From the NCBI GenBank assembly GCA_905182235.1, contig CAJJAM010000012.1, forward strand, positions 1-55,085: 55,085 nucleotides of DNA, given 5' to 3'. The stretch is from SAR86 cluster bacterium SAR86B. Its GTDB lineage: Bacteria > Pseudomonadota > Gammaproteobacteria > Magnimaribacterales > Magnimaribacteraceae. Both the position numbers and the translations under genes were made by a program. Numbering within the stretch: position 1 is the stretch's first letter; each line of letters opens with the position of its first letter. This document shows positions 1 to 55,085 of this stretch, one piece after another. A model generated the notes under the pieces. The model was not told the origin of the DNA. It searched no databases and saw only the letters and a program-made list of their open reading frames with translations.

Positions 1-493
1 AGATTACAGATTGAGGACTCTTGAACAGCAAGAAATTTTTATAAATTCAAAAGATGACCTTGGCGATGAAAAGATTAAAAGGACATTTAATGAATTAACC
101 CAAAATTTATACGAGGAAGGAAGAAACGTTGAAGTGCTTGGGAGAAAAATCAAAACCATAAGATTATCAAAAGGCCTCGTCTGGTTTTCCTTTAAAGAAT
201 TGTGTGAAGGTTTTAGAAGCTCTAAAGACTATATTGAGCTTTGCGTGGAGTTCCATACTGTTTTCGTATCGGGAATTCCCTTACTGGATTCCAAAAGTGA
301 TGACAGTACCAGAAGGTTTATAGCCCTTGTGGATGAATGCTACGAAAGAAACGTTAATCTCATACTATCTTCAGAGGCTCTAACAAAAGATCTATACTCA
401 GGCCAAAAGATGAAAGAACCTTTTAAAAGGACAATCAGTCGTTTAGAAGAAATGAGGTCTAGAGATTATTTATCCAAACCTCATCTAGCTTAG
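1..493 (+). CDS. zapE: Cell division protein ZapE (AFG1-like ATPase), C-terminal part
   Basis: The reading frame is open from the first bases of the window, so only the C-terminal ~164 residues are present and the true start lies upstream. The visible part matches the end of the AFG1/ZapE P-loop ATPase family: it opens with DYRLRTLEQ, then FKELCEGFRSSKDYIEL, then FVSGIPLL, and a sensor-type segment RRFIALVDECYERNVNLILSSE, and ends with RTISRLEEMRSRDYL. The Walker A and B motifs are outside the window. In E. coli ZapE is an ATPase that associates with the Z-ring under stress. An apparent TTG at position 11 is internal and not a start. The gene converges on the next one with a 3-base gap. Confidence 0.9.
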   Translation, partial: DYRLRTLEQQEIFINSKDDLGDEKIKRTFNELTQNLYEEGRNVEVLGRKIKTIRLSKGLVWFSFKELCEGFRSSKDYIELCVEFHTVFVSGIPLLDSKSDDSTRRFIALVDECYERNVNLILSSEALTKDLYSGQKMKEPFKRTISRLEEMRSRDYLSKPHLA

Positions 494-496
494 CTA

Positions 497-778
497 TTAG
501 ACAGCAGCAAGGACTTTTATTTCAGGGGGTCCTGCCATAAACGCGCCCATCTCAGCTCCAAGAGCCCTAAAGTAATCTGTCTTTCCATGAGCATCTTGTG
601 CCTCTTGATCTTTATACCTTTCAAGAAAAACATAGGTTGTTTCATTTTCTTTATACAAATCGTAATAAACAACACCATCTTCATTGGCGTTTACTTTTTC
701 GACAAGTTGGTTTGCTACGGCTTCAAAATCAGCACCAGAACCTTCTTTAATATTTAATGTAGCTACAATTCCTATCAT
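497..778 (-). CDS. Antibiotic biosynthesis monooxygenase (ABM)-domain protein
   Basis: A 93-residue single-domain protein of the dimeric alpha/beta barrel ABM fold. Typical features are the opening beta strand MIGIVATLNIKEG, the central YYDLYKENE strand and the segment containing HGKTDYFRAL near residues 64-72. Members include quinol monooxygenase YgiN and small heme- or quinone-handling enzymes, but the substrate cannot be read from the sequence. A strong ribosome binding site (AAGGGAGAA on the minus strand) lies just upstream of the ATG. The gene is divergent from the flavoprotein gene that starts at 851. A second ABM protein is encoded at about 37.56 kb; the two are not close copies. Confidence 0.8.
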   Translation of the reverse strand: MIGIVATLNIKEGSGADFEAVANQLVEKVNANEDGVVYYDLYKENETTYVFLERYKDQEAQDAHGKTDYFRALGAEMGAFMAGPPEIKVLAAV

Positions 779-850
779 TTTATTTCTCCCTTTTTAGAAT
801 AAGATGTAGACTTTATTTCTATTTTAAAAAATTATCGAGCACTTTCTAAT

Positions 851-2065
851 ATGAATGAAATTGTAGTTATAGGATCTGGTCAAGCTGCCGTTCAAGCCGT
901 GATGTCTTTAAAGAGGAATGAGTTCTCAGGTTCCATTAAAATTATTGGAGAAGAAGACCACCTTCCCTACCAGCGACCCCCTTTATCAAAGGATTTTTTG
1001 TTAGAAGGATACAAGCCTGAACGAGTGTCGTTAAAGAAAATAGAATTTTACGAGGAGAATGGGGTAGATTTAATTCTGGGCAAACGTGCAGAATCTATTG
1101 ATGCGAGTTTAAAAGAAATAGTTCTTAGTGGTGAAATTAAAATTAATTATGACCAACTTATACTTGCCACAGGAAGCAGGGTAAGAAAACTCAACGTACC
1201 AGGTTCTGATAAAAAAGGACTTTATTATCTTAGAGACTTAGATGATGCCAACGCACTAAAGCAGCGATTAAAGAAGAGTAAGCAAATGGTTATAGTCGGT
1301 GCAGGATACATTGGCCTGGAAGTTGCTTCAGTAGCTGCCAGTCTTGGAGTCGAAGTAACTGTCATTGAAATGGCTAATCGAGTCATGAACAGAACCGTTG
1401 ATCCTGTAATTTCTTCTTATTATCAAAAATTGCATGAGAGTCACGGAGTAAAAATACACTTGGATAATGGATTAAAAGAATTTGAAGGCGATGACTCAGT
1501 GACTGCAGTTCTTTGCTCGGATGGTCTTAGGCTAGAGGCCAATCTAGTTGTCATAGGAGCAGGTGTTTTGCCTAATCAAGAAATTGCTATGGAGGCAGGT
1601 CTGGAATGCAATAACGGAATAATGGTAAACGAGTACGGGGAAACCTCTAATGAACATGTCTACGCTTGCGGTGATTGCACAAACCATCCAAATAAAGGTT
1701 TGAACACAAGGTTAAGACTTGAATCGGTTCACAATGCCATGGAACAATCCAAAACAGTTGCAAGCACCATCATGGGTAACAGGGAGCCTTATGATCAAGT
1801 GCCATGGTTTTGGTCCGATCAATACGACCACAAATTACAACTGGTTGGAATCTCTGGTGAACATGATGAAGTGATCATGAGAGGCTCAGAGTCTGAACAA
1901 AAGTTTCTTCTTTTCTACTTAAAGAATTCTGTATTAATAGCCGTTAATGCTATTAATTCTTCAAAAGAGTTTCTTATCTGTAGAAAGCTAGTTGCAAATA
2001 AAGTTAAAATAAGTTCTGATGTTATTAAAGACCAATCTGTAAATTTAAATGATCTATTATTATGA
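851..2065 (+). CDS. FAD-dependent NAD(P)H:ferredoxin reductase-like protein
   Basis: 404 residues with the two-dinucleotide-binding-domain architecture of putidaredoxin/rhodocoxin reductases. The FAD-binding GSGQAA motif is at residues 8-13, the YQRPPLSK segment at 40-47, ATGSR at 106-110, the NAD(P)H-binding GAGYIG at 150-155, and the second FAD contact YACGDCTNHP in the C-terminal third. A short reductase C-terminal domain follows. Family members pass electrons from NAD(P)H to a [2Fe-2S] ferredoxin serving a P450 or dioxygenase; no such partner is encoded in this window, so the acceptor is unknown. The stop codon overlaps the hspQ start (ATGA), which indicates translational coupling. No good Shine-Dalgarno sequence is visible before the ATG. 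Confidence 0.85.
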   Translation: MNEIVVIGSGQAAVQAVMSLKRNEFSGSIKIIGEEDHLPYQRPPLSKDFLLEGYKPERVSLKKIEFYEENGVDLILGKRAESIDASLKEIVLSGEIKINYDQLILATGSRVRKLNVPGSDKKGLYYLRDLDDANALKQRLKKSKQMVIVGAGYIGLEVASVAASLGVEVTVIEMANRVMNRTVDPVISSYYQKLHESHGVKIHLDNGLKEFEGDDSVTAVLCSDGLRLEANLVVIGAGVLPNQEIAMEAGLECNNGIMVNEYGETSNEHVYACGDCTNHPNKGLNTRLRLESVHNAMEQSKTVASTIMGNREPYDQVPWFWSDQYDHKLQLVGISGEHDEVIMRGSESEQKFLLFYLKNSVLIAVNAINSSKEFLICRKLVANKVKISSDVIKDQSVNLNDLLL

Positions 2066-2394
2066 AAGAAACGGTTGAAACTGAGTATTCCCTGGGCCAG
2101 GTTGTAAAGCATAAGTTCCTTGATTTTAGAGGTGTTATTTATGACGTTGATCCTGAATTTAGCAACACTGAAGAATGGTATGAATCTATTCCTTTGGCAA
2201 TTAGACCTATTAAAGAACAGCCTTTTTATCACGTGTTCGCTGAGAATGATCAAGTCTTTTACTCAGCTTATGTTTCTCAGCAAAACTTATTAGTTGACGA
2301 TAGTAATACCCCAATAGAACATCCAGATGTACCTGTTTTCTTTGGGGGATTTGATGGTGCTTCTTACGAGCTTCTAGAGAATAGTAAAAATTAA
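2062..2394 (+). CDS. hspQ: Heat shock protein HspQ (hemimethylated-DNA-binding family)
   Basis: 110 residues matching the HspQ/YccV family: an N-terminal SLGQVVKHKFLDFRGVIYDVDPEF block followed in register by the conserved WYESIPLAIRPIKEQPFYHVF stretch (split here only for length) and a C-terminal tail with EHPDVPVFF. In E. coli HspQ is a heat-shock protein that binds hemimethylated DNA and acts as an enhancer and substrate of Lon. The start codon lies inside the stop of the upstream ferredoxin-reductase-like gene, and the stop codon overlaps by four bases with that of the convergent aminotransferase gene. I see no sigma-32 consensus directly in front of hspQ, so expression probably depends on the upstream gene's promoter. 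Confidence 0.93.
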   Translation: MKETVETEYSLGQVVKHKFLDFRGVIYDVDPEFSNTEEWYESIPLAIRPIKEQPFYHVFAENDQVFYSAYVSQQNLLVDDSNTPIEHPDVPVFFGGFDGASYELLENSKN

Positions 2395-3617
2395 GGATTT
2401 CTTCTTAAAGTAGCAAGCGCTACACAGCAAACAAATATCTCCATTGCCTGGTCCAGTTCCTTAATATTGCAAGCTGTCGGGGCCAATCTTATTATGTTGT
2501 CTTTAGGATCAACCCCATAAGGAAATGTTGCACCAGCCGGCGTGAGTTTTAGACCCAAACCAGAAGCCAAATTAATTATTTCTTTAGCCAACCCTTCTTG
2601 AGAAGTAAAAGAGACAAAATAACCACCCGTGGGTTTGGTCCAGGAACCGTAATTCTGTTTTGAAAGCCAATTATTAACCAATTCAAATTTAGGTTTCAGT
2701 ATTTCTGCATGCTTTTTCATGTGAGAAATCACCCCGCCATTTTTTCTAAAAAATTTAACATGCTTAGCTTGATTAACTTTATCAGGTCCGATTACAAGAG
2801 CTAAGTAATGCTTAAGAAAAAGATCAAGGTTGGATTCAGAAAGGGCTAAAAATCCAATTCCACTTCCCGCATAGGTCATCTTAGAAGTCGAAGCAAATGC
2901 AACTACTGAATCCAGGGCATCAATATCTTTCGCTAAGCTAAAGATATCTTCTAATTGAGTAGAATCTTTAAAATCATGAATAGCATAGGCGTTGTCCCAA
3001 AAAATCTTAAAATTTTGCTCTGCCTCTTTAGAAATCTTCAAAAGACCTTCGGTAGTTTTTTTAGAGTAAATATCTCCGGTGGGATTGGAGTGCTTTGGAA
3101 CACACCAAATACCTTTTATTGATTGGTCTTTTAGAACTAATTCTCGAACTGACTCTAAATCAGGCCCTTCTCCAGTAAGCTCAACGGGTATCATGTTTAT
3201 ACCAAACTCTTCACTCAGTCTAAAATGACGATCGTAGCCCGGTACTGGACATAAGAAAGATATTCTTTCTTTTGATGACCAGGGTCCATCTCCTGATCCG
3301 TGGAAGAACAGACTTGAAACGTACTGGGACATTAAGGTGAGGCTACTATTTCCTCCCGCCAAAACGTAACCTTTATCGCAACCTAAAATTTCTGCGCCTA
3401 ATTCTCGACAAGAATCCAAGCCTCGAGGTTCTCCATAGTTTCTTATATCCACTCCATCTACAATTGTTTGACCTTGTAATATGCCCTCTAAATCTGAGGA
3501 TAAATCTAATTGAGACTCATCTGGCTTTCCTCTAGTAAGATCAAGCTTCAACTGTCTTGTCTTGAGATCCAAGTACAGAGCTTCAGCTTCTTTAATGTCG
3601 GTAATTAAATTATTCAA
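2391..3617 (-). CDS. Aspartate aminotransferase, type Ic (MocR-like class I aminotransferase)
   Basis: 408 residues of the fold-type I PLP aminotransferase superfamily, belonging to the Ic aspartate aminotransferase group, as shown by the signature LKLDLTRGKP at 23-32 and NYGEPRGLD near 60-68. The PLP lysine is K246 in STSKMTYAGSGIG; the NPTGD substrate/cofactor loop is at 178-182 and the IFWDNAYAIHDF block at 205-216. It would interconvert aspartate and oxaloacetate with glutamate/2-oxoglutarate. The likely start is TTG at 3617, since no in-frame ATG sits nearby and alignment to the family begins here. A perfect 18-bp palindrome covers the region immediately upstream of the start. Confidence 0.88.
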   Translation of the reverse strand: MNNLITDIKEAEALYLDLKTRQLKLDLTRGKPDESQLDLSSDLEGILQGQTIVDGVDIRNYGEPRGLDSCRELGAEILGCDKGYVLAGGNSSLTLMSQYVSSLFFHGSGDGPWSSKERISFLCPVPGYDRHFRLSEEFGINMIPVELTGEGPDLESVRELVLKDQSIKGIWCVPKHSNPTGDIYSKKTTEGLLKISKEAEQNFKIFWDNAYAIHDFKDSTQLEDIFSLAKDIDALDSVVAFASTSKMTYAGSGIGFLALSESNLDLFLKHYLALVIGPDKVNQAKHVKFFRKNGGVISHMKKHAEILKPKFELVNNWLSKQNYGSWTKPTGGYFVSFTSQEGLAKEIINLASGLGLKLTPAGATFPYGVDPKDNIIRLAPTACNIKELDQAMEIFVCCVALATLRRNP

Positions 3618-3634
3618 TGTTTTATATAAAACAT
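3617..3634. repeat. Perfect 18-bp AT-rich palindrome at the aminotransferase start
   Basis: ATGTTTTATATAAAACAT is its own reverse complement. It touches the TTG start codon of the minus-strand aminotransferase gene and lies in the divergent gap to gcvT. It could be an operator or simply AT-rich promoter DNA; the sequence alone does not decide. Confidence 0.4.
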
Positions 3635-3754
3635 GATTTTATCATTCACTAAGAATTGTTCACATGTTTATACACATTTTTTGGGGATAAATAAAAAGTT
3701 TTAACAGACGAATTATATAAATTTAGTTAAAATCCTTCTTCAATTAAAAATTCT

Positions 3755-4840
3755 TTGTCACTACAAACGCCTTTAAATAGACTTCATATTCAAGCATCAG
3801 CAAAGATGGTTGATTTTCATGGCTGGTCAATGCCCATTAATTATGGATCTCAGATTGCAGAACATCAATCCGTAAGAAATAACTGTGGGATCTTTGATGT
3901 ATCCCACATGACAATCTTAGATTTTGAAGGGAAGCAAGCCAGGGATTTTATTAGATACATGATCTCTAATGATGTGGATAAATTGAAAGAAGATTGTGAT
4001 GGATTTTACTCTGCAATGCTCAATGAATCGGGTGGTGTTATAGATGATCTTATAGCTTATAAGATGCCATTCGGTTACCGATTAGTAGTTAATTGCGCAA
4101 CTAGAGAAGAGGACCTTAAGTGGCTTTCATCACATTTGAAAGGATTTGAAGTAACAATGGTAGAAAGAGATGACTTGTCCATGCTTGCTATCCAAGGCCC
4201 CCGATCAGAACAAGTTATTTCACTTTGCTCAAACTTACCAATAAGCCGTTTAAAAAATAAAAAAAGACAACAAGGTGTCATCGATGGTGAAACTTTCATA
4301 GCAAAAACAGGTTATACAGGTGAGCTAGGATTCGAAGTTATTTTATCCAATGAAGAGGCCCAAGGTTTATGGCAAGAAGCTGTCTCTGCAGGAGCTGAAC
4401 CTGTTGGGTTAGGTGCAAGAGACACTTTAAGATTAGAAGCCGGGATGAACCTTTACGGCTTTGAGATGGATGAATCTATTTCTCCTTTAGAATGCAACAT
4501 GGAGTGGACCGTTTGTTTGGAAGATAATGAAAGAGAATTTGTAGGAAAAGAAGCTTTTCTTGCTAAAAAAGATTCTAATAGCACCCTTGTCCTTGTTGGA
4601 CTGCTATTAGAAGAAAGAGCAATAATAAGAGCAGGTCATGAAATTTATCTAGATGCTGAAAGAACTATTAAAGGAATCGTAACAAGCGGTACTTATTCTC
4701 CAACTCTGAAGAAGTCTATTGCTCTTGCTAGAGTGCCCAAATCAAATAAAGAAATTTGCTATACAGAGGTACGGGGTAAACTTTTAGAGGCTAAAATAGG
4801 AAAGCCAAGATTTATTAAAGAAGGGAAATTTATATTTTAA
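3755..4840 (+). CDS. gcvT: Glycine cleavage system T protein (aminomethyltransferase)
   Basis: 361 residues, normal length for GcvT. The folate-binding N-terminal domain begins TPLNRLHIQASAKMVDFHGWSM (shown by the family-typical TPL..H and MVDF.GW.MP spacing), continues through HQSVRNNCGIFDVSHM, and the conserved TGYTGELGFE lies near residues 186-195, with GARDTLRLEAGMNLYG near 220-235. It transfers the aminomethyl carbon from the H protein to tetrahydrofolate and releases ammonia. The start is TTG at 3755, because the family motif begins before the first ATG (at about 3806). It is first of three genes gcvT-gcvH-gcvP on one strand; gcvH follows after 9 bases. No glycine riboswitch is recognisable upstream. 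Confidence 0.95.
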   Translation: MSLQTPLNRLHIQASAKMVDFHGWSMPINYGSQIAEHQSVRNNCGIFDVSHMTILDFEGKQARDFIRYMISNDVDKLKEDCDGFYSAMLNESGGVIDDLIAYKMPFGYRLVVNCATREEDLKWLSSHLKGFEVTMVERDDLSMLAIQGPRSEQVISLCSNLPISRLKNKKRQQGVIDGETFIAKTGYTGELGFEVILSNEEAQGLWQEAVSAGAEPVGLGARDTLRLEAGMNLYGFEMDESISPLECNMEWTVCLEDNEREFVGKEAFLAKKDSNSTLVLVGLLLEERAIIRAGHEIYLDAERTIKGIVTSGTYSPTLKKSIALARVPKSNKEICYTEVRGKLLEAKIGKPRFIKEGKFIF

Positions 4841-4849
4841 GGAATTGAT

Positions 4850-5236
4850 ATGAGTGAATCACCAGAAAATCTAAGATACTTAGCCAGTCATGAATGGGTA
4901 AAACTCGAAGATGATGGCACTGCGACCGTTGGAATTAGCGACCATGCACAAGATCTTCTAGGGGATATTGTTTTTGTAGAATTACCTGAAGTTGGCCAAC
5001 AACTTGGAGCAGAAGAAGAGGCTGCAGTTGTTGAATCCGTCAAAGCTGCTTCTGATGTTTATTCTCCAATAGGCGGAAAGGTTATAGAGATAAATGAAAA
5101 ACTTTTAGACGAACCTGATTTGGTTAATGGCTCTCCTTATGGTGACGGTTGGTTCTTCAAAATACAGCCAAATGATGTAGAGAGTTTAAAAAACCTCCTT
5201 TCGTCAGAAGAATATACTAACTCTCAGGAATCCTAA
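4850..5236 (+). CDS. gcvH: Glycine cleavage system H protein (lipoyl carrier)
   Basis: 128 residues, usual length. The lipoyl attachment site is K65 in [14 protein letters not shown], preceded by [13 protein letters not shown], and the C-terminal [10 protein letters not shown] is typical. The lipoylated arm shuttles the aminomethyl intermediate between GcvP and GcvT and the reduced dithiol to lipoamide dehydrogenase. A Shine-Dalgarno-like AAGGAA precedes the ATG. The lipoyl group would be supplied by LipB and LipA encoded at 37.9-39.4 kb in this same window. No gene for dihydrolipoyl dehydrogenase (L protein) is present here. Confidence 0.97.
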
Positions 5237-5251
5237 TAATTACATAAATGA

Positions 5252-8095
5252 ATGGCAGATAAAGAGAATAATTCTCCTGATAACGAATTCTTCAGTAGAC
5301 GACACATCGGTCCAAATAAGCTTGAGACCGCATCCATGCTTAAAAAAGTAGGATTCAACAACTTAGATGAATTTATTGCCGCCGTTGTACCTAAAGACAT
5401 CTTATTAAAATCTAAGTTATCAATAGGATCAGAAAAAACAGAGCGAGAAGCATTAATCGAATTAAAGAGAATAGCATCTAAAAATGAATCTTTTAATTCT
5501 TATATAGGACAAGGTTATTACAACACCATTACACCCGGTGTTATTCTTAGAAACGTTTTTGAAAATCCAGGATGGTACACATCTTATACTCCTTATCAGT
5601 CAGAAATTTCACAGGGTAGACTCGAGGCTTTAATTAACTTCCAAACAATGGTCTGTGATCTTACGGCCATGGAAATAGCGAATGCATCATTGTTGGATGA
5701 AGCCACTTCGGCAGCTGAAGCCATGTCTTTGTCCAGAAGAGTATCTAAATCTAAATCAAGTACTTTCTTTGTAGATGAGCAATGCCTTCCTCAGACCATT
5801 AATGTTCTCAAAACTAGAGCAAAACCACTGGGCATTGATATTAAAATTGGATCCCCTAAAGACAGTTCAAGAGAAGATTACTTTGGAATTATTCTTCAAT
5901 ACCCTTCGGCAGATGGGAGTCTAAATGATTACACATCCATAGTGGGGGAAGCTCACGAAAAGAAGGCCTTAGCAATTTTTGCCACGGATCTATTGGCTCT
6001 GACTTTAATTAAAGCGCCTGGCGAATTTGGAGCAGATATTGTCATAGGATCTTCTCAGCGGTTTGGTGTCCCAATGGGTTTTGGAGGCCCTCATGCTGCT
6101 TTCATGGCAACCAAAGAAGATCACCGCAGGTCACTGCCCGGAAGAATAGTAGGAGCTTCTATAGATAGTCATGGGAATATAGCCTATAGATTAGCTCTGC
6201 AAACCCGTGAGCAGCACATAAGGAGAGAGAAGGCTACAAGCAATATATGCACGGCACAGGCCCTCCTAGCAATTATGGCCGGCTTCTATGCGGTATATCA
6301 TGGAGCCGATGGTCTCAAAACTATTGCCATGAGGGTGAATAAAAATACAAAAAAACTGGCTAAAATTATTCTAGATAATGGCTATCAAATAAAATCAAAT
6401 TCTTTCTTTGATACTGTCGTCGTCATGACTGGAGATAAAACAGAAAATATCCTCAATAAGGCCTTAACAAAAAAATTAAATTTGAGAAGAGTATCTAAAA
6501 ACAGTATTGGCATATCTTTAGATGAAACGGTTACCGGTGAAGACCTAAATGTATTGGCCTCTCTCTTTTGCGATGACTACTCTTTGTCTGATGAACCATC
6601 GACTGAATCCATCCCCGATGATCTAATTAGAAAATCTAACTATCTTCAACATCCAGTCTTTAATAGATATCAAACAGAAACAGAAATATTGAGATACATA
6701 AGGAGGCTTTGTGATAAAGACATAGCTCTAGATAGAGCGATGATTCCACTTGGTTCTTGCACTATGAAACTTAATGCGACTTCAGAAATGCTGCCAGTTA
6801 GTTGGCCAGAATTTTCTTCAATCCATCCTCTTGCTCCACTTGAACAAGTAAACGGCTATATGGAACTTGTCTCTGAATTGGAAGATATGCTTGTTAATAT
6901 TACAGGTTATTCAGCTATTTCATTACAACCCAATGCAGGATCACAAGGAGAGTATGCGGGTCTGTTGGCAATAGATGCATACCATAAAGATCAAGGAGAT
7001 AAGGAAAGGAATATTTGCCTTATACCTAAATCTGCCCATGGCACTAATCCGGCTTCTGCTCAAATGGTGGGCATGAAGGTTGTCCCTGTCGAGTGTGATA
7101 ATGATGGAAATATTGATATAGATGACTTAAAAGCAAAAGCAGAGTTGCATTCAAAAAATCTGTCTGCGTTAATGATTACCTATCCTTCAACGCACGGTGT
7201 CTTTGAAACAACGGTTAGGGAGGTCTGTTCTTTAATTCACGGATACGGCGGCATGGTGTATATCGATGGCGCAAATTTTAATGCAATGGTTGGGTTGTGT
7301 TACCCAGGAGAATTTGGTGGAGATGTTTCTCACCTTAATCTGCATAAAACTTTCTGCATACCTCACGGAGGAGGAGGTCCTGGCATTGGACCCATTGGAG
7401 TTGTAAAAAAATTAGAAAAGTTCCTTCCAGGAACTCACAACCAAACAAGCTCTCCGGTAGGCCCCGTCTCTGCAACAGACTGGGGAAGTGCAAGTTTGCT
7501 GCCCATTAGCTGGATGTACATAAAAATGATGGGCTCGGAAGGGTTAAAAAGGTCCACAGAAATGGCTATTCTCAATACAAACTATATTGCCTCTAGGCTA
7601 CAAGGGCATTACGAAGTTCTTTACAAGGGCGAAACAGGCTTGGTGGCCCATGAATGCATCATCGACGTAAGGCCTCTTAAAGAAAGTGCAGGGGTTGAAG
7701 TTGATGATATTGCTAAAAGATTAATTGATTATGGTTTTCATGCTCCTACCATGTCTTGGCCCGTTGCTGGAACTCTTATGATTGAACCTACAGAAAGTGA
7801 ATCTAAATATGAAATAGATAGATTCTGTGACGCAATGATCAACATCAGAGAGGAAATAAGAAAAATAGAATCAGGAGACTTAGATCAAGAAGACAACATG
7901 TTAAAAAACGCACCTCATACAGCAAAACATGTTACTGGCGATTCTTGGGAGCACTCTTATTCAAGACAACTGGCAGCTTACCCCACAAAAAATCTTGAAG
8001 AAAATAAATACTGGCCACCGGTCGGTAGAGTCGATAACGTTTATGGCGATAGAAATCTAATGTGCAGCTGTCCTTCTATGGATGACTTTGATTAG
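5252..8095 (+). CDS. gcvP: Glycine dehydrogenase (decarboxylating), P protein
   Basis: 947 residues: a single-chain, fused GcvP (homologous N- and C-terminal halves), the form usual in Gammaproteobacteria and mitochondria. The N-terminal half starts with FFSRRHIGP and holds [20 protein letters not shown]; the C-terminal catalytic half contains [30 protein letters not shown] and the PLP lysine K699 in [17 protein letters not shown]. It decarboxylates glycine and passes the aminomethyl group to GcvH. The gap to gcvH is 15 bases and no good ribosome binding site is visible, so coupling to gcvH is likely. The stop codon overlaps by four bases that of the convergent HAD phosphatase gene. Confidence 0.97.
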
Positions 8096-8742
8096 TTAAC
8101 TATCCTAGAATCATTTATTTCCCAGCCTAGTGATATTGCCACTTCTCTGAGCTTACTATCAGGATTTAACACCACTGCTTTGGAAGAAAAATTAAGTAAA
8201 GGCAGATCGTTAATAGAGTCTGAATAAGCAACTGTCTCAGTTACCCTCCTGTCACCAAGCCATTTTTTGATCTTTGTTACTTTTTCTTCACCGAAATTAG
8301 GATTTCCAGATACCTTCCCTGTATAGCAACCTTCTTTTACTTCTGGATCAGTTCCAAAGAAAGTTTCAACCCCTAGTAAGTTAGCGACTTCTTTGACTAT
8401 AAAACTTAAGGTGCCGGATGTGATCAAACACTCATCGGAAGAATGTTTATCTAGCAAACCCTGACTTGTGGAGTCTTTAAACTCTTCAACAATAGTTAAA
8501 CAAAAAGGTTGCACAATATCTTGTACCTCTTGGACTGTCATTCCTTTGATGGGGCTCAACAGAAATTCTGTATACACAGAAAAATCTAAATCTCCTCGTC
8601 TATAGTCTTCATCAAATCTTCTAATTTTTTCCGCAAAGCCCTCATCCTGCATTAAGCCGTTTTCTGCCATGTACTTAGCCCAAGCGGCCTCAGCGTCGCC
8701 AGCCAATAAAGTGTCATCCATATCAAAAAAAACTAAAGTCAT
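8092..8742 (-). CDS. HAD-superfamily IB hydrolase (SerB-like phosphatase)
   Basis: 216 residues of the HAD-IB group. The catalytic aspartates are D7 and D9 in FFDMDDTLL; motif II is the threonine/serine stretch LITSGT, and motif III/IV is [11 protein letters not shown] near the C terminus, with an alpha-helical cap domain between. The family includes phosphoserine phosphatase and related small-metabolite phosphatases; a gene of this type commonly lies divergent from rppH in Gammaproteobacteria, as here. The physiological substrate cannot be assigned from sequence. It might act on phosphoserine or phosphorylcholine-like esters, but this is only a family-level possibility. Confidence 0.85.
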
Positions 8743-8809
8743 TGATCATACCTATTAAGAAAGTGCATTATAAAGATAAGTTTGAAGTATTTAAGGAGAA
8801 TATTGACTG

Positions 8810-9304
8810 GTGCAAGATGACATATACAGGCCCAATGTAGCTATTGTAATTCTTAATAAAAAAGGTGATGTTCTTTGGTGCAGAAGAAAGAACCGTGATG
8901 GATGGCAGTTCCCACAAGGAGGTATAGATTCTGGAGAATCCCCAGAAGAAGCTGTGCTGAGAGAAACTAAAGAAGAAGTTGGTCTGGACTCTAGTCACTT
9001 TAATATTCTCTATGAGAATAAAGAATGGATAAATTATGAAGTTCCTAAAGCAAGAAGGTCTAATTACTTCTTTCAAAAGAAAAAGTTCATAGGCCAAAGC
9101 CAGAAATGGTTCTTGGCTGAATTAAAGTGCGATGACAGCCTAATTGATCTTCATTCCACCGTGCCAATTGAGTTTGATAAGTGGATATGGACGAAGTATT
9201 GGTACCCGCTTGGGGCAACTGTCACTTTTAAATCAGAAGCTTACAGAAGAGCTCTTAATTCTATGTTGCCGGCTTATACAAGATTTCTTAAGACAATTAA
9301 CTAG
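8810..9304 (+). CDS. rppH: RNA pyrophosphohydrolase RppH (Nudix)
   Basis: 164 residues. The Nudix box runs from G37 to L59 (GG..SGESPEEAVLRETKEEVGL), with the RppH-specific opening YRPNVAIVI and WQFPQGGIDSGE. It removes pyrophosphate from the 5' end of mRNAs and so starts 5'-end-dependent decay. The start is GTG at 8810, which aligns with the E. coli N terminus; AAGGAGAA lies about 11 bases upstream and serves as the ribosome binding site. The stop overlaps by eight bases the end of the convergent NRDE gene. The divergent partner is the HAD-IB phosphatase. Confidence 0.95.
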   Translation: MQDDIYRPNVAIVILNKKGDVLWCRRKNRDGWQFPQGGIDSGESPEEAVLRETKEEVGLDSSHFNILYENKEWINYEVPKARRSNYFFQKKKFIGQSQKWFLAELKCDDSLIDLHSTVPIEFDKWIWTKYWYPLGATVTFKSEAYRRALNSMLPAYTRFLKTIN

Positions 9305-10070
9305 CTATAAACTCAAAATCTTTTCTTTGACCTGCCTCTCCGCCTTCAGAATAATTTTGTTCACTTACATTGATTTCTCCTGAACTGTCTATGGAAAGAT
9401 AAGTTGTACATCTTGTCCCGTAGAAGTTAGATTTAATAAACCTATACGGTATCTCTTCATAATCTTTCTTTTTTAATTCCTGCTGAGTCTTGGCTTCTAA
9501 ACTTCCAGAATTTTGAGTCATCATCTCAAAAGCATAATCTTTATTTTTTGAGGATTGTTGATAGTCAGTAAAGTCACTTTTAATTCTTATAACTTTCTCT
9601 GTGTTTGAATTTAAGAAGCGGTTTCCCAGCGCGTGAACCCCTTCGGTTAATGTCGTTATGCCTTCTCTTCTGTTAGAGAAAGAGTGAACCCCCTCTGAAT
9701 CACTTAACAGTATATTAAAACCAGCAAAACTACTCCCTTGCAGGGATGTTAGGTAGTCTTTTGCCGAGAGATTATCTTCTTGTAAGAAATCAGTGATGAG
9801 TTTTCCTCTTGATAATTCATATTCTCTATCAAGGGCCTCTTCTTTATGGTTAGTGATTGCAGCGAACCTGCCGTTTTTGTTAATTCCCAACCAAGTGCCG
9901 CCTGCTTGCCTATCCCTACCTGCAAGAATAGGTTTGTCTTTCCACCAATCCATAGAACTTGTTGGTCGTTCGTAATATTCATCTCTGTTAGCCATAAGAA
10001 TGATAGAAAATACAGAATTAGAAGAACTGCGATTCTTTTGCTTCGTGACAGAAAAAACGATTAAGCACAT
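9297..10070 (-). CDS. NRDE family protein (TANGO2-like)
   Basis: 257 residues beginning MCLIVFSV and carrying the eponymous motif ANRDEYYERPT at about residues 27-37, then AGRDRQAGGTWLGIN and RFAAITNH. Human TANGO2 and its bacterial relatives share this fold, which resembles N-terminal nucleophile hydrolases with Cys2 as the potential nucleophile. The function is not settled; heme trafficking and lipid roles have been proposed for eukaryotic and bacterial homologues. That is of interest here because a heme cluster lies elsewhere in the window, but there is no direct link by position. The gene is divergent from the TauE-type transporter. Confidence 0.88.
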   Translation of the reverse strand: MCLIVFSVTKQKNRSSSNSVFSIILMANRDEYYERPTSSMDWWKDKPILAGRDRQAGGTWLGINKNGRFAAITNHKEEALDREYELSRGKLITDFLQEDNLSAKDYLTSLQGSSFAGFNILLSDSEGVHSFSNRREGITTLTEGVHALGNRFLNSNTEKVIRIKSDFTDYQQSSKNKDYAFEMMTQNSGSLEAKTQQELKKKDYEEIPYRFIKSNFYGTRCTTYLSIDSSGEINVSEQNYSEGGEAGQRKDFEFIAS

Positions 10071-10118
10071 GTCCTTTTATTTATAAATTATTTAGATGGA
10101 GTTAATGATAAAATAGCT

Positions 10119-10907
10119 TTGTTGGAAATCTTTTTATACCTCATTCTTGGAACTTTCTCTGGTGTTTTAGCCGGTCTATTTGGAATTGGCGGCGGCATTA
10201 TAATAATTCCTACTTTCTTCTATATCTTCTCTTTTCTTGGCTTTCCTAGCGAAATATTATCTCACATGGTGCTTGGAAGTTCACTTGGAGTAATTATTTT
10301 TAGTTCTATTTCTTCTACTTTTTCACACAGTAATAGAGGAGTAGTAAACTGGAAATTAATTAAAATGGTTGCTCCTAGCATTTGTGTTGGGTCTGCCTTG
10401 GGAGGCCTCACTGCTGGTAATATAAACAGCGATACCCTACAAGGGCTTGTATCTCTTTTCCTTTTAATAGCCTCTATTCAACTTATCTTTGAATTCCCTC
10501 CACCAACACAAAACCCCCGCACTTCCACTTTCGGCCCTGTCGTTGCAGGAGGAGGCATTGGCTGGCTATCTGGTATCTTTGGAATCGGTGGAGGCATATT
10601 CTCCGTTCCTTACTTTTATCACAGAGGGCTTAAGATGATGAATGCCATAGGAACTTCAGCTGCTTGCGGAATTCCTATAGCTGTATCAGGAACAATTTCT
10701 TATATTTACATTGGATTTGATGAAGTAATATTACCAGACAATTCTTGGGGATACGTTTACCTCCCTGCTGCACTGACGGTGGGTGTAGTAAGTTCTTTAA
10801 CAGCCCGTTTTGGCGTAAAAATTGCTCACAGAATGAAACAAAAAAAGCTAAGGATTGCCTTTGCATTTTTAGTTATGATTATGGCTCTAAACTTATTGAC
10901 TCGTTAA
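10119..10907 (+). CDS. TauE/SafE-family membrane transporter (sulfite exporter-like)
   Basis: 262 residues, mostly hydrophobic, with about eight predicted membrane segments. Both halves carry the family hallmark glycine-rich turn: AGLFGIGGGIIIIPTF near residue 20 and SGIFGIGGGIFSVPYF near residue 155, an internal duplication. Members move small organic or inorganic anions such as sulfite, sulfoacetate or related compounds; substrate is not predictable. The start is uncertain: TTG at 10119 or the adjacent TTG at 10122; there is no nearby ATG in frame. It is the first gene of a six-gene run: the next ATG begins on the base after its stop codon. Confidence 0.85.
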   Translation: MLEIFLYLILGTFSGVLAGLFGIGGGIIIIPTFFYIFSFLGFPSEILSHMVLGSSLGVIIFSSISSTFSHSNRGVVNWKLIKMVAPSICVGSALGGLTAGNINSDTLQGLVSLFLLIASIQLIFEFPPPTQNPRTSTFGPVVAGGGIGWLSGIFGIGGGIFSVPYFYHRGLKMMNAIGTSAACGIPIAVSGTISYIYIGFDEVILPDNSWGYVYLPAALTVGVVSSLTARFGVKIAHRMKQKKLRIAFAFLVMIMALNLLTR

Positions 10908-11177
10908 ATGAAAACAGAATTAGATAGAAATAAATCTTACTGGAGAGCAAATCTAAAGATAGTTTCATGTTTAATGGTGGTTTGGTTTTTTTGCTCCTTT
11001 GGTTTTGGAATAATCTTCTCAGATACATTAGATCAATTTAGAGTCGGAGGTTTCAAATTAGGATTCTGGTTTGCCCAGCAAGGCAGCATATATATATTTA
11101 TAGTGCTGGTCTTTGCATACATTCATCTCATGAATAAATTAGATAGAAAGTATGCAAAAATAGAAAAGAAGGATTGA
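10908..11177 (+). CDS. DUF4212 small subunit of sodium:solute symporter
   Basis: 89 residues with two membrane segments (roughly residues 20-38 and 57-78). The YWRANLKI opening, the WFFCSFGFGIIF first helix and the segment FKLGFWFAQQGSIYIFIVLVF (about 50-70) are typical of the DUF4212 family, which is always found beside the large permease subunit of VC_2705-type sodium symporters, exactly as here. It is probably needed for assembly or function of that transporter. The gene starts immediately after the tauE-like stop codon and its own stop overlaps the next start. Confidence 0.9.
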   Translation: MKTELDRNKSYWRANLKIVSCLMVVWFFCSFGFGIIFSDTLDQFRVGGFKLGFWFAQQGSIYIFIVLVFAYIHLMNKLDRKYAKIEKKD

Positions 11178-12928
11178 TCTTGGAAGTTCAGCAACTTACC
11201 TATTTATTTGTCGGCCTATCTTTTGCGGTTTATGTTGGCATAGCAATATGGTCTCGAGCAGAATCAACCAGTGATTTTTATGTTGCTGGTAAAGGAGTTC
11301 ATCCGGTAGCAAATGGCATGGCCACTGCGGCTGATTGGATGTCAGCAGCCTCTTTTTTATCCATGGCAGGATTAATTGCATTTCTAGGCAAAGATGGCTC
11401 TGTCTATCTAATGGGCTGGACAGGAGGGTACGTTCTTCTGGCACTTTTTCTTGCGCCTTATCTAAGAAAATTTGGAAAATTTACTGTTCCTGATTTTATT
11501 GGCGAAAGATACTATTCAAGTTTTGCCAGAAAAGTTGCCGTTTTATGTCTTATCTTTATATCCTTCACTTATATAGCCGGTCAAATGAGGGGAGTCGGAA
11601 TTGTCTTTTCAAGGTTTCTCGAAGTGGACATTAATACAGGCGTTATCATTGGCATGGGGATCGTATTCTTTTATGCCGTATTGGGGGGCATGAAGGGCAT
11701 AACCTACACTCAAGTAGCCCAGTACTGCGTATTAATATTTGCCTACCTTGTTCCAGCCATATTTATTTCTATATTGATGACTGGCAACCCTGTCCCTCAG
11801 CTTGGTTTTGGAAGTACTCTGGTAGATAGCCCCGTTTACTTACTGGATAAACTTGATCAAGTTACCGCTGATCTGGGTTTTAATGAATACACGCAAAATT
11901 CAAAAAGTGTAATTGATATTTTCTGTATTACAGCTGCCCTCATGTTTGGTACGGCGGGATTGCCTCATGTTATTGTTAGGTTTTTTACAGTGCCCACGGT
12001 AGCGGATGCCAGAAAATCAGCTGGATATGCACTGATTTTTATAGCCCTTCTTTACACAACCGCCCCGGCAGTTTCTGCTTTTGCAAGAATGAATCTTATA
12101 GATTCAATACAAGACGTGGAATATTCAAGTGCACCAAGTTGGTTTAAGAACTGGGAAGAAATTGGATTGATAGCCTGGAAAGATAAAAACTTAGATGGAG
12201 CTATACGTTATTCATCTGGGGATGCTGTAAAAGGAAGGCCCATTTATGATACCGAAAGAGGTCCTTCTGGAGAAAGAGTTGTTTTAAATAGCCCTAATTT
12301 AGATAATGAAAATGAAGTTTACATAGACCGAGATATTATTGTCTTAGCTAATCCTGAAATAGCAGGACTTCCAGGATGGGTTATTGCACTGGTTGCTGCT
12401 GGTGGTTTAGCTGCAGCACTTTCCACGGCAGCAGGCTTATTATTGGTCATATCGTCTTCAATTTCTCATGACCTGCTTAAGAAAACTTACATGCCAAAAA
12501 TTACTGAAAAACAAGAGCTGTTTTTTGCAAGGGTCTCTGCTGCAGTAGCAATTGCCATTGCAGGGTTGTTTGGCATTTATCCACCTGCATTTGTTGCTCA
12601 AGTGGTTGCTTTTGCATTTGGGTTGGCTGCTGCTACCTTTTTTCCAGTTTTATTTATGGGAATTTTTTCAAAGAGGCTTAATAAAGAAGGTGCCATAGCT
12701 GGAATGTTGGTGGGTTTAATCTTTACAGCAACTTACATTATTTTCTTTAAATTTCTCTATGTAGACTTAAATACTGCAGAGAACTGGTTTATGTCCATCT
12801 CTCCAGAAGGTATAGGTTTTATAGGCATGATTTTAAACTTTGTTGTAGCTATTCTAGTTTCTTCAGCCACCAAACCTCCTCCTCAAGAAGTTCTTGATAT
12901 GGTAGAAATGATAAGGCAACCAGAATGA
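11174..12928 (+). CDS. Sodium:solute symporter large subunit (SSS family, VC_2705-type)
   Basis: 584 residues with about 13 membrane segments. The region DFYVAGKGVHPVANGMATA and the following DWMSAASFLSMAGL are characteristic of the acetate/solute:sodium symporter branch. A hydrophilic insert of roughly 70 residues (about 315-395) sits between membrane segments, as is usual in this subfamily. It probably imports an organic acid such as acetate, lactate or another carboxylate with Na+; the exact substrate is open. The start is either TTG at 11174, overlapping the previous stop, or more likely TTG at 11180, which gives MEVQQLTY and matches relatives starting with a short residue run before LTY. 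It overlaps lgt by four bases. Confidence 0.88.
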   Translation: MILEVQQLTYLFVGLSFAVYVGIAIWSRAESTSDFYVAGKGVHPVANGMATAADWMSAASFLSMAGLIAFLGKDGSVYLMGWTGGYVLLALFLAPYLRKFGKFTVPDFIGERYYSSFARKVAVLCLIFISFTYIAGQMRGVGIVFSRFLEVDINTGVIIGMGIVFFYAVLGGMKGITYTQVAQYCVLIFAYLVPAIFISILMTGNPVPQLGFGSTLVDSPVYLLDKLDQVTADLGFNEYTQNSKSVIDIFCITAALMFGTAGLPHVIVRFFTVPTVADARKSAGYALIFIALLYTTAPAVSAFARMNLIDSIQDVEYSSAPSWFKNWEEIGLIAWKDKNLDGAIRYSSGDAVKGRPIYDTERGPSGERVVLNSPNLDNENEVYIDRDIIVLANPEIAGLPGWVIALVAAGGLAAALSTAAGLLLVISSSISHDLLKKTYMPKITEKQELFFARVSAAVAIAIAGLFGIYPPAFVAQVVAFAFGLAAATFFPVLFMGIFSKRLNKEGAIAGMLVGLIFTATYIIFFKFLYVDLNTAENWFMSISPEGIGFIGMILNFVVAILVSSATKPPPQEVLDMVEMIRQPE

Positions 12929-13698
12929 TCCTGCCTGAAATAGATCCAGTTGCTCTTCAAATTGGTCCCTTGGCTATTAGGTGGTATTCATTAACCTGGA
13001 TGGCAGCTTTTATTGGTATTTATTCAGTAGCAAAATATAGATTAAAAATATTCTCAACAGAACAACTCGGTGACCTTATGTTCTATGGTTTGTTGGGGGC
13101 CATGCTGGGTGGCAGGACAGGGTATTGTTTTTTTTACGGCATAGATCAATTGACTGAAGATCCTCTGTGGCTTTTTAGAGTTTGGGAAGGCGGGTTGTCT
13201 TTTCATGGTGGACTTTTAGGAGTCCTCATTGCGGTCTATTTTCTTTCAAGGTCATGGGGGGTTAGGTTTTTTGAAGTACTGGATTTTATAGCGCCTGCAG
13301 TTCCCATCGGTCTCGGTGCTGTAAGAATTGGTAATTTTTTAAATTCTGAGCTACTGGGTCGCCCTACAGACCAGAGCTGGGGTGTTATCTTTCCTTCAGA
13401 CCCCTCGGGGCTATTAAGACATCCTTCCCAACTGTATCAAGCATTTAGCGAGGGAATAGTGCTTTTAATTTTTTTGTTATGGGTGGCCAAAAAACCAAAA
13501 CCTTCTATGGCAATTTCTTCTTATTTTCTAATTGGTTATGGGACTTTGAGAACCGCAACAGAATTCTTCAGAGAGCCAGATGCTCACTTAGGCTTTGGTG
13601 CCTTTGAATTCTTAACCAGAGGACAAATGTTATCAATACCAATGGTATTAACAGGTCTTCTCTTATTGTTTTTTTCTTATAAACTTGTCAAAAAATGA
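12925..13698 (+). CDS. lgt: Prolipoprotein diacylglyceryl transferase Lgt
   Basis: 257 residues, seven membrane segments. Diagnostic blocks are [11 protein letters not shown] (62-72), the [12 protein letters not shown] block with H94 (88-99), and the Lgt signature [18 protein letters not shown] (131-148) containing R134 and N140. It transfers diacylglycerol from phosphatidylglycerol to the lipobox cysteine of prolipoproteins in the inner membrane. The ATGA start-stop overlaps on both sides (with the symporter and with thyA) imply translational coupling. The lgt-thyA pairing is common in Gammaproteobacteria. A candidate lipoprotein substrate, the TRAP binding protein, is encoded at 39.4-40.5 kb. 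Confidence 0.97.
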
Positions 13699-14600
13699 AA
13701 CAATATCTTGATCTAATGAAACACATCCGAGATGAGGGTGTAAAAAAAGAAGACAGAACTGGGACAGGAACTGTTAGTGTTTTTGGTTACCAAATGCGCT
13801 TTGACCTTGAGGATAGCTTTCCTCTCCTAACAACAAAGAAAGTAAACCTTGATTCAATTATTCATGAACTTCTTTGGTTTATAAGTGGCGATACGAATAT
13901 CTCTTACTTGGTTAAAAATGGTGTCAATATATGGAATGATTGGCCTTATCAAAGTTACCTAAAACAAACACACCAAGAAAAAGACTATCCAATGCACTCA
14001 AAAGAGTGGAAAGATAAAATGAAAGAATTCATCGAACAAATAAAGAATGATGATAATTTTGCAAAAGTTTATGGTGACCTAGGACCGGTCTACGGAAAAC
14101 AGTGGAGAGATTTTGAAGGAGTAGATCAACTGAATCAAGTTATTGAAGATATTAAATCATCTCCTGATTCTAGAAGGCTGATTGTTTCAGCATGGAATCC
14201 AAAAGACATTCCAGTAATGGTTAAATCAGGATTGCCACCTTGCCACACACTATTCCAGTTCTACGTCAGTGAAGGGAGGCTATCTTGTCAGCTCTATCAG
14301 CGCAGTGCAGATGTTTTTCTTGGTGTCCCTTACAATATCGCTTCCTATGCCATTTTAACGCGGATGATTGCACAAGCCACAGGACTGAAACCTGGAGAAT
14401 TTATTCATACTCTTGGTGACGCTCACTTGTACAACAATCACCTTGAGCAGGTCGAAGAGCAGCTTTCTCGTGTGCCATTCCCCTGCCCCAAGCTCTCTAT
14501 AAATAAAGATAAAGATACTATCTTCAATTTCTCCATAAGCGACTTTGAACTAATAGACTATCAAGCACACCCACACATACCTGCTCCCATAGCCGTCTAA
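13695..14600 (+). CDS. thyA: Thymidylate synthase ThyA (long form)
   Basis: 301 residues, longer than the 264-residue E. coli enzyme because of an insertion at about residues 85-125 that is also found in other long ThyA proteins. The catalytic cysteine is C183 in [12 protein letters not shown], followed by [22 protein letters not shown]21 in EDRTGTGT is the phosphate-binding arginine. It methylates dUMP to dTMP with methylenetetrahydrofolate, yielding dihydrofolate, which the next gene product recycles. It overlaps lgt by four bases and shares one base with folA (TAATG). The one-carbon unit can come from the glycine cleavage system encoded upstream. Confidence 0.97.
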
Positions 14601-15085
14601 TGGAAATCATACTAATTGCAGCTGTATCGAAAGATAGAGTAATCGGCAAGCAAGGAGGAATTCCTTGGAAGATAAAAGAAGATCTTAGTTTTTTTAAAGA
14701 GAAGACCTTAAATTCTCCGATAATAATGGGGAGAGCAACTTATAATTCAATAGGACGTCCTTTGCCCAATAGATTAAATATTGTAATGACCAGATCGGCG
14801 AAGAATACTGAAGGAGTAACAGAAGTAACATCCGTGAAAAAAGCTATTGAAACTGCTTCTAAAAGTAAAGATTCAACAAAAGTATATGTAATAGGGGGTG
14901 AAAATATTTACAAAGAGTTTTTACCTATCGCTCACAGAATGATTATTACGGAAGTCGAATTAGATATAGAAGACGGAGATACCTTTTTCCCTGAGTGGGA
15001 TATTAGTGAATGGAAAGAACAAAGCAGAGATCAAAGAGAAGAAAACGGTATAAAATTTAGCTTTGTGGAGTATACAAGAAGTTAG
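14600..15085 (+). CDS. folA: Dihydrofolate reductase
   Basis: 161 residues, usual bacterial length. The N-terminal IAAVSKDRVIGKQGGIPWKIKED is standard; D28 in KEDLSFFK is the catalytic acid; IIMGRATYNSIGRPLPNR carries NADPH and folate contacts; YVIGGENIYKEFL is the second nucleotide-binding element. It reduces the dihydrofolate made by ThyA. It is the last gene of the tauE-to-folA run; its stop overlaps by four bases that of the convergent TPR gene, leaving no space for an intrinsic terminator. Confidence 0.97.
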   Translation: MEIILIAAVSKDRVIGKQGGIPWKIKEDLSFFKEKTLNSPIIMGRATYNSIGRPLPNRLNIVMTRSAKNTEGVTEVTSVKKAIETASKSKDSTKVYVIGGENIYKEFLPIAHRMIITEVELDIEDGDTFFPEWDISEWKEQSRDQREENGIKFSFVEYTRS

Positions 15086-16566
15086 ATTCCCAGGGCCTTT
15101 CTTTTAAGTTTTAAAGCCTCAACCCTCTCTTCTTCACCTTCGGTATAGGTTATCCATTTTCTAGCCTGGTCTTGGGCTTTCTTCTTTTTATCTTTTTGTT
15201 TATCTTTATCTTTTTGTTTTTTCTTTTTAACGCTGTATTGCTTCTCGGCTACATCAATACATTTTCTAAAAGAAAGAATTGCATTGTCCCATTCTTGATT
15301 CTCAAAAAGAATTTGCCCAAGTAACATGTGAGCTCCAGCTTCATCTTTTAATTTGCCCTTCTTAATTCCAAGCTTAATAGCTTCTCTAGCATCAGAAAAT
15401 TCATCTAATCCAAAATGAACCTGGCCCAGGAAAATGTAGAGCTCTCCTTCTTTAGATAGTTTTGCTGCTTTCTTATAATAAGGCTTAGCCTTAGATAATT
15501 CTTTAGACGCATGCCAGTATTGAGCTAACGCTTTAAGGGTTTTTTCTTCTTCTTTAATAATCTTCTTATTGAAACCATCCTGAAGAACATTGGCTGCTTT
15601 TCTAGGGTTCTCAAACATGAACAGCAATTGTGACAAAGCAGTAAATTCTCTTTGCTTATCCAAGAGACCATCATCATAAGCCGCTTCTAGAGCGCCCATT
15701 TGATCCATGGTTCTTTCTTTCTGACCATAAAGACCTGAAAGTTGAGTCCAATATTGTTTCTTAGGATAATGTTGAACTAAAATCTCATATACTGGCAAAA
15801 CATCTAAATCTCTCTTTAACTCAGTAAAAAGGGCCATCTTAAGTAAGTAGTGATTTTCTTTTGCCACGCCTTTCTTTGTTTCTCCTGTTTCTTCTTTTTC
15901 GCCCGTCTCATTCCCTTCTTCATCTAGAACAGGCCTGGTAATAGGAATATCCCTGCTCTCTTGCATCTCTATTGCGGTTACTATGTGCTTTACAGAAGTC
16001 TTAAAGTCTTCTAACTGGTAGTAAGTTGTTGATAAAAGAGCATAAGAATCTGCGCTTGGGTCTTCTTCAAGATCCAACCATCTAAGCAAATAATCAATAG
16101 AGCCTCGATAATCTTCTCTTATATAAGCCAACTGCGCTAACGAATACAGGGATCCCAATCTCTCTTGGTCATTTGAATCAGGTTCATTCATTAAATCCTT
16201 ATAAGCCTGTTCTGCTAAAAGGTATTTTTCACTTGAGAAATGAATATAACCAAAATAATAGTACATCTTTGATCTGTCTGTACTGGTAAATTTTGATGAA
16301 CGATCGCCAATTGGTGCTAACAGCAGCATCGCCTCATCCCATTGTTCTGCTTCAATTAACGGCTGCAAGTTCTGAAGTATTTTTTGAGCCTTTTTACTAG
16401 GAAGCTTAGTTCTTCTTCTTTTCTTCTTTTTCTTATCATCATCTGCTGCTTGGAGGGAAGATCCTTTGTATTCAATGGGAGAAACTTCTACCAACAAAGG
16501 CAGTAGACTAAATACCAAAGAAAATACTAAAACTTTAAGGGGTAATTTTGTTAAATTTATATTCAT
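15082..16566 (-). CDS. TPR-repeat protein of the TonB2 operon
   Basis: About 494 residues. A hydrophobic export signal (about residues 8-25 from MNINLTKLPLKVLVFSLVF) is followed by a lysine/arginine run (DDDKKKKKRRRTK), then many tetratricopeptide-like helical repeats spanning most of the chain, and a second lysine-rich low-complexity stretch near the C terminus (KKKKQKDKDKQKDKKKKAQD). The ATG at 16566 is preferred to a GTG at 16578 that would overlap tonB. Similar TPR proteins end TonB2/TtpC operons in marine Gammaproteobacteria and presumably act in the periplasm on the transduction complex; the precise role is not established. Confidence 0.8.
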   Translation of the reverse strand: MNINLTKLPLKVLVFSLVFSLLPLLVEVSPIEYKGSSLQAADDDKKKKKRRRTKLPSKKAQKILQNLQPLIEAEQWDEAMLLLAPIGDRSSKFTSTDRSKMYYYFGYIHFSSEKYLLAEQAYKDLMNEPDSNDQERLGSLYSLAQLAYIREDYRGSIDYLLRWLDLEEDPSADSYALLSTTYYQLEDFKTSVKHIVTAIEMQESRDIPITRPVLDEEGNETGEKEETGETKKGVAKENHYLLKMALFTELKRDLDVLPVYEILVQHYPKKQYWTQLSGLYGQKERTMDQMGALEAAYDDGLLDKQREFTALSQLLFMFENPRKAANVLQDGFNKKIIKEEEKTLKALAQYWHASKELSKAKPYYKKAAKLSKEGELYIFLGQVHFGLDEFSDAREAIKLGIKKGKLKDEAGAHMLLGQILFENQEWDNAILSFRKCIDVAEKQYSVKKKKQKDKDKQKDKKKKAQDQARKWITYTEGEEERVEALKLKRKALGI

Positions 16567-16570
16567 ATCA

Positions 16571-17212
16571 TTAATCACATCCTTCTGGGGTGTAATCCAT
16601 ATTTTTTCCTGGGGCTTCTATCTTGAAGACAACAATTGTTTTAACTCTAGGTACCGCAACAGCTTGTCCATCACGTATCTGAGGTTTGTACTTATACTTA
16701 AGGGCTGAACGCATTGCCGACCTATCAAATATTCCTGAGGGTGCCGACCACAAGACCTCAGGATCTTTGGTGGAGCCCACTTTCGTGACCGTGAATTGCA
16801 ACATCACACAGCCCTCTATTTCTCTCTCTAAAGCTCTTCTAGGGTAAACCGGAGGCACTTGGAAGATAGGAACATAAGAACCGTCAGCAAAAACACCTGC
16901 TTTTTTTCCTTTAAAACTTAAATTGGGTCTGGCTGATGCATTATCTAAATCAGCTGGAGGAGTCATATCAAACTCTGGAGGCATAGTTTCAGGAGGTGGC
17001 TCTTCTTCTTGAGGTCTCTCCATATCTTGCATTAATTCTAGCTCACGCTCTGGCATAGTAACGTCAGCAATTTTAAATATGTTTTTATTTAATTCGACAT
17101 CTTCAACAGCGATAAGCCACTGCATGCCATAAAAAATACCCACCGTGAGGATAAAAGAAGCTGTTAAAGACGCTCCTATCTTTTTTAAACTTTCTTCAGC
17201 AAAAAAACCCAT
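16571..17212 (-). CDS. tonB: TonB-family energy transducer (TonB2-like)
   Basis: 213 residues. One N-terminal membrane anchor (about residues 14-34), a short acidic/proline-rich linker (EEPPPETMPPEFDMTPP), and a C-terminal TonB domain beginning at YPRRALEREIEGCVMLQFTV and ending with VPRVKTIVVFKIE. The linker is much shorter than in E. coli TonB, as in TonB2 proteins. It would link the inner-membrane ExbB/ExbD motor to outer-membrane TonB-dependent receptors, none of which is encoded in this window. It lies 6 bases after exbD in the minus-strand operon. Confidence 0.92.
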   Translation of the reverse strand: MGFFAEESLKKIGASLTASFILTVGIFYGMQWLIAVEDVELNKNIFKIADVTMPERELELMQDMERPQEEEPPPETMPPEFDMTPPADLDNASARPNLSFKGKKAGVFADGSYVPIFQVPPVYPRRALEREIEGCVMLQFTVTKVGSTKDPEVLWSAPSGIFDRSAMRSALKYKYKPQIRDGQAVAVPRVKTIVVFKIEAPGKNMDYTPEGCD

Positions 17213-17218
17213 TTCTTA

Positions 17219-17629
17219 CTAAAATTTAGGCTCTGCAGCCAGTGAGATTTGATAAACTCCTGCATCTCTTGATTGATCCATAACCGCAATGATACTATCA
17301 GCGGTTGCTTTTTCATCTGCTTGAATTACAACCGTTCCTTGAGGATTATCTGCTAACAATTTAGTTATATTTGCTTTTACCTGCCTGACATCAATTCTTC
17401 TTCCGTCTATCCAGATATCATTGGTTGCACCTATTGCTATCAAAATAGCTGCATTTTCTTGAATATTAGAAGTTTCCGCGTCAGGGCGATTAACTTCAAG
17501 TCCTGGTTCTTTGATAAAATTTGCGGTAACGATAAAAAATATTAGAAGAATAAACACCACGTCCAACATAGGAGTCAAATTAATATCTTCTTCTTCCGCT
17601 ACGGCGTTACTGATTGGTGATCTTCTCAT
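17219..17629 (-). CDS. exbD: Biopolymer transport protein ExbD
   Basis: 136 residues with a single N-terminal membrane helix. The proton-conducting aspartate is D23 in the typical INLTPMLDVVFILLIFF segment. The rest is a periplasmic domain with VVIQADEKATADSIIAVMD. Together with the ExbB proteins it forms the proton-driven motor that energises TonB. It follows exbB by 12 bases on the minus strand. Confidence 0.95.
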   Translation of the reverse strand: MRRSPISNAVAEEEDINLTPMLDVVFILLIFFIVTANFIKEPGLEVNRPDAETSNIQENAAILIAIGATNDIWIDGRRIDVRQVKANITKLLADNPQGTVVIQADEKATADSIIAVMDQSRDAGVYQISLAAEPKF

Positions 17630-17641
17630 AATTGAACCTTC

Positions 17642-18166
17642 CTATTCTGACACCAAATGATCTACCAAGAGATCTTCTTCTTTTTGGGCCTTATTAACTA
17701 AATATTGATTTGCAAAAGTACCTGTAAGGGCTACGGCCAAACCTGCCATTGCCGGTATAGTTGATCTAGAGACTCCGCCTGCCATGGCTTTTGCATCCCC
17801 TCCGCCTGTTACAGCTAAAAGGTGAAAAACTTCTATCATCCCTGTAATCGTACCAAACAGCCCAAATAAAGGTGCAATCCCAACACACATTTTTATTAAT
17901 GATAAATTCTGATTAATACTAGACTTGGATTCTGAAACTAACATGTCTCTAATGGCCGAAGAGTTCCAAGATAGCTTATTTGGTCTGTCTTCCCATTGTG
18001 AAATAGCTCTTTCTATTAAATTTTTGTGCGTGAATGTGAAATACCACATTCTCTCAAATATCAAGAACCACATAAAAAAAGCTAACAAACCAATTAAATA
18101 TAGGACGTCTCCTCCCCTTTGCATGAATGCAAAAAGGGCATCTTGAGCGTCGTATATAAAATACAT
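17642..18166 (-). CDS. exbB: MotA/TolQ/ExbB proton channel protein (ExbB2-like, short)
   Basis: 174 residues with three membrane helices (about 20-37, 95-115 and 135-155). The channel-lining region contains IAPLFGLFGTITGMIEVF and the threonine-bearing AMAGLAVALTGTFAN. It is the shorter of two ExbB-type proteins encoded in tandem and corresponds to ExbB2 in Vibrio TonB2 systems. It starts 8 bases after the longer paralogue's stop. Confidence 0.92.
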   Translation of the reverse strand: MYFIYDAQDALFAFMQRGGDVLYLIGLLAFFMWFLIFERMWYFTFTHKNLIERAISQWEDRPNKLSWNSSAIRDMLVSESKSSINQNLSLIKMCVGIAPLFGLFGTITGMIEVFHLLAVTGGGDAKAMAGGVSRSTIPAMAGLAVALTGTFANQYLVNKAQKEEDLLVDHLVSE

Positions 18167-18174
18167 TTATTTTC

Positions 18175-19569
18175 TTAAGCTTTACCTTCAGAACGTTTAG
18201 CTGCCATACCTGTACTAGATTCTTCTATAGTTCCTAAAATTCCCTTAGAAAAATTATTAACGGTTGCGTACATAAAAGTTGTTGGTATTGCGACCATCAG
18301 ACCCAACCAGGTTGTTACTAATGCAACAGAAATACCACTAGCCATTGTCTTAGGATCTCCGGTACCAAACAAAGTAATCATGGTGAAAGTTTCTATCATT
18401 CCAATGATGGTTCCAAAAAGACCCATCAAAGGTGCGACTACTGAAACTATCTTTAATACCCAATTTAGACCTTCAATTGCCGGCCTTTCTTTAAGTATTT
18501 GCTCAGCCATCTTCAATTCTAAAGTTTCTGTGCTAGACGAAGAATCGTCTTCAGCAATTTTAAGTATTCTGCCTAAAGGGTTATCTTCTGAAAGTGTTGT
18601 TGATTCTGCTTGTGATTGAACGCCCGCTCTCAATCCCCAAAGAGAATAGAACCTCCATACAAAAAGAAGTGACGCCAAAACTCCAATAACCATAATTATA
18701 GTGCCTACCGGTCCACCCAGTGTCATTCTCTCTAAGGTACTAGGCATGGAAATTAAGCTCGCCAATAAAGATCCTCCTTGAGGTCCTGTAGGATCTACTG
18801 CAAATTGAACAGGGAAACTATCTCCGTCCATTATGTCGCTTGTTGTCGAGGTAAATCTTCCTGCAGGCTGCGATGGGAGCTCAGTGTACATTCCTCTAGA
18901 AGGAGAGTAAGTAAGATACTGTCCATCTGAAACAGCATTGAAGTTACCAACACGTACTACTTCTCTGGAATCCACCGTTCCATCATTTGCAATCACATCG
19001 GCAGTGAATCTTGAAACTTCACCTGATGCATTAATCTCTCTTTGAAGTTCAAACCAGAGTTGTTCTAGCTCGCTAATTGTTGCTAGCTTTATTCCCTCAG
19101 CCATCTTCTTACCGAGGTTAACTAAAAAAGTTTCTCTGTCTTTACCAAATTCAGCAGCAGTTATAGATGCCTCAAAAATTTGCCTTGATTCTGTTGACGT
19201 TCCTGCAAGATGACCAAATATTTCATTTAGAGAACCTAACCTTTCACGCAGCTGCTCTTCTGCTACAACCAAAAGGGCTTCATTGGCTTCAAATCTCTTT
19301 TCTAGCCTTGCCGCTTCTCTTTCTAAGCGAGCCCTTTCTGTTTTAGCATCTGCTAAGAGTTTTGCTTGCTTATTCTTTTCATTTCTAAATTTTGCTTCTC
19401 TTTGGCGTTGTGCCCTGGTGTCAGCAAACTGACCTTGACGCACAACCTCTAATAATTCTTGAGGGTTAGAAGGTACTACCTCTGCCTCATCATCTTCAGC
19501 AGCATTAATTGAAAAAGAAAAACTAAAAGCTAAGATAATTGGCAATAAATATAATTTCATATTCTTCAT
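18175..19569 (-). CDS. TtpC-like long ExbB/TolQ protein
   Basis: 464 residues. A signal peptide (about 1-23), a coiled-coil periplasmic region rich in Arg/Glu/Lys (about 45-120), a globular periplasmic part, and then a C-terminal MotA/TolQ/ExbB channel domain from about residue 285 with three membrane helices and VVAPLMGLFGTIIGMIETF and ALVTTWLGLMVAIPTTF motifs. This architecture matches TtpC, a required extra component of the Vibrio TonB2 complex. It overlaps the upstream DUF3450 gene by four bases (ATGA), so the two are translationally coupled. Confidence 0.88.
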   Translation of the reverse strand: MKNMKLYLLPIILAFSFSFSINAAEDDEAEVVPSNPQELLEVVRQGQFADTRAQRQREAKFRNEKNKQAKLLADAKTERARLEREAARLEKRFEANEALLVVAEEQLRERLGSLNEIFGHLAGTSTESRQIFEASITAAEFGKDRETFLVNLGKKMAEGIKLATISELEQLWFELQREINASGEVSRFTADVIANDGTVDSREVVRVGNFNAVSDGQYLTYSPSRGMYTELPSQPAGRFTSTTSDIMDGDSFPVQFAVDPTGPQGGSLLASLISMPSTLERMTLGGPVGTIIMVIGVLASLLFVWRFYSLWGLRAGVQSQAESTTLSEDNPLGRILKIAEDDSSSSTETLELKMAEQILKERPAIEGLNWVLKIVSVVAPLMGLFGTIIGMIETFTMITLFGTGDPKTMASGISVALVTTWLGLMVAIPTTFMYATVNNFSKGILGTIEESSTGMAAKRSEGKA

Positions 19570-20333
19570 TTTGCTTCCCCCGCATTTTGCAATGGTAATT
19601 CAAGTAAATCTACTGTTGCCAGTCTATTAGCAATCCTAATACCTTTTCTTGTAGGATTTCTATAACTACCGTCTAACTCTTTCCAAGACCTTGTTTTGTT
19701 ATCCCAACCGTGTGTTTGAGTCTCATCTGCTGTCTGGAAAACCATTGCCAATCTTCCAACTCTTAGAATATTTCCTTCTCTTAACTCACCATCAATCATG
19801 ATGCTGTCCTTATAAGCGTCTAGCTTCCTTCCGTATTCTCCCTCTACTTCAAATGTTTCAAGTACCTGTCTAAGGCCTTCTGCAGGAGAAACGGTGGGGT
19901 TATCTAAAGCCGCCTTAGCAAAAGCAATTCTTTCTTTTCTTTCTGATAGATGGAAAGGCATATCAAGTTCTATTGAAGTTTCAATTCCTGATAACATCCT
20001 TCTGGTGAAAGGCGGGATCTGTCTTTGCATGACTTGAGCTTCCTTCATTGTTTTGTCTATTTCTTTAAGCCTTTCTTCTTGACGGTCAATTTGTTGTGTC
20101 ATTTGAGCGTTATAAACTCTTAGACCTTCAATTTGCTTAGACACCGTTTTAAACTCATTGACGATTAACGAAGTGTCATCATCCATTTGATCAACCTTAG
20201 ATTGAGACGTTTTTTCTGCTTTCTGACGCTTCTCACCCACATCCAATAAAGGTTGTATTTGATCACTTATGACAATAGAAGAGCCCAGTAAAAGGCCCGT
20301 AGTTAAGATAATAGTTTTCCAAAGACGCTTCAT
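19566..20333 (-). CDS. DUF3450 periplasmic coiled-coil protein
   Basis: 255 residues: a signal peptide (about 1-23), a heptad-rich coiled coil (about 30-105) containing EGLRVYNAQMTQQIDRQEERL-type repeats (split in the sequence at 70-90), then a globular C-terminal half with RVGRLAMVFQTAD and DGSYRNPTRKGIRIANR. This is the DUF3450 family, found as the first gene of TtpC-type TonB operons, as here. Its function is unknown; position implies a structural or regulatory part in the periplasm of the TonB machine. It opens a six-gene minus-strand operon whose candidate promoter and a long inverted repeat lie upstream. Confidence 0.87.
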   Translation of the reverse strand: MKRLWKTIILTTGLLLGSSIVISDQIQPLLDVGEKRQKAEKTSQSKVDQMDDDTSLIVNEFKTVSKQIEGLRVYNAQMTQQIDRQEERLKEIDKTMKEAQVMQRQIPPFTRRMLSGIETSIELDMPFHLSERKERIAFAKAALDNPTVSPAEGLRQVLETFEVEGEYGRKLDAYKDSIMIDGELREGNILRVGRLAMVFQTADETQTHGWDNKTRSWKELDGSYRNPTRKGIRIANRLATVDLLELPLQNAGEAK

Positions 20334-20400
20334 CGCGTATCTCCTTTTTTAAATAAAATTCTTTTTTCGCCTGCAAGTTTAAGGTTAATTAATAACCAAA

Positions 20401-20438
20401 TTTATTAGGTGTTATACCTAACTATAACACCTAATAAA
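20401..20438. repeat. Perfect inverted repeat, 16-bp arms with 6-base centre
   Basis: The left arm (20401-20416, TTTATTAGGTGTTATA) and right arm (20423-20438, TATAACACCTAATAAA) are exact reverse complements around the centre CCTAAC. It lies between the divergent DUF3450/TonB operon and the DUF1295 gene. Since no gene ends here, it is not a convergent terminator. It is either an operator for the TonB operon or a hairpin in its 5' leader. No T-run follows on either strand. Confidence 0.8.
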
Positions 20439-20485
20439 GCGAAAATATTCCTTTATTTGCACTTCATCCCCATGCGAGCGGGTAA

Positions 20486-20515
20486 ACTATACATTAACTT
20501 TATTCAAAAAAGCAA
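20486..20515 (-). promoter_or_regulatory. Candidate sigma-70 promoter of the TonB2 operon
   Basis: On the minus strand TTGCTT (20515-20510) and TATAGT (20491-20486) are separated by 18 bases. This would put the transcription start near 20479, and the long inverted repeat at 20401-20438 inside the leader. The match is fair, not experimental. Confidence 0.4.
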
Positions 20516-20549
20516 CATCGAAACATGAGATTGATTGCTTGACAGAAAT

Positions 20550-21335
20550 ATGAATTTAATACAGTTAGTCTTGGCTCTAACCACAATTAATATTGTGCTT
20601 GTGTTTATTATTATTTACCTGTCTGCACTATTAAAAAAATTCAAGATTCTTTTAGTCGCAATGCCTCTCTTAATCTCAGTTACTGCATGGTCTGGAATGT
20701 TACTCCAAAGCACTTTTGGGATTGCAGATATTGCCGACCGACAGATATTGGCCAATGTTCTTTTGACCTTGTGGGCCTTTAAGTTTTCTGCTTATAACAA
20801 AAATTTTAAAATTCAAATTTTAAGATATCTTCTTAATAAAGACTTCCATATAAATGGTTCAGGGTTTTTTGAACAAACTAAAACCTTACTACGCTTTATG
20901 AGTTGTTTCATGATCGTTTTGATGCCCACAGTGTCTCTAAATTTTTTATCAGGTAATTCAGATTTAGGATTTCTAGATGCCTTAGCTACTTTGATCTTTC
21001 TCTTGGGAGTGGGTTATGAGATTAAAGCTTTAAATGAATTAAAGAAATTATCATCAAATAATGATGGTGACCTTCATCGCAAGGGCCTGTGGTTTTTAAG
21101 TAGACACCCTGACTTACTCGGACAACTTGTTTCTTGGTGGGGCTTATATTTGCTTGCTCTAGGAGCTTACGGAGGCGAATGGAGCATTTTTGGACCTGCA
21201 CTAGTAACTTCTCTGTATTTAAAAAAATTCCTTATAGATGTAGAAGTAAAGCTTTCTAAAAAATATAATGACTACAACGAATACAAGTTATCAACACCCA
21301 GCATCTTCCCTAAAGTATCTTTTCTTAAATCTTGA
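20550..21335 (+). CDS. DUF1295 membrane protein (steroid 5-alpha-reductase-like fold)
   Basis: About 261 residues, six to seven membrane segments. The C-terminal half carries the family pattern: LHRKGLWFLSRHPDLLGQ then WWGLYLLALG, with a terminal KKYNDYNEYKLSTPSIFPK. Bacterial DUF1295 proteins resemble steroid 5-alpha-reductases and isoprenylcysteine methyltransferases, but their substrate is generally unknown. The ATG at 20550 is preferred over a TTG at 20535. The neighbour psd makes phosphatidylethanolamine, so a lipid-related role is possible; that is inference. Confidence 0.8.
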   Translation: MNLIQLVLALTTINIVLVFIIIYLSALLKKFKILLVAMPLLISVTAWSGMLLQSTFGIADIADRQILANVLLTLWAFKFSAYNKNFKIQILRYLLNKDFHINGSGFFEQTKTLLRFMSCFMIVLMPTVSLNFLSGNSDLGFLDALATLIFLLGVGYEIKALNELKKLSSNNDGDLHRKGLWFLSRHPDLLGQLVSWWGLYLLALGAYGGEWSIFGPALVTSLYLKKFLIDVEVKLSKKYNDYNEYKLSTPSIFPKVSFLKS

Positions 21336-21339
21336 GCTT

Positions 21340-22185
21340 ATGAAAATCTTACGGAACTTAATTCCCCATCATTTTCTAACTTTTTGTGTAGGCAAACTTG
21401 CTAGTTCTAAAAATAAAACTCTTAAAAACATACTTATCAAGATTTTTATAAAAGCATATAAGCCAGATCTTAGTCTCGCTAAATTAAAGAGACCTGAGGA
21501 TTACACAAGCTACAATGATTTTTTTACAAGGGAGCTTGAAGACTCCGCCAGGCCCTTAGATGCCTCAACGAATGCTGTTTGTTCGCCTGTAGATGGATCC
21601 ATAGTAGATTATGGGTCAATTGAGAGCGGTCAGCTAATACAGGCGAAAAGATTTAAGTATGACTTGTCAGACTTAATGGGATTTCCTCTGCTTGCCGATG
21701 AACTTGAAGGGGGTATTTTTATTACCATTTATCTAGCTCCTACGGATTATCACAGAATTCACTGTCCTCTTGCTGGGAAAATAATCAAAAGTAATCATAT
21801 GGGCGATAGCTTATATAGTGTTAATTTAAATGCGCAGACTTCAATTCCCTCTCTGTACATTAAAAATGAAAGGGCCAGTCTGGTCATTCAATCAAGTAAG
21901 TTCTCTTATGGTCTCGTTGCTGTAGGCGCTTCGATTGTTGGAAGCATAGTTCCGTTTTGGGAAAAAAGAGATCTTATGAAAAGATCATCTTTTAAAGAAT
22001 CTTGGAATAACGGTCCCAAAGAAGATTTAAAAATAGTAAATAAAGGTCAAGAATTAGCCTATTTTAAAATGGGGTCAACGGTCATTTTATTATTTCCTAA
22101 AGTTGCAAAATTGAATATTAATTCCTTGTATCAAAATAAGACTGTAAAATTTGGCGAAAGGCTGGCAGAAATAGGGTCAGATTGA
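21340..22185 (+). CDS. psd: Phosphatidylserine decarboxylase (proenzyme)
   Basis: About 281 residues from the ATG at 21340 (MKILRNLIPHHFLTF), which lines up with family N termini; an earlier in-frame ATG at 21268 would extend into the preceding gene and is unlikely. Core motifs are FFTRELEDSARPLD, CSPVDGSI, the catalytic-histidine region APTDYHRIHCPLAG, and the autocatalytic cleavage site MGST (normally LGST) near the C terminus in YFKMGSTVILLF, where the serine becomes the pyruvoyl cofactor. It converts phosphatidylserine to phosphatidylethanolamine at the inner membrane. efp follows after 25 bases. Confidence 0.95.
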   Translation: MKILRNLIPHHFLTFCVGKLASSKNKTLKNILIKIFIKAYKPDLSLAKLKRPEDYTSYNDFFTRELEDSARPLDASTNAVCSPVDGSIVDYGSIESGQLIQAKRFKYDLSDLMGFPLLADELEGGIFITIYLAPTDYHRIHCPLAGKIIKSNHMGDSLYSVNLNAQTSIPSLYIKNERASLVIQSSKFSYGLVAVGASIVGSIVPFWEKRDLMKRSSFKESWNNGPKEDLKIVNKGQELAYFKMGSTVILLFPKVAKLNINSLYQNKTVKFGERLAEIGSD

Positions 22186-22210
22186 CTAAACATTAAAAAG
22201 AGGAGAAGTT

Positions 22211-22774
22211 TTGGTTTCATATTCAACAAGTGACTTTCGCACGGGTCTAAAGGTTATTATTGAAAACGACCCTTGTATTATTATTGAAGAGGACTTTGTA
22301 AAACCTGGCAAAGGCCAGGCTTTTAATAAAATTAAATTCAGGAATTTATTAACAGGTAGAGTTGTTGAAAGGACTGTTAAAGTTGGTGAATCACTAGAAG
22401 CAGCAGATGTTACTGAGTTTGAAATGCAATACCTTTACAGTGATGGGGGCGATTGGTATTTCATGCATCCTGAGACTTATGAACAAATAGCGATCTCAGA
22501 TAAAATGGTTGGCTCATTAAAAGACTGGGTAACTGAAGAAGATTTTTGCAGGATTCTACTGTGGAATGATCAGCCAATTTCAGTCATGGCTCCAAATTTT
22601 GTTGACCTAGAGATTGTAGAAACAGATCCGGGTGTAAAAGGAGACACAGTTTCAGGGGGATCAAAGCCTGCGACTCTATCTACAGGTGCCATTATCAAAG
22701 TCCCTCTTTTTCTTTCCAAAGGAGAAATAGTAACTATTGATACCAGGAATGGTCAGTATCAAGGAAGAAAGTAG
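22211..22774 (+). CDS. efp: Elongation factor P
   Basis: 187 residues, three-domain EF-P. The tip lysine is K34 in FVKPGKGQAFNKIK, the site that receives (R)-beta-lysine through EpmA/EpmB in many Gammaproteobacteria; the modifying enzymes are not in this window. It relieves ribosome stalling at proline stretches. The start is TTG at 22211, supported by a strong AAGAGGAGAA ribosome binding site a few bases upstream and by alignment (second residue Val, then SYSTSDFRTGLKV). An essential-type translation factor using TTG is notable. Confidence 0.96.
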   Translation: MVSYSTSDFRTGLKVIIENDPCIIIEEDFVKPGKGQAFNKIKFRNLLTGRVVERTVKVGESLEAADVTEFEMQYLYSDGGDWYFMHPETYEQIAISDKMVGSLKDWVTEEDFCRILLWNDQPISVMAPNFVDLEIVETDPGVKGDTVSGGSKPATLSTGAIIKVPLFLSKGEIVTIDTRNGQYQGRK

Positions 22775-22785
22775 CCCTAAAAATC

Positions 22786-24543
22786 ATGAAAAATGATCTG
22801 ATAAGAATCCTTAAAACTGTTCTGAAAGAAATCGGCGAAGAGAATGGCATTGACTTCTCAAACAAAAAAGTTTCGATACAAGAGAGTAAAGAGAAAGCTC
22901 ACGGTGATTATGCAAGTAATTTAGCAATGGTAATTGCTAAAGACTTATCCAAATCTCCAAGAGAAGTGGCTGAAAAGATAACGTCACTTCTGCCACCAGA
23001 AGAATGGATAGAAAGAGTAAACATAGCAGGGCCAGGTTTTATAAACTTCTACTTAAAAAAAGATACACACAATGAAATTCTCCTGCGTATTGATGAGGGC
23101 GGTAAAAGCTTTGGTACTAACAATTCTGGTAATGGAGAAAGGGTCTTAATTGAATATGTTTCCAGTAATCCAACCGGACCTTTGCACGTGGGACACGGAA
23201 GAGGAGCTGCATTTGGGTCCGTTCTTTCTCAACTCTTCAGAATTGTAGGCTATAAAGTAGATGAAGAATATTATGTGAATGATCAGGGCCGTCAGATGAA
23301 TATTCTGACAATTAGTACCTGGCTCAGGTACCTGCAGCAAAATGGCCAAGAGTTAGAATTTTCTAAGAAAGGCTACCAAGGGGAATACGTAGAGCAGCTA
23401 GCTAAAGAGCTTTTAAAAGAAGAGAGAACTAAATACAACTTAAAAGAAAATGAGTCTGACCTTCTAGAATTACTAGAAACACAAGAAACAGAAGAAGACC
23501 TAGACAAACTAATAGAGTGGGGGAAATCATTCCTTCAGGAGAATTTTGAAGAGATAAGGGAGTTTTCTCTTAGAGCAATCATGAGCTCCATAAAGGAAGA
23601 CTTAAAGCTTTTCGGAGTAAATCATAATCTTTGGTTTAATGAATCAAGCATGTATTTTAATAAAGTTGGCTTACCTGATATTGATAAATCGATAAAACTT
23701 CTTGATGAATCAGGGTTTCTTTATGAAAAAGAAGAGGCCTTATGGTTTAAATCCACAGAATTTGGTGATGATAAAGACAGAGTTGTGAAAAGAGCCAATG
23801 GTGACAACACCTATTTTGCTTCTGACATTTCATACCATTTAGACAAATACGATCGAGGTTACAATAGAATTATTAATGTTTGGGGAGCAGATCATCACGG
23901 CTATCTTCCAAGGGTTTCAGCTGCCATGGAAGCTCTAGGGAAAAACCAAGACAGGTTAGAGGTGGTCTTTATACAGTTTGCCAATCTTCTTAGAAATGGA
24001 AAAAAAGTATCTATGTCCACCAGAGGAGGAGAATTTATACCTCTTATGGAGTTAATTGAAGAAGTCTCTTCTGAGGCGGCTAGATTTTTTTACATCAACA
24101 GAAAGGCAGATCAGCATCTAGATTTTGATCTGGATTTAGCTAAATCTCAAACGAAAGATAATCCTCTTTATTATATTCAATATGCCCATGCACGGATTTG
24201 TGGTGTATTCGAGACTTTGAAAAAAGAAGGAAGGAAATTAAACCAGGACCTTGGCTTAGATAATTTAGATTTATTAAACCTGGACAAAGAAATAGAAATA
24301 CAAAAAATGTTACTCCAATATCCAGAAGTTATTTCAAGGGCAGCGGAGCATTCTGAACCTCACCTCATCTGCTATTACCTGAAGGATTTATCTGGGCTTT
24401 TTCATAGTTATTACAACAGTGAAAGGTTCTTAGTGGATAATGACAAGCTAATGAATTCAAGATTGTTTCTGCTTAAAGGAACTAAGCAAGTTATTTCAAA
24501 TGGCCTTGAAATTCTTGGCATAGACGCACCACAGTCAATGTAA
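22786..24543 (+). CDS. argS: Arginyl-tRNA synthetase
   Basis: 585 residues, class I synthetase of normal length. The N-terminal Add-1 domain (about 1-90) includes KEKAHGDYASNLAM; the HIGH-like signature is in VSSNPTGPLHVGHGRGAAFG at about 125-144; the KMSKS-like region is GKKVSMSTRGGEF; the C-terminal DALR anticodon-binding domain has YYIQYAHARICGVFETL. It charges tRNA-Arg. It follows efp after 11 bases and precedes yggS by 7. Confidence 0.97.
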   Translation: MKNDLIRILKTVLKEIGEENGIDFSNKKVSIQESKEKAHGDYASNLAMVIAKDLSKSPREVAEKITSLLPPEEWIERVNIAGPGFINFYLKKDTHNEILLRIDEGGKSFGTNNSGNGERVLIEYVSSNPTGPLHVGHGRGAAFGSVLSQLFRIVGYKVDEEYYVNDQGRQMNILTISTWLRYLQQNGQELEFSKKGYQGEYVEQLAKELLKEERTKYNLKENESDLLELLETQETEEDLDKLIEWGKSFLQENFEEIREFSLRAIMSSIKEDLKLFGVNHNLWFNESSMYFNKVGLPDIDKSIKLLDESGFLYEKEEALWFKSTEFGDDKDRVVKRANGDNTYFASDISYHLDKYDRGYNRIINVWGADHHGYLPRVSAAMEALGKNQDRLEVVFIQFANLLRNGKKVSMSTRGGEFIPLMELIEEVSSEAARFFYINRKADQHLDFDLDLAKSQTKDNPLYYIQYAHARICGVFETLKKEGRKLNQDLGLDNLDLLNLDKEIEIQKMLLQYPEVISRAAEHSEPHLICYYLKDLSGLFHSYYNSERFLVDNDKLMNSRLFLLKGTKQVISNGLEILGIDAPQSM

Positions 24544-24550
24544 ATAGGCC

Positions 24551-25228
24551 GTGAAAAATATAAAAGAGGCTACAAAACAATTCCTAGAGCTGAAACAAAA
24601 AACTTGTAACGAATCAGGGCGCGAGAGTTCTGAAGTTATTGTCATAGGTGCCTCAAAAACTCAAAGCATTCAATCCATCCGTCAGGCCTATGAAGGCGGT
24701 ATTACAAATTTTGGAGAAAACTATTTACAAGAAGCAGAGGAGAAAATAAGCCAACTTCCCTCGGATATAACTTGGCACTTTATTGGTGCGATACAAAGTA
24801 AAAAATCAAAAAAAATTGCCCGCATGTTTGATTGGGTTCACACAATTGATAGAGTTGAGATTGCTCAACTATTAAATAGCGCAAGACCTAAGGAGCTAGA
24901 AAAGTTAAACGTTTGTGTTCAAGTTAACTTAGACAGAGAAGAATCAAAATCGGGGATCAACCTTGAAGAAGTAGATAATTTTCTATTGGAAATTGAAAGC
25001 CTTGATAATCTTAATGTACGAGGCCTAATGGTTATCCCAAAGCCAAAAGATAATGAAAGGCAAAGACTGTCCTTTAAAAAAATAAAAAATAAATTTAATG
25101 AACTCAAAAAAAATTATAATGAGCTAGACACCCTCTCTATGGGCATGTCTGCTGACTACCAAGAAGCTATAGCAGAAGGCTCGACAATGATTAGGATAGG
25201 GACCAACTTATTTGGGCCAAGACAATGA
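24551..25228 (+). CDS. yggS: YggS-family PLP homeostasis protein
   Basis: 225 residues of the alanine-racemase N-domain/PLPBP family. The PLP lysine lies in VIGASKTQSI near residue 35. Other landmarks are GENYLQEAEEK, WHFIGAIQSKKSKKI, and the C-terminal MGMSADYQEAIAEGSTMIRIGT (in register with the family's phosphate-binding end). It buffers free PLP and affects amino-acid pools. The start codon is GTG at 24551. It overlaps proC (ATGA at 25225), the usual arrangement yggS-proC-yggT. Confidence 0.94.
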   Translation: MKNIKEATKQFLELKQKTCNESGRESSEVIVIGASKTQSIQSIRQAYEGGITNFGENYLQEAEEKISQLPSDITWHFIGAIQSKKSKKIARMFDWVHTIDRVEIAQLLNSARPKELEKLNVCVQVNLDREESKSGINLEEVDNFLLEIESLDNLNVRGLMVIPKPKDNERQRLSFKKIKNKFNELKKNYNELDTLSMGMSADYQEAIAEGSTMIRIGTNLFGPRQ

Positions 25229-26043
25229 ACACTCCAAACAATACCATTGGATTTATAGGTGCCGGGAACATGGCAAGTGCTCTTATTGCAGGATTAATTA
25301 ACGGTGGACTGGATCCAAAAGAAATTATTTCAAGCTCTCCTGAAGATTCTCACCTCTTATCCTTGAGTACGGAATTTGGTATAAAGACAACGAAAGACAA
25401 CATGGAAATTGGGAGGAACTGCAAGACTGTTGTTATAGCCGTAAAGCCCCATATAGTTAATTCTGTTCTTAATGAACTATCTGAGTTAATTAACTTTGAA
25501 CACCATCTTATTATCTCTATAGCTGCCGGTATTAAAATTAACGACATTCAGAAACAGTTAAAAGGTGATCAACGCATAATAAGAGCGATGCCAAACACCC
25601 CTGCAAGCATTGGAAAGGGTGTCACTGCTATTTGCGCTAATGACAATTCTTCTGATGAAGACTTGAAGACATCCATAGGTATCTTTGAATCCGTTGGTGT
25701 TACCTGTTTGCTACAAGAAAAATCTTTAGACCTTTATACATCGCTAATAGGCTCGGGACCGGCTTATATATTTTACTTGGTTGAGGCGCTTATGGAATCT
25801 TCTAAGGAATTAAATTTTGAAGAGAATGAAATTAAAAACTTATTACTCGATATGATTATTGGATCAGCTGAGTTAGCAAAACAAAGTTCAGATAGCCCAG
25901 CCACTCTCAGAAAGAAGGTGACTTCACCTGGGGGGGTAACAGAAAGAGCATTAGAGGTATTTGAAGAAGAAAAATTAAAATCCATTGTCCAAAAGGCAAT
26001 GAAAGAAGCCACCGAAAGATCAATTGAATTGGGTGATAAATAA
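25225..26043 (+). CDS. proC: Pyrroline-5-carboxylate reductase
   Basis: 272 residues. The NADPH-binding Rossmann motif is IGFIGAGNMASALIAGL near the N terminus; VVIAVKPHIV and the sequence RIIRAMPNTPASIGKGVTA follow, and the C-terminal signature is PATLRKKVTSPGGVTERAL (located at about residues 229-247). It reduces pyrroline-5-carboxylate to proline. It overlaps yggS by four bases and shares one base with yggT (TAATG), so the three are coupled. Confidence 0.97.
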   Translation: MNTPNNTIGFIGAGNMASALIAGLINGGLDPKEIISSSPEDSHLLSLSTEFGIKTTKDNMEIGRNCKTVVIAVKPHIVNSVLNELSELINFEHHLIISIAAGIKINDIQKQLKGDQRIIRAMPNTPASIGKGVTAICANDNSSDEDLKTSIGIFESVGVTCLLQEKSLDLYTSLIGSGPAYIFYLVEALMESSKELNFEENEIKNLLLDMIIGSAELAKQSSDSPATLRKKVTSPGGVTERALEVFEEEKLKSIVQKAMKEATERSIELGDK

Positions 26044-26618
26044 TGTCTGAAGCTACCTTTTATCTTTTTAAAGCACTGTTAGATGTTTTTACACTCGGTG
26101 TGGTTTTAAATTTTCTGTTTAGACTTTTCAAAGTAGACTACTTCAATCCTATAGTGCAGGGTATTATCAGGGCGGTTGATTATCCTAGCCAATTTTTAAG
26201 GGCCTTTTTAAAACCTATCTATGGCATTGATTTTGCTACATTAATAGTTGCTATTCTGATTCAATCCACTGCGTTTTATTTGGCGGTTATAGCGGGTTCA
26301 ATCACTTATGATCCTGTAAAAATTACCATCTGGTCTTTATACTCCGTTGTCATACTTTGCTTAAAAGTTTCATTTTGGTTAATGCTGGGTGGAATAATTG
26401 TGAGCTGGGTTGCTAGAGATAATAATCACCCTGCCATACGGTTGCTCATGCAGATGTCTGATTCAATTTTTGCACCCTTCAGATTTATATTGCCTCCCAT
26501 GGGAGGAGTAGATGCTTCTCCAATACTTGCTTTCATAGCTTTGAGATACCTTGAAAGTATATTCACATCTTTTGCATCAGCATCAGGAATGCCTTATTGG
26601 CTAAGCATTGCTTTTTAA
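26043..26618 (+). CDS. yggT: YggT family membrane protein
   Basis: 191 residues with two copies of the YGGT domain, each of a pair of membrane helices: the first around residues 10-80 with FNPIVQGIIRAVDYPSQFLRAF, the second around 95-185 with NNHPAIRLLMQMSDSIFAPFR and LPPMGGVDASPILAFI. (Longest stretches are given in part only.) The role is not well defined; membrane protein in division or osmotic homeostasis has been suggested for relatives. The gene sits in the canonical proC-yggT order and is followed by the metX regulatory leader. Confidence 0.92.
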   Translation: MSEATFYLFKALLDVFTLGVVLNFLFRLFKVDYFNPIVQGIIRAVDYPSQFLRAFLKPIYGIDFATLIVAILIQSTAFYLAVIAGSITYDPVKITIWSLYSVVILCLKVSFWLMLGGIIVSWVARDNNHPAIRLLMQMSDSIFAPFRFILPPMGGVDASPILAFIALRYLESIFTSFASASGMPYWLSIAF

Positions 26619-26648
26619 TAGTTCTTTCTTGTCAATAAAACTTTAGCG

Positions 26649-26654
26649 TATAAT
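26649..26654 (+). promoter_or_regulatory. -10 element of the metX promoter
   Basis: A perfect TATAAT at 26649-26654. The best -35 candidate is TTGTCA at 26629-26634, but the spacing is only 14 bases, so the -35 is uncertain. The implied transcription start, about 26660-26662, falls exactly at the 5' edge of the riboswitch-like element. Confidence 0.55.
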
Positions 26655-26659
26655 CAACT

Positions 26660-26716
26660 TTTCGCCGATTTGATATAGCTTGCGGGCGTTTAATGTAAAT
26701 ACAGCTAAAGCAAATG
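26660..26716 (+). promoter_or_regulatory. SAM-II/SAM-V-like riboswitch upstream of metX
   Basis: The leader contains, in order, the conserved blocks of the SAM-II aptamer family: a short P1 stem CGCC (26663-26666) with GGCG (26685-26688), the loop segment GATTTG (26667-26672), TTGC (26680-26683), and the 3' block AGCTAAA (26703-26709). Pseudoknot pairings are available: ATTTG (26668-26672) with TAAAT (26696-26700, one G-U), and TAGCT (26676-26680) with AGCTA (26703-26707). The gene downstream is metX, a typical target of these riboswitches. Assignment is by eye against the remembered SAM-II consensus, not by a covariance model. Confidence 0.75.
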
Positions 26717-26719
26717 GAT

Positions 26720-26754
26720 AAACCTGTTTGGCGAAAGCTGACGGGTTTTTTTTT
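26720..26754 (+). terminator. Intrinsic terminator in the metX leader (attenuator)
   Basis: AAACCTGT (26720-26727) pairs with ACGGGTTT (26741-26748, one G-U), capped by GGC-GAAA-GCT, and is followed by an uninterrupted T-run to 26754. It ends six bases before the metX ATG, so it must be an attenuator for metX, not an end-of-operon terminator alone. TTTCGCC at 26660-26666, which includes the P1 5' strand of the riboswitch, is exactly complementary to GGCGAAA at 26730-26736 in the terminator apex, a possible antiterminator pairing. Confidence 0.85.
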
Positions 26755-26759
26755 GAAAA

Positions 26760-27887
26760 ATGGATAATAAAATTTCTAGCGTTGGAAGGGTTACGGCCCA
26801 GTCGGTTGAGTTTAAAGAAACACTCATCCTTGAATCTGGTGATCAATTAGAAAGTCTTGAAATTATATTTGAGACGTATGGAAATCTCAATCCAGATAGA
26901 ACAAATGCTATTTTGGTCTGTCATGCTTTAAGCGGCAATCATCACTCTGCTGGGTATTATAAAAATCCAGATGAAAGGAAAGGTTGGTGGGATAGTCTCA
27001 TAGGACCCGGCAAGGCCATAGACACCAACAAATATTTTGTAGTTTCACCCAACAATCTGGGAGGGTGTCACGGAACAACGGGGCCAACAAGCATTGATCC
27101 AAAAACTCAAGAGATATATGGACCTGACTTTCCTATGATTACTGTCTCTGACTGGGTAAATTGCCAAGCTCTTTTGGCAGATCACCTTGGTATACAAGTA
27201 TGGCATTCTGTAATAGGTGGCAGTCTGGGTGGCATGCAAGCATTAAATTGGTCAATTGCGTATCCGGACAGAATTAAGAAAGCCGGTATTATTGCAGCTG
27301 CTCCAAAATTAAGTGCACAAAATATTGCCTTTAATGAGGTAGCCAGACAGGCCATTATTACAGATCCAGATTATCAAGACGGTTATTACCTAAAAGTAGG
27401 AAAATCTCCTAAAAGAGGCTTGAGGCTTGCAAGAATGGTGGGGCATATTACGTACCTTTCTGATGAAGCCATGCGTGATAAATTTGGACGAGAATTAAAA
27501 GAAGGGAAGCTTAATTTTGGTTACGGTGCGGAATTTGAAGTTGAAAGTTACCTCAGGTACCAAGGAGATATTTTCTCTGAAAGCTTTGACGCAAACACCT
27601 ATCTTCTTATGACGAAATTATTGGACTACTTTGATCCTGCAGATAAATGCAATGGAAACTTAGTAAAAGCTTTTGAGCCCATCAAAGCTCAAGTCATGGT
27701 CATCTCTTTTACCAGCGATTGGAGGTTCTCGCCGGAGCGATCTAAAGAAATATCAGATGCCCTTTTGGAGGCTAATAAAAACGTAAGCTACCTTGAAATT
27801 AAATCCACTCATGGCCATGACTCCTTTCTGTTTTCTGAAGATAGATACGTAAGAGCCATTAAAGCCTTTCTAGGGAATGATCAATGA
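26760..27887 (+). CDS. metX: Homoserine O-acyltransferase MetX
   Basis: 375 residues, alpha/beta hydrolase fold. The nucleophile is S155 in IGGSLGGMQ; the acid is D320 in FTSDWRFSP and the histidine lies in THGHDSFLF at 350-358. [12 protein letters not shown] and [12 protein letters not shown] are family signatures. It acylates homoserine with acetyl-CoA or succinyl-CoA; MetX proteins of Proteobacteria include both specificities, and the donor cannot be fixed here. It is preceded by a SAM-II/SAM-V-like riboswitch and terminator, consistent with repression by S-adenosylmethionine. The ATG at 26760 has only a weak ribosome binding site because the terminator T-run abuts it. It overlaps metW by four bases. 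Confidence 0.95.
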
Positions 27888-28471
27888 GTACTTTATCGGT
27901 TATAGAAAAATGGGTAGAAGAAAAAGCCAAGGTTCTTGACTTGGGTTGTGGTAATGGAGATATCCTCTCAAAACTTCAAAAAACTAAAAGCATTAATGGC
28001 CTTGGTGTTGAAATTGAAGAAAAAAATATAGAAGAATGTCTGCTTAAAAATATAAACGTCATAGAACAGAATATTGATGATGGTCTTGCCAATTTTTCTA
28101 ACGATAGCTTTGATGTAGTAATTTTAAGTCAAACGATTCAAGTTCTTAAAAATCCTAATACCGCTCTAGAGGAGATAACGCGCATAGGCAAAACTTGCAT
28201 AGTTACTATTCCTAACTTTGGACATTGGAGATCCAGGCTAAGCCTTTTATTCAATGGCAGAATGCCAGTAACCAGTCCTTTGCCTGAAAGTTGGCACGGA
28301 ACATCCAATATTCATTTGTGTACTCTTCAAGATTTTGAGATGTTATGCGCTGAATTATCAATATCAATAGAAGAAAGGGTTGCCGTCAGTTCAAACAATG
28401 AAAGTAAATGGTATCTTAATATTTGGCCAAATCTTTTTAGCGCCTCTGCTATTTATAAGATTTCTAAATGA
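27884..28471 (+). CDS. metW: Methionine biosynthesis protein MetW
   Basis: 195 residues with a class I SAM-methyltransferase-like fold: [15 protein letters not shown] near residue 17, [14 protein letters not shown], and the family-specific [18 protein letters not shown] and [15 protein letters not shown]. MetW accompanies MetX in proteobacteria and is needed for full homoserine acyltransferase activity in some species. The overlaps ATGA with metX and rdgB on either side indicate one transcription and translation unit under the riboswitch. Confidence 0.95.
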
Positions 28472-29052
28472 AGATTATCTTAGCAACTAGAAATAAAGGA
28501 AAAGTTAAAGAATTCAACGTCCTTGCTGAAGGCACAAAACTGGAATTCATCCCCCTTCCCAAAGAAATTGGAAATTTGCCGGAAGAGACAGGTACTACAT
28601 TCCAAGAGAACGCCCTAATCAAGGCTAAGTTTGCTTTTGAAAATTGTGGTGGCGTTGCCTGTCTAGCAGATGATTCCGGTCTTGAAGTTAATTTTTTAGA
28701 CGGCGCACCCGGAATTTATTCTGCGAGGTATTCAGAAGAAGGGACTGATTACAGCAATACCCTGAAACTCCTTAAAAAAATGAATGGCGTTCCTAAAGAA
28801 GACAGGAAGGCGTCTTTTAAATGCAGCCTAGTGCTCTTAGGTAAAGAATACAATCACACCGTAGAGGGTTCTTTTGAAGGTGAAATAGGCACCCTTCTAA
28901 AAGGGAAGAATGGATTTGGATATGACCCTATCTTTGTGGTACCGGGCTCAGGATTACATTTAGCAGAGCTTAATCAAATCGAAAAAATTAAAATTAGCCA
29001 TAGGGCAATAGCTTTTAGAGAACTGAAGGCCGTTTTGGAAGTTTCTAAATAA
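28468..29052 (+). CDS. rdgB: dITP/XTP pyrophosphatase (RdgB/HAM1)
   Basis: 194 residues. It opens with ILATRNKGKVKEF and carries ETGTTFQENALIKAKFAF, the core LADDSGLEVNFLDGAPGIYSAR (about residues 68-89) and FGYDPIFVVPG. It hydrolyses non-canonical purine triphosphates to keep them out of nucleic acids. As the third gene of the metX leader operon it may be co-regulated with methionine synthesis, which is an odd but common gene arrangement. Its stop overlaps by eight bases the end of the convergent trmB. Confidence 0.95.
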   Translation: MKIILATRNKGKVKEFNVLAEGTKLEFIPLPKEIGNLPEETGTTFQENALIKAKFAFENCGGVACLADDSGLEVNFLDGAPGIYSARYSEEGTDYSNTLKLLKKMNGVPKEDRKASFKCSLVLLGKEYNHTVEGSFEGEIGTLLKGKNGFGYDPIFVVPGSGLHLAELNQIEKIKISHRAIAFRELKAVLEVSK

Positions 29053-29716
29053 ATTTTTGGTATATAAGGTTATTAAGTAACCTGCCCTCTCTTAAGGCTT
29101 TTCTCTCATAACTTGTGGATGGTATTTCTTGGTAACTAATCTCAAGATCAGCTATTGAATTCTTATCCCACCCCTTAACAGACTCAAAAACTTTAGAAAT
29201 ATGTTTTGCATAATCCTCCCAATCTGTTTTGCAATAAAAGAAACCACGAGGTATCAAAGATGAGTTTATTAAATCCAAGAACTCTTCTTGGACGATGCGT
29301 CTTTTATGGTGCTTTCTTTTTGGCCACGGGTCTGGATAAAAAAGGACGACCCCTTCTAGGCTCTTTATTGATATATTTTCTTTGAAAACTATTTCTGCAT
29401 CTTTATTTATGATTCTTAAATTTGAAAGGTCACTCAGCCCAGCTTTGGATAATGAAGAGCCGATACCTGATAAATAGACCTCTATGCCTAAGAAATTCTT
29501 ATGAGGGTTATTTTTTGCAAAATGCAACAACGTCTCACCTGAGCCAAAACCTATGTCCGCCACTACGGGGTTATTATTTTTAAAGACCGTCTTAAGATCT
29601 AATTTATCTGAAGTGTCATCTAAGACGTATCTACTCCAAAGGTTGGTGAGGGCATCTTGTTGTGCCGAAGTAACCCTTCCCCTTCTTAAAACAAAACTTC
29701 TTGGCTTTGATTGCAT
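29045..29716 (-). CDS. trmB: tRNA (guanine-N7-)-methyltransferase TrmB
   Basis: 223 residues. SAM-binding is in VADIGFGSGETLLHFA; the EVYLSGIGSSL segment and the catalytic LFYPDPWPKRKHHKRRIV follow, and the C terminus has STSYERKALREGR. It makes m7G46 in tRNA variable loops. It lies downstream of rpoH on the minus strand with a 51-base gap, so read-through from rpoH is possible. It is convergent with rdgB, overlapping by eight bases. Confidence 0.95.
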   Translation of the reverse strand: MQSKPRSFVLRRGRVTSAQQDALTNLWSRYVLDDTSDKLDLKTVFKNNNPVVADIGFGSGETLLHFAKNNPHKNFLGIEVYLSGIGSSLSKAGLSDLSNLRIINKDAEIVFKENISIKSLEGVVLFYPDPWPKRKHHKRRIVQEEFLDLINSSLIPRGFFYCKTDWEDYAKHISKVFESVKGWDKNSIADLEISYQEIPSTSYERKALREGRLLNNLIYQKFI

Positions 29717-29767
29717 GTATTGTAAAAAAAAGAAATTCTAATTTAAAAGATTAAAAAATTGATAGTG

Positions 29768-30658
29768 CTAACTTGATGCAAGAGATTGTTTTACTTTCTT
29801 CATTGCATTTTTTTCTATTTGGCGGACTCTTTCAGCTGAAATATGGTACTTTTCAGCTAAATCATGAAGGGTAAGTTTTTCATCTGCCAACCACCGGTCC
29901 TGAAGAATGTCTCTACTTCTGTCGTCAAGTTCATTAATTGCCTTGTGGAGTGAAGTGGTGTTTTCTTCTTTCATCATCTCCTTCTCAACGATGTCCTCTG
30001 GGTTAGATGCTTCATCTTGTAAGTAATGAGAAGGCGAATACACGGCTTCGTCATCATCAGAATCAGCCAAAGGATCAAATGATATGTCTGAACCGCTAAG
30101 TCTCTTTTCCATTTCCCTCACTTCGGAAGGCTTCACTTTTAGATCCTTAGAAATAGAATCAATTTCTTGGTCAGTTAACCAGTCCAGTCCTTTCTTTTTA
30201 CTCCTGAGATTAAAAAATAACTTTCTTTGTGCTTTGGTTGTTGCGACTTTAACAATCTTCCAGTTCTTAAGAACGTACTCATGAATTTCTGCTTTTATCC
30301 AGTGCACAGCGTAAGAAACAACCCTAACTCCGGCTTCGGGGTTAAATTTTCTTACTGCCTTCATTAGGCCAACATTCCCTTCTTGGATAAGGTCCGCTTC
30401 AGAGAGGCCATACCCCGAATAAGTTTTTGCTATGTAAATAACAAACCTTAGATGGGCCAAAACTAATTTTCTTGCAGCGTCCAGATCATTTCTGTAATAG
30501 AGGTCTTCTGCTAACTTTTTTTCTTCTTCGGGCGTTAAAATGCCAATGCTATGAACAGCGTTTATGTAAGCCTGAAGGTCGCCCCCAGGAGAAGTTAAGT
30601 CCATCTCTGTGAGAGCTGTACCTTTTTTTTCTTGTTCTTTTACTTTCTTTTTACTCAT
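29768..30658 (-). CDS. rpoH: RNA polymerase heat-shock sigma factor RpoH (sigma-32)
   Basis: 296 residues. Region 1.2/2 has LTPEEEKKLAEDLYYRNDLDAAR and the core-binding LVLAHLRFVIYIAKTYSGYG with DLIQEGNVGLMKAVRKFNP; the RpoH box is QRKLFFNLR at about residues 142-150, the element separating sigma-32 from RpoD and RpoS. Region 4.2 ends YHISAERVRQIEKNAMKKVK. (Long stretches are quoted in pieces.) It directs heat-shock transcription; hspQ in this window is a possible target. There is a lysine-rich N-terminal extension and an acidic stretch DPLADSDDDEA in the linker between regions 3 and 4. The start is ATG at 30658. Confidence 0.95.
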   Translation of the reverse strand: MSKKKVKEQEKKGTALTEMDLTSPGGDLQAYINAVHSIGILTPEEEKKLAEDLYYRNDLDAARKLVLAHLRFVIYIAKTYSGYGLSEADLIQEGNVGLMKAVRKFNPEAGVRVVSYAVHWIKAEIHEYVLKNWKIVKVATTKAQRKLFFNLRSKKKGLDWLTDQEIDSISKDLKVKPSEVREMEKRLSGSDISFDPLADSDDDEAVYSPSHYLQDEASNPEDIVEKEMMKEENTTSLHKAINELDDRSRDILQDRWLADEKLTLHDLAEKYHISAERVRQIEKNAMKKVKQSLASS

Positions 30659-30794
30659 AAAACAGATGAATTCTACATTTTTAGCATTTGATTGTGAAAT
30701 TTACTAGATTTTAAAAAAAACAGAGACTTAACTATCAAATTCCAAATCCATCTATAAAATCTATTTTTTAGACAAAAAATCTTACAAATTATTT

Positions 30795-31757
30795 ATGAAA
30801 GCAATAGAGATTATTCAAAAAGAACTGAAATTGGTAGATTTTCCAATCCCAGAACCTGGGCCTGGAGAAGTTCTTATCAAGGTAAAGGCGACTGCCATAA
30901 ATAGAGCAGATTTAATGCAAAAAAACGGTTTGTACCCGCCTCCTCCTGGAGCAAGTCAAATTATGGGGCTCGAATGCAGCGGAGTAATTGAAAAAATTGG
31001 ATCCAATGTTTCATTAAGAAGAGAAGGAGAGGAAGTTTGTGCTCTTCTTTCAGGTGGGGGTTACGCTGAATATGTCACGTGTCCCGAAGAGCAGGTAATA
31101 CCTGTCCCTAAAGGACTGGACTGGATTTCGTCGGCTTCTATTCCGGAGGTGTATGCGACTTGCTGGTTAAATTTATTCATGGAAGCCAATCTAAAGGCAG
31201 GTGAAAAAGTAGTGTTTCATGCTGGAGCCAGTGGGATAGGAACGGCAGGCATTCAACTGTGTAGCAATTTTGGTTGTGAAAGTTTCGTCACGGCTGGATC
31301 ACAAGAAAAAATAGATTTTTGTACAAATCTAGGTGCTTCCGGTGGCTCTATACGCGGGGGGAAGATTTTTGATGATATTGATGAGTGGTCTCCTGACGGA
31401 GTAAATATCATTTTAGATCCTGTAGGAGGAAAGTACTTAGAAGATAATCTAAAGGTTTTAGCTCTAGAAGGTAGATTGGTAATAATAGGATTAATGGGCG
31501 GGGCAAAAGCTGACCTTAATTTGGGTCATCTAATGATAAAAAGACAAAAAATTATAGGTTCGACTATAAGAGCAAGGAGCATAGCTGCTAAAGGATTTGT
31601 TATGAAAGAACTTGAAAATAAAGTGTGGCCTTTGTTTGATAAAGGTCATTTAAAGCCAATTATTCATGCGGTGTTTGATTTAGAAGAAACAGAAAAAGCA
31701 CATCAACTTATTGAAGAAAATAAAAACATAGGCAAGGTTGTATTGAAGGTCGGTTAA
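30795..31757 (+). CDS. NAD(P)H:quinone oxidoreductase, PIG3-like (MDR superfamily)
   Basis: 320 residues of the zinc-free medium-chain dehydrogenase/reductase family. The N-terminal GroES-like domain has EVLIKVKATAINRADLMQ and NGLYPPPPGASQIMGLECSG, diagnostic for the PIG3 quinone reductase group; the nucleotide-binding fold has VFHAGASGIGTAGIQL. No structural-zinc cysteine set is visible. It probably reduces quinones or enones with NADPH. The promoter region upstream (30659-30794) is AT-rich with TATAAA at about 30752 but no convincing -35. Its stop overlaps that of cysQ by four bases. Confidence 0.88.
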   Translation: MKAIEIIQKELKLVDFPIPEPGPGEVLIKVKATAINRADLMQKNGLYPPPPGASQIMGLECSGVIEKIGSNVSLRREGEEVCALLSGGGYAEYVTCPEEQVIPVPKGLDWISSASIPEVYATCWLNLFMEANLKAGEKVVFHAGASGIGTAGIQLCSNFGCESFVTAGSQEKIDFCTNLGASGGSIRGGKIFDDIDEWSPDGVNIILDPVGGKYLEDNLKVLALEGRLVIIGLMGGAKADLNLGHLMIKRQKIIGSTIRARSIAAKGFVMKELENKVWPLFDKGHLKPIIHAVFDLEETEKAHQLIEENKNIGKVVLKVG

Positions 31758-32575
31758 TCTAAATCTAGAGTTTCTAGAATTTCTTGCCAGGGGTATTTTG
31801 AATCAGCAGCGCAATAAAAATAGGGATTCTTTGTTTCGGCTTTAAATTCGTAGCTCAAACTTTGCCCGCTTAAGTCTTTAACTGAAGCACCAGAACCCTC
31901 TGCTACCGCCTGCCCTGCTGCAATGTCCCATTGAAATGTTGGTCCCAATCTACAATATATATCGGCAGAGTTTTCTGCCACCCTGCAAAGTTTAAGCGAA
32001 CTGCCAGCAGGAACTATCTCAACACTTTGAAAGTGGTTTTTTGTTTCTGCTATAAAATCTTCATCAGCTTTTGATTGATGGCTTTTACTGAGAGTTATTC
32101 TGCAGTTACTTTGATCCTGCTCTGAAGTTATTATTCTATGTTCTATATCGTTAGCAATTTTGAAAGAGCCAAAGCCGGGTATTCCGTAAAAGACTTCTCC
32201 TACTGCAGGAGCAGCAACCACTCCTAAAATGGGTTTGCCGTTTTCTATAAGTGCTACATTAACGGTAAATTCTCCGTTTCTATTAATGAATTCTTTCGTG
32301 CCGTCCAAAGGGTCTACAAGCCAAAATATTGGGGCATCTGTGTATTCTTTTTTTGTATCTTCTTCTGATAAAATCGGGAACAAAAGATCTAAATTAGAAA
32401 GACGTTCTGAGATAATTTTGTGTGAACTCAAGTCCGCAAGCGTTACGGGAGATCCATCTTGTTTTATTTCAATGCCGTCATTATCTGCTCCGTAAATATC
32501 CATGACTGCATTACTTGCCTCTTCGCAAATAGTTAAGACTTCTTTAGATAGAGTGATAAGTTCGGATTCTTTCAT
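31754..32575 (-). CDS. cysQ: 3'(2'),5'-bisphosphate nucleotidase CysQ
   Basis: 273 residues of the inositol monophosphatase superfamily. Metal-binding motifs are SEED-like ILSEED at 68-73, DPLDGTKEF at 88-96, and the C-terminal WDIAAGQAVAEGSGA. CysQ hydrolyses 3'-phosphoadenosine 5'-phosphate from sulfate assimilation and coenzyme A turnover. A divergent small ORF and dienoyl-CoA isomerase gene begin beyond its start. No other sulfate-assimilation gene is in this window. Confidence 0.93.
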   Translation of the reverse strand: MKESELITLSKEVLTICEEASNAVMDIYGADNDGIEIKQDGSPVTLADLSSHKIISERLSNLDLLFPILSEEDTKKEYTDAPIFWLVDPLDGTKEFINRNGEFTVNVALIENGKPILGVVAAPAVGEVFYGIPGFGSFKIANDIEHRIITSEQDQSNCRITLSKSHQSKADEDFIAETKNHFQSVEIVPAGSSLKLCRVAENSADIYCRLGPTFQWDIAAGQAVAEGSGASVKDLSGQSLSYEFKAETKNPYFYCAADSKYPWQEILETLDLD

Positions 32576-32634
32576 TTATAGCTTATAATTTTTCTTTTAC
32601 AATACCCCACTAATAAAACTGATTAAAGAACAAT

Positions 32635-32799
32635 ATGGATAACAACGCACTTAAAGAACACGCAGAAGCATTATCAAAAGGCCTAAACCTCTTGAGCAGG
32701 GACAGAAAAGTCGTTATGCCCCATAATAAAACTTTTGATTTAGTAGATGAATTGAAAATTAAAGTAGATGAAATATTAAAAATTGCTGAAGAGCAATAA
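32635..32799 (+). CDS. Small ORF, 54 codons, unknown function
   Basis: ATG at 32635 to TAA at 32797-32799, encoding MDNNALKEHAEALSKG... and ending DELKIKVDEILKIAEEQ. It is strongly charged and predicted to be largely alpha-helical; no transmembrane segment or known motif is visible. Codon use looks like that of its neighbours. It lies 18 bases upstream of the dienoyl-CoA isomerase gene and could be co-transcribed with it, divergent from cysQ. The ribosome binding site is weak (AAAGAA). I do not recognise the family; coding status rests on the clean frame, position and codon use. Confidence 0.6.
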   Translation: MDNNALKEHAEALSKGLNLLSRDRKVVMPHNKTFDLVDELKIKVDEILKIAEEQ

Positions 32800-32817
32800 G
32801 GCCTGAAGGAGAAGAGT

Positions 32818-33669
32818 ATGAATTACAGTTGTTTTAACCTAGAAATAAAAGACAAAGTTGCCCATGTAAATATGTGCAGGCCCGATGAATTTAACTCAAT
32901 GAATAAGGCCTTTTGGTCAGAATTGCCTCATTTAATTGATACTATTTCAAATGATGCAAGTGCACGAGTGATAGTACTTTCAGGAGAAGGGAGGCATTTC
33001 TGTGCTGGTATGGACTTAGCTAATTTTACTCAGGGCGGTGAAGGTCCTAAAGCTCACTTAGGAATGAGAAAAGAGTCGGGCTACAGAGTTACTCTTGATC
33101 TCCAGTACACAATCACATGCCTTGAGAAGGCTCGAATACCAGTAATAGCAGCAATTCAAGGTGCTTGTGTGGGCGGTGGTGTGGACCTGGCTACTGCAGC
33201 AGATTTCCGTTTCTGCACAAAAGATGCGTTCTTTTGCATACAAGAAATTAACATAGGCATGGCGGCAGATGTTGGAACTCTGCAAAGAATCCCTAGACTA
33301 ATACCAGAAGGCGTCGTAAGAGAATTAGCGTACACAGGAAGAAGGTTCTTGTCTGAAGAAGCTTTAAAACATGGAATGGTAAATCAAATTTTTGATACTC
33401 ATGAAGAAATGATGCTAGGCGTTATGGAGGTAGCTAAAGAAATAGCCTCTAAAGGTCCTCTTGCAATAGCCGGGACAAAAGAATCCTTAAACTACGGAAG
33501 AGATCACACGGTTGAGGAGTCGCTCAATCATATTGCTCTTTGGAATACTGCCGTGGGAATAAATGACGAAATGGGTACTGTATTTAAAGCAAAAGCTGAG
33601 AATAAAGAACCAGAATTTGAAGACCTTCTACCTAGAAGAAAATATCTTGATGGGGAATTTAGCGCTTAG
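32818..33669 (+). CDS. Crotonase-family delta(3,5)-delta(2,4)-dienoyl-CoA isomerase-like
   Basis: 283 residues. CoA-binding oxyanion elements are HFCAGMDLANF (60-70) and GACVGGGVDLATAADF (115-130). The three acidic residues typical of ECH1-type dienoyl-CoA isomerases are all in place: D123 in GGGVDL, E143 in QEINIG and D151 in GMAADVGTLQR. It would isomerise dienoyl-CoA intermediates in beta-oxidation of unsaturated fatty acids. A strong AAGGAGAAG ribosome binding site precedes the ATG. An acyl-CoA dehydrogenase lies two genes downstream on the opposite strand. A generic enoyl-CoA hydratase is less likely because of the D151 pattern. Confidence 0.9.
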   Translation: MNYSCFNLEIKDKVAHVNMCRPDEFNSMNKAFWSELPHLIDTISNDASARVIVLSGEGRHFCAGMDLANFTQGGEGPKAHLGMRKESGYRVTLDLQYTITCLEKARIPVIAAIQGACVGGGVDLATAADFRFCTKDAFFCIQEINIGMAADVGTLQRIPRLIPEGVVRELAYTGRRFLSEEALKHGMVNQIFDTHEEMMLGVMEVAKEIASKGPLAIAGTKESLNYGRDHTVEESLNHIALWNTAVGINDEMGTVFKAKAENKEPEFEDLLPRRKYLDGEFSA

Positions 33670-33670
33670 T

Positions 33671-34441
33671 TTATTTCCTTAAAAATACGGGAGAAAACTC
33701 ACCAGAATCTTTTTTACTGTACTTGTATCCGCCAGCATCGAATGTTTTTAAAGCCTCCAGAGAGTCGACTTTATTTTGAATGATGTACCTTGCCATCATT
33801 CCTCTAGCTTTTTTAGCGTAGAAACTAATAATTTTGTATTTACCGTTCTTGTAATCTTTAAAAACGGGACTTATGCATGGCCCTATCAACTCGTCACGGT
33901 TAACGGAAGAAAAGTACTCCACTGAAGCTAGATTTATCACCCCTTTATTTTTATGAGATTTTAAAAGCGTATTCAAGTGGTTCGTGATCTTGTTCCCCCA
34001 GAATTCATAAAGGTTCTTACCTTTCTTGGTTTGCATCTTCGTTCCCATTTCTAATCGGTAAGGATATATAAGGTCTAAGGGCTTAAGTAAGCCATAAAGA
34101 CCTGACAAGATCCCCAGATGTTTTTGAGCGTAATTAATTTCTCTCTTGGTTAGTGAATTGGCTTCAAGGCCCATATAAACATCCCCTTTAAAAGCATATA
34201 TAGCTTGTCTTGAAACAACGGAAGGTTTGGTAGGAGACTTCCAATTCATGTTCCTTTCAAAGTTTAATTCGGATAATTTCTCACTTAAACCCATTAAACT
34301 GGAAAGGTCATCAGGGGATTTATTCTGGAGCTCTTTTATTAAAATCTTAGAATCTTTGAGGTGCTCAGAGACACTAAAGTCATCTATTGCAAGATTACTT
34401 TCGTAGTCTAAAGTTTTAGCCGGTGCAATTAGAGAAATCAT
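33671..34441 (-). CDS. yaaA: Peroxide stress protein YaaA
   Basis: 256 residues of the YaaA/DUF328 family: MISLIAPAKTLDYES opening, LMGLSEKLSELNFERN, AIYAFKGDVYMGLEA, LGILSGLYGLLKPLDLI (about 128-144), FWGNKIT, and a C-terminal YAKKARGMMARYIIQNKV region. In E. coli YaaA lowers free iron and limits oxidative damage during peroxide stress. It lies 1 base from the convergent isomerase gene and 3 bases downstream of the acyl-CoA dehydrogenase, so it is probably co-transcribed with the latter. Confidence 0.94.
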   Translation of the reverse strand: MISLIAPAKTLDYESNLAIDDFSVSEHLKDSKILIKELQNKSPDDLSSLMGLSEKLSELNFERNMNWKSPTKPSVVSRQAIYAFKGDVYMGLEANSLTKREINYAQKHLGILSGLYGLLKPLDLIYPYRLEMGTKMQTKKGKNLYEFWGNKITNHLNTLLKSHKNKGVINLASVEYFSSVNRDELIGPCISPVFKDYKNGKYKIISFYAKKARGMMARYIIQNKVDSLEALKTFDAGGYKYSKKDSGEFSPVFLRK

Positions 34442-34444
34442 TAA

Positions 34445-35656
34445 TTAAAGACCCAGTACTAATTTGGCCATTATATTTCTTTGTATTTCATTTGAACCTG
34501 CATAAATACTGGCTTTTCTGTAATTAAAATACCTAGGCGCAGATGTGTTAGCAAACTGACTGCCAATCGGTTCTTCGTTGTGGCCCAATTCAGGTCCAGG
34601 GTTATTAAAAGGCAGTGCATAATATCCTACTAGCTCTACGGCTAGCTCAGTAATAGCTTGACCTATTTCAGTTCCTCTAGCTTTTAATAATGAAGATTCT
34701 GGTCCAACATTTTGTCCGGCAGTTAGGCTTCCTAGTATGCGCAACTCTGTGGCCTCCATGGCATTAATCTGCACTTCAATTTTAGCTAATTTTTCTATAA
34801 ATCCGATGTCTTCTGATAAAGAAGAGCTGCCTACGTCTTCAGATTGAGCTCTTAATCTGAGTTTAGAAAGCTGAGAGTAAAGTTCTGAAGAATAACCATT
34901 GCCTCTTTCAAACTCCAAAAGATATTTAGCGTAAGTCCACCCCTTGCCCTCTTCGCCTATTAAGTTTTCTTTGGGGACCTTAACATCCTCAAAAAATACA
35001 GTATTCACTTCATGATGACCTATAGGAGTGTTATCTAAGGTATTGATAGGTTGTACAACAATTCCAGGGGTATTCATGTCTATAAGAAGAAACGATATTC
35101 CTTTTTGAGGTATGTCTTCTTGGCTAGTCCTTACCAAGCAAAAAATCATGTCGGCATGCTGCGCAAGAGTTGTCCACGTCTTTGCACCATTAATCAGGTA
35201 ATGATCCCCTTTGTCTTCCGCTTTTGTTTTTAATGATGCGAGATCTGATCCAGAGCCAGGCTCTGAATAACCCTGACACCACCATACTTGTGAAGCCAAT
35301 ATCTCAGGAAGATATTTATTTTTTTGTTCATCTGAACCAAAAGCCATGATAACTGGAGCTACCATTTTCTCTCCAAACGCAACCACTGAAGGCGCACTGG
35401 CAGCTGACATTTCTTTATTGAACATAAATTTCTGAGATGCCGTAAATGCAGCGCCTCCGTACTCCTTAGGCCAATTGATTCCAGCCCACCCTTTTGAATA
35501 AAGTGCTTGCTGCCATTGCATGTGTTCGTCTTTTGTCAGGTGGCCATTTGGACTGCCGACGTACCTTTCTTTCATGTCTTCAGGATAATTTTCTTTTATC
35601 CAGTCTTTAACTTCTTTTTGAAAGTTTAGTTCTTCTTGTGTAAATTGTAGATTCAT
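34445..35656 (-). CDS. Acyl-CoA dehydrogenase family protein
   Basis: 403 residues. The N-terminal helical domain begins LQFTQEELNFQKEVKDWIKENYP; the middle beta domain has WCQGYSEPGSGSDLASLKT and GAKTWTTLAQHADMIFCLVRT; the C-terminal helical domain ends YRKASIYAGSNEIQRNIMAKLVLG, with FAD contacts GSNEIQRN. It oxidises an acyl-CoA to the enoyl-CoA with FAD and passes electrons to ETF. Chain-length or steroid-type specificity cannot be read. It is divergent from the TRAP small permease gene, with a 53-base gap. Confidence 0.9.
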   Translation of the reverse strand: MNLQFTQEELNFQKEVKDWIKENYPEDMKERYVGSPNGHLTKDEHMQWQQALYSKGWAGINWPKEYGGAAFTASQKFMFNKEMSAASAPSVVAFGEKMVAPVIMAFGSDEQKNKYLPEILASQVWWCQGYSEPGSGSDLASLKTKAEDKGDHYLINGAKTWTTLAQHADMIFCLVRTSQEDIPQKGISFLLIDMNTPGIVVQPINTLDNTPIGHHEVNTVFFEDVKVPKENLIGEEGKGWTYAKYLLEFERGNGYSSELYSQLSKLRLRAQSEDVGSSSLSEDIGFIEKLAKIEVQINAMEATELRILGSLTAGQNVGPESSLLKARGTEIGQAITELAVELVGYYALPFNNPGPELGHNEEPIGSQFANTSAPRYFNYRKASIYAGSNEIQRNIMAKLVLGL

Positions 35657-35709
35657 ATATTCCTCTCCTTAATTATAAGCCATAAATAAACTAAAAATAA
35701 ATTAATCTG

Positions 35710-36210
35710 ATGATGCAAAAGGCAATCCTTGCTCTTGATTCTTTTTCTGAGATTACCGGAAAGATTTGTTCCTGGTTTGTGGTTGTTATGGTTTTTATAA
35801 CTTGTCTAGTCGTGGTTATGCGTTATGGCTTGGATATGGGATCCGTTCTTCTGCAGGACGTAGTAATATATTTGCATGCCGGTTTATTTCTTTTGGGATC
35901 TGCATTTGCGCTTAAAAGAGGAAGCCACGTCAGGGTTGATATCTTCTACAGAGATTTTTCTAGAAAAAAGAAAGCTTTGGTAGACCTGTTGGGAAATCTT
36001 TTATTTCTTCAGCCAGTTTGCTGGTCTATTTTCTTTTTTTCTTGGGGTTACGTTGAGTTTTCTTGGAGGATCATGGAAGTCTCAGCTGAGCCTGATGGGC
36101 TTCCTTTTGTCTACCTTCAGAAATCTCTTCTTATTGTTTTATCAATAATTTTAGCCCTTCAGAGTCTTTCAGAAATCCTTAAAGCCAGCGTCATTTTAAA
36201 AGATGGTTGA
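35710..36210 (+). CDS. TRAP transporter small permease (DctQ-like)
   Basis: 166 residues, four predicted membrane helices (about 15-38, 50-72, 92-112 and 134-155). RYGLDMGSVLLQDVVIYLHAG and the KRGSHVRVDIFYRDFS segment are characteristic of DctQ subunits. The start is ATG at 35710 or at 35713 (ATGATG). It overlaps the large permease gene by eight bases. The matching periplasmic binding protein is not adjacent but encoded on the other strand 3 kb away at 39.4-40.5 kb. Confidence 0.9.
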   Translation: MMQKAILALDSFSEITGKICSWFVVVMVFITCLVVVMRYGLDMGSVLLQDVVIYLHAGLFLLGSAFALKRGSHVRVDIFYRDFSRKKKALVDLLGNLLFLQPVCWSIFFFSWGYVEFSWRIMEVSAEPDGLPFVYLQKSLLIVLSIILALQSLSEILKASVILKDG

Positions 36211-37573
36211 ACTAATACCTTTAGTAATGTTTGCCGTTATCTGCCTGGTTTTACTTGCAGGCTTCCCGGTTGCTTTTTCTTTAGCAGGCACTGCATTGAT
36301 ATTTGCAGGCATTGGTATTCAAACGGGCACTTTTGAACTTGCGCTGCTTGGAACAATACCCAACAGACTTTATGGAGATATGACCAACATGACCTTGGTT
36401 GCCATTCCTTTGTTTGTTTTTATGGGTGTTTTGTTAGAGAAATCTAATTTAGCTCAAGATTTATTGAGCAACATGGCAGATATTATGGGCGGTTTTAAGG
36501 GCAGTCTTGCTTTGTCAGTTATTTTTGTGGGAACACTTATTGCTGCCAGTACAGGAATAGTTGGGGCAACCGTTATTGCAATGGGATTAATCTCATTGCC
36601 TATAATGCTTCAAAGAAACTACGATCAGAGTCTTGCAGCAGGGACAATATGTGCGACTGGAACTCTTGGCCAAATAATACCGCCTTCTATAGCGTTAGTT
36701 ATTCTAGGAGATGTTCTTTCAGCTTCGTATCAACAATCTCAATTAAGTATAGGTAATTTCTCTGCTCGTACAGTTTCAGTTGGAGATCTTTTTATGGGAG
36801 CTATTGTTCCTGGTTTAATGCTTGTTTTTGCTTACGCAAGCTACGTGATGATTAGAGCTTACACATCAGAAGGTGTTGCTCCAGCTCAAGAAGTAAGACA
36901 GATAGACAATAAATGGCGCATCATAATGTCTACCTTATTGCCGCCTTTCGTTTTAATCACCTCTGTCCTTGGTTCTATTCTTGCAGGCATAGCTACACCA
37001 ACAGAAGCTGCAGGAGTAGGTGCTTTAGGTGGTCTGATATTGGCTATCAGCAAAAGCAGTCTAACAAAGAAGAATCTTACTGAAGCAGTAGAAACAACCA
37101 CTGAAATTACCGCCATGGTTTTCATGATCCTCTTAGGTTCATCCATCTTTTCTCTGGTTTTCAGAGGATTCGGAGGAGATGATTTAATAACCAGTGTTTT
37201 TATGGATCTACCCGGCGGAGTCTTCACTGCGGTTTTGATGGTTATGATAATTATTTTTCTTTTAGGTTTTATACTTGATTTTATCCAAATCACTTTGGTT
37301 GTTGTCCCCATAGTCGGCCCGGCCTTATTGACACTGGGAGTTGACCCAATCTGGCTTGGGATAATGATTGCTATTAATTTACAAACCTCTTTCCTTACAC
37401 CACCTTTTGGTTTTGCATTGTTTTATTTACGCGGTGTAGCACCAGACAGCCTGCCCACAGAAGCTATTTATAGAGGGGTTATTCCTTTTATACTTATACA
37501 GCTTGTCGTATTAATCTGTCTGGCAATATTTCCAAGTCTAGTTACAGCACTGCCGAATGCAATCTATGGGTAA
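36203..37573 (+). CDS. TRAP transporter large permease (DctM-like)
   Basis: 456 residues with about 12 membrane segments; SMALL pairs such as GTLIAASTGIVGATVIAMGLISLP and GTLGQIIPPSIALVILGDVLS are hallmark DctM loops (quoted in part), and NLQTSFLTPPFGFALFYLRG is at the C-terminal half. It is the Na+- or proton-driven membrane component of a TRAP uptake system, most similar in pattern to TakM-type permeases for 2-oxo acids. It forms an operon with the small permease and overlaps the following ABM gene. Confidence 0.92.
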   Translation: MVELIPLVMFAVICLVLLAGFPVAFSLAGTALIFAGIGIQTGTFELALLGTIPNRLYGDMTNMTLVAIPLFVFMGVLLEKSNLAQDLLSNMADIMGGFKGSLALSVIFVGTLIAASTGIVGATVIAMGLISLPIMLQRNYDQSLAAGTICATGTLGQIIPPSIALVILGDVLSASYQQSQLSIGNFSARTVSVGDLFMGAIVPGLMLVFAYASYVMIRAYTSEGVAPAQEVRQIDNKWRIIMSTLLPPFVLITSVLGSILAGIATPTEAAGVGALGGLILAISKSSLTKKNLTEAVETTTEITAMVFMILLGSSIFSLVFRGFGGDDLITSVFMDLPGGVFTAVLMVMIIIFLLGFILDFIQITLVVVPIVGPALLTLGVDPIWLGIMIAINLQTSFLTPPFGFALFYLRGVAPDSLPTEAIYRGVIPFILIQLVVLICLAIFPSLVTALPNAIYG

Positions 37574-37862
37574 GGTAATTCTTGAAGGTTATATTGTGGC
37601 TTCAGCAAATGATCTAAATAATATTAAAGAACATCTTGATGAACATATTAAACTTACGAGAGCCGAGAAAGGATGCCTTACTTTTAATGTTCAACAGAGA
37701 AATGGTAAGGAATTAATTTTTGATGTTTACGAAGAGTTTACTGATAAAGAAGCCTATGATTTGCATCAAGAAAGAGTTAAAACCAGTACTTGGTACAAGG
37801 CCACCAGGAAGGTCGAAAGGCATTATGATGTATCTGGATTAGAAGCAACTCCTGACAAATAA
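37557..37862 (+). CDS. ABM-domain protein (YgiN-like quinol monooxygenase family)
   Basis: 101 residues if it starts at ATG 37557, or 98 from the ATG at 37566 (MGKVILEGYIVA). The single ABM alpha/beta barrel domain has EHIKLTRAEKGCLTFNVQ, a DVYEEFTDKEAYDLHQERV block and WYKATRKVERHY at the C terminus. The gene overlaps the end of the TRAP large permease gene by 17 bases, which is a strong sign of coupling to the transporter operon. Whether it acts on a transported aromatic or oxo acid, or as a general oxidoreductase, is unknown. Confidence 0.8.
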   Translation: MQSMGKVILEGYIVASANDLNNIKEHLDEHIKLTRAEKGCLTFNVQQRNGKELIFDVYEEFTDKEAYDLHQERVKTSTWYKATRKVERHYDVSGLEATPDK

Positions 37863-37871
37863 AAAAAATAT

Positions 37872-38831
37872 CTATTCTTTATTGAACAAGTAAGAGAGCT
37901 TGTCAGCTCGATAAGAGGATCTCACCATAGGCCCAGATGCCACTTCCAGGAAACCCATTTCCAGTGCTATTTCCTTGTATGCATTGAATTCTTTTGGCGA
38001 GTACCACTTCTCAATTGGCAGATGGTTTATTGTGGGTCTTAAATATTGACCTAAAGTTAAAACATCAACTTGGTTATTCTTTATATCTTGAAGCGTATTT
38101 ATAATTTCTTCGTGAGTCTCGCCTAGACCCAACATCAAGCTGGTTTTAGTAACTATGCTTTTACGATACTCTTTCGCATACCTTAAAACCTTGAGCGTCT
38201 GTTCGTATCCTGCTCGATGATCCCTTACTCTTGAAGTTAAGCGTTTTACGGTCTCTATGTTCTGGGCAAATACTTCTACACCCGAATCTAAAAGTCTTTC
38301 TATGGAAGACTCTATTCCTAAGAAGTCTGGCACTAATGCCTCAACTATAACTTCTGGGGTTTTCTTTTTTGTTGCTTCTATTGTCAGCGCGTAATGAGCT
38401 GCCCCCCCATCTTCCAAGTCATCTCTATTAACTGATGTAAGTACAGCGTATTTCAATCCCATGATGCTTATTGATGATGCAACTTTCTCAGGCTCATTCA
38501 AATCAACCTTCCCGTTGGGATTGCCTGTATCCACAGCACAGAACTTACAAGCTCTTGTGCAAACAGAGCCGAGTAACATAAATGTTGCTGTACCGTGACT
38601 CCAACATTCGCTTATGTTTGGACACATGGCCTCTTCACACACCGTGTGTAGATTTCTTTTGTGAACTATGTCTTTAACTTTTTGAAATTTAACTGATCCC
38701 GTTGGTCTTACGCGTAGCCATGCTGGCTTCCTTTCTATAGGTATTATTTTATTGGCATTGGGCTTTATGCCATTTTTAATGGCAATCGTTCCGCCTTCTT
38801 TAATAACCTTTGTAGGAATAAGATTGTTCAT
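37872..38831 (-). CDS. lipA: Lipoyl synthase
   Basis: 319 residues of the radical SAM family. Auxiliary-cluster cysteines are C65, C70 and C76 ([12 protein letters not shown]), and the radical SAM cluster cysteines are C91, C95 and C98 (CTRACKFC). The C-terminal [13 protein letters not shown] supplies the serine ligand of the auxiliary cluster. It inserts two sulfurs into the octanoyl chain on E2 and GcvH proteins. It starts the base after the lipB stop codon and is the last gene of the minus-strand run uvrD-dctP-lipB-lipA. Confidence 0.97.
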
Positions 38832-39446
38832 TTATATATTATCAAAATGGTCTTCTATGGCCTTAGCAAAATTATTTCTTACATCATCCATAGCAACGTC
38901 TGTTAAATCCTTCATCTGCGTTAACTGTAAAGATGAAATTCCACAAGGGTTAATCTGCTTAAAAGGAGACATATCCATATCAACATTCAGACTTATCCCG
39001 TGGTAACTAAAACCTCTATTTATTTTTAAGCCAATGGAAGCAATCTTTTTTTCCTCAACGTAGATACCTGGAAAGCCGGTCTTTCTTTCTGCTTCAATTG
39101 CATAAAGTTTTAATAAATTAATTATTAATTCTTCTAATTCTTGGACCAGCCTCTTGGGACCCCAACCTCGTCGCCTTAAATTAATCATAAAATAAACAAC
39201 TAGCTGACCTGGGCCATGAAAAGTTATCTCCCCTCCTCTGTCGCTTCTTATGACGGGAATAGCACCGGATTCTAAAAGGTTATCTTTTGACCCTGCATGC
39301 CCAATTGTAAACACTGGAGGGTGCTCCAAAAGCCAGACTTCATCTTTGTCTTCTTGAGTTTTACCTGAAATTGTTGCCCGCATAGAATTCCATGAATCTT
39401 GATAATCTTGACTGCCAAGATGTTTTATCTGCAATTGATGGTTCAA
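38832..39446 (-). CDS. lipB: Octanoyltransferase LipB
   Basis: 204 residues. Landmarks are EHPPVFTIGHAGS (41-53), RGGEITFHGPGQLVVYF (70-86), the lysine K134 in KKIASIGLKI and the catalytic cysteine C168 in INPCGISSL. It transfers octanoate from acyl carrier protein to lipoyl domains, the first step of lipoylation, followed by LipA. The start codon is TTG at 39446, overlapping the stop of dctP (TTGA), so it is translationally coupled to a TRAP binding-protein gene. Confidence 0.96.
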   Translation of the reverse strand: MNHQLQIKHLGSQDYQDSWNSMRATISGKTQEDKDEVWLLEHPPVFTIGHAGSKDNLLESGAIPVIRSDRGGEITFHGPGQLVVYFMINLRRRGWGPKRLVQELEELIINLLKLYAIEAERKTGFPGIYVEEKKIASIGLKINRGFSYHGISLNVDMDMSPFKQINPCGISSLQLTQMKDLTDVAMDDVRNNFAKAIEDHFDNI

Positions 39447-40540
39447 TCTAGCTCCCTTGTATCGATGTAGGCTTTTTCAGATATTCTGTGATAGCTTATA
39501 ACTTGATCTTTAAATGCTACATAAGAGTTATAAACTCTTGTAGCCATTTCATCCCCTTCAATAAAATCTATCATCACGTCTTCTGAAATATCCCTCAAAG
39601 CAATCAAGACTTCATCGGGTAGCTTTCTGAGTTTAACGTCATGTTTTTCTGTAAGCTCCGTCAAGGCTTGGTTGTTCCTGGCTGTATATTCATCCAACAT
39701 CTCTTGATTGGCAGCCTTGGCAGCATATTTCATGATGGCTTGAAGGTCTTTTGGTAAAGACATTAGCGCATCTTTATTTATAATAATTTCAAGCGTTGAG
39801 CCAGGTTCGTGCCAACCCGGGTAATAGTAATATTTTGCTACTTGATGGAAGCCAAAAGTTAAGTCGTTATAGGGTCCTACCCACTCTGCAGCATCTACCA
39901 CCCCCTGTTGAAGTGCTAAAAAAATCTCATTACCAGGTAACTGAACCGTTTCTCCTCCTGCTCGGGTAAATATTTCTCCAGCAAGACCAGGTATACGCAT
40001 CTTTATTCCTTTAAGGTCTTCCATTGAATTAATTTCTTTATTAAACCAACCGGCCATTTGGACTCCAGTATTGCCGCCTGCCAAAGGAACTAAATTAAAA
40101 GGTTCATAAGCTTCTTGCCACAATTCCAACCCTCCCCCGTAGTGCAACCAGCCGTTCATTTCTTGGGCTGTTAAACCAAAAGGAATGGCTGTAAAAAATT
40201 GAGATGATTTAACTTTTCCCGTCCAATAATAAGAAGCGCCATGACCCAGTTGTACGTTTCCCTGAGAGACAGCGTCAAAAACACCCATTGCAGGTACTAG
40301 CTCTCCAGCTCCATAAACTTTTATTTTCATTTGGCCACAAGTCATCTCATCTACATACTGAGAAAAATTTTCTCCTGCCATTCCAAGTCCAGGAAAATTC
40401 TTTGGCCAAGTGGTGACCATGTTCCATTTATAGCTCTTTCCTCCATTAGATAAACACGTGTCATCTGCCACTACCTTTTCGGCTTCAGAACACGACACCA
40501 TCACAACAAGAACTCCTATTAAAACTGCATATCTTTTCAT
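39443..40540 (-). CDS. TRAP transporter substrate-binding protein DctP (TakP-like)
   Basis: 365 residues. A signal peptide ends in a lipobox-like MVSC, with C17 as the probable lipidated cysteine. The mature domain has TakP-type features: WNMVTTWPKNFPGLGM, the GIKMRIPGLAGEIFTRAGGE block, EIFLALQQGVVDAAEWVGPYN and GFHQVAKYYYYPGWHEPG (given in pieces). TakP of Rhodobacter binds 2-oxo acids with Na+; by similarity this may bind pyruvate-like or longer 2-oxo acids. The matching permease is encoded on the opposite strand at 35.7-37.6 kb, separated by lipA and lipB. It overlaps lipB by four bases and starts 14 bases after uvrD. A ribosome binding site AGGAAA precedes it. Confidence 0.9.
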   Translation of the reverse strand: MKRYAVLIGVLVVMVSCSEAEKVVADDTCLSNGGKSYKWNMVTTWPKNFPGLGMAGENFSQYVDEMTCGQMKIKVYGAGELVPAMGVFDAVSQGNVQLGHGASYYWTGKVKSSQFFTAIPFGLTAQEMNGWLHYGGGLELWQEAYEPFNLVPLAGGNTGVQMAGWFNKEINSMEDLKGIKMRIPGLAGEIFTRAGGETVQLPGNEIFLALQQGVVDAAEWVGPYNDLTFGFHQVAKYYYYPGWHEPGSTLEIIINKDALMSLPKDLQAIMKYAAKAANQEMLDEYTARNNQALTELTEKHDVKLRKLPDEVLIALRDISEDVMIDFIEGDEMATRVYNSYVAFKDQVISYHRISEKAYIDTRELD

Positions 40541-40554
40541 TAAATTTCCTTTTT

Positions 40555-42717
40555 CTATATTGACCTAAGTTTGGCGTATGAAACCATTAGCCACTTAGTC
40601 TTACCTTTATTAAAACTCACCTCAACTCTTGCATTTGCACCTTGACCTTCGTAATTCAGAATTACCCCTTCTCCAAAGACTTCATGGGATACCGTCTGTC
40701 CGAGTTTAAATTCTGTATCAGGCACCTCCCCTGAAACAATGGATTTTGATCTTGGTTGATGCCTAGGGATATTTCCACCGGTACGCACCTCCATGGTTAA
40801 CTCTGGTGGAATCTCTCTTAAGAATCTTGATGGAGGGTTGAAGTTTTCTGTACCGTAAAGATTCCTCATTTCTGCATGAACAATAAATAATTTTTCCATT
40901 GCCCTTGTCATTCCCACATAACAGAGTCTTCTTTCTTCTTGTAGCTGCGCAGGGTCTTCAATAGAGAGTTTATGAGGAAAAAGTCCTTCTTCAAAACCCG
41001 TAATAAAAACTAACGGAAATTCAAGACCTTTAGCCGAATGTAAAGTCATTAGCTGAATTGCTGCTTCATGTTCTGCTGCCTGGTTATCACCTGCATCCAA
41101 TGCAGCATGGTCAATAAAAAGTTTTAATTCAGTAGTTTCTTCTTCTCCTTGAGGAGATTCAAAATCAGCTGCTGCAGTCACAAGCTCTCCTAGATTTTCT
41201 ACTCTAGTTCTTCCCTTTTCCCCTGCTTCTTTCTTATGGTATTCAATGAGGCCGCTTCTTTGAATGACATGATCCACCATGTCTTTAAATAATAAATCTT
41301 CTGTCTCTTCCTCCAATTTTTCAAAATCAGACATAAAACCTTGCACGGACTGAGCTGCTCTTGGGGTGAGTCCTTCTGTTTCTAAAAGGTCTTCTGCGGC
41401 CTTCCAAAGAGAAGATTCATTTCTAAGTGCCCTGGCTCTTATGATATCAATTGTTTTAGCTCCTATTCCCCTGGGAGGTATATTTATAACTCTTTCAAAA
41501 GCAGCGTCATCTTCTCTGCCAAAGACCAATCGCAAGTATCCCATAGCATTCTTTATTTCTGCTCTTTCGTAGAACCTTAACCCGCCGTATATTTTATAGG
41601 GCAGTCCTTCTCTTAATATGGCCTCTTCCAGAACCCTTGATTGAGCATTTGATCTGTAAAGTATGGCAACTTCATCAAGATTTCTTCCCTGGCCCATCCA
41701 GGTTTGAATACTGCCCACCACGTACCTAGCTTCATCGTCTTCGTTATAGGCGGAGTAAATAGAAATTTGTTCCCCTTCCTTCTGTTCAGTCCAAAGGTCT
41801 TTTCCCATTCGCCCTTGGTTATTCTTTATAACCGCATTTGCTGCACTCAGAATAATCTCAGTTGACCTGTAATTCTGTTCAAGCTTAACCACCTCTGTTC
41901 CGACATAATCTTTAGTAAATCTATTAATATTTTCACTTTTTGCTCCCCTCCATCCATAGATAGATTGGTCATCATCTCCAACGGACATAATATGACTACC
42001 GGCATTAGTCAGTAGTCTTAAAAACTGATACTGAACCTCGTTTGTATCTTGAAATTCATCAACAAGAATATGTTGGAACCTTCTTTGGTAATGCTTAAGT
42101 ATCTGTTCATTATGCCGGAGCAGCAGGTAAGATCTTAGTAAGAGTTCTCCAAAATCAACTAAACTCTCTCTTTCACACAATTCTTCATAAGCTGTGTAAA
42201 CTTGATTCATCTTTTCAGCAAAATAATCATCGCCTACTTCAACATCTTTAGAGCGCCTGCATTCGTCTTTTTGCTTATTTATAAACCACTGTATTTGTCT
42301 CGGTGGCCACTTGCCATCATCCAGTCCCAAAGATTTACTTACCCTTTTGATGACCCTAAATTGGTCTTCACTATCCAATATTGCAAACTCTCTTCTTAAA
42401 CCTGCCTCCTCCCAATGACTTCTTAGCAACCTATGGGATATACCATGAAAAGTACCACACCAAAAATTGCCCATCTCTTCTTCTACGATGTTTTCTATTC
42501 TGCCGCGCATTTCACTTGCCGCTTTATTTGTAAAAGTAACCGTCAAAAGAGAATGTGGGTTAACACCCATGCCTTTTATAAGCCAAGCAACTCTGTGAGC
42601 TATCACTCTGGTCTTGCCTGAACCGGCCCCAGCAAGGACCAATAAATTCTTGGATTCAGATGTGACCGCCTGCCTTTGGGGTTCGTTTAAGTTTTGAAAA
42701 ATATCAGATACATCCAC
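40555..42717 (-). CDS. uvrD: DNA helicase II UvrD (UvrD/PcrA)
   Basis: 720 residues of superfamily 1A. Walker A GAGSGKT at 30-36, motif II LVDEFQDTNEVQ, motif III GDDDQSIYGWRGA, motif VI YVGMTRAMEKLFI, and a C-terminal Tudor-like extension LGQTVSHEVFGEGVILNYEG typical of UvrD. It unwinds DNA 3' to 5' in excision and mismatch repair. The start appears to be GTG at 42717. No LexA box of the CTGT-N8-ACAG type is visible in the 100 bases upstream, unlike E. coli uvrD. Confidence 0.95.
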   Translation of the reverse strand: MDVSDIFQNLNEPQRQAVTSESKNLLVLAGAGSGKTRVIAHRVAWLIKGMGVNPHSLLTVTFTNKAASEMRGRIENIVEEEMGNFWCGTFHGISHRLLRSHWEEAGLRREFAILDSEDQFRVIKRVSKSLGLDDGKWPPRQIQWFINKQKDECRRSKDVEVGDDYFAEKMNQVYTAYEELCERESLVDFGELLLRSYLLLRHNEQILKHYQRRFQHILVDEFQDTNEVQYQFLRLLTNAGSHIMSVGDDDQSIYGWRGAKSENINRFTKDYVGTEVVKLEQNYRSTEIILSAANAVIKNNQGRMGKDLWTEQKEGEQISIYSAYNEDDEARYVVGSIQTWMGQGRNLDEVAILYRSNAQSRVLEEAILREGLPYKIYGGLRFYERAEIKNAMGYLRLVFGREDDAAFERVINIPPRGIGAKTIDIIRARALRNESSLWKAAEDLLETEGLTPRAAQSVQGFMSDFEKLEEETEDLLFKDMVDHVIQRSGLIEYHKKEAGEKGRTRVENLGELVTAAADFESPQGEEETTELKLFIDHAALDAGDNQAAEHEAAIQLMTLHSAKGLEFPLVFITGFEEGLFPHKLSIEDPAQLQEERRLCYVGMTRAMEKLFIVHAEMRNLYGTENFNPPSRFLREIPPELTMEVRTGGNIPRHQPRSKSIVSGEVPDTEFKLGQTVSHEVFGEGVILNYEGQGANARVEVSFNKGKTKWLMVSYAKLRSI

Positions 42718-42808
42718 GGGCGTATTCTATATAAAAATCAGGTTTTTTAATTAAGTAAGTTCAAATATTTTGATCTAATTTCTGCCGCAAAGAGAATGAG
42801 AAAAATTT

Positions 42809-42825
42809 AATCATGGGTTATGATT
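42809..42825. repeat. Short inverted repeat before mazG-like gene
   Basis: AATCAT (42809-42814) and ATGATT (42820-42825) are reverse complements around GGGTT, 11 bases upstream of the ATG at 42836. It might be an operator or a small leader hairpin; arms of six bases are short enough to occur by chance. Confidence 0.3.
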
Positions 42826-42835
42826 GTTAAATATT

Positions 42836-43249
42836 ATGACAGACGCAAAAGATTTTTTTTCTACGTATAGTGATTTTGTAACCAAAGTGACTAGCGAACC
42901 AAGCCTTGATTTAGAATCATTAAAATCCTCACTGGATTCTATTCAAAATAATTCAAATATTGATATTCCAAGATTGCTTACTGGGGCCCTTGGCCTTGGA
43001 AGTGAAACAGGTGAATTTGTTGAAATAGTTAAGAAAATGGTCTTGCAAGGCAAACCTGCCGATGAAGCAAATATCTTTCATATGAAAAGAGAACTTGGAG
43101 ATATCATGTGGTACTGGGTAACCGCTTGCATGGCTTTGGGATTAGACCCGGTTGAGGTTATTAGCGAAAACCAAAAGAAATTGGAAGATCGGTACGGGGA
43201 GCAATTCACTATCAACCAAAGTGAAGTTAGAGCTGAGGGAGACCTTTAA
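42836..43249 (+). CDS. MazG-like nucleotide pyrophosphohydrolase
   Basis: About 137 residues from ATG 42836; a TTG at 42824 would add four residues. The all-alpha MazG fold is shown by LLTGALGLGSETGEFVEIVK, with the metal-binding E-E-x2-E-type pattern in GSETGEFVEIV, and a second helix FHMKRELGDIMWYWVTACMALG whose ELGD supplies further metal ligands. It would hydrolyse a nucleoside triphosphate, possibly a house-cleaning or ppGpp-lowering function. It is 3 bases from the convergent hemA gene. Confidence 0.85.
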   Translation: MTDAKDFFSTYSDFVTKVTSEPSLDLESLKSSLDSIQNNSNIDIPRLLTGALGLGSETGEFVEIVKKMVLQGKPADEANIFHMKRELGDIMWYWVTACMALGLDPVEVISENQKKLEDRYGEQFTINQSEVRAEGDL

Positions 43250-43252
43250 AGC

Positions 43253-44506
43253 TTAGTAAATTCTACTAACTGATTCTTTAGCAGTAAACTCTTCTGGGTC
43301 TGCTCTTCTTAAACCCATTACCGTCCAAATATCCTCTAGAGCTTCAACAAAACGATCTATGTCTTCTTCTTCGTGTCTAGGAGATATGGTCACCCTAAAT
43401 CGTTCGTCGCCCTTAGGAACGGTTGGGAAGAAAACGGGCTGTATATATATTCCATGTTTTTCAATGAGCAAGTTAGCTGCTTGTTTGCAAAGTGCTGGGT
43501 CGTACAAATGTATAGGGATTATATGGCTATCGTTTTCTAGAAAAGGAATTCTCGCCTTTCTTAAGCCCTGCCTGATTCGATCAGAATTTATTCTAATATT
43601 AGCCCTCAGATCATCCGATTCTTTAGCCAGTTCAATGCTCTTTATGGAAGCAGCAGCTATGGAAGGGTTCATGGAAGAAGTAAAAATAAATCCTGGTGCA
43701 AAGCTTCTAATGTAATCAATTATGTCTGCATTAGCTGCTACGTAACCTCCCATTTGGCCAAAAGACTTTGATAACGTTCCGTTAATGATATCAATTCTAT
43801 CTTCAAGTCCTAGTTCAGCGGTAATGCCCCTTCCTTCCGGGCCATACAGCCCTACGGAATGAACTTCATCGAGGTAAGTTAGCGCATTGTATTCTTCAGC
43901 CAACGCAACAATCTTCGCTATTGGTGACCTCATGCCCTCCATAGAATATAAAGATTCAAAAACAATTAACTTTGGAGTATCAGCATTTGAAGTCTTAAGA
44001 AGTTCTTCTAAATGATCTGTATCGTTGTGCCTAAAAACGTGACAAATAGCATCAGCATTTTTTATACCCTGAATAAGAGAAGCGTGGTTAAGTTCATCAG
44101 AATAAACCTCGACACCTTCCAGGTTCTTGCATAACGTCCAAAGAGACGATTGGTTGGCTGTATAAGCTGACGGAAATAATAAGCTTGCTTCTTTCTTGTG
44201 CAACTCTGCTAGCAAAGTTTCTAGATCAACATGGTAAGTTGAGGTTCCTGAAATATTCCTTGTACCGCCTGATCCTGTTCCTAACTCATTAATAACATCT
44301 ATAGATACCTTTGTTACCTCTGGATGCTGACTTAGGTTTAAGTAGTCATTGCTGCACCAAACCTCTACTTCCCTTTCCCTACCTTCAAACCTTTCAGTTG
44401 CCTTAGGAAAACTGGATTGATTTCTGTTGATAGCCCTAAATTTTCTATAGAGACCTTGTGACTTAAGAGAGATTAGTTCGTCTGAGAAGAATTTTTTATA
44501 GTTCAT
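43253..44506 (-). CDS. hemA: 5-Aminolevulinate synthase (ALAS, C4 pathway)
   Basis: 417 residues of the alpha-oxoamine synthase family. [15 protein letters not shown], the substrate-binding [21 protein letters not shown] block (77-97, quoted in part), the PLP-ring D213 in [12 protein letters not shown] and the PLP lysine K247 in [13 protein letters not shown] are present. The N terminus [11 protein letters not shown] and [13 protein letters not shown] pattern, GGTRNISGT and the position inside a heme cluster favour ALAS over 8-amino-7-oxononanoate synthase or Kbl. It condenses glycine and succinyl-CoA. Most Gammaproteobacteria use glutamyl-tRNA (C5 pathway), so an alphaproteobacterial-type enzyme here is noteworthy. 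It is divergent from hemC. Confidence 0.88.
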
Positions 44507-44524
44507 GGAGTTTTATTTTATTAA

Positions 44525-44554
44525 AATGTAAAAAAGTAAAAAATCAGGCGTCAA
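44525..44554 (-). promoter_or_regulatory. Candidate promoter of hemA
   Basis: On the minus strand TTGACG (44554-44549) and TACATT (44530-44525) are 18 bases apart. The start of transcription would be about 44517, giving a leader of only about ten bases before the ATG at 44506, with no Shine-Dalgarno sequence. Confidence 0.45.
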
Positions 44555-44597
44555 CAGACGTGAAATATAGCATACTTGGTAATGTAATTATTCAGGC

Positions 44598-44610
44598 GAG
44601 AACCGTTCTC
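44598..44610. promoter_or_regulatory. Fur-like dyad between hemA and hemC
   Basis: GAGAAC-C-GTTCTC is a perfect 6-1-6 inverted repeat (44598-44610), followed by ATT. It resembles half of the Fur-box consensus (TGAGAAT.ATTCTCA type) and lies 19 bases before the hemC start, in the divergent heme promoter region. Iron-responsive control would make sense for heme genes, but identification of the regulator is inference. Confidence 0.45.
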
Positions 44611-44628
44611 ATTTAAAACCTTAAAATT

Positions 44629-46134
44629 TTGAAAACAATCAAATTAATCTCTAGAAAAAGTGATTTAGCTAAAATACAGGCTCATTTAGTCTCAACTGAG
44701 CTAAAGAATAAATTTCCTGATCTGGAAGTGGAACTGATTTTTAAATCTACTCTTGGTGACAATGATTTAACAACCCCTTTAAATAAAATGCCCGACATAG
44801 GGGTGTTTACTAGTGACATAAAAAAAGACTTGTTGTCTGGGAGAGGCGACTTGGCAGTTCATTCTTGGAAAGACCTTCCCATCGATACAGAACCGGGTAC
44901 TTTTATTTGTGGAACTCTTCAACGAGCAGATATGAGAGATATGCTTTTTTTAAAAAAGAGCAGCAAGAATAAAACTTTTTTGGAGATATTGTCTTCTTCA
45001 CCAAGAAGAGAGAAAAACTTAAGTAATTTTTTACCTCATGCCCTGCCTGGTGAACCTAATGGCATTTCTTTCCACGATGTTAGAGGCAATATCCAAACTC
45101 GTTTCACTAAATTGATGAAAGGAGATCGGGATGGTCTTGTTGTTGCAAAAGCAGCTATAGACAGAATTTTGAAAAGCCAAAAGGATGAATTTAAAGTTGG
45201 GAGAGAATTACTACGAGAAGCTCTAAAATCATTGAATTGGATGGTTCTTCCTTTGTCTGTAAACCCTTGTGCTGCAGCTCAAGGGGCTTTAGCTCTTGAA
45301 ATAAGAACTGAAGATAATGAATTGCGATCAATGATAGAAAGTATTTCAGATGTTCCTGCCTTTAAGCTGATAGAGGAAGAGCGACTGATTCTTAAATCTT
45401 ACGGCGGCGGTTGTCATCAAAAAATAGGTGCCAGCATTGAATCCTTTGAAATTGGTCAAGTTAAAACAGTTAAAGGCGAAACAGAGGATGGAGAGGAAAT
45501 AGATGAAAGAGTTTTTAAGCCAAAAAAAGAGGTAAAAGATTTTTTTGAAGATATTAAAAATAACTCATACTTTCCGCAAAATACAGGGGAGCAAATATTT
45601 TTTGAAAGAAAGCCCATCCCTGAAACAGATTCCATACTGAGGGACTTAAAAAATACCGGGGTTTATATAAGCCGATCTAATGCCTTGGATAATAAAATCT
45701 CTTTAGATGATTCAAATTGTGTGTGGGCAAGTGGCTTAGGAACATGGAAGACTCTTGCTAAAAGACAAGTGTGGGTTAACGGTTGCTCAGATAGCTTAGG
45801 TGAAAGAAATAGCCCAGAAGAGAATCCCTTTGAAGACATGAATTGGTTGAAACTATCTCATTCTGGCAATAAAGACGAGACCAAAGAAATCCTTGCAACT
45901 TATAATCTAAATCCTATTGATCTTGACCCTAAAATAAAAGAAAACACCCACTTTTACTGGATGAGCAGCACGGCATTTGAAAGGGCAATAAGTGTTTACC
46001 CGGAAATACTCAAGGCCAAGCACGCAACGGGGCTTGGCAAAACGTATGAAAAGATTCAGTCCTTAGCTCCCAACAAAGTTATGCCTTTTTTAAACTACGA
46101 AGACTGGCTCGCACAAATAGAGAAACACTCTTAA
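44629..46134 (+). CDS. hemC: Hydroxymethylbilane synthase fused to a HemD-like domain
   Basis: 501 residues, about 190 longer than plain HemC. The first ~280 residues are hydroxymethylbilane synthase: SRKSDLAKIQA, catalytic D82 in AVHSWKDLP, FHDVRGNIQTR, NPCAAAQGALALE, and the dipyrromethane-cofactor cysteine C262 in YGGGCHQKIGA. Residues ~345-500 resemble uroporphyrinogen-III synthase: VYISRSNALD, then WMSSTAFERAISVYPEI and AKHATGLGKTYEKIQSL, the usual HemD end pattern. A bifunctional HemCD would convert four porphobilinogens to uroporphyrinogen III. No separate hemD is in the cluster, which supports this. The start is TTG at 44629 with no strong ribosome binding site. Confidence 0.88.
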   Translation: MKTIKLISRKSDLAKIQAHLVSTELKNKFPDLEVELIFKSTLGDNDLTTPLNKMPDIGVFTSDIKKDLLSGRGDLAVHSWKDLPIDTEPGTFICGTLQRADMRDMLFLKKSSKNKTFLEILSSSPRREKNLSNFLPHALPGEPNGISFHDVRGNIQTRFTKLMKGDRDGLVVAKAAIDRILKSQKDEFKVGRELLREALKSLNWMVLPLSVNPCAAAQGALALEIRTEDNELRSMIESISDVPAFKLIEEERLILKSYGGGCHQKIGASIESFEIGQVKTVKGETEDGEEIDERVFKPKKEVKDFFEDIKNNSYFPQNTGEQIFFERKPIPETDSILRDLKNTGVYISRSNALDNKISLDDSNCVWASGLGTWKTLAKRQVWVNGCSDSLGERNSPEENPFEDMNWLKLSHSGNKDETKEILATYNLNPIDLDPKIKENTHFYWMSSTAFERAISVYPEILKAKHATGLGKTYEKIQSLAPNKVMPFLNYEDWLAQIEKHS

Positions 46135-46157
46135 GTTAAATAGTTCTTTAGGCAGTA

Positions 46158-46163
46158 TATAAT
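46158..46163 (+). promoter_or_regulatory. -10 element upstream of hemB
   Basis: A perfect TATAAT at 46158-46163, with a weak -35 candidate GTTAAA at 46135-46140 (17-base spacing). It suggests that hemB and the genes after it can be transcribed separately from hemC. Confidence 0.5.
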
Positions 46164-46201
46164 GTACATTTTGAACCCCACTGCGTTTAAACAATAGCCT
46201 T

Positions 46202-47197
46202 ATGAAGCCATCTAGAAAATTTCCATTAACCCGATTAAGAAGAAATCGCCAAAGCGCGAATTTAAGAGACTTAGTTGCTGAAAATGCACTTTCGTCAGAT
46301 GACCTGATTCAGCCCATCTTTATAAAAGAAGGCTTGAAAGGGAAAGAATCCATCGAACCTCTTCCAGGCGTGAGCAGGCTTGGCTTGGATGTTCTTAACG
46401 AAGAAATAAGAGAACTAGAATCAGCTGGCATTAAAGCAATAGCCCTCTTCCCAGTTATCGATTCAAGCAAGAAAGATGACAAAGGCTCTGAGTCTTTAAA
46501 CGAAGACAACCTGGTGTCTCAAGCCATCAAACAAATAAAAGAAATGTCTGAGATGGTAATTATTTCTGACGTTGCCCTAGATCCCTACACCTCTCACGGT
46601 CATGACGGCCTTATCAATGCCGATGGTTATGTTGATAACGATTTAACTTTACCCGTTCTTACAGAGCAAGCCCTGGTTCTTGCAAAAGCTGGCGCTGACA
46701 TTATTGCGCCTTCAGACATGATGGATGGAAGAGTTAAATCAATCAGAGATGCATTTGAGGCCAAAGGCTACGTTAACACCCTGATACTGTCTTATGCGGC
46801 AAAATACAGTTCCAAGTTTTATGGACCCTTCAGGGAAGCTGTTGGTTCATCAGCAAATTTAGGCGTTGGCAGCAAAGACACATATCAAATGGATGTTTCC
46901 AACGTAAAAGAAGCGCTTCAAGAAGTTGCTATGGATATTGAAGAAGGAGCCGATATAGTTATGGTCAAGCCAGGAATGCCTTATCTGGATATTGTTAAAG
47001 CGGTGAAAGATGAATTTTCTATACCTACATTTGCCTATCAAGTCAGCGGGGAATACGCGATGCTTAAGGGTGCAATAGAAAAAGGCTGGCTCTCAGAGGA
47101 GGCCTTTATGGAATCTTTGCTTTGCTTTAAACGCGCAGGTGCCGACTGCATTTTGACGTACGCTGCTAAAGAAATAGCATTAGAACTTAATAAATAA
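46202..47197 (+). CDS. hemB: Delta-aminolevulinic acid dehydratase (porphobilinogen synthase), Mg-type
   Basis: 331 residues. The two active-site lysines are K201 in SYAAKYSSKFYGPF and K256 in MVKPGMPYLDI. The metal site 122-138 reads SDVALDPYTSHGHDGL: the zinc-binding cysteines of the E. coli-type enzyme are absent and replaced by Ala, Asp and Asp, as in the magnesium-dependent enzymes of Pseudomonas and Bradyrhizobium. It joins two aminolevulinate molecules into porphobilinogen. A perfect TATAAT lies 39 bases upstream of the ATG. It heads the run hemB-hemE-hemF-hemJ. Confidence 0.96.
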   Translation: MKPSRKFPLTRLRRNRQSANLRDLVAENALSSDDLIQPIFIKEGLKGKESIEPLPGVSRLGLDVLNEEIRELESAGIKAIALFPVIDSSKKDDKGSESLNEDNLVSQAIKQIKEMSEMVIISDVALDPYTSHGHDGLINADGYVDNDLTLPVLTEQALVLAKAGADIIAPSDMMDGRVKSIRDAFEAKGYVNTLILSYAAKYSSKFYGPFREAVGSSANLGVGSKDTYQMDVSNVKEALQEVAMDIEEGADIVMVKPGMPYLDIVKAVKDEFSIPTFAYQVSGEYAMLKGAIEKGWLSEEAFMESLLCFKRAGADCILTYAAKEIALELNK

Positions 47198-47208
47198 AAG
47201 GCCATTAA

Positions 47209-48231
47209 TTGTCTAATTCAAGATTTATAAATGCTCTGAACAGAAAGGCTCAAAGCACCCCACCCATATGGTTTATGAGGCAGGCAGGAAGATATCACAG
47301 CCACTATCAGAATTTAAAAAAATCTTATACGTTTGAAGAGCTGTGCAAGACTCCTAAGCTTGCGGCTGAAACGGCCATGGGCCCTATGGAAGAGTTTGAT
47401 TTTGATGTAGCCATTTTATTTAGCGACATTCTTTTTCCTTTGGAATCTCTTGGAATGGACTTAACTTATAATCCTGGGCCCATTTTTGGTTCTCATCTGA
47501 ATGAGACTAACTTAAATGAACTCATTACCAATAAAAATGCAATCGCGTCGCTTGAATTTCAAGGTGAGGCAATAGAGAGAACGCGGGAACGACTTCCAGA
47601 AGATAAATCCCTCATTGGTTTTATTGGAGGGCCTTGGACTCTAATCTCTTATGCATGCGGTTTGAGCAAAGCAACCGACACTCTTTCGCTTGATAGCTTT
47701 AAACTAAGCTTTCTTGAAGAATCCATCCTACCTCTTCTTGAAAAAAATATAGAGTTGCAGCTCAGAGCAGGTGCAGAAAACCTAATGATATTTGATTCCC
47801 TGGCACACCAGCTAGCCAGAGATGATTTGTCGATTTACTTAAAAAAAGTATTTTCTTCTCTGGTTAATAAGTATCCAGGGAAAATAGGTTATTACGCTAA
47901 AGACGGCGTAGATTACTCTTTAATTCTAAAAACTATCGAAGATGACAATGTAGACATAGCCGGATTGGGTGTGGATTCACATGAGAATATTGCACCTTTT
48001 TTTAAATCCACATCCAGGGGATTTATCCAGGGTAATTTTAGCGAACACTATTTAACACTACCCAAAGAAGAGTTCGTTGTTCATTTAGAGATGTATCTAG
48101 AAAGTATGGCAAAACTCAGCGATAAGGAAAGAGCTGGCTGGGTGTGCGGACTGGGCCACGGGGTTTTAAAAACAACCCCTCAGGAAAACGTTAAGGAATT
48201 TGTTAAACGAGCCAGAGAAGTCTTTTCTTAG
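47209..48231 (+). CDS. hemE: Uroporphyrinogen decarboxylase
   Basis: 340 residues. Family signatures are PPIWFMRQAGRYHSHYQNL near 18-36, ILFSDILFPLESLGMDL, and FIGGPWTLISYACG with CGLGHGVLKTTPQENVKEFV at the end. It decarboxylates uroporphyrinogen III to coproporphyrinogen III. The start is TTG at 47209, just 11 bases after the hemB stop; no in-frame ATG is near enough to preserve the N-terminal motif. Confidence 0.96.
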   Translation: MSNSRFINALNRKAQSTPPIWFMRQAGRYHSHYQNLKKSYTFEELCKTPKLAAETAMGPMEEFDFDVAILFSDILFPLESLGMDLTYNPGPIFGSHLNETNLNELITNKNAIASLEFQGEAIERTRERLPEDKSLIGFIGGPWTLISYACGLSKATDTLSLDSFKLSFLEESILPLLEKNIELQLRAGAENLMIFDSLAHQLARDDLSIYLKKVFSSLVNKYPGKIGYYAKDGVDYSLILKTIEDDNVDIAGLGVDSHENIAPFFKSTSRGFIQGNFSEHYLTLPKEEFVVHLEMYLESMAKLSDKERAGWVCGLGHGVLKTTPQENVKEFVKRAREVFS

Positions 48232-48237
48232 TCAATT

Positions 48238-49050
48238 ATGGATATAGAAGAAAAAAAGAAACTAGCTTCATCTTGGTTCAGGGAACTGAGAGACTCTTTT
48301 TGCAAAGAGTTTGAAGCTATTGATGGAAGTAAATTTGAAAGAAAACATTGGGATCATAAGTTTTCTGGTGGTGGTGAGATGAGCATAATGAAGGGTGATG
48401 TATTTGAAAAAGTTGGCGTTAACATCTCTACCGTGTCTGGTCAGTTTGGGGATGACTTTAAATCACAAGTTCAAGGCACTGAAGAATCTTCCGAGTATTG
48501 GGCCAGCGGAATAAGTCTGGTTGCTCACATGCATTCTCCTAAAGTTCCAGCCTTTCACTTCAACACCAGGTTTATAGTCACTGGCGATTCTTGGTTCGGT
48601 GGTGGCGGGGATATAACACCAACAATAGTTCCGAAAAAAGAAGTTGATTTCTTTCATGCTTGTATGAAAGAGGCTTGTGATAGCGCCGATGAAGATTATT
48701 ACCAAATCTACAAAGAGGCTTGTGATGAATATTTTTATCTTCCTCACAGATCAGAAGCCAGAGGAGAGGGCGGAATTTTTATAGATCATTTAAAAACAGA
48801 CTCCTGGAACGATGATTTTTCTTTCATCCAAGAAGTCGGCAAATCAACTCTCAAGGCAATTACAACGATTATTAAAAATCTCAAAGATGAATCGTGGACG
48901 GAAGAAGAAAAGGACCAACAACTAATTAAACGTGGGCGTTACGTAGAATTTAATCTTATTTGGGACAGAGGAACCACCTTTGGATTAAAAACGGGCGGAA
49001 ATATAGATGCCATTCTTATGTCTATGCCACCCAATGCAAAATGGAACTAA
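48238..49050 (+). CDS. hemF: Coproporphyrinogen III oxidase, oxygen-dependent
   Basis: 270 residues, about 30 shorter than E. coli HemF. Signatures are GGGEMSIMKGDVFEKVGVN, HMHSPKVPAFHFNTRF, WFGGGGDITP, the core LPHRSEARGEGGIFIDHL and RGRYVEFNLIWDRGTTFGL with GGNIDAILMSMPP at the end. It ends soon after this at NAKWN, so the last loop of the family is shortened; the catalytic part looks complete. It makes protoporphyrinogen IX with O2. It is 6 bases downstream of hemE. Confidence 0.95.
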   Translation: MDIEEKKKLASSWFRELRDSFCKEFEAIDGSKFERKHWDHKFSGGGEMSIMKGDVFEKVGVNISTVSGQFGDDFKSQVQGTEESSEYWASGISLVAHMHSPKVPAFHFNTRFIVTGDSWFGGGGDITPTIVPKKEVDFFHACMKEACDSADEDYYQIYKEACDEYFYLPHRSEARGEGGIFIDHLKTDSWNDDFSFIQEVGKSTLKAITTIIKNLKDESWTEEEKDQQLIKRGRYVEFNLIWDRGTTFGLKTGGNIDAILMSMPPNAKWN

Positions 49051-49054
49051 AAGA

Positions 49055-49480
49055 ATGAATACCTTTCTAGTTTTTAAGACAATTCATATTATTTCCGTAA
49101 TAACTTGGATGGCAGCATTATTTTATTTGCCAAGATTATTTGTGTATCACTCTACAAAAGAAATAGGATCAGATTCTTCTGAAACCTTTAAGGTTATGGA
49201 GTCAAAACTCCTGAAGATCATAGGCAATCCATCTCTTGTTTTTGTTTGGATCTCTGGTCTTGTTCTTTTAGGTTATAAAGGTCTAGAAATTTGGCTAGTT
49301 TTAAAAATGTTTCTTGTCATGGGCATGACACTTTTTCATTTATATCTTAATTTTTTAAGGAAGAGATTTGAGAATGATGCAAATGAAAAATCAGAAAAGT
49401 TCTTCAGGCTGATAAATGAATTGCCAACGATACTATTATTGATAATTGTTGTATTGGTTGTCTTCCAACCTAGATTCTAA
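49055..49480 (+). CDS. hemJ: Protoporphyrinogen oxidase HemJ
   Basis: About 141 residues with four membrane segments. It begins at ATG 49055 (MNTFLVFKTIHIISVITWMAALF), which places the conserved His10 and the tryptophan helix correctly; an upstream in-frame ATG at 49007 lies inside hemF and is unlikely. Other family features are LPRLFVYH, LKIIGNPSLVFVWISG, and LVLKMFLVMGMTLFHLYL. HemJ oxidises protoporphyrinogen IX to protoporphyrin IX and is a heme-dependent enzyme in other bacteria, mainly Alphaproteobacteria and Cyanobacteria. The stop overlaps by four bases the convergent MBL-fold gene. Confidence 0.92.
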   Translation: MNTFLVFKTIHIISVITWMAALFYLPRLFVYHSTKEIGSDSSETFKVMESKLLKIIGNPSLVFVWISGLVLLGYKGLEIWLVLKMFLVMGMTLFHLYLNFLRKRFENDANEKSEKFFRLINELPTILLLIIVVLVVFQPRF

Positions 49481-50448
49481 AGTGCTACAACTTGACCGGG
49501 TTTTAAGATATTAAAAAATTTATCAGGTAAGCCCTGATCCTTCAGAGATTCCTTTAACATTTTCGGTGGCTCCAGAATCTCTTCATCTGTTAATTGAAAA
49601 GTCCCCCAATGCATCCCAAAATTCTTCTCAGACTCAAGATCGATAGCAATTTGAATAGCCTCAGATGGATTGACATGATGTGTTTTCATAAACCACCTAG
49701 GCGCATAAGCACCAACAGGAATTAAACTAAGAGAAGGTGAACCTAGTAGGTTTTTTGTTTCAATAAAATCTTTGGAATAACCAGTGTCTCCTGCATGGTA
49801 AATGGTCTCAGTTTTTAATTTCATGAACCACCCTCCCCAAAGGCTTTTATTTCTGTCCGCAATACCTCTTGCCGACCAATGCTGTACGGGGGTAAAAGTA
49901 AATTTTGATCCTTTAATTTCAATATCATCCCACCATAGAAATTCTTTTATATTCTTAATCCCTTTTCTCTCAAGCCTACGTCTATCACCCATAGGAACTA
50001 AAAAGATTGCTTCTGGATTTGCCTTATATATTTTCTTAAGGCTTCGAATATCCAGATGATCATAATGATTGTGACTAACCGTGACGACATCAATGGGAGG
50101 AAGTTTATCTATAGGAATTGCTGGAGGTATAAGTCGCTTTGGTCCAGCAAATCGAACTGGCGAAGCCCTTTTAGAAAAAACCGGATCGGTAAGAATGGTT
50201 AGATTATCTTTATTTATAAGATATGTTGCATGCCCAATCCAAACCATATAATCAGTAGATCCAGAATCTAATTCCTTCCACTCATCAGAAGAATCAATCG
50301 CTACAAGTTCAGGTTTTTTATTGGTAAATGTCCATTTTAAAAAATCTCTAAAAGACTTTTCTTCAGCCTCTTCATTAGTATTCTTAAATCTCTCGTTGGG
50401 CATTATTAAGCTTGAAAATAATAGCAATGGAAGAATGAATCTTTTCAT
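49477..50448 (-). CDS. MBL-fold hydrolase (NAPE-PLD/UlaG-like), exported
   Basis: 323 residues. A hydrophobic N terminus (about 1-16) looks like a signal peptide. The metallo-beta-lactamase motif is H126-x-H128-x-D130-H131 in SHNHYDHLD, with further ligands in YHAGDTGYS and the C-terminal MHWGTFQLTDE. WIGHATYLIN and LTDPVFSKRASPV are typical of the N-acylphosphatidylethanolamine phospholipase D and L-ascorbate lactonase (UlaG) branch. The substrate is unknown. It is the last of three genes, SDR-AKR-MBL, with gaps of 2 and 10 bases. Confidence 0.85.
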   Translation of the reverse strand: MKRFILPLLLFSSLIMPNERFKNTNEEAEEKSFRDFLKWTFTNKKPELVAIDSSDEWKELDSGSTDYMVWIGHATYLINKDNLTILTDPVFSKRASPVRFAGPKRLIPPAIPIDKLPPIDVVTVSHNHYDHLDIRSLKKIYKANPEAIFLVPMGDRRRLERKGIKNIKEFLWWDDIEIKGSKFTFTPVQHWSARGIADRNKSLWGGWFMKLKTETIYHAGDTGYSKDFIETKNLLGSPSLSLIPVGAYAPRWFMKTHHVNPSEAIQIAIDLESEKNFGMHWGTFQLTDEEILEPPKMLKESLKDQGLPDKFFNILKPGQVVAL

Positions 50449-50458
50449 TGAACCTTGG

Positions 50459-51442
50459 TTATTTTGATAAAGCTATATCTATTTCATCAATTTGATCTTG
50501 AGTAAGCATCCCAGCCGACTCAGCATCTAGGCTCTCTAAAAGTTCAGTTCTATTTTTAACTCCCAAGATTACTGATGAAACTTTTTCAGCACTAAGCGCA
50601 TATCTATATGCGAGAACCGAAGGGGTAATCTGCCATTCTGCTGCTAAATTCCTAAATGGCTCAGCTCTTTCATAATCTTCAAAATCTTTAATATCCCGAC
50701 CTGATTCATGTGGCTTTCTGTCCATTTCAGAGGTCAAAGCACCAGCCTGAACCGCTCTTATGCCCAGGATGGGTATATCTGCCTTCTGGCTTGCTTCCAG
50801 AATACTATTTGGATCATAGTCATTATCTACATAGCCAATAGCTCCAGCAGAATTCAAAGGATTAACAACACACTGAATAGCTTCAGGAGGAGTTGCATGA
50901 TTTATTGCTTCAATGACAGCTTTATTCTGACCAAGCCCTCCTATGCCCCAACTTCCTATTTTTCCTTCTGCTTTCAATCTTTCAAAAGCTGGGATTGCTG
51001 CATTAAAGTAGCAAGATAAAGAAGTGCTAACTGCGTCTCTATGATTATTTAATACTTGAAGTTGAAAATCATCTTCCCGCAACTGAGTATGTAAAAGAAA
51101 AAGATCTACTCTTTCCATGTTTAGATAATCAAGGCTCTGGGTAAGTGATGAATTTAAATGATCGTATACTTCTGCATCCGGCAATGTGCCTAATCTACAT
51201 TTAGTAGTTATTTTGATGCCATTGATTTCTTTACCCCGAAAAACCTCTCCAACAACACTTTCAGCCTCTCCATTACCGTACATAGGAGCGACGTCTAAAT
51301 GATTGATTCCTTTTTCAATTGCTAGATTTACTGTTGCTATAGCTTCTTCTCTAGTGGTCTCTCCCCAAACCTGGCCCAATCCTCCTCCTCCAAGTGTTAA
51401 AGCACTAATAGAGTCATAAGGCTTAAAATCTCTTTCTTGCAT
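50459..51442 (-). CDS. Aldo/keto reductase family protein
   Basis: 327 residues, (beta/alpha)8 barrel. It has the AKR pattern: GINHLDVAPMYGNGEAE (about 50-66), DLFLLHTQ, and IGSWGIGGLGQ, with conserved D/Y/K/H active-site context (Y in PMYGNGEA, K in ITTKCRL, H in LLHTQ). It would reduce an aldehyde or ketone with NAD(P)H; resembling L-galactose dehydrogenase-type or similar short AKRs. The preceding SDR gene ends 2 bases before this start, indicating co-transcription. Confidence 0.88.
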   Translation of the reverse strand: MQERDFKPYDSISALTLGGGGLGQVWGETTREEAIATVNLAIEKGINHLDVAPMYGNGEAESVVGEVFRGKEINGIKITTKCRLGTLPDAEVYDHLNSSLTQSLDYLNMERVDLFLLHTQLREDDFQLQVLNNHRDAVSTSLSCYFNAAIPAFERLKAEGKIGSWGIGGLGQNKAVIEAINHATPPEAIQCVVNPLNSAGAIGYVDNDYDPNSILEASQKADIPILGIRAVQAGALTSEMDRKPHESGRDIKDFEDYERAEPFRNLAAEWQITPSVLAYRYALSAEKVSSVILGVKNRTELLESLDAESAGMLTQDQIDEIDIALSK

Positions 51443-51444
51443 AG

Positions 51445-52458
51445 TTATTTAATCAACCCCATATCTTGTAATTGTTGCGCTGTTTCAGTTACTGACTGCT
51501 CAGTAGAAATATAATCCCAATTAAAAAAACTTTTAGCCTTTGTTTTATCTATATCTCCTTTTCGATTAAGTGCAGATAGAAGGGTCTTCAATTCCCCTAC
51601 AAATAAAGACATTATTTTAACAAGAAAATTTGGCATCTCTTTGGTGGGTGATTTTTTAAATCCAGCTTCATTTAAGGTTTTCCCAACCTCAGCAAAAAAC
51701 ATTTCATTTTCACTTACTATAATTCTTTCTCCATTGGTCTTCTCTTCAGTCATTGAAAATATATGTGCCTTAGCCACATCTCTTACATCTATATAGCCCA
51801 TATGTATCTTGGGGCATGCCGGCATAGATCCTGAAATTAATTTAAGTAAAAAATCGTTTGAACTGCCAATATCGCTGGTAAGCATTGGCCCGGTAACAGC
51901 GACTGGATTAATAACAGTAAGTTCAAATTTCTTTGATTCTTCTAAGTTTTCAACAAAATCCCATGCTGCCTTCTCGGCAAGAGTTTTACTTTTTGCGTAC
52001 GGAGAGATTTCCCCATCTACACTGGACCAATCTTCTTCAGTGTAAACTTCTTTTTCTCTAGGGTGCCCATACCCCACAGCAGCGAAGGATGAAGTTAACA
52101 CAACCTTTTGAACTTCGGAGTCTGCACATGCTTTTAAGACTCTGAGAGTACCTTCAACAGCAGGCTTTATGAATACATCTTCATTTTCTGGTTCGCCTAG
52201 AAAAAATGGAGAGGCAACATGTAAAACATATTTCGATCCTTCAACAGCTTCTTTCCACCCATCATCATTCAATAAATCTGCAATAAAAAATTCTAAGTTT
52301 TCACAATTTGAAGAATGCTTTTTCATGGCTTCCATCACTTCTTGTTTCCTAGACTCTGATCTTAGAGTAGTCCTAACTTTGTATCCTTTATCAAGCAATT
52401 GTTGAAGGCAATGAAGTCCTATAAAACCGGTTCCGCCTGTCACTAAAACTGTTTCCAT
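51445..52458 (-). CDS. NAD-dependent epimerase/dehydratase (dihydroflavonol reductase-like SDR)
   Basis: 337 residues, extended SDR. The cofactor motif is TGGTGFIGLHCLQQL near residues 7-21, catalytic Y154 and K158 in ISPYAKSKTLAEKAAWDF, and SSFAAVGYG contributes the active serine region. Proteins of this type reduce aldehydes or dihydroflavonol-like ketones with NADPH. It is the first gene of the SDR-AKR-MBL unit. No obvious promoter is visible in the 50-base gap to the cytochrome gene. Confidence 0.87.
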   Translation of the reverse strand: METVLVTGGTGFIGLHCLQQLLDKGYKVRTTLRSESRKQEVMEAMKKHSSNCENLEFFIADLLNDDGWKEAVEGSKYVLHVASPFFLGEPENEDVFIKPAVEGTLRVLKACADSEVQKVVLTSSFAAVGYGHPREKEVYTEEDWSSVDGEISPYAKSKTLAEKAAWDFVENLEESKKFELTVINPVAVTGPMLTSDIGSSNDFLLKLISGSMPACPKIHMGYIDVRDVAKAHIFSMTEEKTNGERIIVSENEMFFAEVGKTLNEAGFKKSPTKEMPNFLVKIMSLFVGELKTLLSALNRKGDIDKTKAKSFFNWDYISTEQSVTETAQQLQDMGLIK

Positions 52459-52508
52459 TAATTCTCTCCTGTTATTTAGATTATATAATTCAATAGTTTA
52501 TATTTTAT

Positions 52509-53396
52509 TTACGAAACCATGCGCTTAAAAGCATTCGGATGTTTATCTATAAATTGATGTTTTAGAGCGCCTAAGATATGCGCCCCTAAAACGATATAAA
52601 GAAGATAAGGCAGAAGGTACTTATGAAAACCGCCCCATACTTTATAAACATCACTTTGCTCCCACAAAGGCTGCATCTCCCAGAAAAAGAAGTAAGTTTC
52701 GTAACCGTGATAACTGGTCATCATAAAGCCAGTCACTGGTATGGCCAGCATCATAAAGTAAAGCGTGTTATGGGCTCTATGAGCAAGCTTTTCTTCTCTG
52801 GATGTAAGTGAATTATCTAAGGAGGGACGTCGAGATAATTTATTCCAGACCAATCGAACTAAGACCAATAAAAAGACCGTTATCCCTAAAGTCTTATGAA
52901 CAACATAGTAAGCATTCCTATAGCCCGTATCTTCAGGGATCATAGAAGCAAAAATTCCCATTGGGATTAAGGCTATAAAGAGAATGGCGATTGTCCAGTG
53001 GAGCATACGAGACACTCTGCCGTAACGATTATTTTCATTCTTTGCTGTTAAAACTAATACAGAAGAATTGAGTCTTTGACGGTTAGCGACATACAAAAGA
53101 AACAAGCCTGTTAGTAAGGCAGTTACTGATTGAATCCATAATAAAGAAGGTTTTGCTAAATCAAGTGGGGTTTGATTTGGCTTGGGATCTTCCAGCACAC
53201 CGGAGTTAATAATAAATAAAAAGAACCAGGCAGCGACTATCAAGCAACCCAGACCAGCAAGAACCGTTCCAAATACCCTGACATGTGGCGAGCTATAATT
53301 TAAAGCCCATGAAGTTAAGACAGATAAAATAACAATACCCATAGAAACCCATGCACCAGGATTAGCGGCATAAAGGCTCAAAACCATTTCGTTCAT
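52509..53396 (-). CDS. Cytochrome b561-like membrane protein with extra N-terminal helices
   Basis: 295 residues. The C-terminal part (about 125-290) is a four-helix di-heme cytochrome b561 domain with candidate heme ligands H133 (RMLHWTIAI), H167 (VVHKTLG), H209 (RAHNTLY), H258 (GGFHKYL) and H273 (GAHILG). Residues 1-110 add three membrane helices not part of the b561 domain. It probably moves electrons between a quinone pool and a periplasmic partner. It lies in a minus-strand group with a DUF2306-like protein and a carotenoid oxygenase. Confidence 0.8.
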   Translation of the reverse strand: MNEMVLSLYAANPGAWVSMGIVILSVLTSWALNYSSPHVRVFGTVLAGLGCLIVAAWFFLFIINSGVLEDPKPNQTPLDLAKPSLLWIQSVTALLTGLFLLYVANRQRLNSSVLVLTAKNENNRYGRVSRMLHWTIAILFIALIPMGIFASMIPEDTGYRNAYYVVHKTLGITVFLLVLVRLVWNKLSRRPSLDNSLTSREEKLAHRAHNTLYFMMLAIPVTGFMMTSYHGYETYFFFWEMQPLWEQSDVYKVWGGFHKYLLPYLLYIVLGAHILGALKHQFIDKHPNAFKRMVS

Positions 53397-53427
53397 ACAA
53401 TAGATTTAAGAAATAATTAAAAGTTTG

Positions 53428-53913
53428 CTAAACAGCCTGTCTCTTAAGCCAAATCAGTTGAGCAATAATGCCCACTACATAAATAATCAGGAAAGCTAGA
53501 TGGAAATTCAGCAACAAAGGATCTTCAAAAGAGTCTATGAACGTATCACCTACTGGCAGTCTTCTTAGAAAATCTGTAATAGCAGGAATCATGTGAAAAA
53601 GTAATGTGGAGGTATAACCCAAAGCTTGAAAATACTTTGAGAAAGATCCAAACCACTTATATCGCTCCATGATGTATCCGCCAGCAAGAGCAATTAAAGT
53701 AAGAACAGCCAATACATGAGCCACTCCGAAACCGCCTTGGTTATAAATACCCAGAGCCGATCCTGCTACAAGCAGAGTAACTAAAATATACAATTTTCCT
53801 GAGCTTTTCTCGAATGAGATTACTCGATATTTGTATATAGTATAAAAACCGCTCAATACAGCTAAAATTCCCAAGATAGTATGAAACCATCCCAATAATG
53901 TCATCTCTGGCAT
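53428..53913 (-). CDS. DUF2306-like integral membrane protein
   Basis: 161 residues with four membrane helices (about 8-25, 40-57, 62-80 and 134-153) and a longer loop between the third and fourth. Histidines at positions H11 and H66 in membrane-facing positions (GWFHTILG and GVAHVLAVL) and H105 (LLFHMIPA), plus H137 (NFHLAFLI), could be heme or metal ligands, as in DUF2306 proteins. The function is unknown. It is immediately upstream of the cytochrome b561 gene (31-base gap) and downstream of the carotenoid oxygenase (22-base gap), so the three may be one operon. Confidence 0.65.
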   Translation of the reverse strand: MPEMTLLGWFHTILGILAVLSGFYTIYKYRVISFEKSSGKLYILVTLLVAGSALGIYNQGGFGVAHVLAVLTLIALAGGYIMERYKWFGSFSKYFQALGYTSTLLFHMIPAITDFLRRLPVGDTFIDSFEDPLLLNFHLAFLIIYVVGIIAQLIWLKRQAV

Positions 53914-53935
53914 TCTTTATTCTCCTTTTTATTTT

Positions 53936-55085
53936 TTAAATGTTTACCCATGCCCCATGGAATCCGTAAGGCACTCTTTGCGGCAATTTAATGCGGGCCA
54001 AAGGTCCTGAGTTAAGATCTTGAGCATTTAGAATTATTAGATCGCTGATATCATCTGCCTGGTTATAAACAAACGATAAAAGATAACCCTCGTCTTCAGA
54101 ATTAGGGTTTTCGGCCGGCACAAACACAGGCTCAGCACCCATGTGTCCCTGCCCAAATTCATAGGCAGTCGAGCTGTCATTATTAAAGTCATACTTAACT
54201 ATTGAACTAAAATCAGGCGCTGAAGCGTTAGCAGAAGCAAGCAAATAGCCAAACTGGTTGTATTTACCAACCAAATCGGGGTGAATTCTAGGAAATTCAA
54301 TAGATCTGTCATCCATCCTATTTTTCTTTGAAGATCCGGACTCAACATTCAATTCCCATCTTGTCAGCTGTGGGGGAGACTCTGTGAAAGGTCCATTCCA
54401 ATCAGTATCAAACAATCTGTCATAGTTGGCAGCATCAACTACCACGTTTCCACTGGCGTCTTCATAGGCATTTACCGTATGAAAGAAATACGCTGGATCA
54501 ATTTCAAACCATTGAACTTCTGTTGATCCGTTGTGACGATTTAAAAGACCGATTCGTGATTGATGTTTATCGTTCCAAGAAAAAGGGAAATAACCCCTCC
54601 CCACTTTATAGAAACTGAAGGTTACTGCTAAATCAAAAACCAACATATAATTTTCAGTAATGGCACATTCATGCAGCATGGATTTACTGGGGAATTCAAT
54701 TTCTAGAGTCTTTTTGTGATTTCCGTCTTTGTCGATCACCACGTAATTGATGTTGTTAAAATTATTTGCATAGTCATAACACATGGCGTGCATCTCACCC
54801 GTGTCTGCATCTAATTTGGGATGTGCAGTGAAACCTGAATTGATGTCGCCATAAAAAGGCTTAGTTTCCAATGAATTCATTTCTTGATCTATTTCTACCG
54901 GGAACCCGCCTGCCTCAACTATTGCATATATCTTATTGGCATGTGATATCACACTTGTATTGGCTTTTGAATCATTGCCTGAAACCAAAGTGTTTTTGTA
55001 CCAAAGAGCATTACCCGAATCCAGTCTGACCCCGTGTAGCATACCTTCTCCCGAGAACCAATGATGTTTCTTGGCATTGGGCTGA
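53936..55085 (-). CDS. Carotenoid cleavage oxygenase family protein, C-terminal part
   Basis: The frame is open from its stop at 53936 to the end of the window; about 383 residues are visible and the N terminus is outside. HHWFSGEGMLHGVRL, then TAHPKLDADTGEMHAM, LHECAITENYMLVFD and the C-terminal YGFHGAWV are typical beta-propeller blades of the family. The four iron-binding histidines are expected at HPKLD, LHECAI, FFHTVNAYED and GFHGAWV; all are present. Family members cleave carotenoids or stilbenoids to apocarotenoids, including retinal. An ATG at 55042 is internal and not the start. If it makes retinal it could serve a rhodopsin, but no rhodopsin gene is here. Confidence 0.88.
   Translation of the reverse strand, partial: QPNAKKHHWFSGEGMLHGVRLDSGNALWYKNTLVSGNDSKANTSVISHANKIYAIVEAGGFPVEIDQEMNSLETKPFYGDINSGFTAHPKLDADTGEMHAMCYDYANNFNNINYVVIDKDGNHKKTLEIEFPSKSMLHECAITENYMLVFDLAVTFSFYKVGRGYFPFSWNDKHQSRIGLLNRHNGSTEVQWFEIDPAYFFHTVNAYEDASGNVVVDAANYDRLFDTDWNGPFTESPPQLTRWELNVESGSSKKNRMDDRSIEFPRIHPDLVGKYNQFGYLLASANASAPDFSSIVKYDFNNDSSTAYEFGQGHMGAEPVFVPAENPNSEDEGYLLSFVYNQADDISDLIILNAQDLNSGPLARIKLPQRVPYGFHGAWVNI

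Follow-up and report, generated by a model that had tools for sequence, protein, structure and literature searches.

A SAR86 hemC gene with a Leptospira-type C-terminal extension is predicted to encode a bifunctional HemCD

The gene at 44629..46134 of the window (the whole stretch of 55,085 nucleotides that was analysed) most probably encodes a bifunctional HemCD, in which the N-terminal part is HemC and the C-terminal ~160 residues are a uroporphyrinogen-III synthase; the probability of this reading was put at about 0.88. Bifunctional activity of the SAR86 protein is predicted by homology to a Leptospira enzyme of reported dual activity. The window derives from SAR86 (Gammaproteobacteria), and the genome to which it belongs is 1.06 Mb and 82.55% complete. 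The parts of the gene and the neighbouring heme genes are listed below.

44629..46134, plus strand: hemCD, fused hydroxymethylbilane synthase and predicted uroporphyrinogen-III synthase (ORF, 501 aa, TTG start)
44638..45327, plus strand: HemC domains, residues 4-233 (PF01379, E 3.3e-45, 154.6 bits against a cut-off of 22.1)
45412..45414, plus strand: Cys262 in GGGCHQKIG, at the site of the dipyrromethane-cofactor cysteine (aligned with the GGC of a solved HemC chain)
45649..46131, plus strand: C-terminal domain, residues ~341-501, predicted uroporphyrinogen-III synthase (shares homology with the tail of the Leptospira protein; dN/dS 0.029)
43253..44506, minus strand: 5-aminolevulinate (ALA) synthase of the C4 route, divergent neighbour (TIGR01821, 542.7 bits, cut-off 338.55)
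46202..47197, plus strand: hemB, porphobilinogen synthase (NF006762, 472.1 bits)
47209..48231, plus strand: hemE, uroporphyrinogen decarboxylase, Leptospira-like (PF01208, 225.1 bits)
48238..49050, plus strand: hemF, coproporphyrinogen oxidase (NF003727, 351.6 bits)
49007..49480, plus strand: hemJ, protoporphyrinogen oxidase (TIGR00701, 142.3 bits; PF03653)

The initial annotation had described an ORF about 190 residues longer than HemC. Its coordinates were confirmed, and the excess length followed from a comparison with six complete plasmid-borne HemCs of 302-314 aa (a seventh, L116, entered solely as its 246-aa match). The assignment of the N-terminal part to HemC was also obtained with TIGR00212 (HemC, NCBIfam), which scored 174.3 bits (cut-off 164). 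The C-terminal HemC domain, PF03900, gave no match in the window protein; among the 29 orthologues, 19 were matched at E≤10, with a best E of 0.00015. Cys262, which we take to be the dipyrromethane-cofactor cysteine equivalent to Cys242 of E. coli, was conserved in 29/29 fusions. The window protein was 92% identical to its SAR86 counterparts L002 and L039. In a search of genome contigs, a single relative was obtained, a SAR86 cluster MAG with 92% identity. A TTG start was present at the homologous position in 22 of 29 aligned rows and also in the Leptospira gene; this weak start is possibly kept on purpose.

The ~160-residue tail of the window protein had no Pfam match at E≤1 and no NCBIfam match. 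Likewise, PF02602 (HEM4) at E≤10 matched none of the 29 orthologues (the window copy and 28 relatives); HMMER filters remove most matches above ~0.1. When PDB sequences were searched with a profile of the tail (hmmsearch), two matches were returned, at E 0.94 and 0.97, both unrelated. No relative was found in viral contigs, and PHROGs gave a single match at chance level (E 0.18). For the window DNA, nothing was matched in Rfam at the gathering threshold, and promoter and terminator scans returned fewer sites than in shuffled sequence.

Based on a whole-protein tblastn search of plasmid records, the top match was from Leptospira interrogans, with 99% coverage, 39.5% identity and an E of 6e-105. 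The matched protein is WP_000086813.1, annotated 'bifunctional porphobilinogen deaminase/uroporphyrinogen synthase', and a BLASTP alignment of the two ran end to end with 208 of 526 aligned positions identical (40%). The whole protein matched 83 plasmid records, two of them from Leptospira; query coverage was at least 80% in two. When the tail alone was searched against 72,556 plasmid records, two matches at E≤1 were obtained, both from Leptospira (best E 3e-26), and the two tails shared 34% identity. The Leptospira precedent for a HemC/HemD fusion, cited in the initial annotation, thus proved to be the nearest relative identified beyond SAR86, with 40% identity from end to end. Dual activity of the L. 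interrogans fusion enzyme was reported in 2003, according to an excerpt of PMC8698207, and the available portion of PMC11426443 describes HemC and HemD of Leptospira as one bifunctional enzyme. The Leptospira protein was also not matched by HEM4 of Pfam, and the missing HEM4 match of the SAR86 tail is therefore no argument against activity. Among the titles and abstract openings listed in literature searches, none dealt with a HemCD fusion in SAR86.

The initial annotation had further held that the tail resembles uroporphyrinogen-III synthase at the pattern level, and at the sequence level this could not be upheld. Compared by hhalign with a HemD profile of 67 sequences, the tail reached a probability of 0.3%, which is not significant; against eight SAR86 HemDs it reached 0.7%. 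Our own alignment of tail and HemD profiles was at best marginal: with three gap settings, 29, 92 and 45 of 1000 alignments with shuffled columns attained its score. The reversed tail scored lower than the real tail at each setting. In an earlier alignment with 150 shuffles, 4 local and 22 semiglobal shuffles reached the real score. Rotated tails reached the local score of the 1000-shuffle alignment in 25, 24 and 25 of 33 cases, a control that is uninformative for the local score because rotation leaves the locally matching stretch whole. In the semiglobal mode of the earlier alignment, the scores of rotated tails were similar to that of the real order, an argument against a HemD match over the full length. 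In the sole local match, ATYNLNP...FYWMSSTAF and its surroundings in the tail were paired with HemD at, and ahead of, the D..iFTSaNAV motif, a pairing to be regarded as a lead only. Internal duplication was not significant in the tail (185 and 253 of 1000 shuffles reached the score), and in HemD, the positive control, 0 of 1000 shuffles did so. AlphaFold models, built from an alignment of only two sequences (the window protein and L039), reached pLDDT values of 36.4 and 30.1 and were poor because no usable alignment was available. By eye, the strand-like motif order VYISR, VWASG, VWVNG, WLKLSH, ATYNLNP, FYWMS, HATGLG looks like that of a shortened HemD.

By homology, the SAR86 protein belongs to the Leptospira-type HemCDs, with a tail that HEM4 does not match. 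It is conceivable, but unlikely, that this tail represents a separate kind of uroporphyrinogen-III synthase and not a HemD descendant, having either evolved independently or been rebuilt beyond recognition. Such an enzyme would carry out the inversion of ring D with ~160 residues, and in both Leptospira and SAR86, where it was seen here, it would occur solely in fusion with HemC.

The lack of significant HemD profile similarity would also suit a tail that extends HemC in a structural or regulatory role, with uroporphyrinogen III supplied by a separate enzyme that escaped recognition, such as a very divergent HemD elsewhere in the genome that PF02602 does not detect. To this the dual activity reported for the Leptospira relative, whose tail is homologous (excerpts of PMC8698207 and PMC11426443), stands opposed, as do the searches for stand-alone HemD. 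The initial annotation saw no such gene in the cluster and asked about the rest of the genome: the neighbours were indeed ALA synthase, HemB, HemE, HemF and HemJ, and PF02602 found nothing at E≤10 in the window genome. At 82.55% completeness, this absence is weak on its own. The same profile matched 14/14 control genomes at E≤10, 12 of them over the cut-off, and it exceeded the cut-off in 85 of 94 genomes sampled from the class and in 97 of 100 sampled from the phylum. Within the order (203 genomes), 54 genomes had a near full-length tail and 114 had HEM4 over the cut-off; none had both, and 35 had neither. With 0/54 tail-bearing genomes having HEM4 over the cut-off, the earlier proposal that the domain fused to HemC takes the place of HemD gained support, and the extension reading was judged improbable. 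The exclusion across the 203 genomes follows families (f1 and f3 versus f2 and f4) and may for that reason rest on very few independent events.

A smaller set of 61 genomes (the window genome and 60 relatives) was compared for the remaining genes. The full-length fusion was present in 29, of which 20 belonged to family f1 (genera g1, g6 and g7) and nine to f3; HEM4 was over the cut-off in 15, all from f2 and f4. ALA synthase (TIGR01821 over the cut-off) occurred in 29/61, the same 29 genomes as the fusion, and in every one it lay divergent from hemCD at a distance of ~100-125 bases. Glutamyl-tRNA reductase was found in 16/61, all f2 and f4, and HemE in 44/61. In 28 of the 29 fusion genomes hemE was downstream of hemCD on the same contig, at ~1 kb (2.4 kb in G008); in G022 it was on another contig. 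Ten of the 29 fusion genomes had HEM4 matches below the cut-off (10.6-16.8 bits, E 0.002-0.115). As candidates for a hidden HemD these were rejected in G008, G036 and G057 (3/10 fusion genomes scanned), where the match was to UvrB helicase. Beyond the order, the tail was in no sampled genome: the class sample of 321 gave two matches, both SAR86, and the phylum sample of 349 gave one, the window itself. Whole-genome searches for the tail covered the order, class and phylum of the window.

A separate observation concerns genera g2-g5 of family f1. All 12 of their genomes (G003-G006, G009, G010, G012, G013, G015, G016, G018 and G020) were without a HemCD match, HEM4 over the cut-off, ALA synthase, glutamyl-tRNA reductase and HemE, and heme synthesis was likely lost there within SAR86. 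These genomes are 51-93% complete and the cluster is one locus, so that gaps may explain some of the absences, and HemC was sought in them through the HemCD protein. All five were also lacking in G001, which belongs to the window's genus.

Purifying selection on the tail is strong. Between the window and its sister species G002, dN/dS (Nei-Gojobori) was 0.074 for the HemC part, 0.193 for the middle and 0.029 for the tail. Of 406 possible pairs, 36 had a whole-gene pS between 0.02 and 0.55; across these 36, which are not independent of one another, tail dN/dS ranged from 0.029 to 0.33. Twenty tail columns were invariant in 30 sequences including Leptospira; R349, D388, Y425, W444 and H465 are among the invariant residues. 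Its recurrence in 54 of 203 genomes of the order and its low dN/dS put the tail well beyond chance. These values stand against the idea that the tail is a decaying, non-functional remnant in a lineage that makes no uroporphyrinogen III, as does the fact that hemE, hemF and hemJ downstream of hemCD are open in the window. The missing domain match would agree with decay, as would an in-frame stop in one of 54 copies (a TAA in the HemCD tail of G727, at G727:C1:24516-25034); even so, we consider a remnant extremely unlikely.

Synonymous divergence changed sharply along the gene in some comparisons. Between L006 and each of L008, L011 and L015, the HemC part had a dS of 1.4-1.8 and the tail one of 0.23-0.26; between L004, L007, L012, L013 or L016 and the same three, dS was ~0.5-0.6 in the HemC part and above 1.6 in the tail (for the pairs printed). 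This shift suggests recombination inside hemCD between related species.

To place the HemC part, a tree was built from 45 rows and 307 columns, comprising 11 SAR86 fusions picked from the 29, Leptospira, eight separate SAR86 HemCs and 25 others. The SAR86 fusions and Leptospira formed a clade with 100/100 support on a long stem, apart from the other HemCs compared; the fusions were grouped among themselves at 82/85 only. The eight separate SAR86 HemCs did not form one group, the forks being weak. In a topology test, a grouping of the SAR86 HemCs without Leptospira was rejected (p-AU 0.00017). The tree program flagged one long row (Streptomyces), nine rows of unusual composition and a bootstrap short of full convergence.

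HemE has the same Leptospira affinity as hemCD, judging by identities: the window copy was 47% identical to Leptospira HemE and 28-34% to the HemE of three f2 genomes. A Sulfitobacter piece of 146 residues gave 38%, and identity did not exceed 31.5% in the ten matches listed from outside Leptospira, of 72 records matched. The window HemE scored 211.5 bits with TIGR01464, below the cut-off of 302.95. HemE scores with PF01208 were 301-388 bits in f2/f4 genomes and at most 249 in f1/f3. In the sister species G002, hemE was matched in two pieces (G002:C6:132051-133059), which may reflect a frameshift or an assembly error. HemB looks gammaproteobacterial, with 58.8% identity to Pasteurella versus 41% to Leptospira, and its best plasmid-record matches were gammaproteobacterial. 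ALA synthase was 48-49% identical to alphaproteobacterial and Parageobacillus copies, among the 12 matches listed of 705 records. For HemCD, the plasmid collection contributed only two Leptospira records among the matches. The cluster thus has the look of a mosaic, in which HemE is Leptospira-like, HemB gammaproteobacterial and ALA synthase most like its counterparts in Alphaproteobacteria and Parageobacillus among those matches. Downstream, the listed ORF of hemJ overlaps hemF, and hemJ homology begins at residue 18.

Since the HemC part by itself groups with Leptospira at 100/100, hemCD looks horizontally acquired and not locally fused, and one of its neighbours seems to have arrived with it. 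A local origin would have adjacent hemC and hemD genes of SAR86 merging, with the HemD part decaying or shrinking afterwards. The usual starting point for such a fusion does exist, with hemC adjoining hemD in 15/15 f2/f4 genomes with HEM4 over the cut-off. Against it are the Leptospira grouping on a long stem, the rejection of a single SAR86 HemC clade and the matching affinity of HemE, and we hold local fusion to be very improbable; the tree evidence carries caution on account of long branches and the composition bias flagged by the program.

In the preferred reading of a bifunctional HemCD, the N-terminal part would polymerize four porphobilinogens to hydroxymethylbilane on the dipyrromethane cofactor, and the C-terminal ~160 residues would invert ring D and close the macrocycle as uroporphyrinogen-III synthase. 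Unless that synthase acts, hydroxymethylbilane closes by itself to uroporphyrinogen I, and heme is made onward from the III isomer only (excerpt of PMC8698207). With genes for ALA synthase, HemB, HemE, HemF and HemJ beside hemCD, a uroporphyrinogen-III synthase is therefore needed, and the tail is the best candidate because its homologue is reported to perform the step. Linkage of the two parts could give the unstable bilane a shorter route from one to the other, the channelling that the initial annotation had proposed for a reduced HemD. In f1 (three genera) and f3, HemCD would replace separate hemC and hemD, and it would be a xenologue of the Leptospira enzyme within a compact heme cluster that starts at ALA synthase.

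Pipelines based on Pfam HEM4 would score the SAR86 fusion genomes as having no uroporphyrinogen-III synthase and may label them as heme auxotrophs, a label that the present evidence does not bear out. Though conserved, the tail domain is unmatched by the Pfam and NCBIfam models used, a gap that a tail-derived profile would close. Within one ocean order the early heme route runs either through glutamyl-tRNA reductase and separate HemC and HemD or through ALA synthase and HemCD, and it seems to be missing in some genera. The order is thus a useful case of pathway replacement through transfer.

Among known systems, the kind of enzyme proposed here is already known from Leptospira, and the SAR86 protein would add a member. 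The two share full-length collinear homology, the same tail and the lack of a Pfam HEM4 match, the Leptospira protein being longer (542 aa versus 501 aa). In both clusters hemB directly follows the fusion and hemE lies further downstream. Unlike SAR86, Leptospira uses the C5 route (available portion of PMC11426443): its cluster has glutamate-1-semialdehyde aminomutase, hemN and hemG, whereas that of SAR86 has ALA synthase, hemF and hemJ. The gene before hemCD in Leptospira (L040 8141-9007), annotated as hypothetical, matches GlutR_N (E 9.8e-8) and is probably a divergent glutamyl-tRNA reductase. Canonical HemD (PF02602) is like the tail in the reaction predicted for the latter, and its gene adjoins hemC in f2/f4 of SAR86. 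It differs in length (212-239 residues in eight SAR86 HemDs versus ~160) and in its clear internal duplication, of which the tail has none that is significant, and profile similarity between the two was not significant. The CobA-HemD and HemC-CobA-HemD fusions described in an excerpt of PMC11237513 likewise join successive tetrapyrrole enzymes; they include a CobA methyltransferase part, whereas the SAR86 protein consists of HemC and the tail only.
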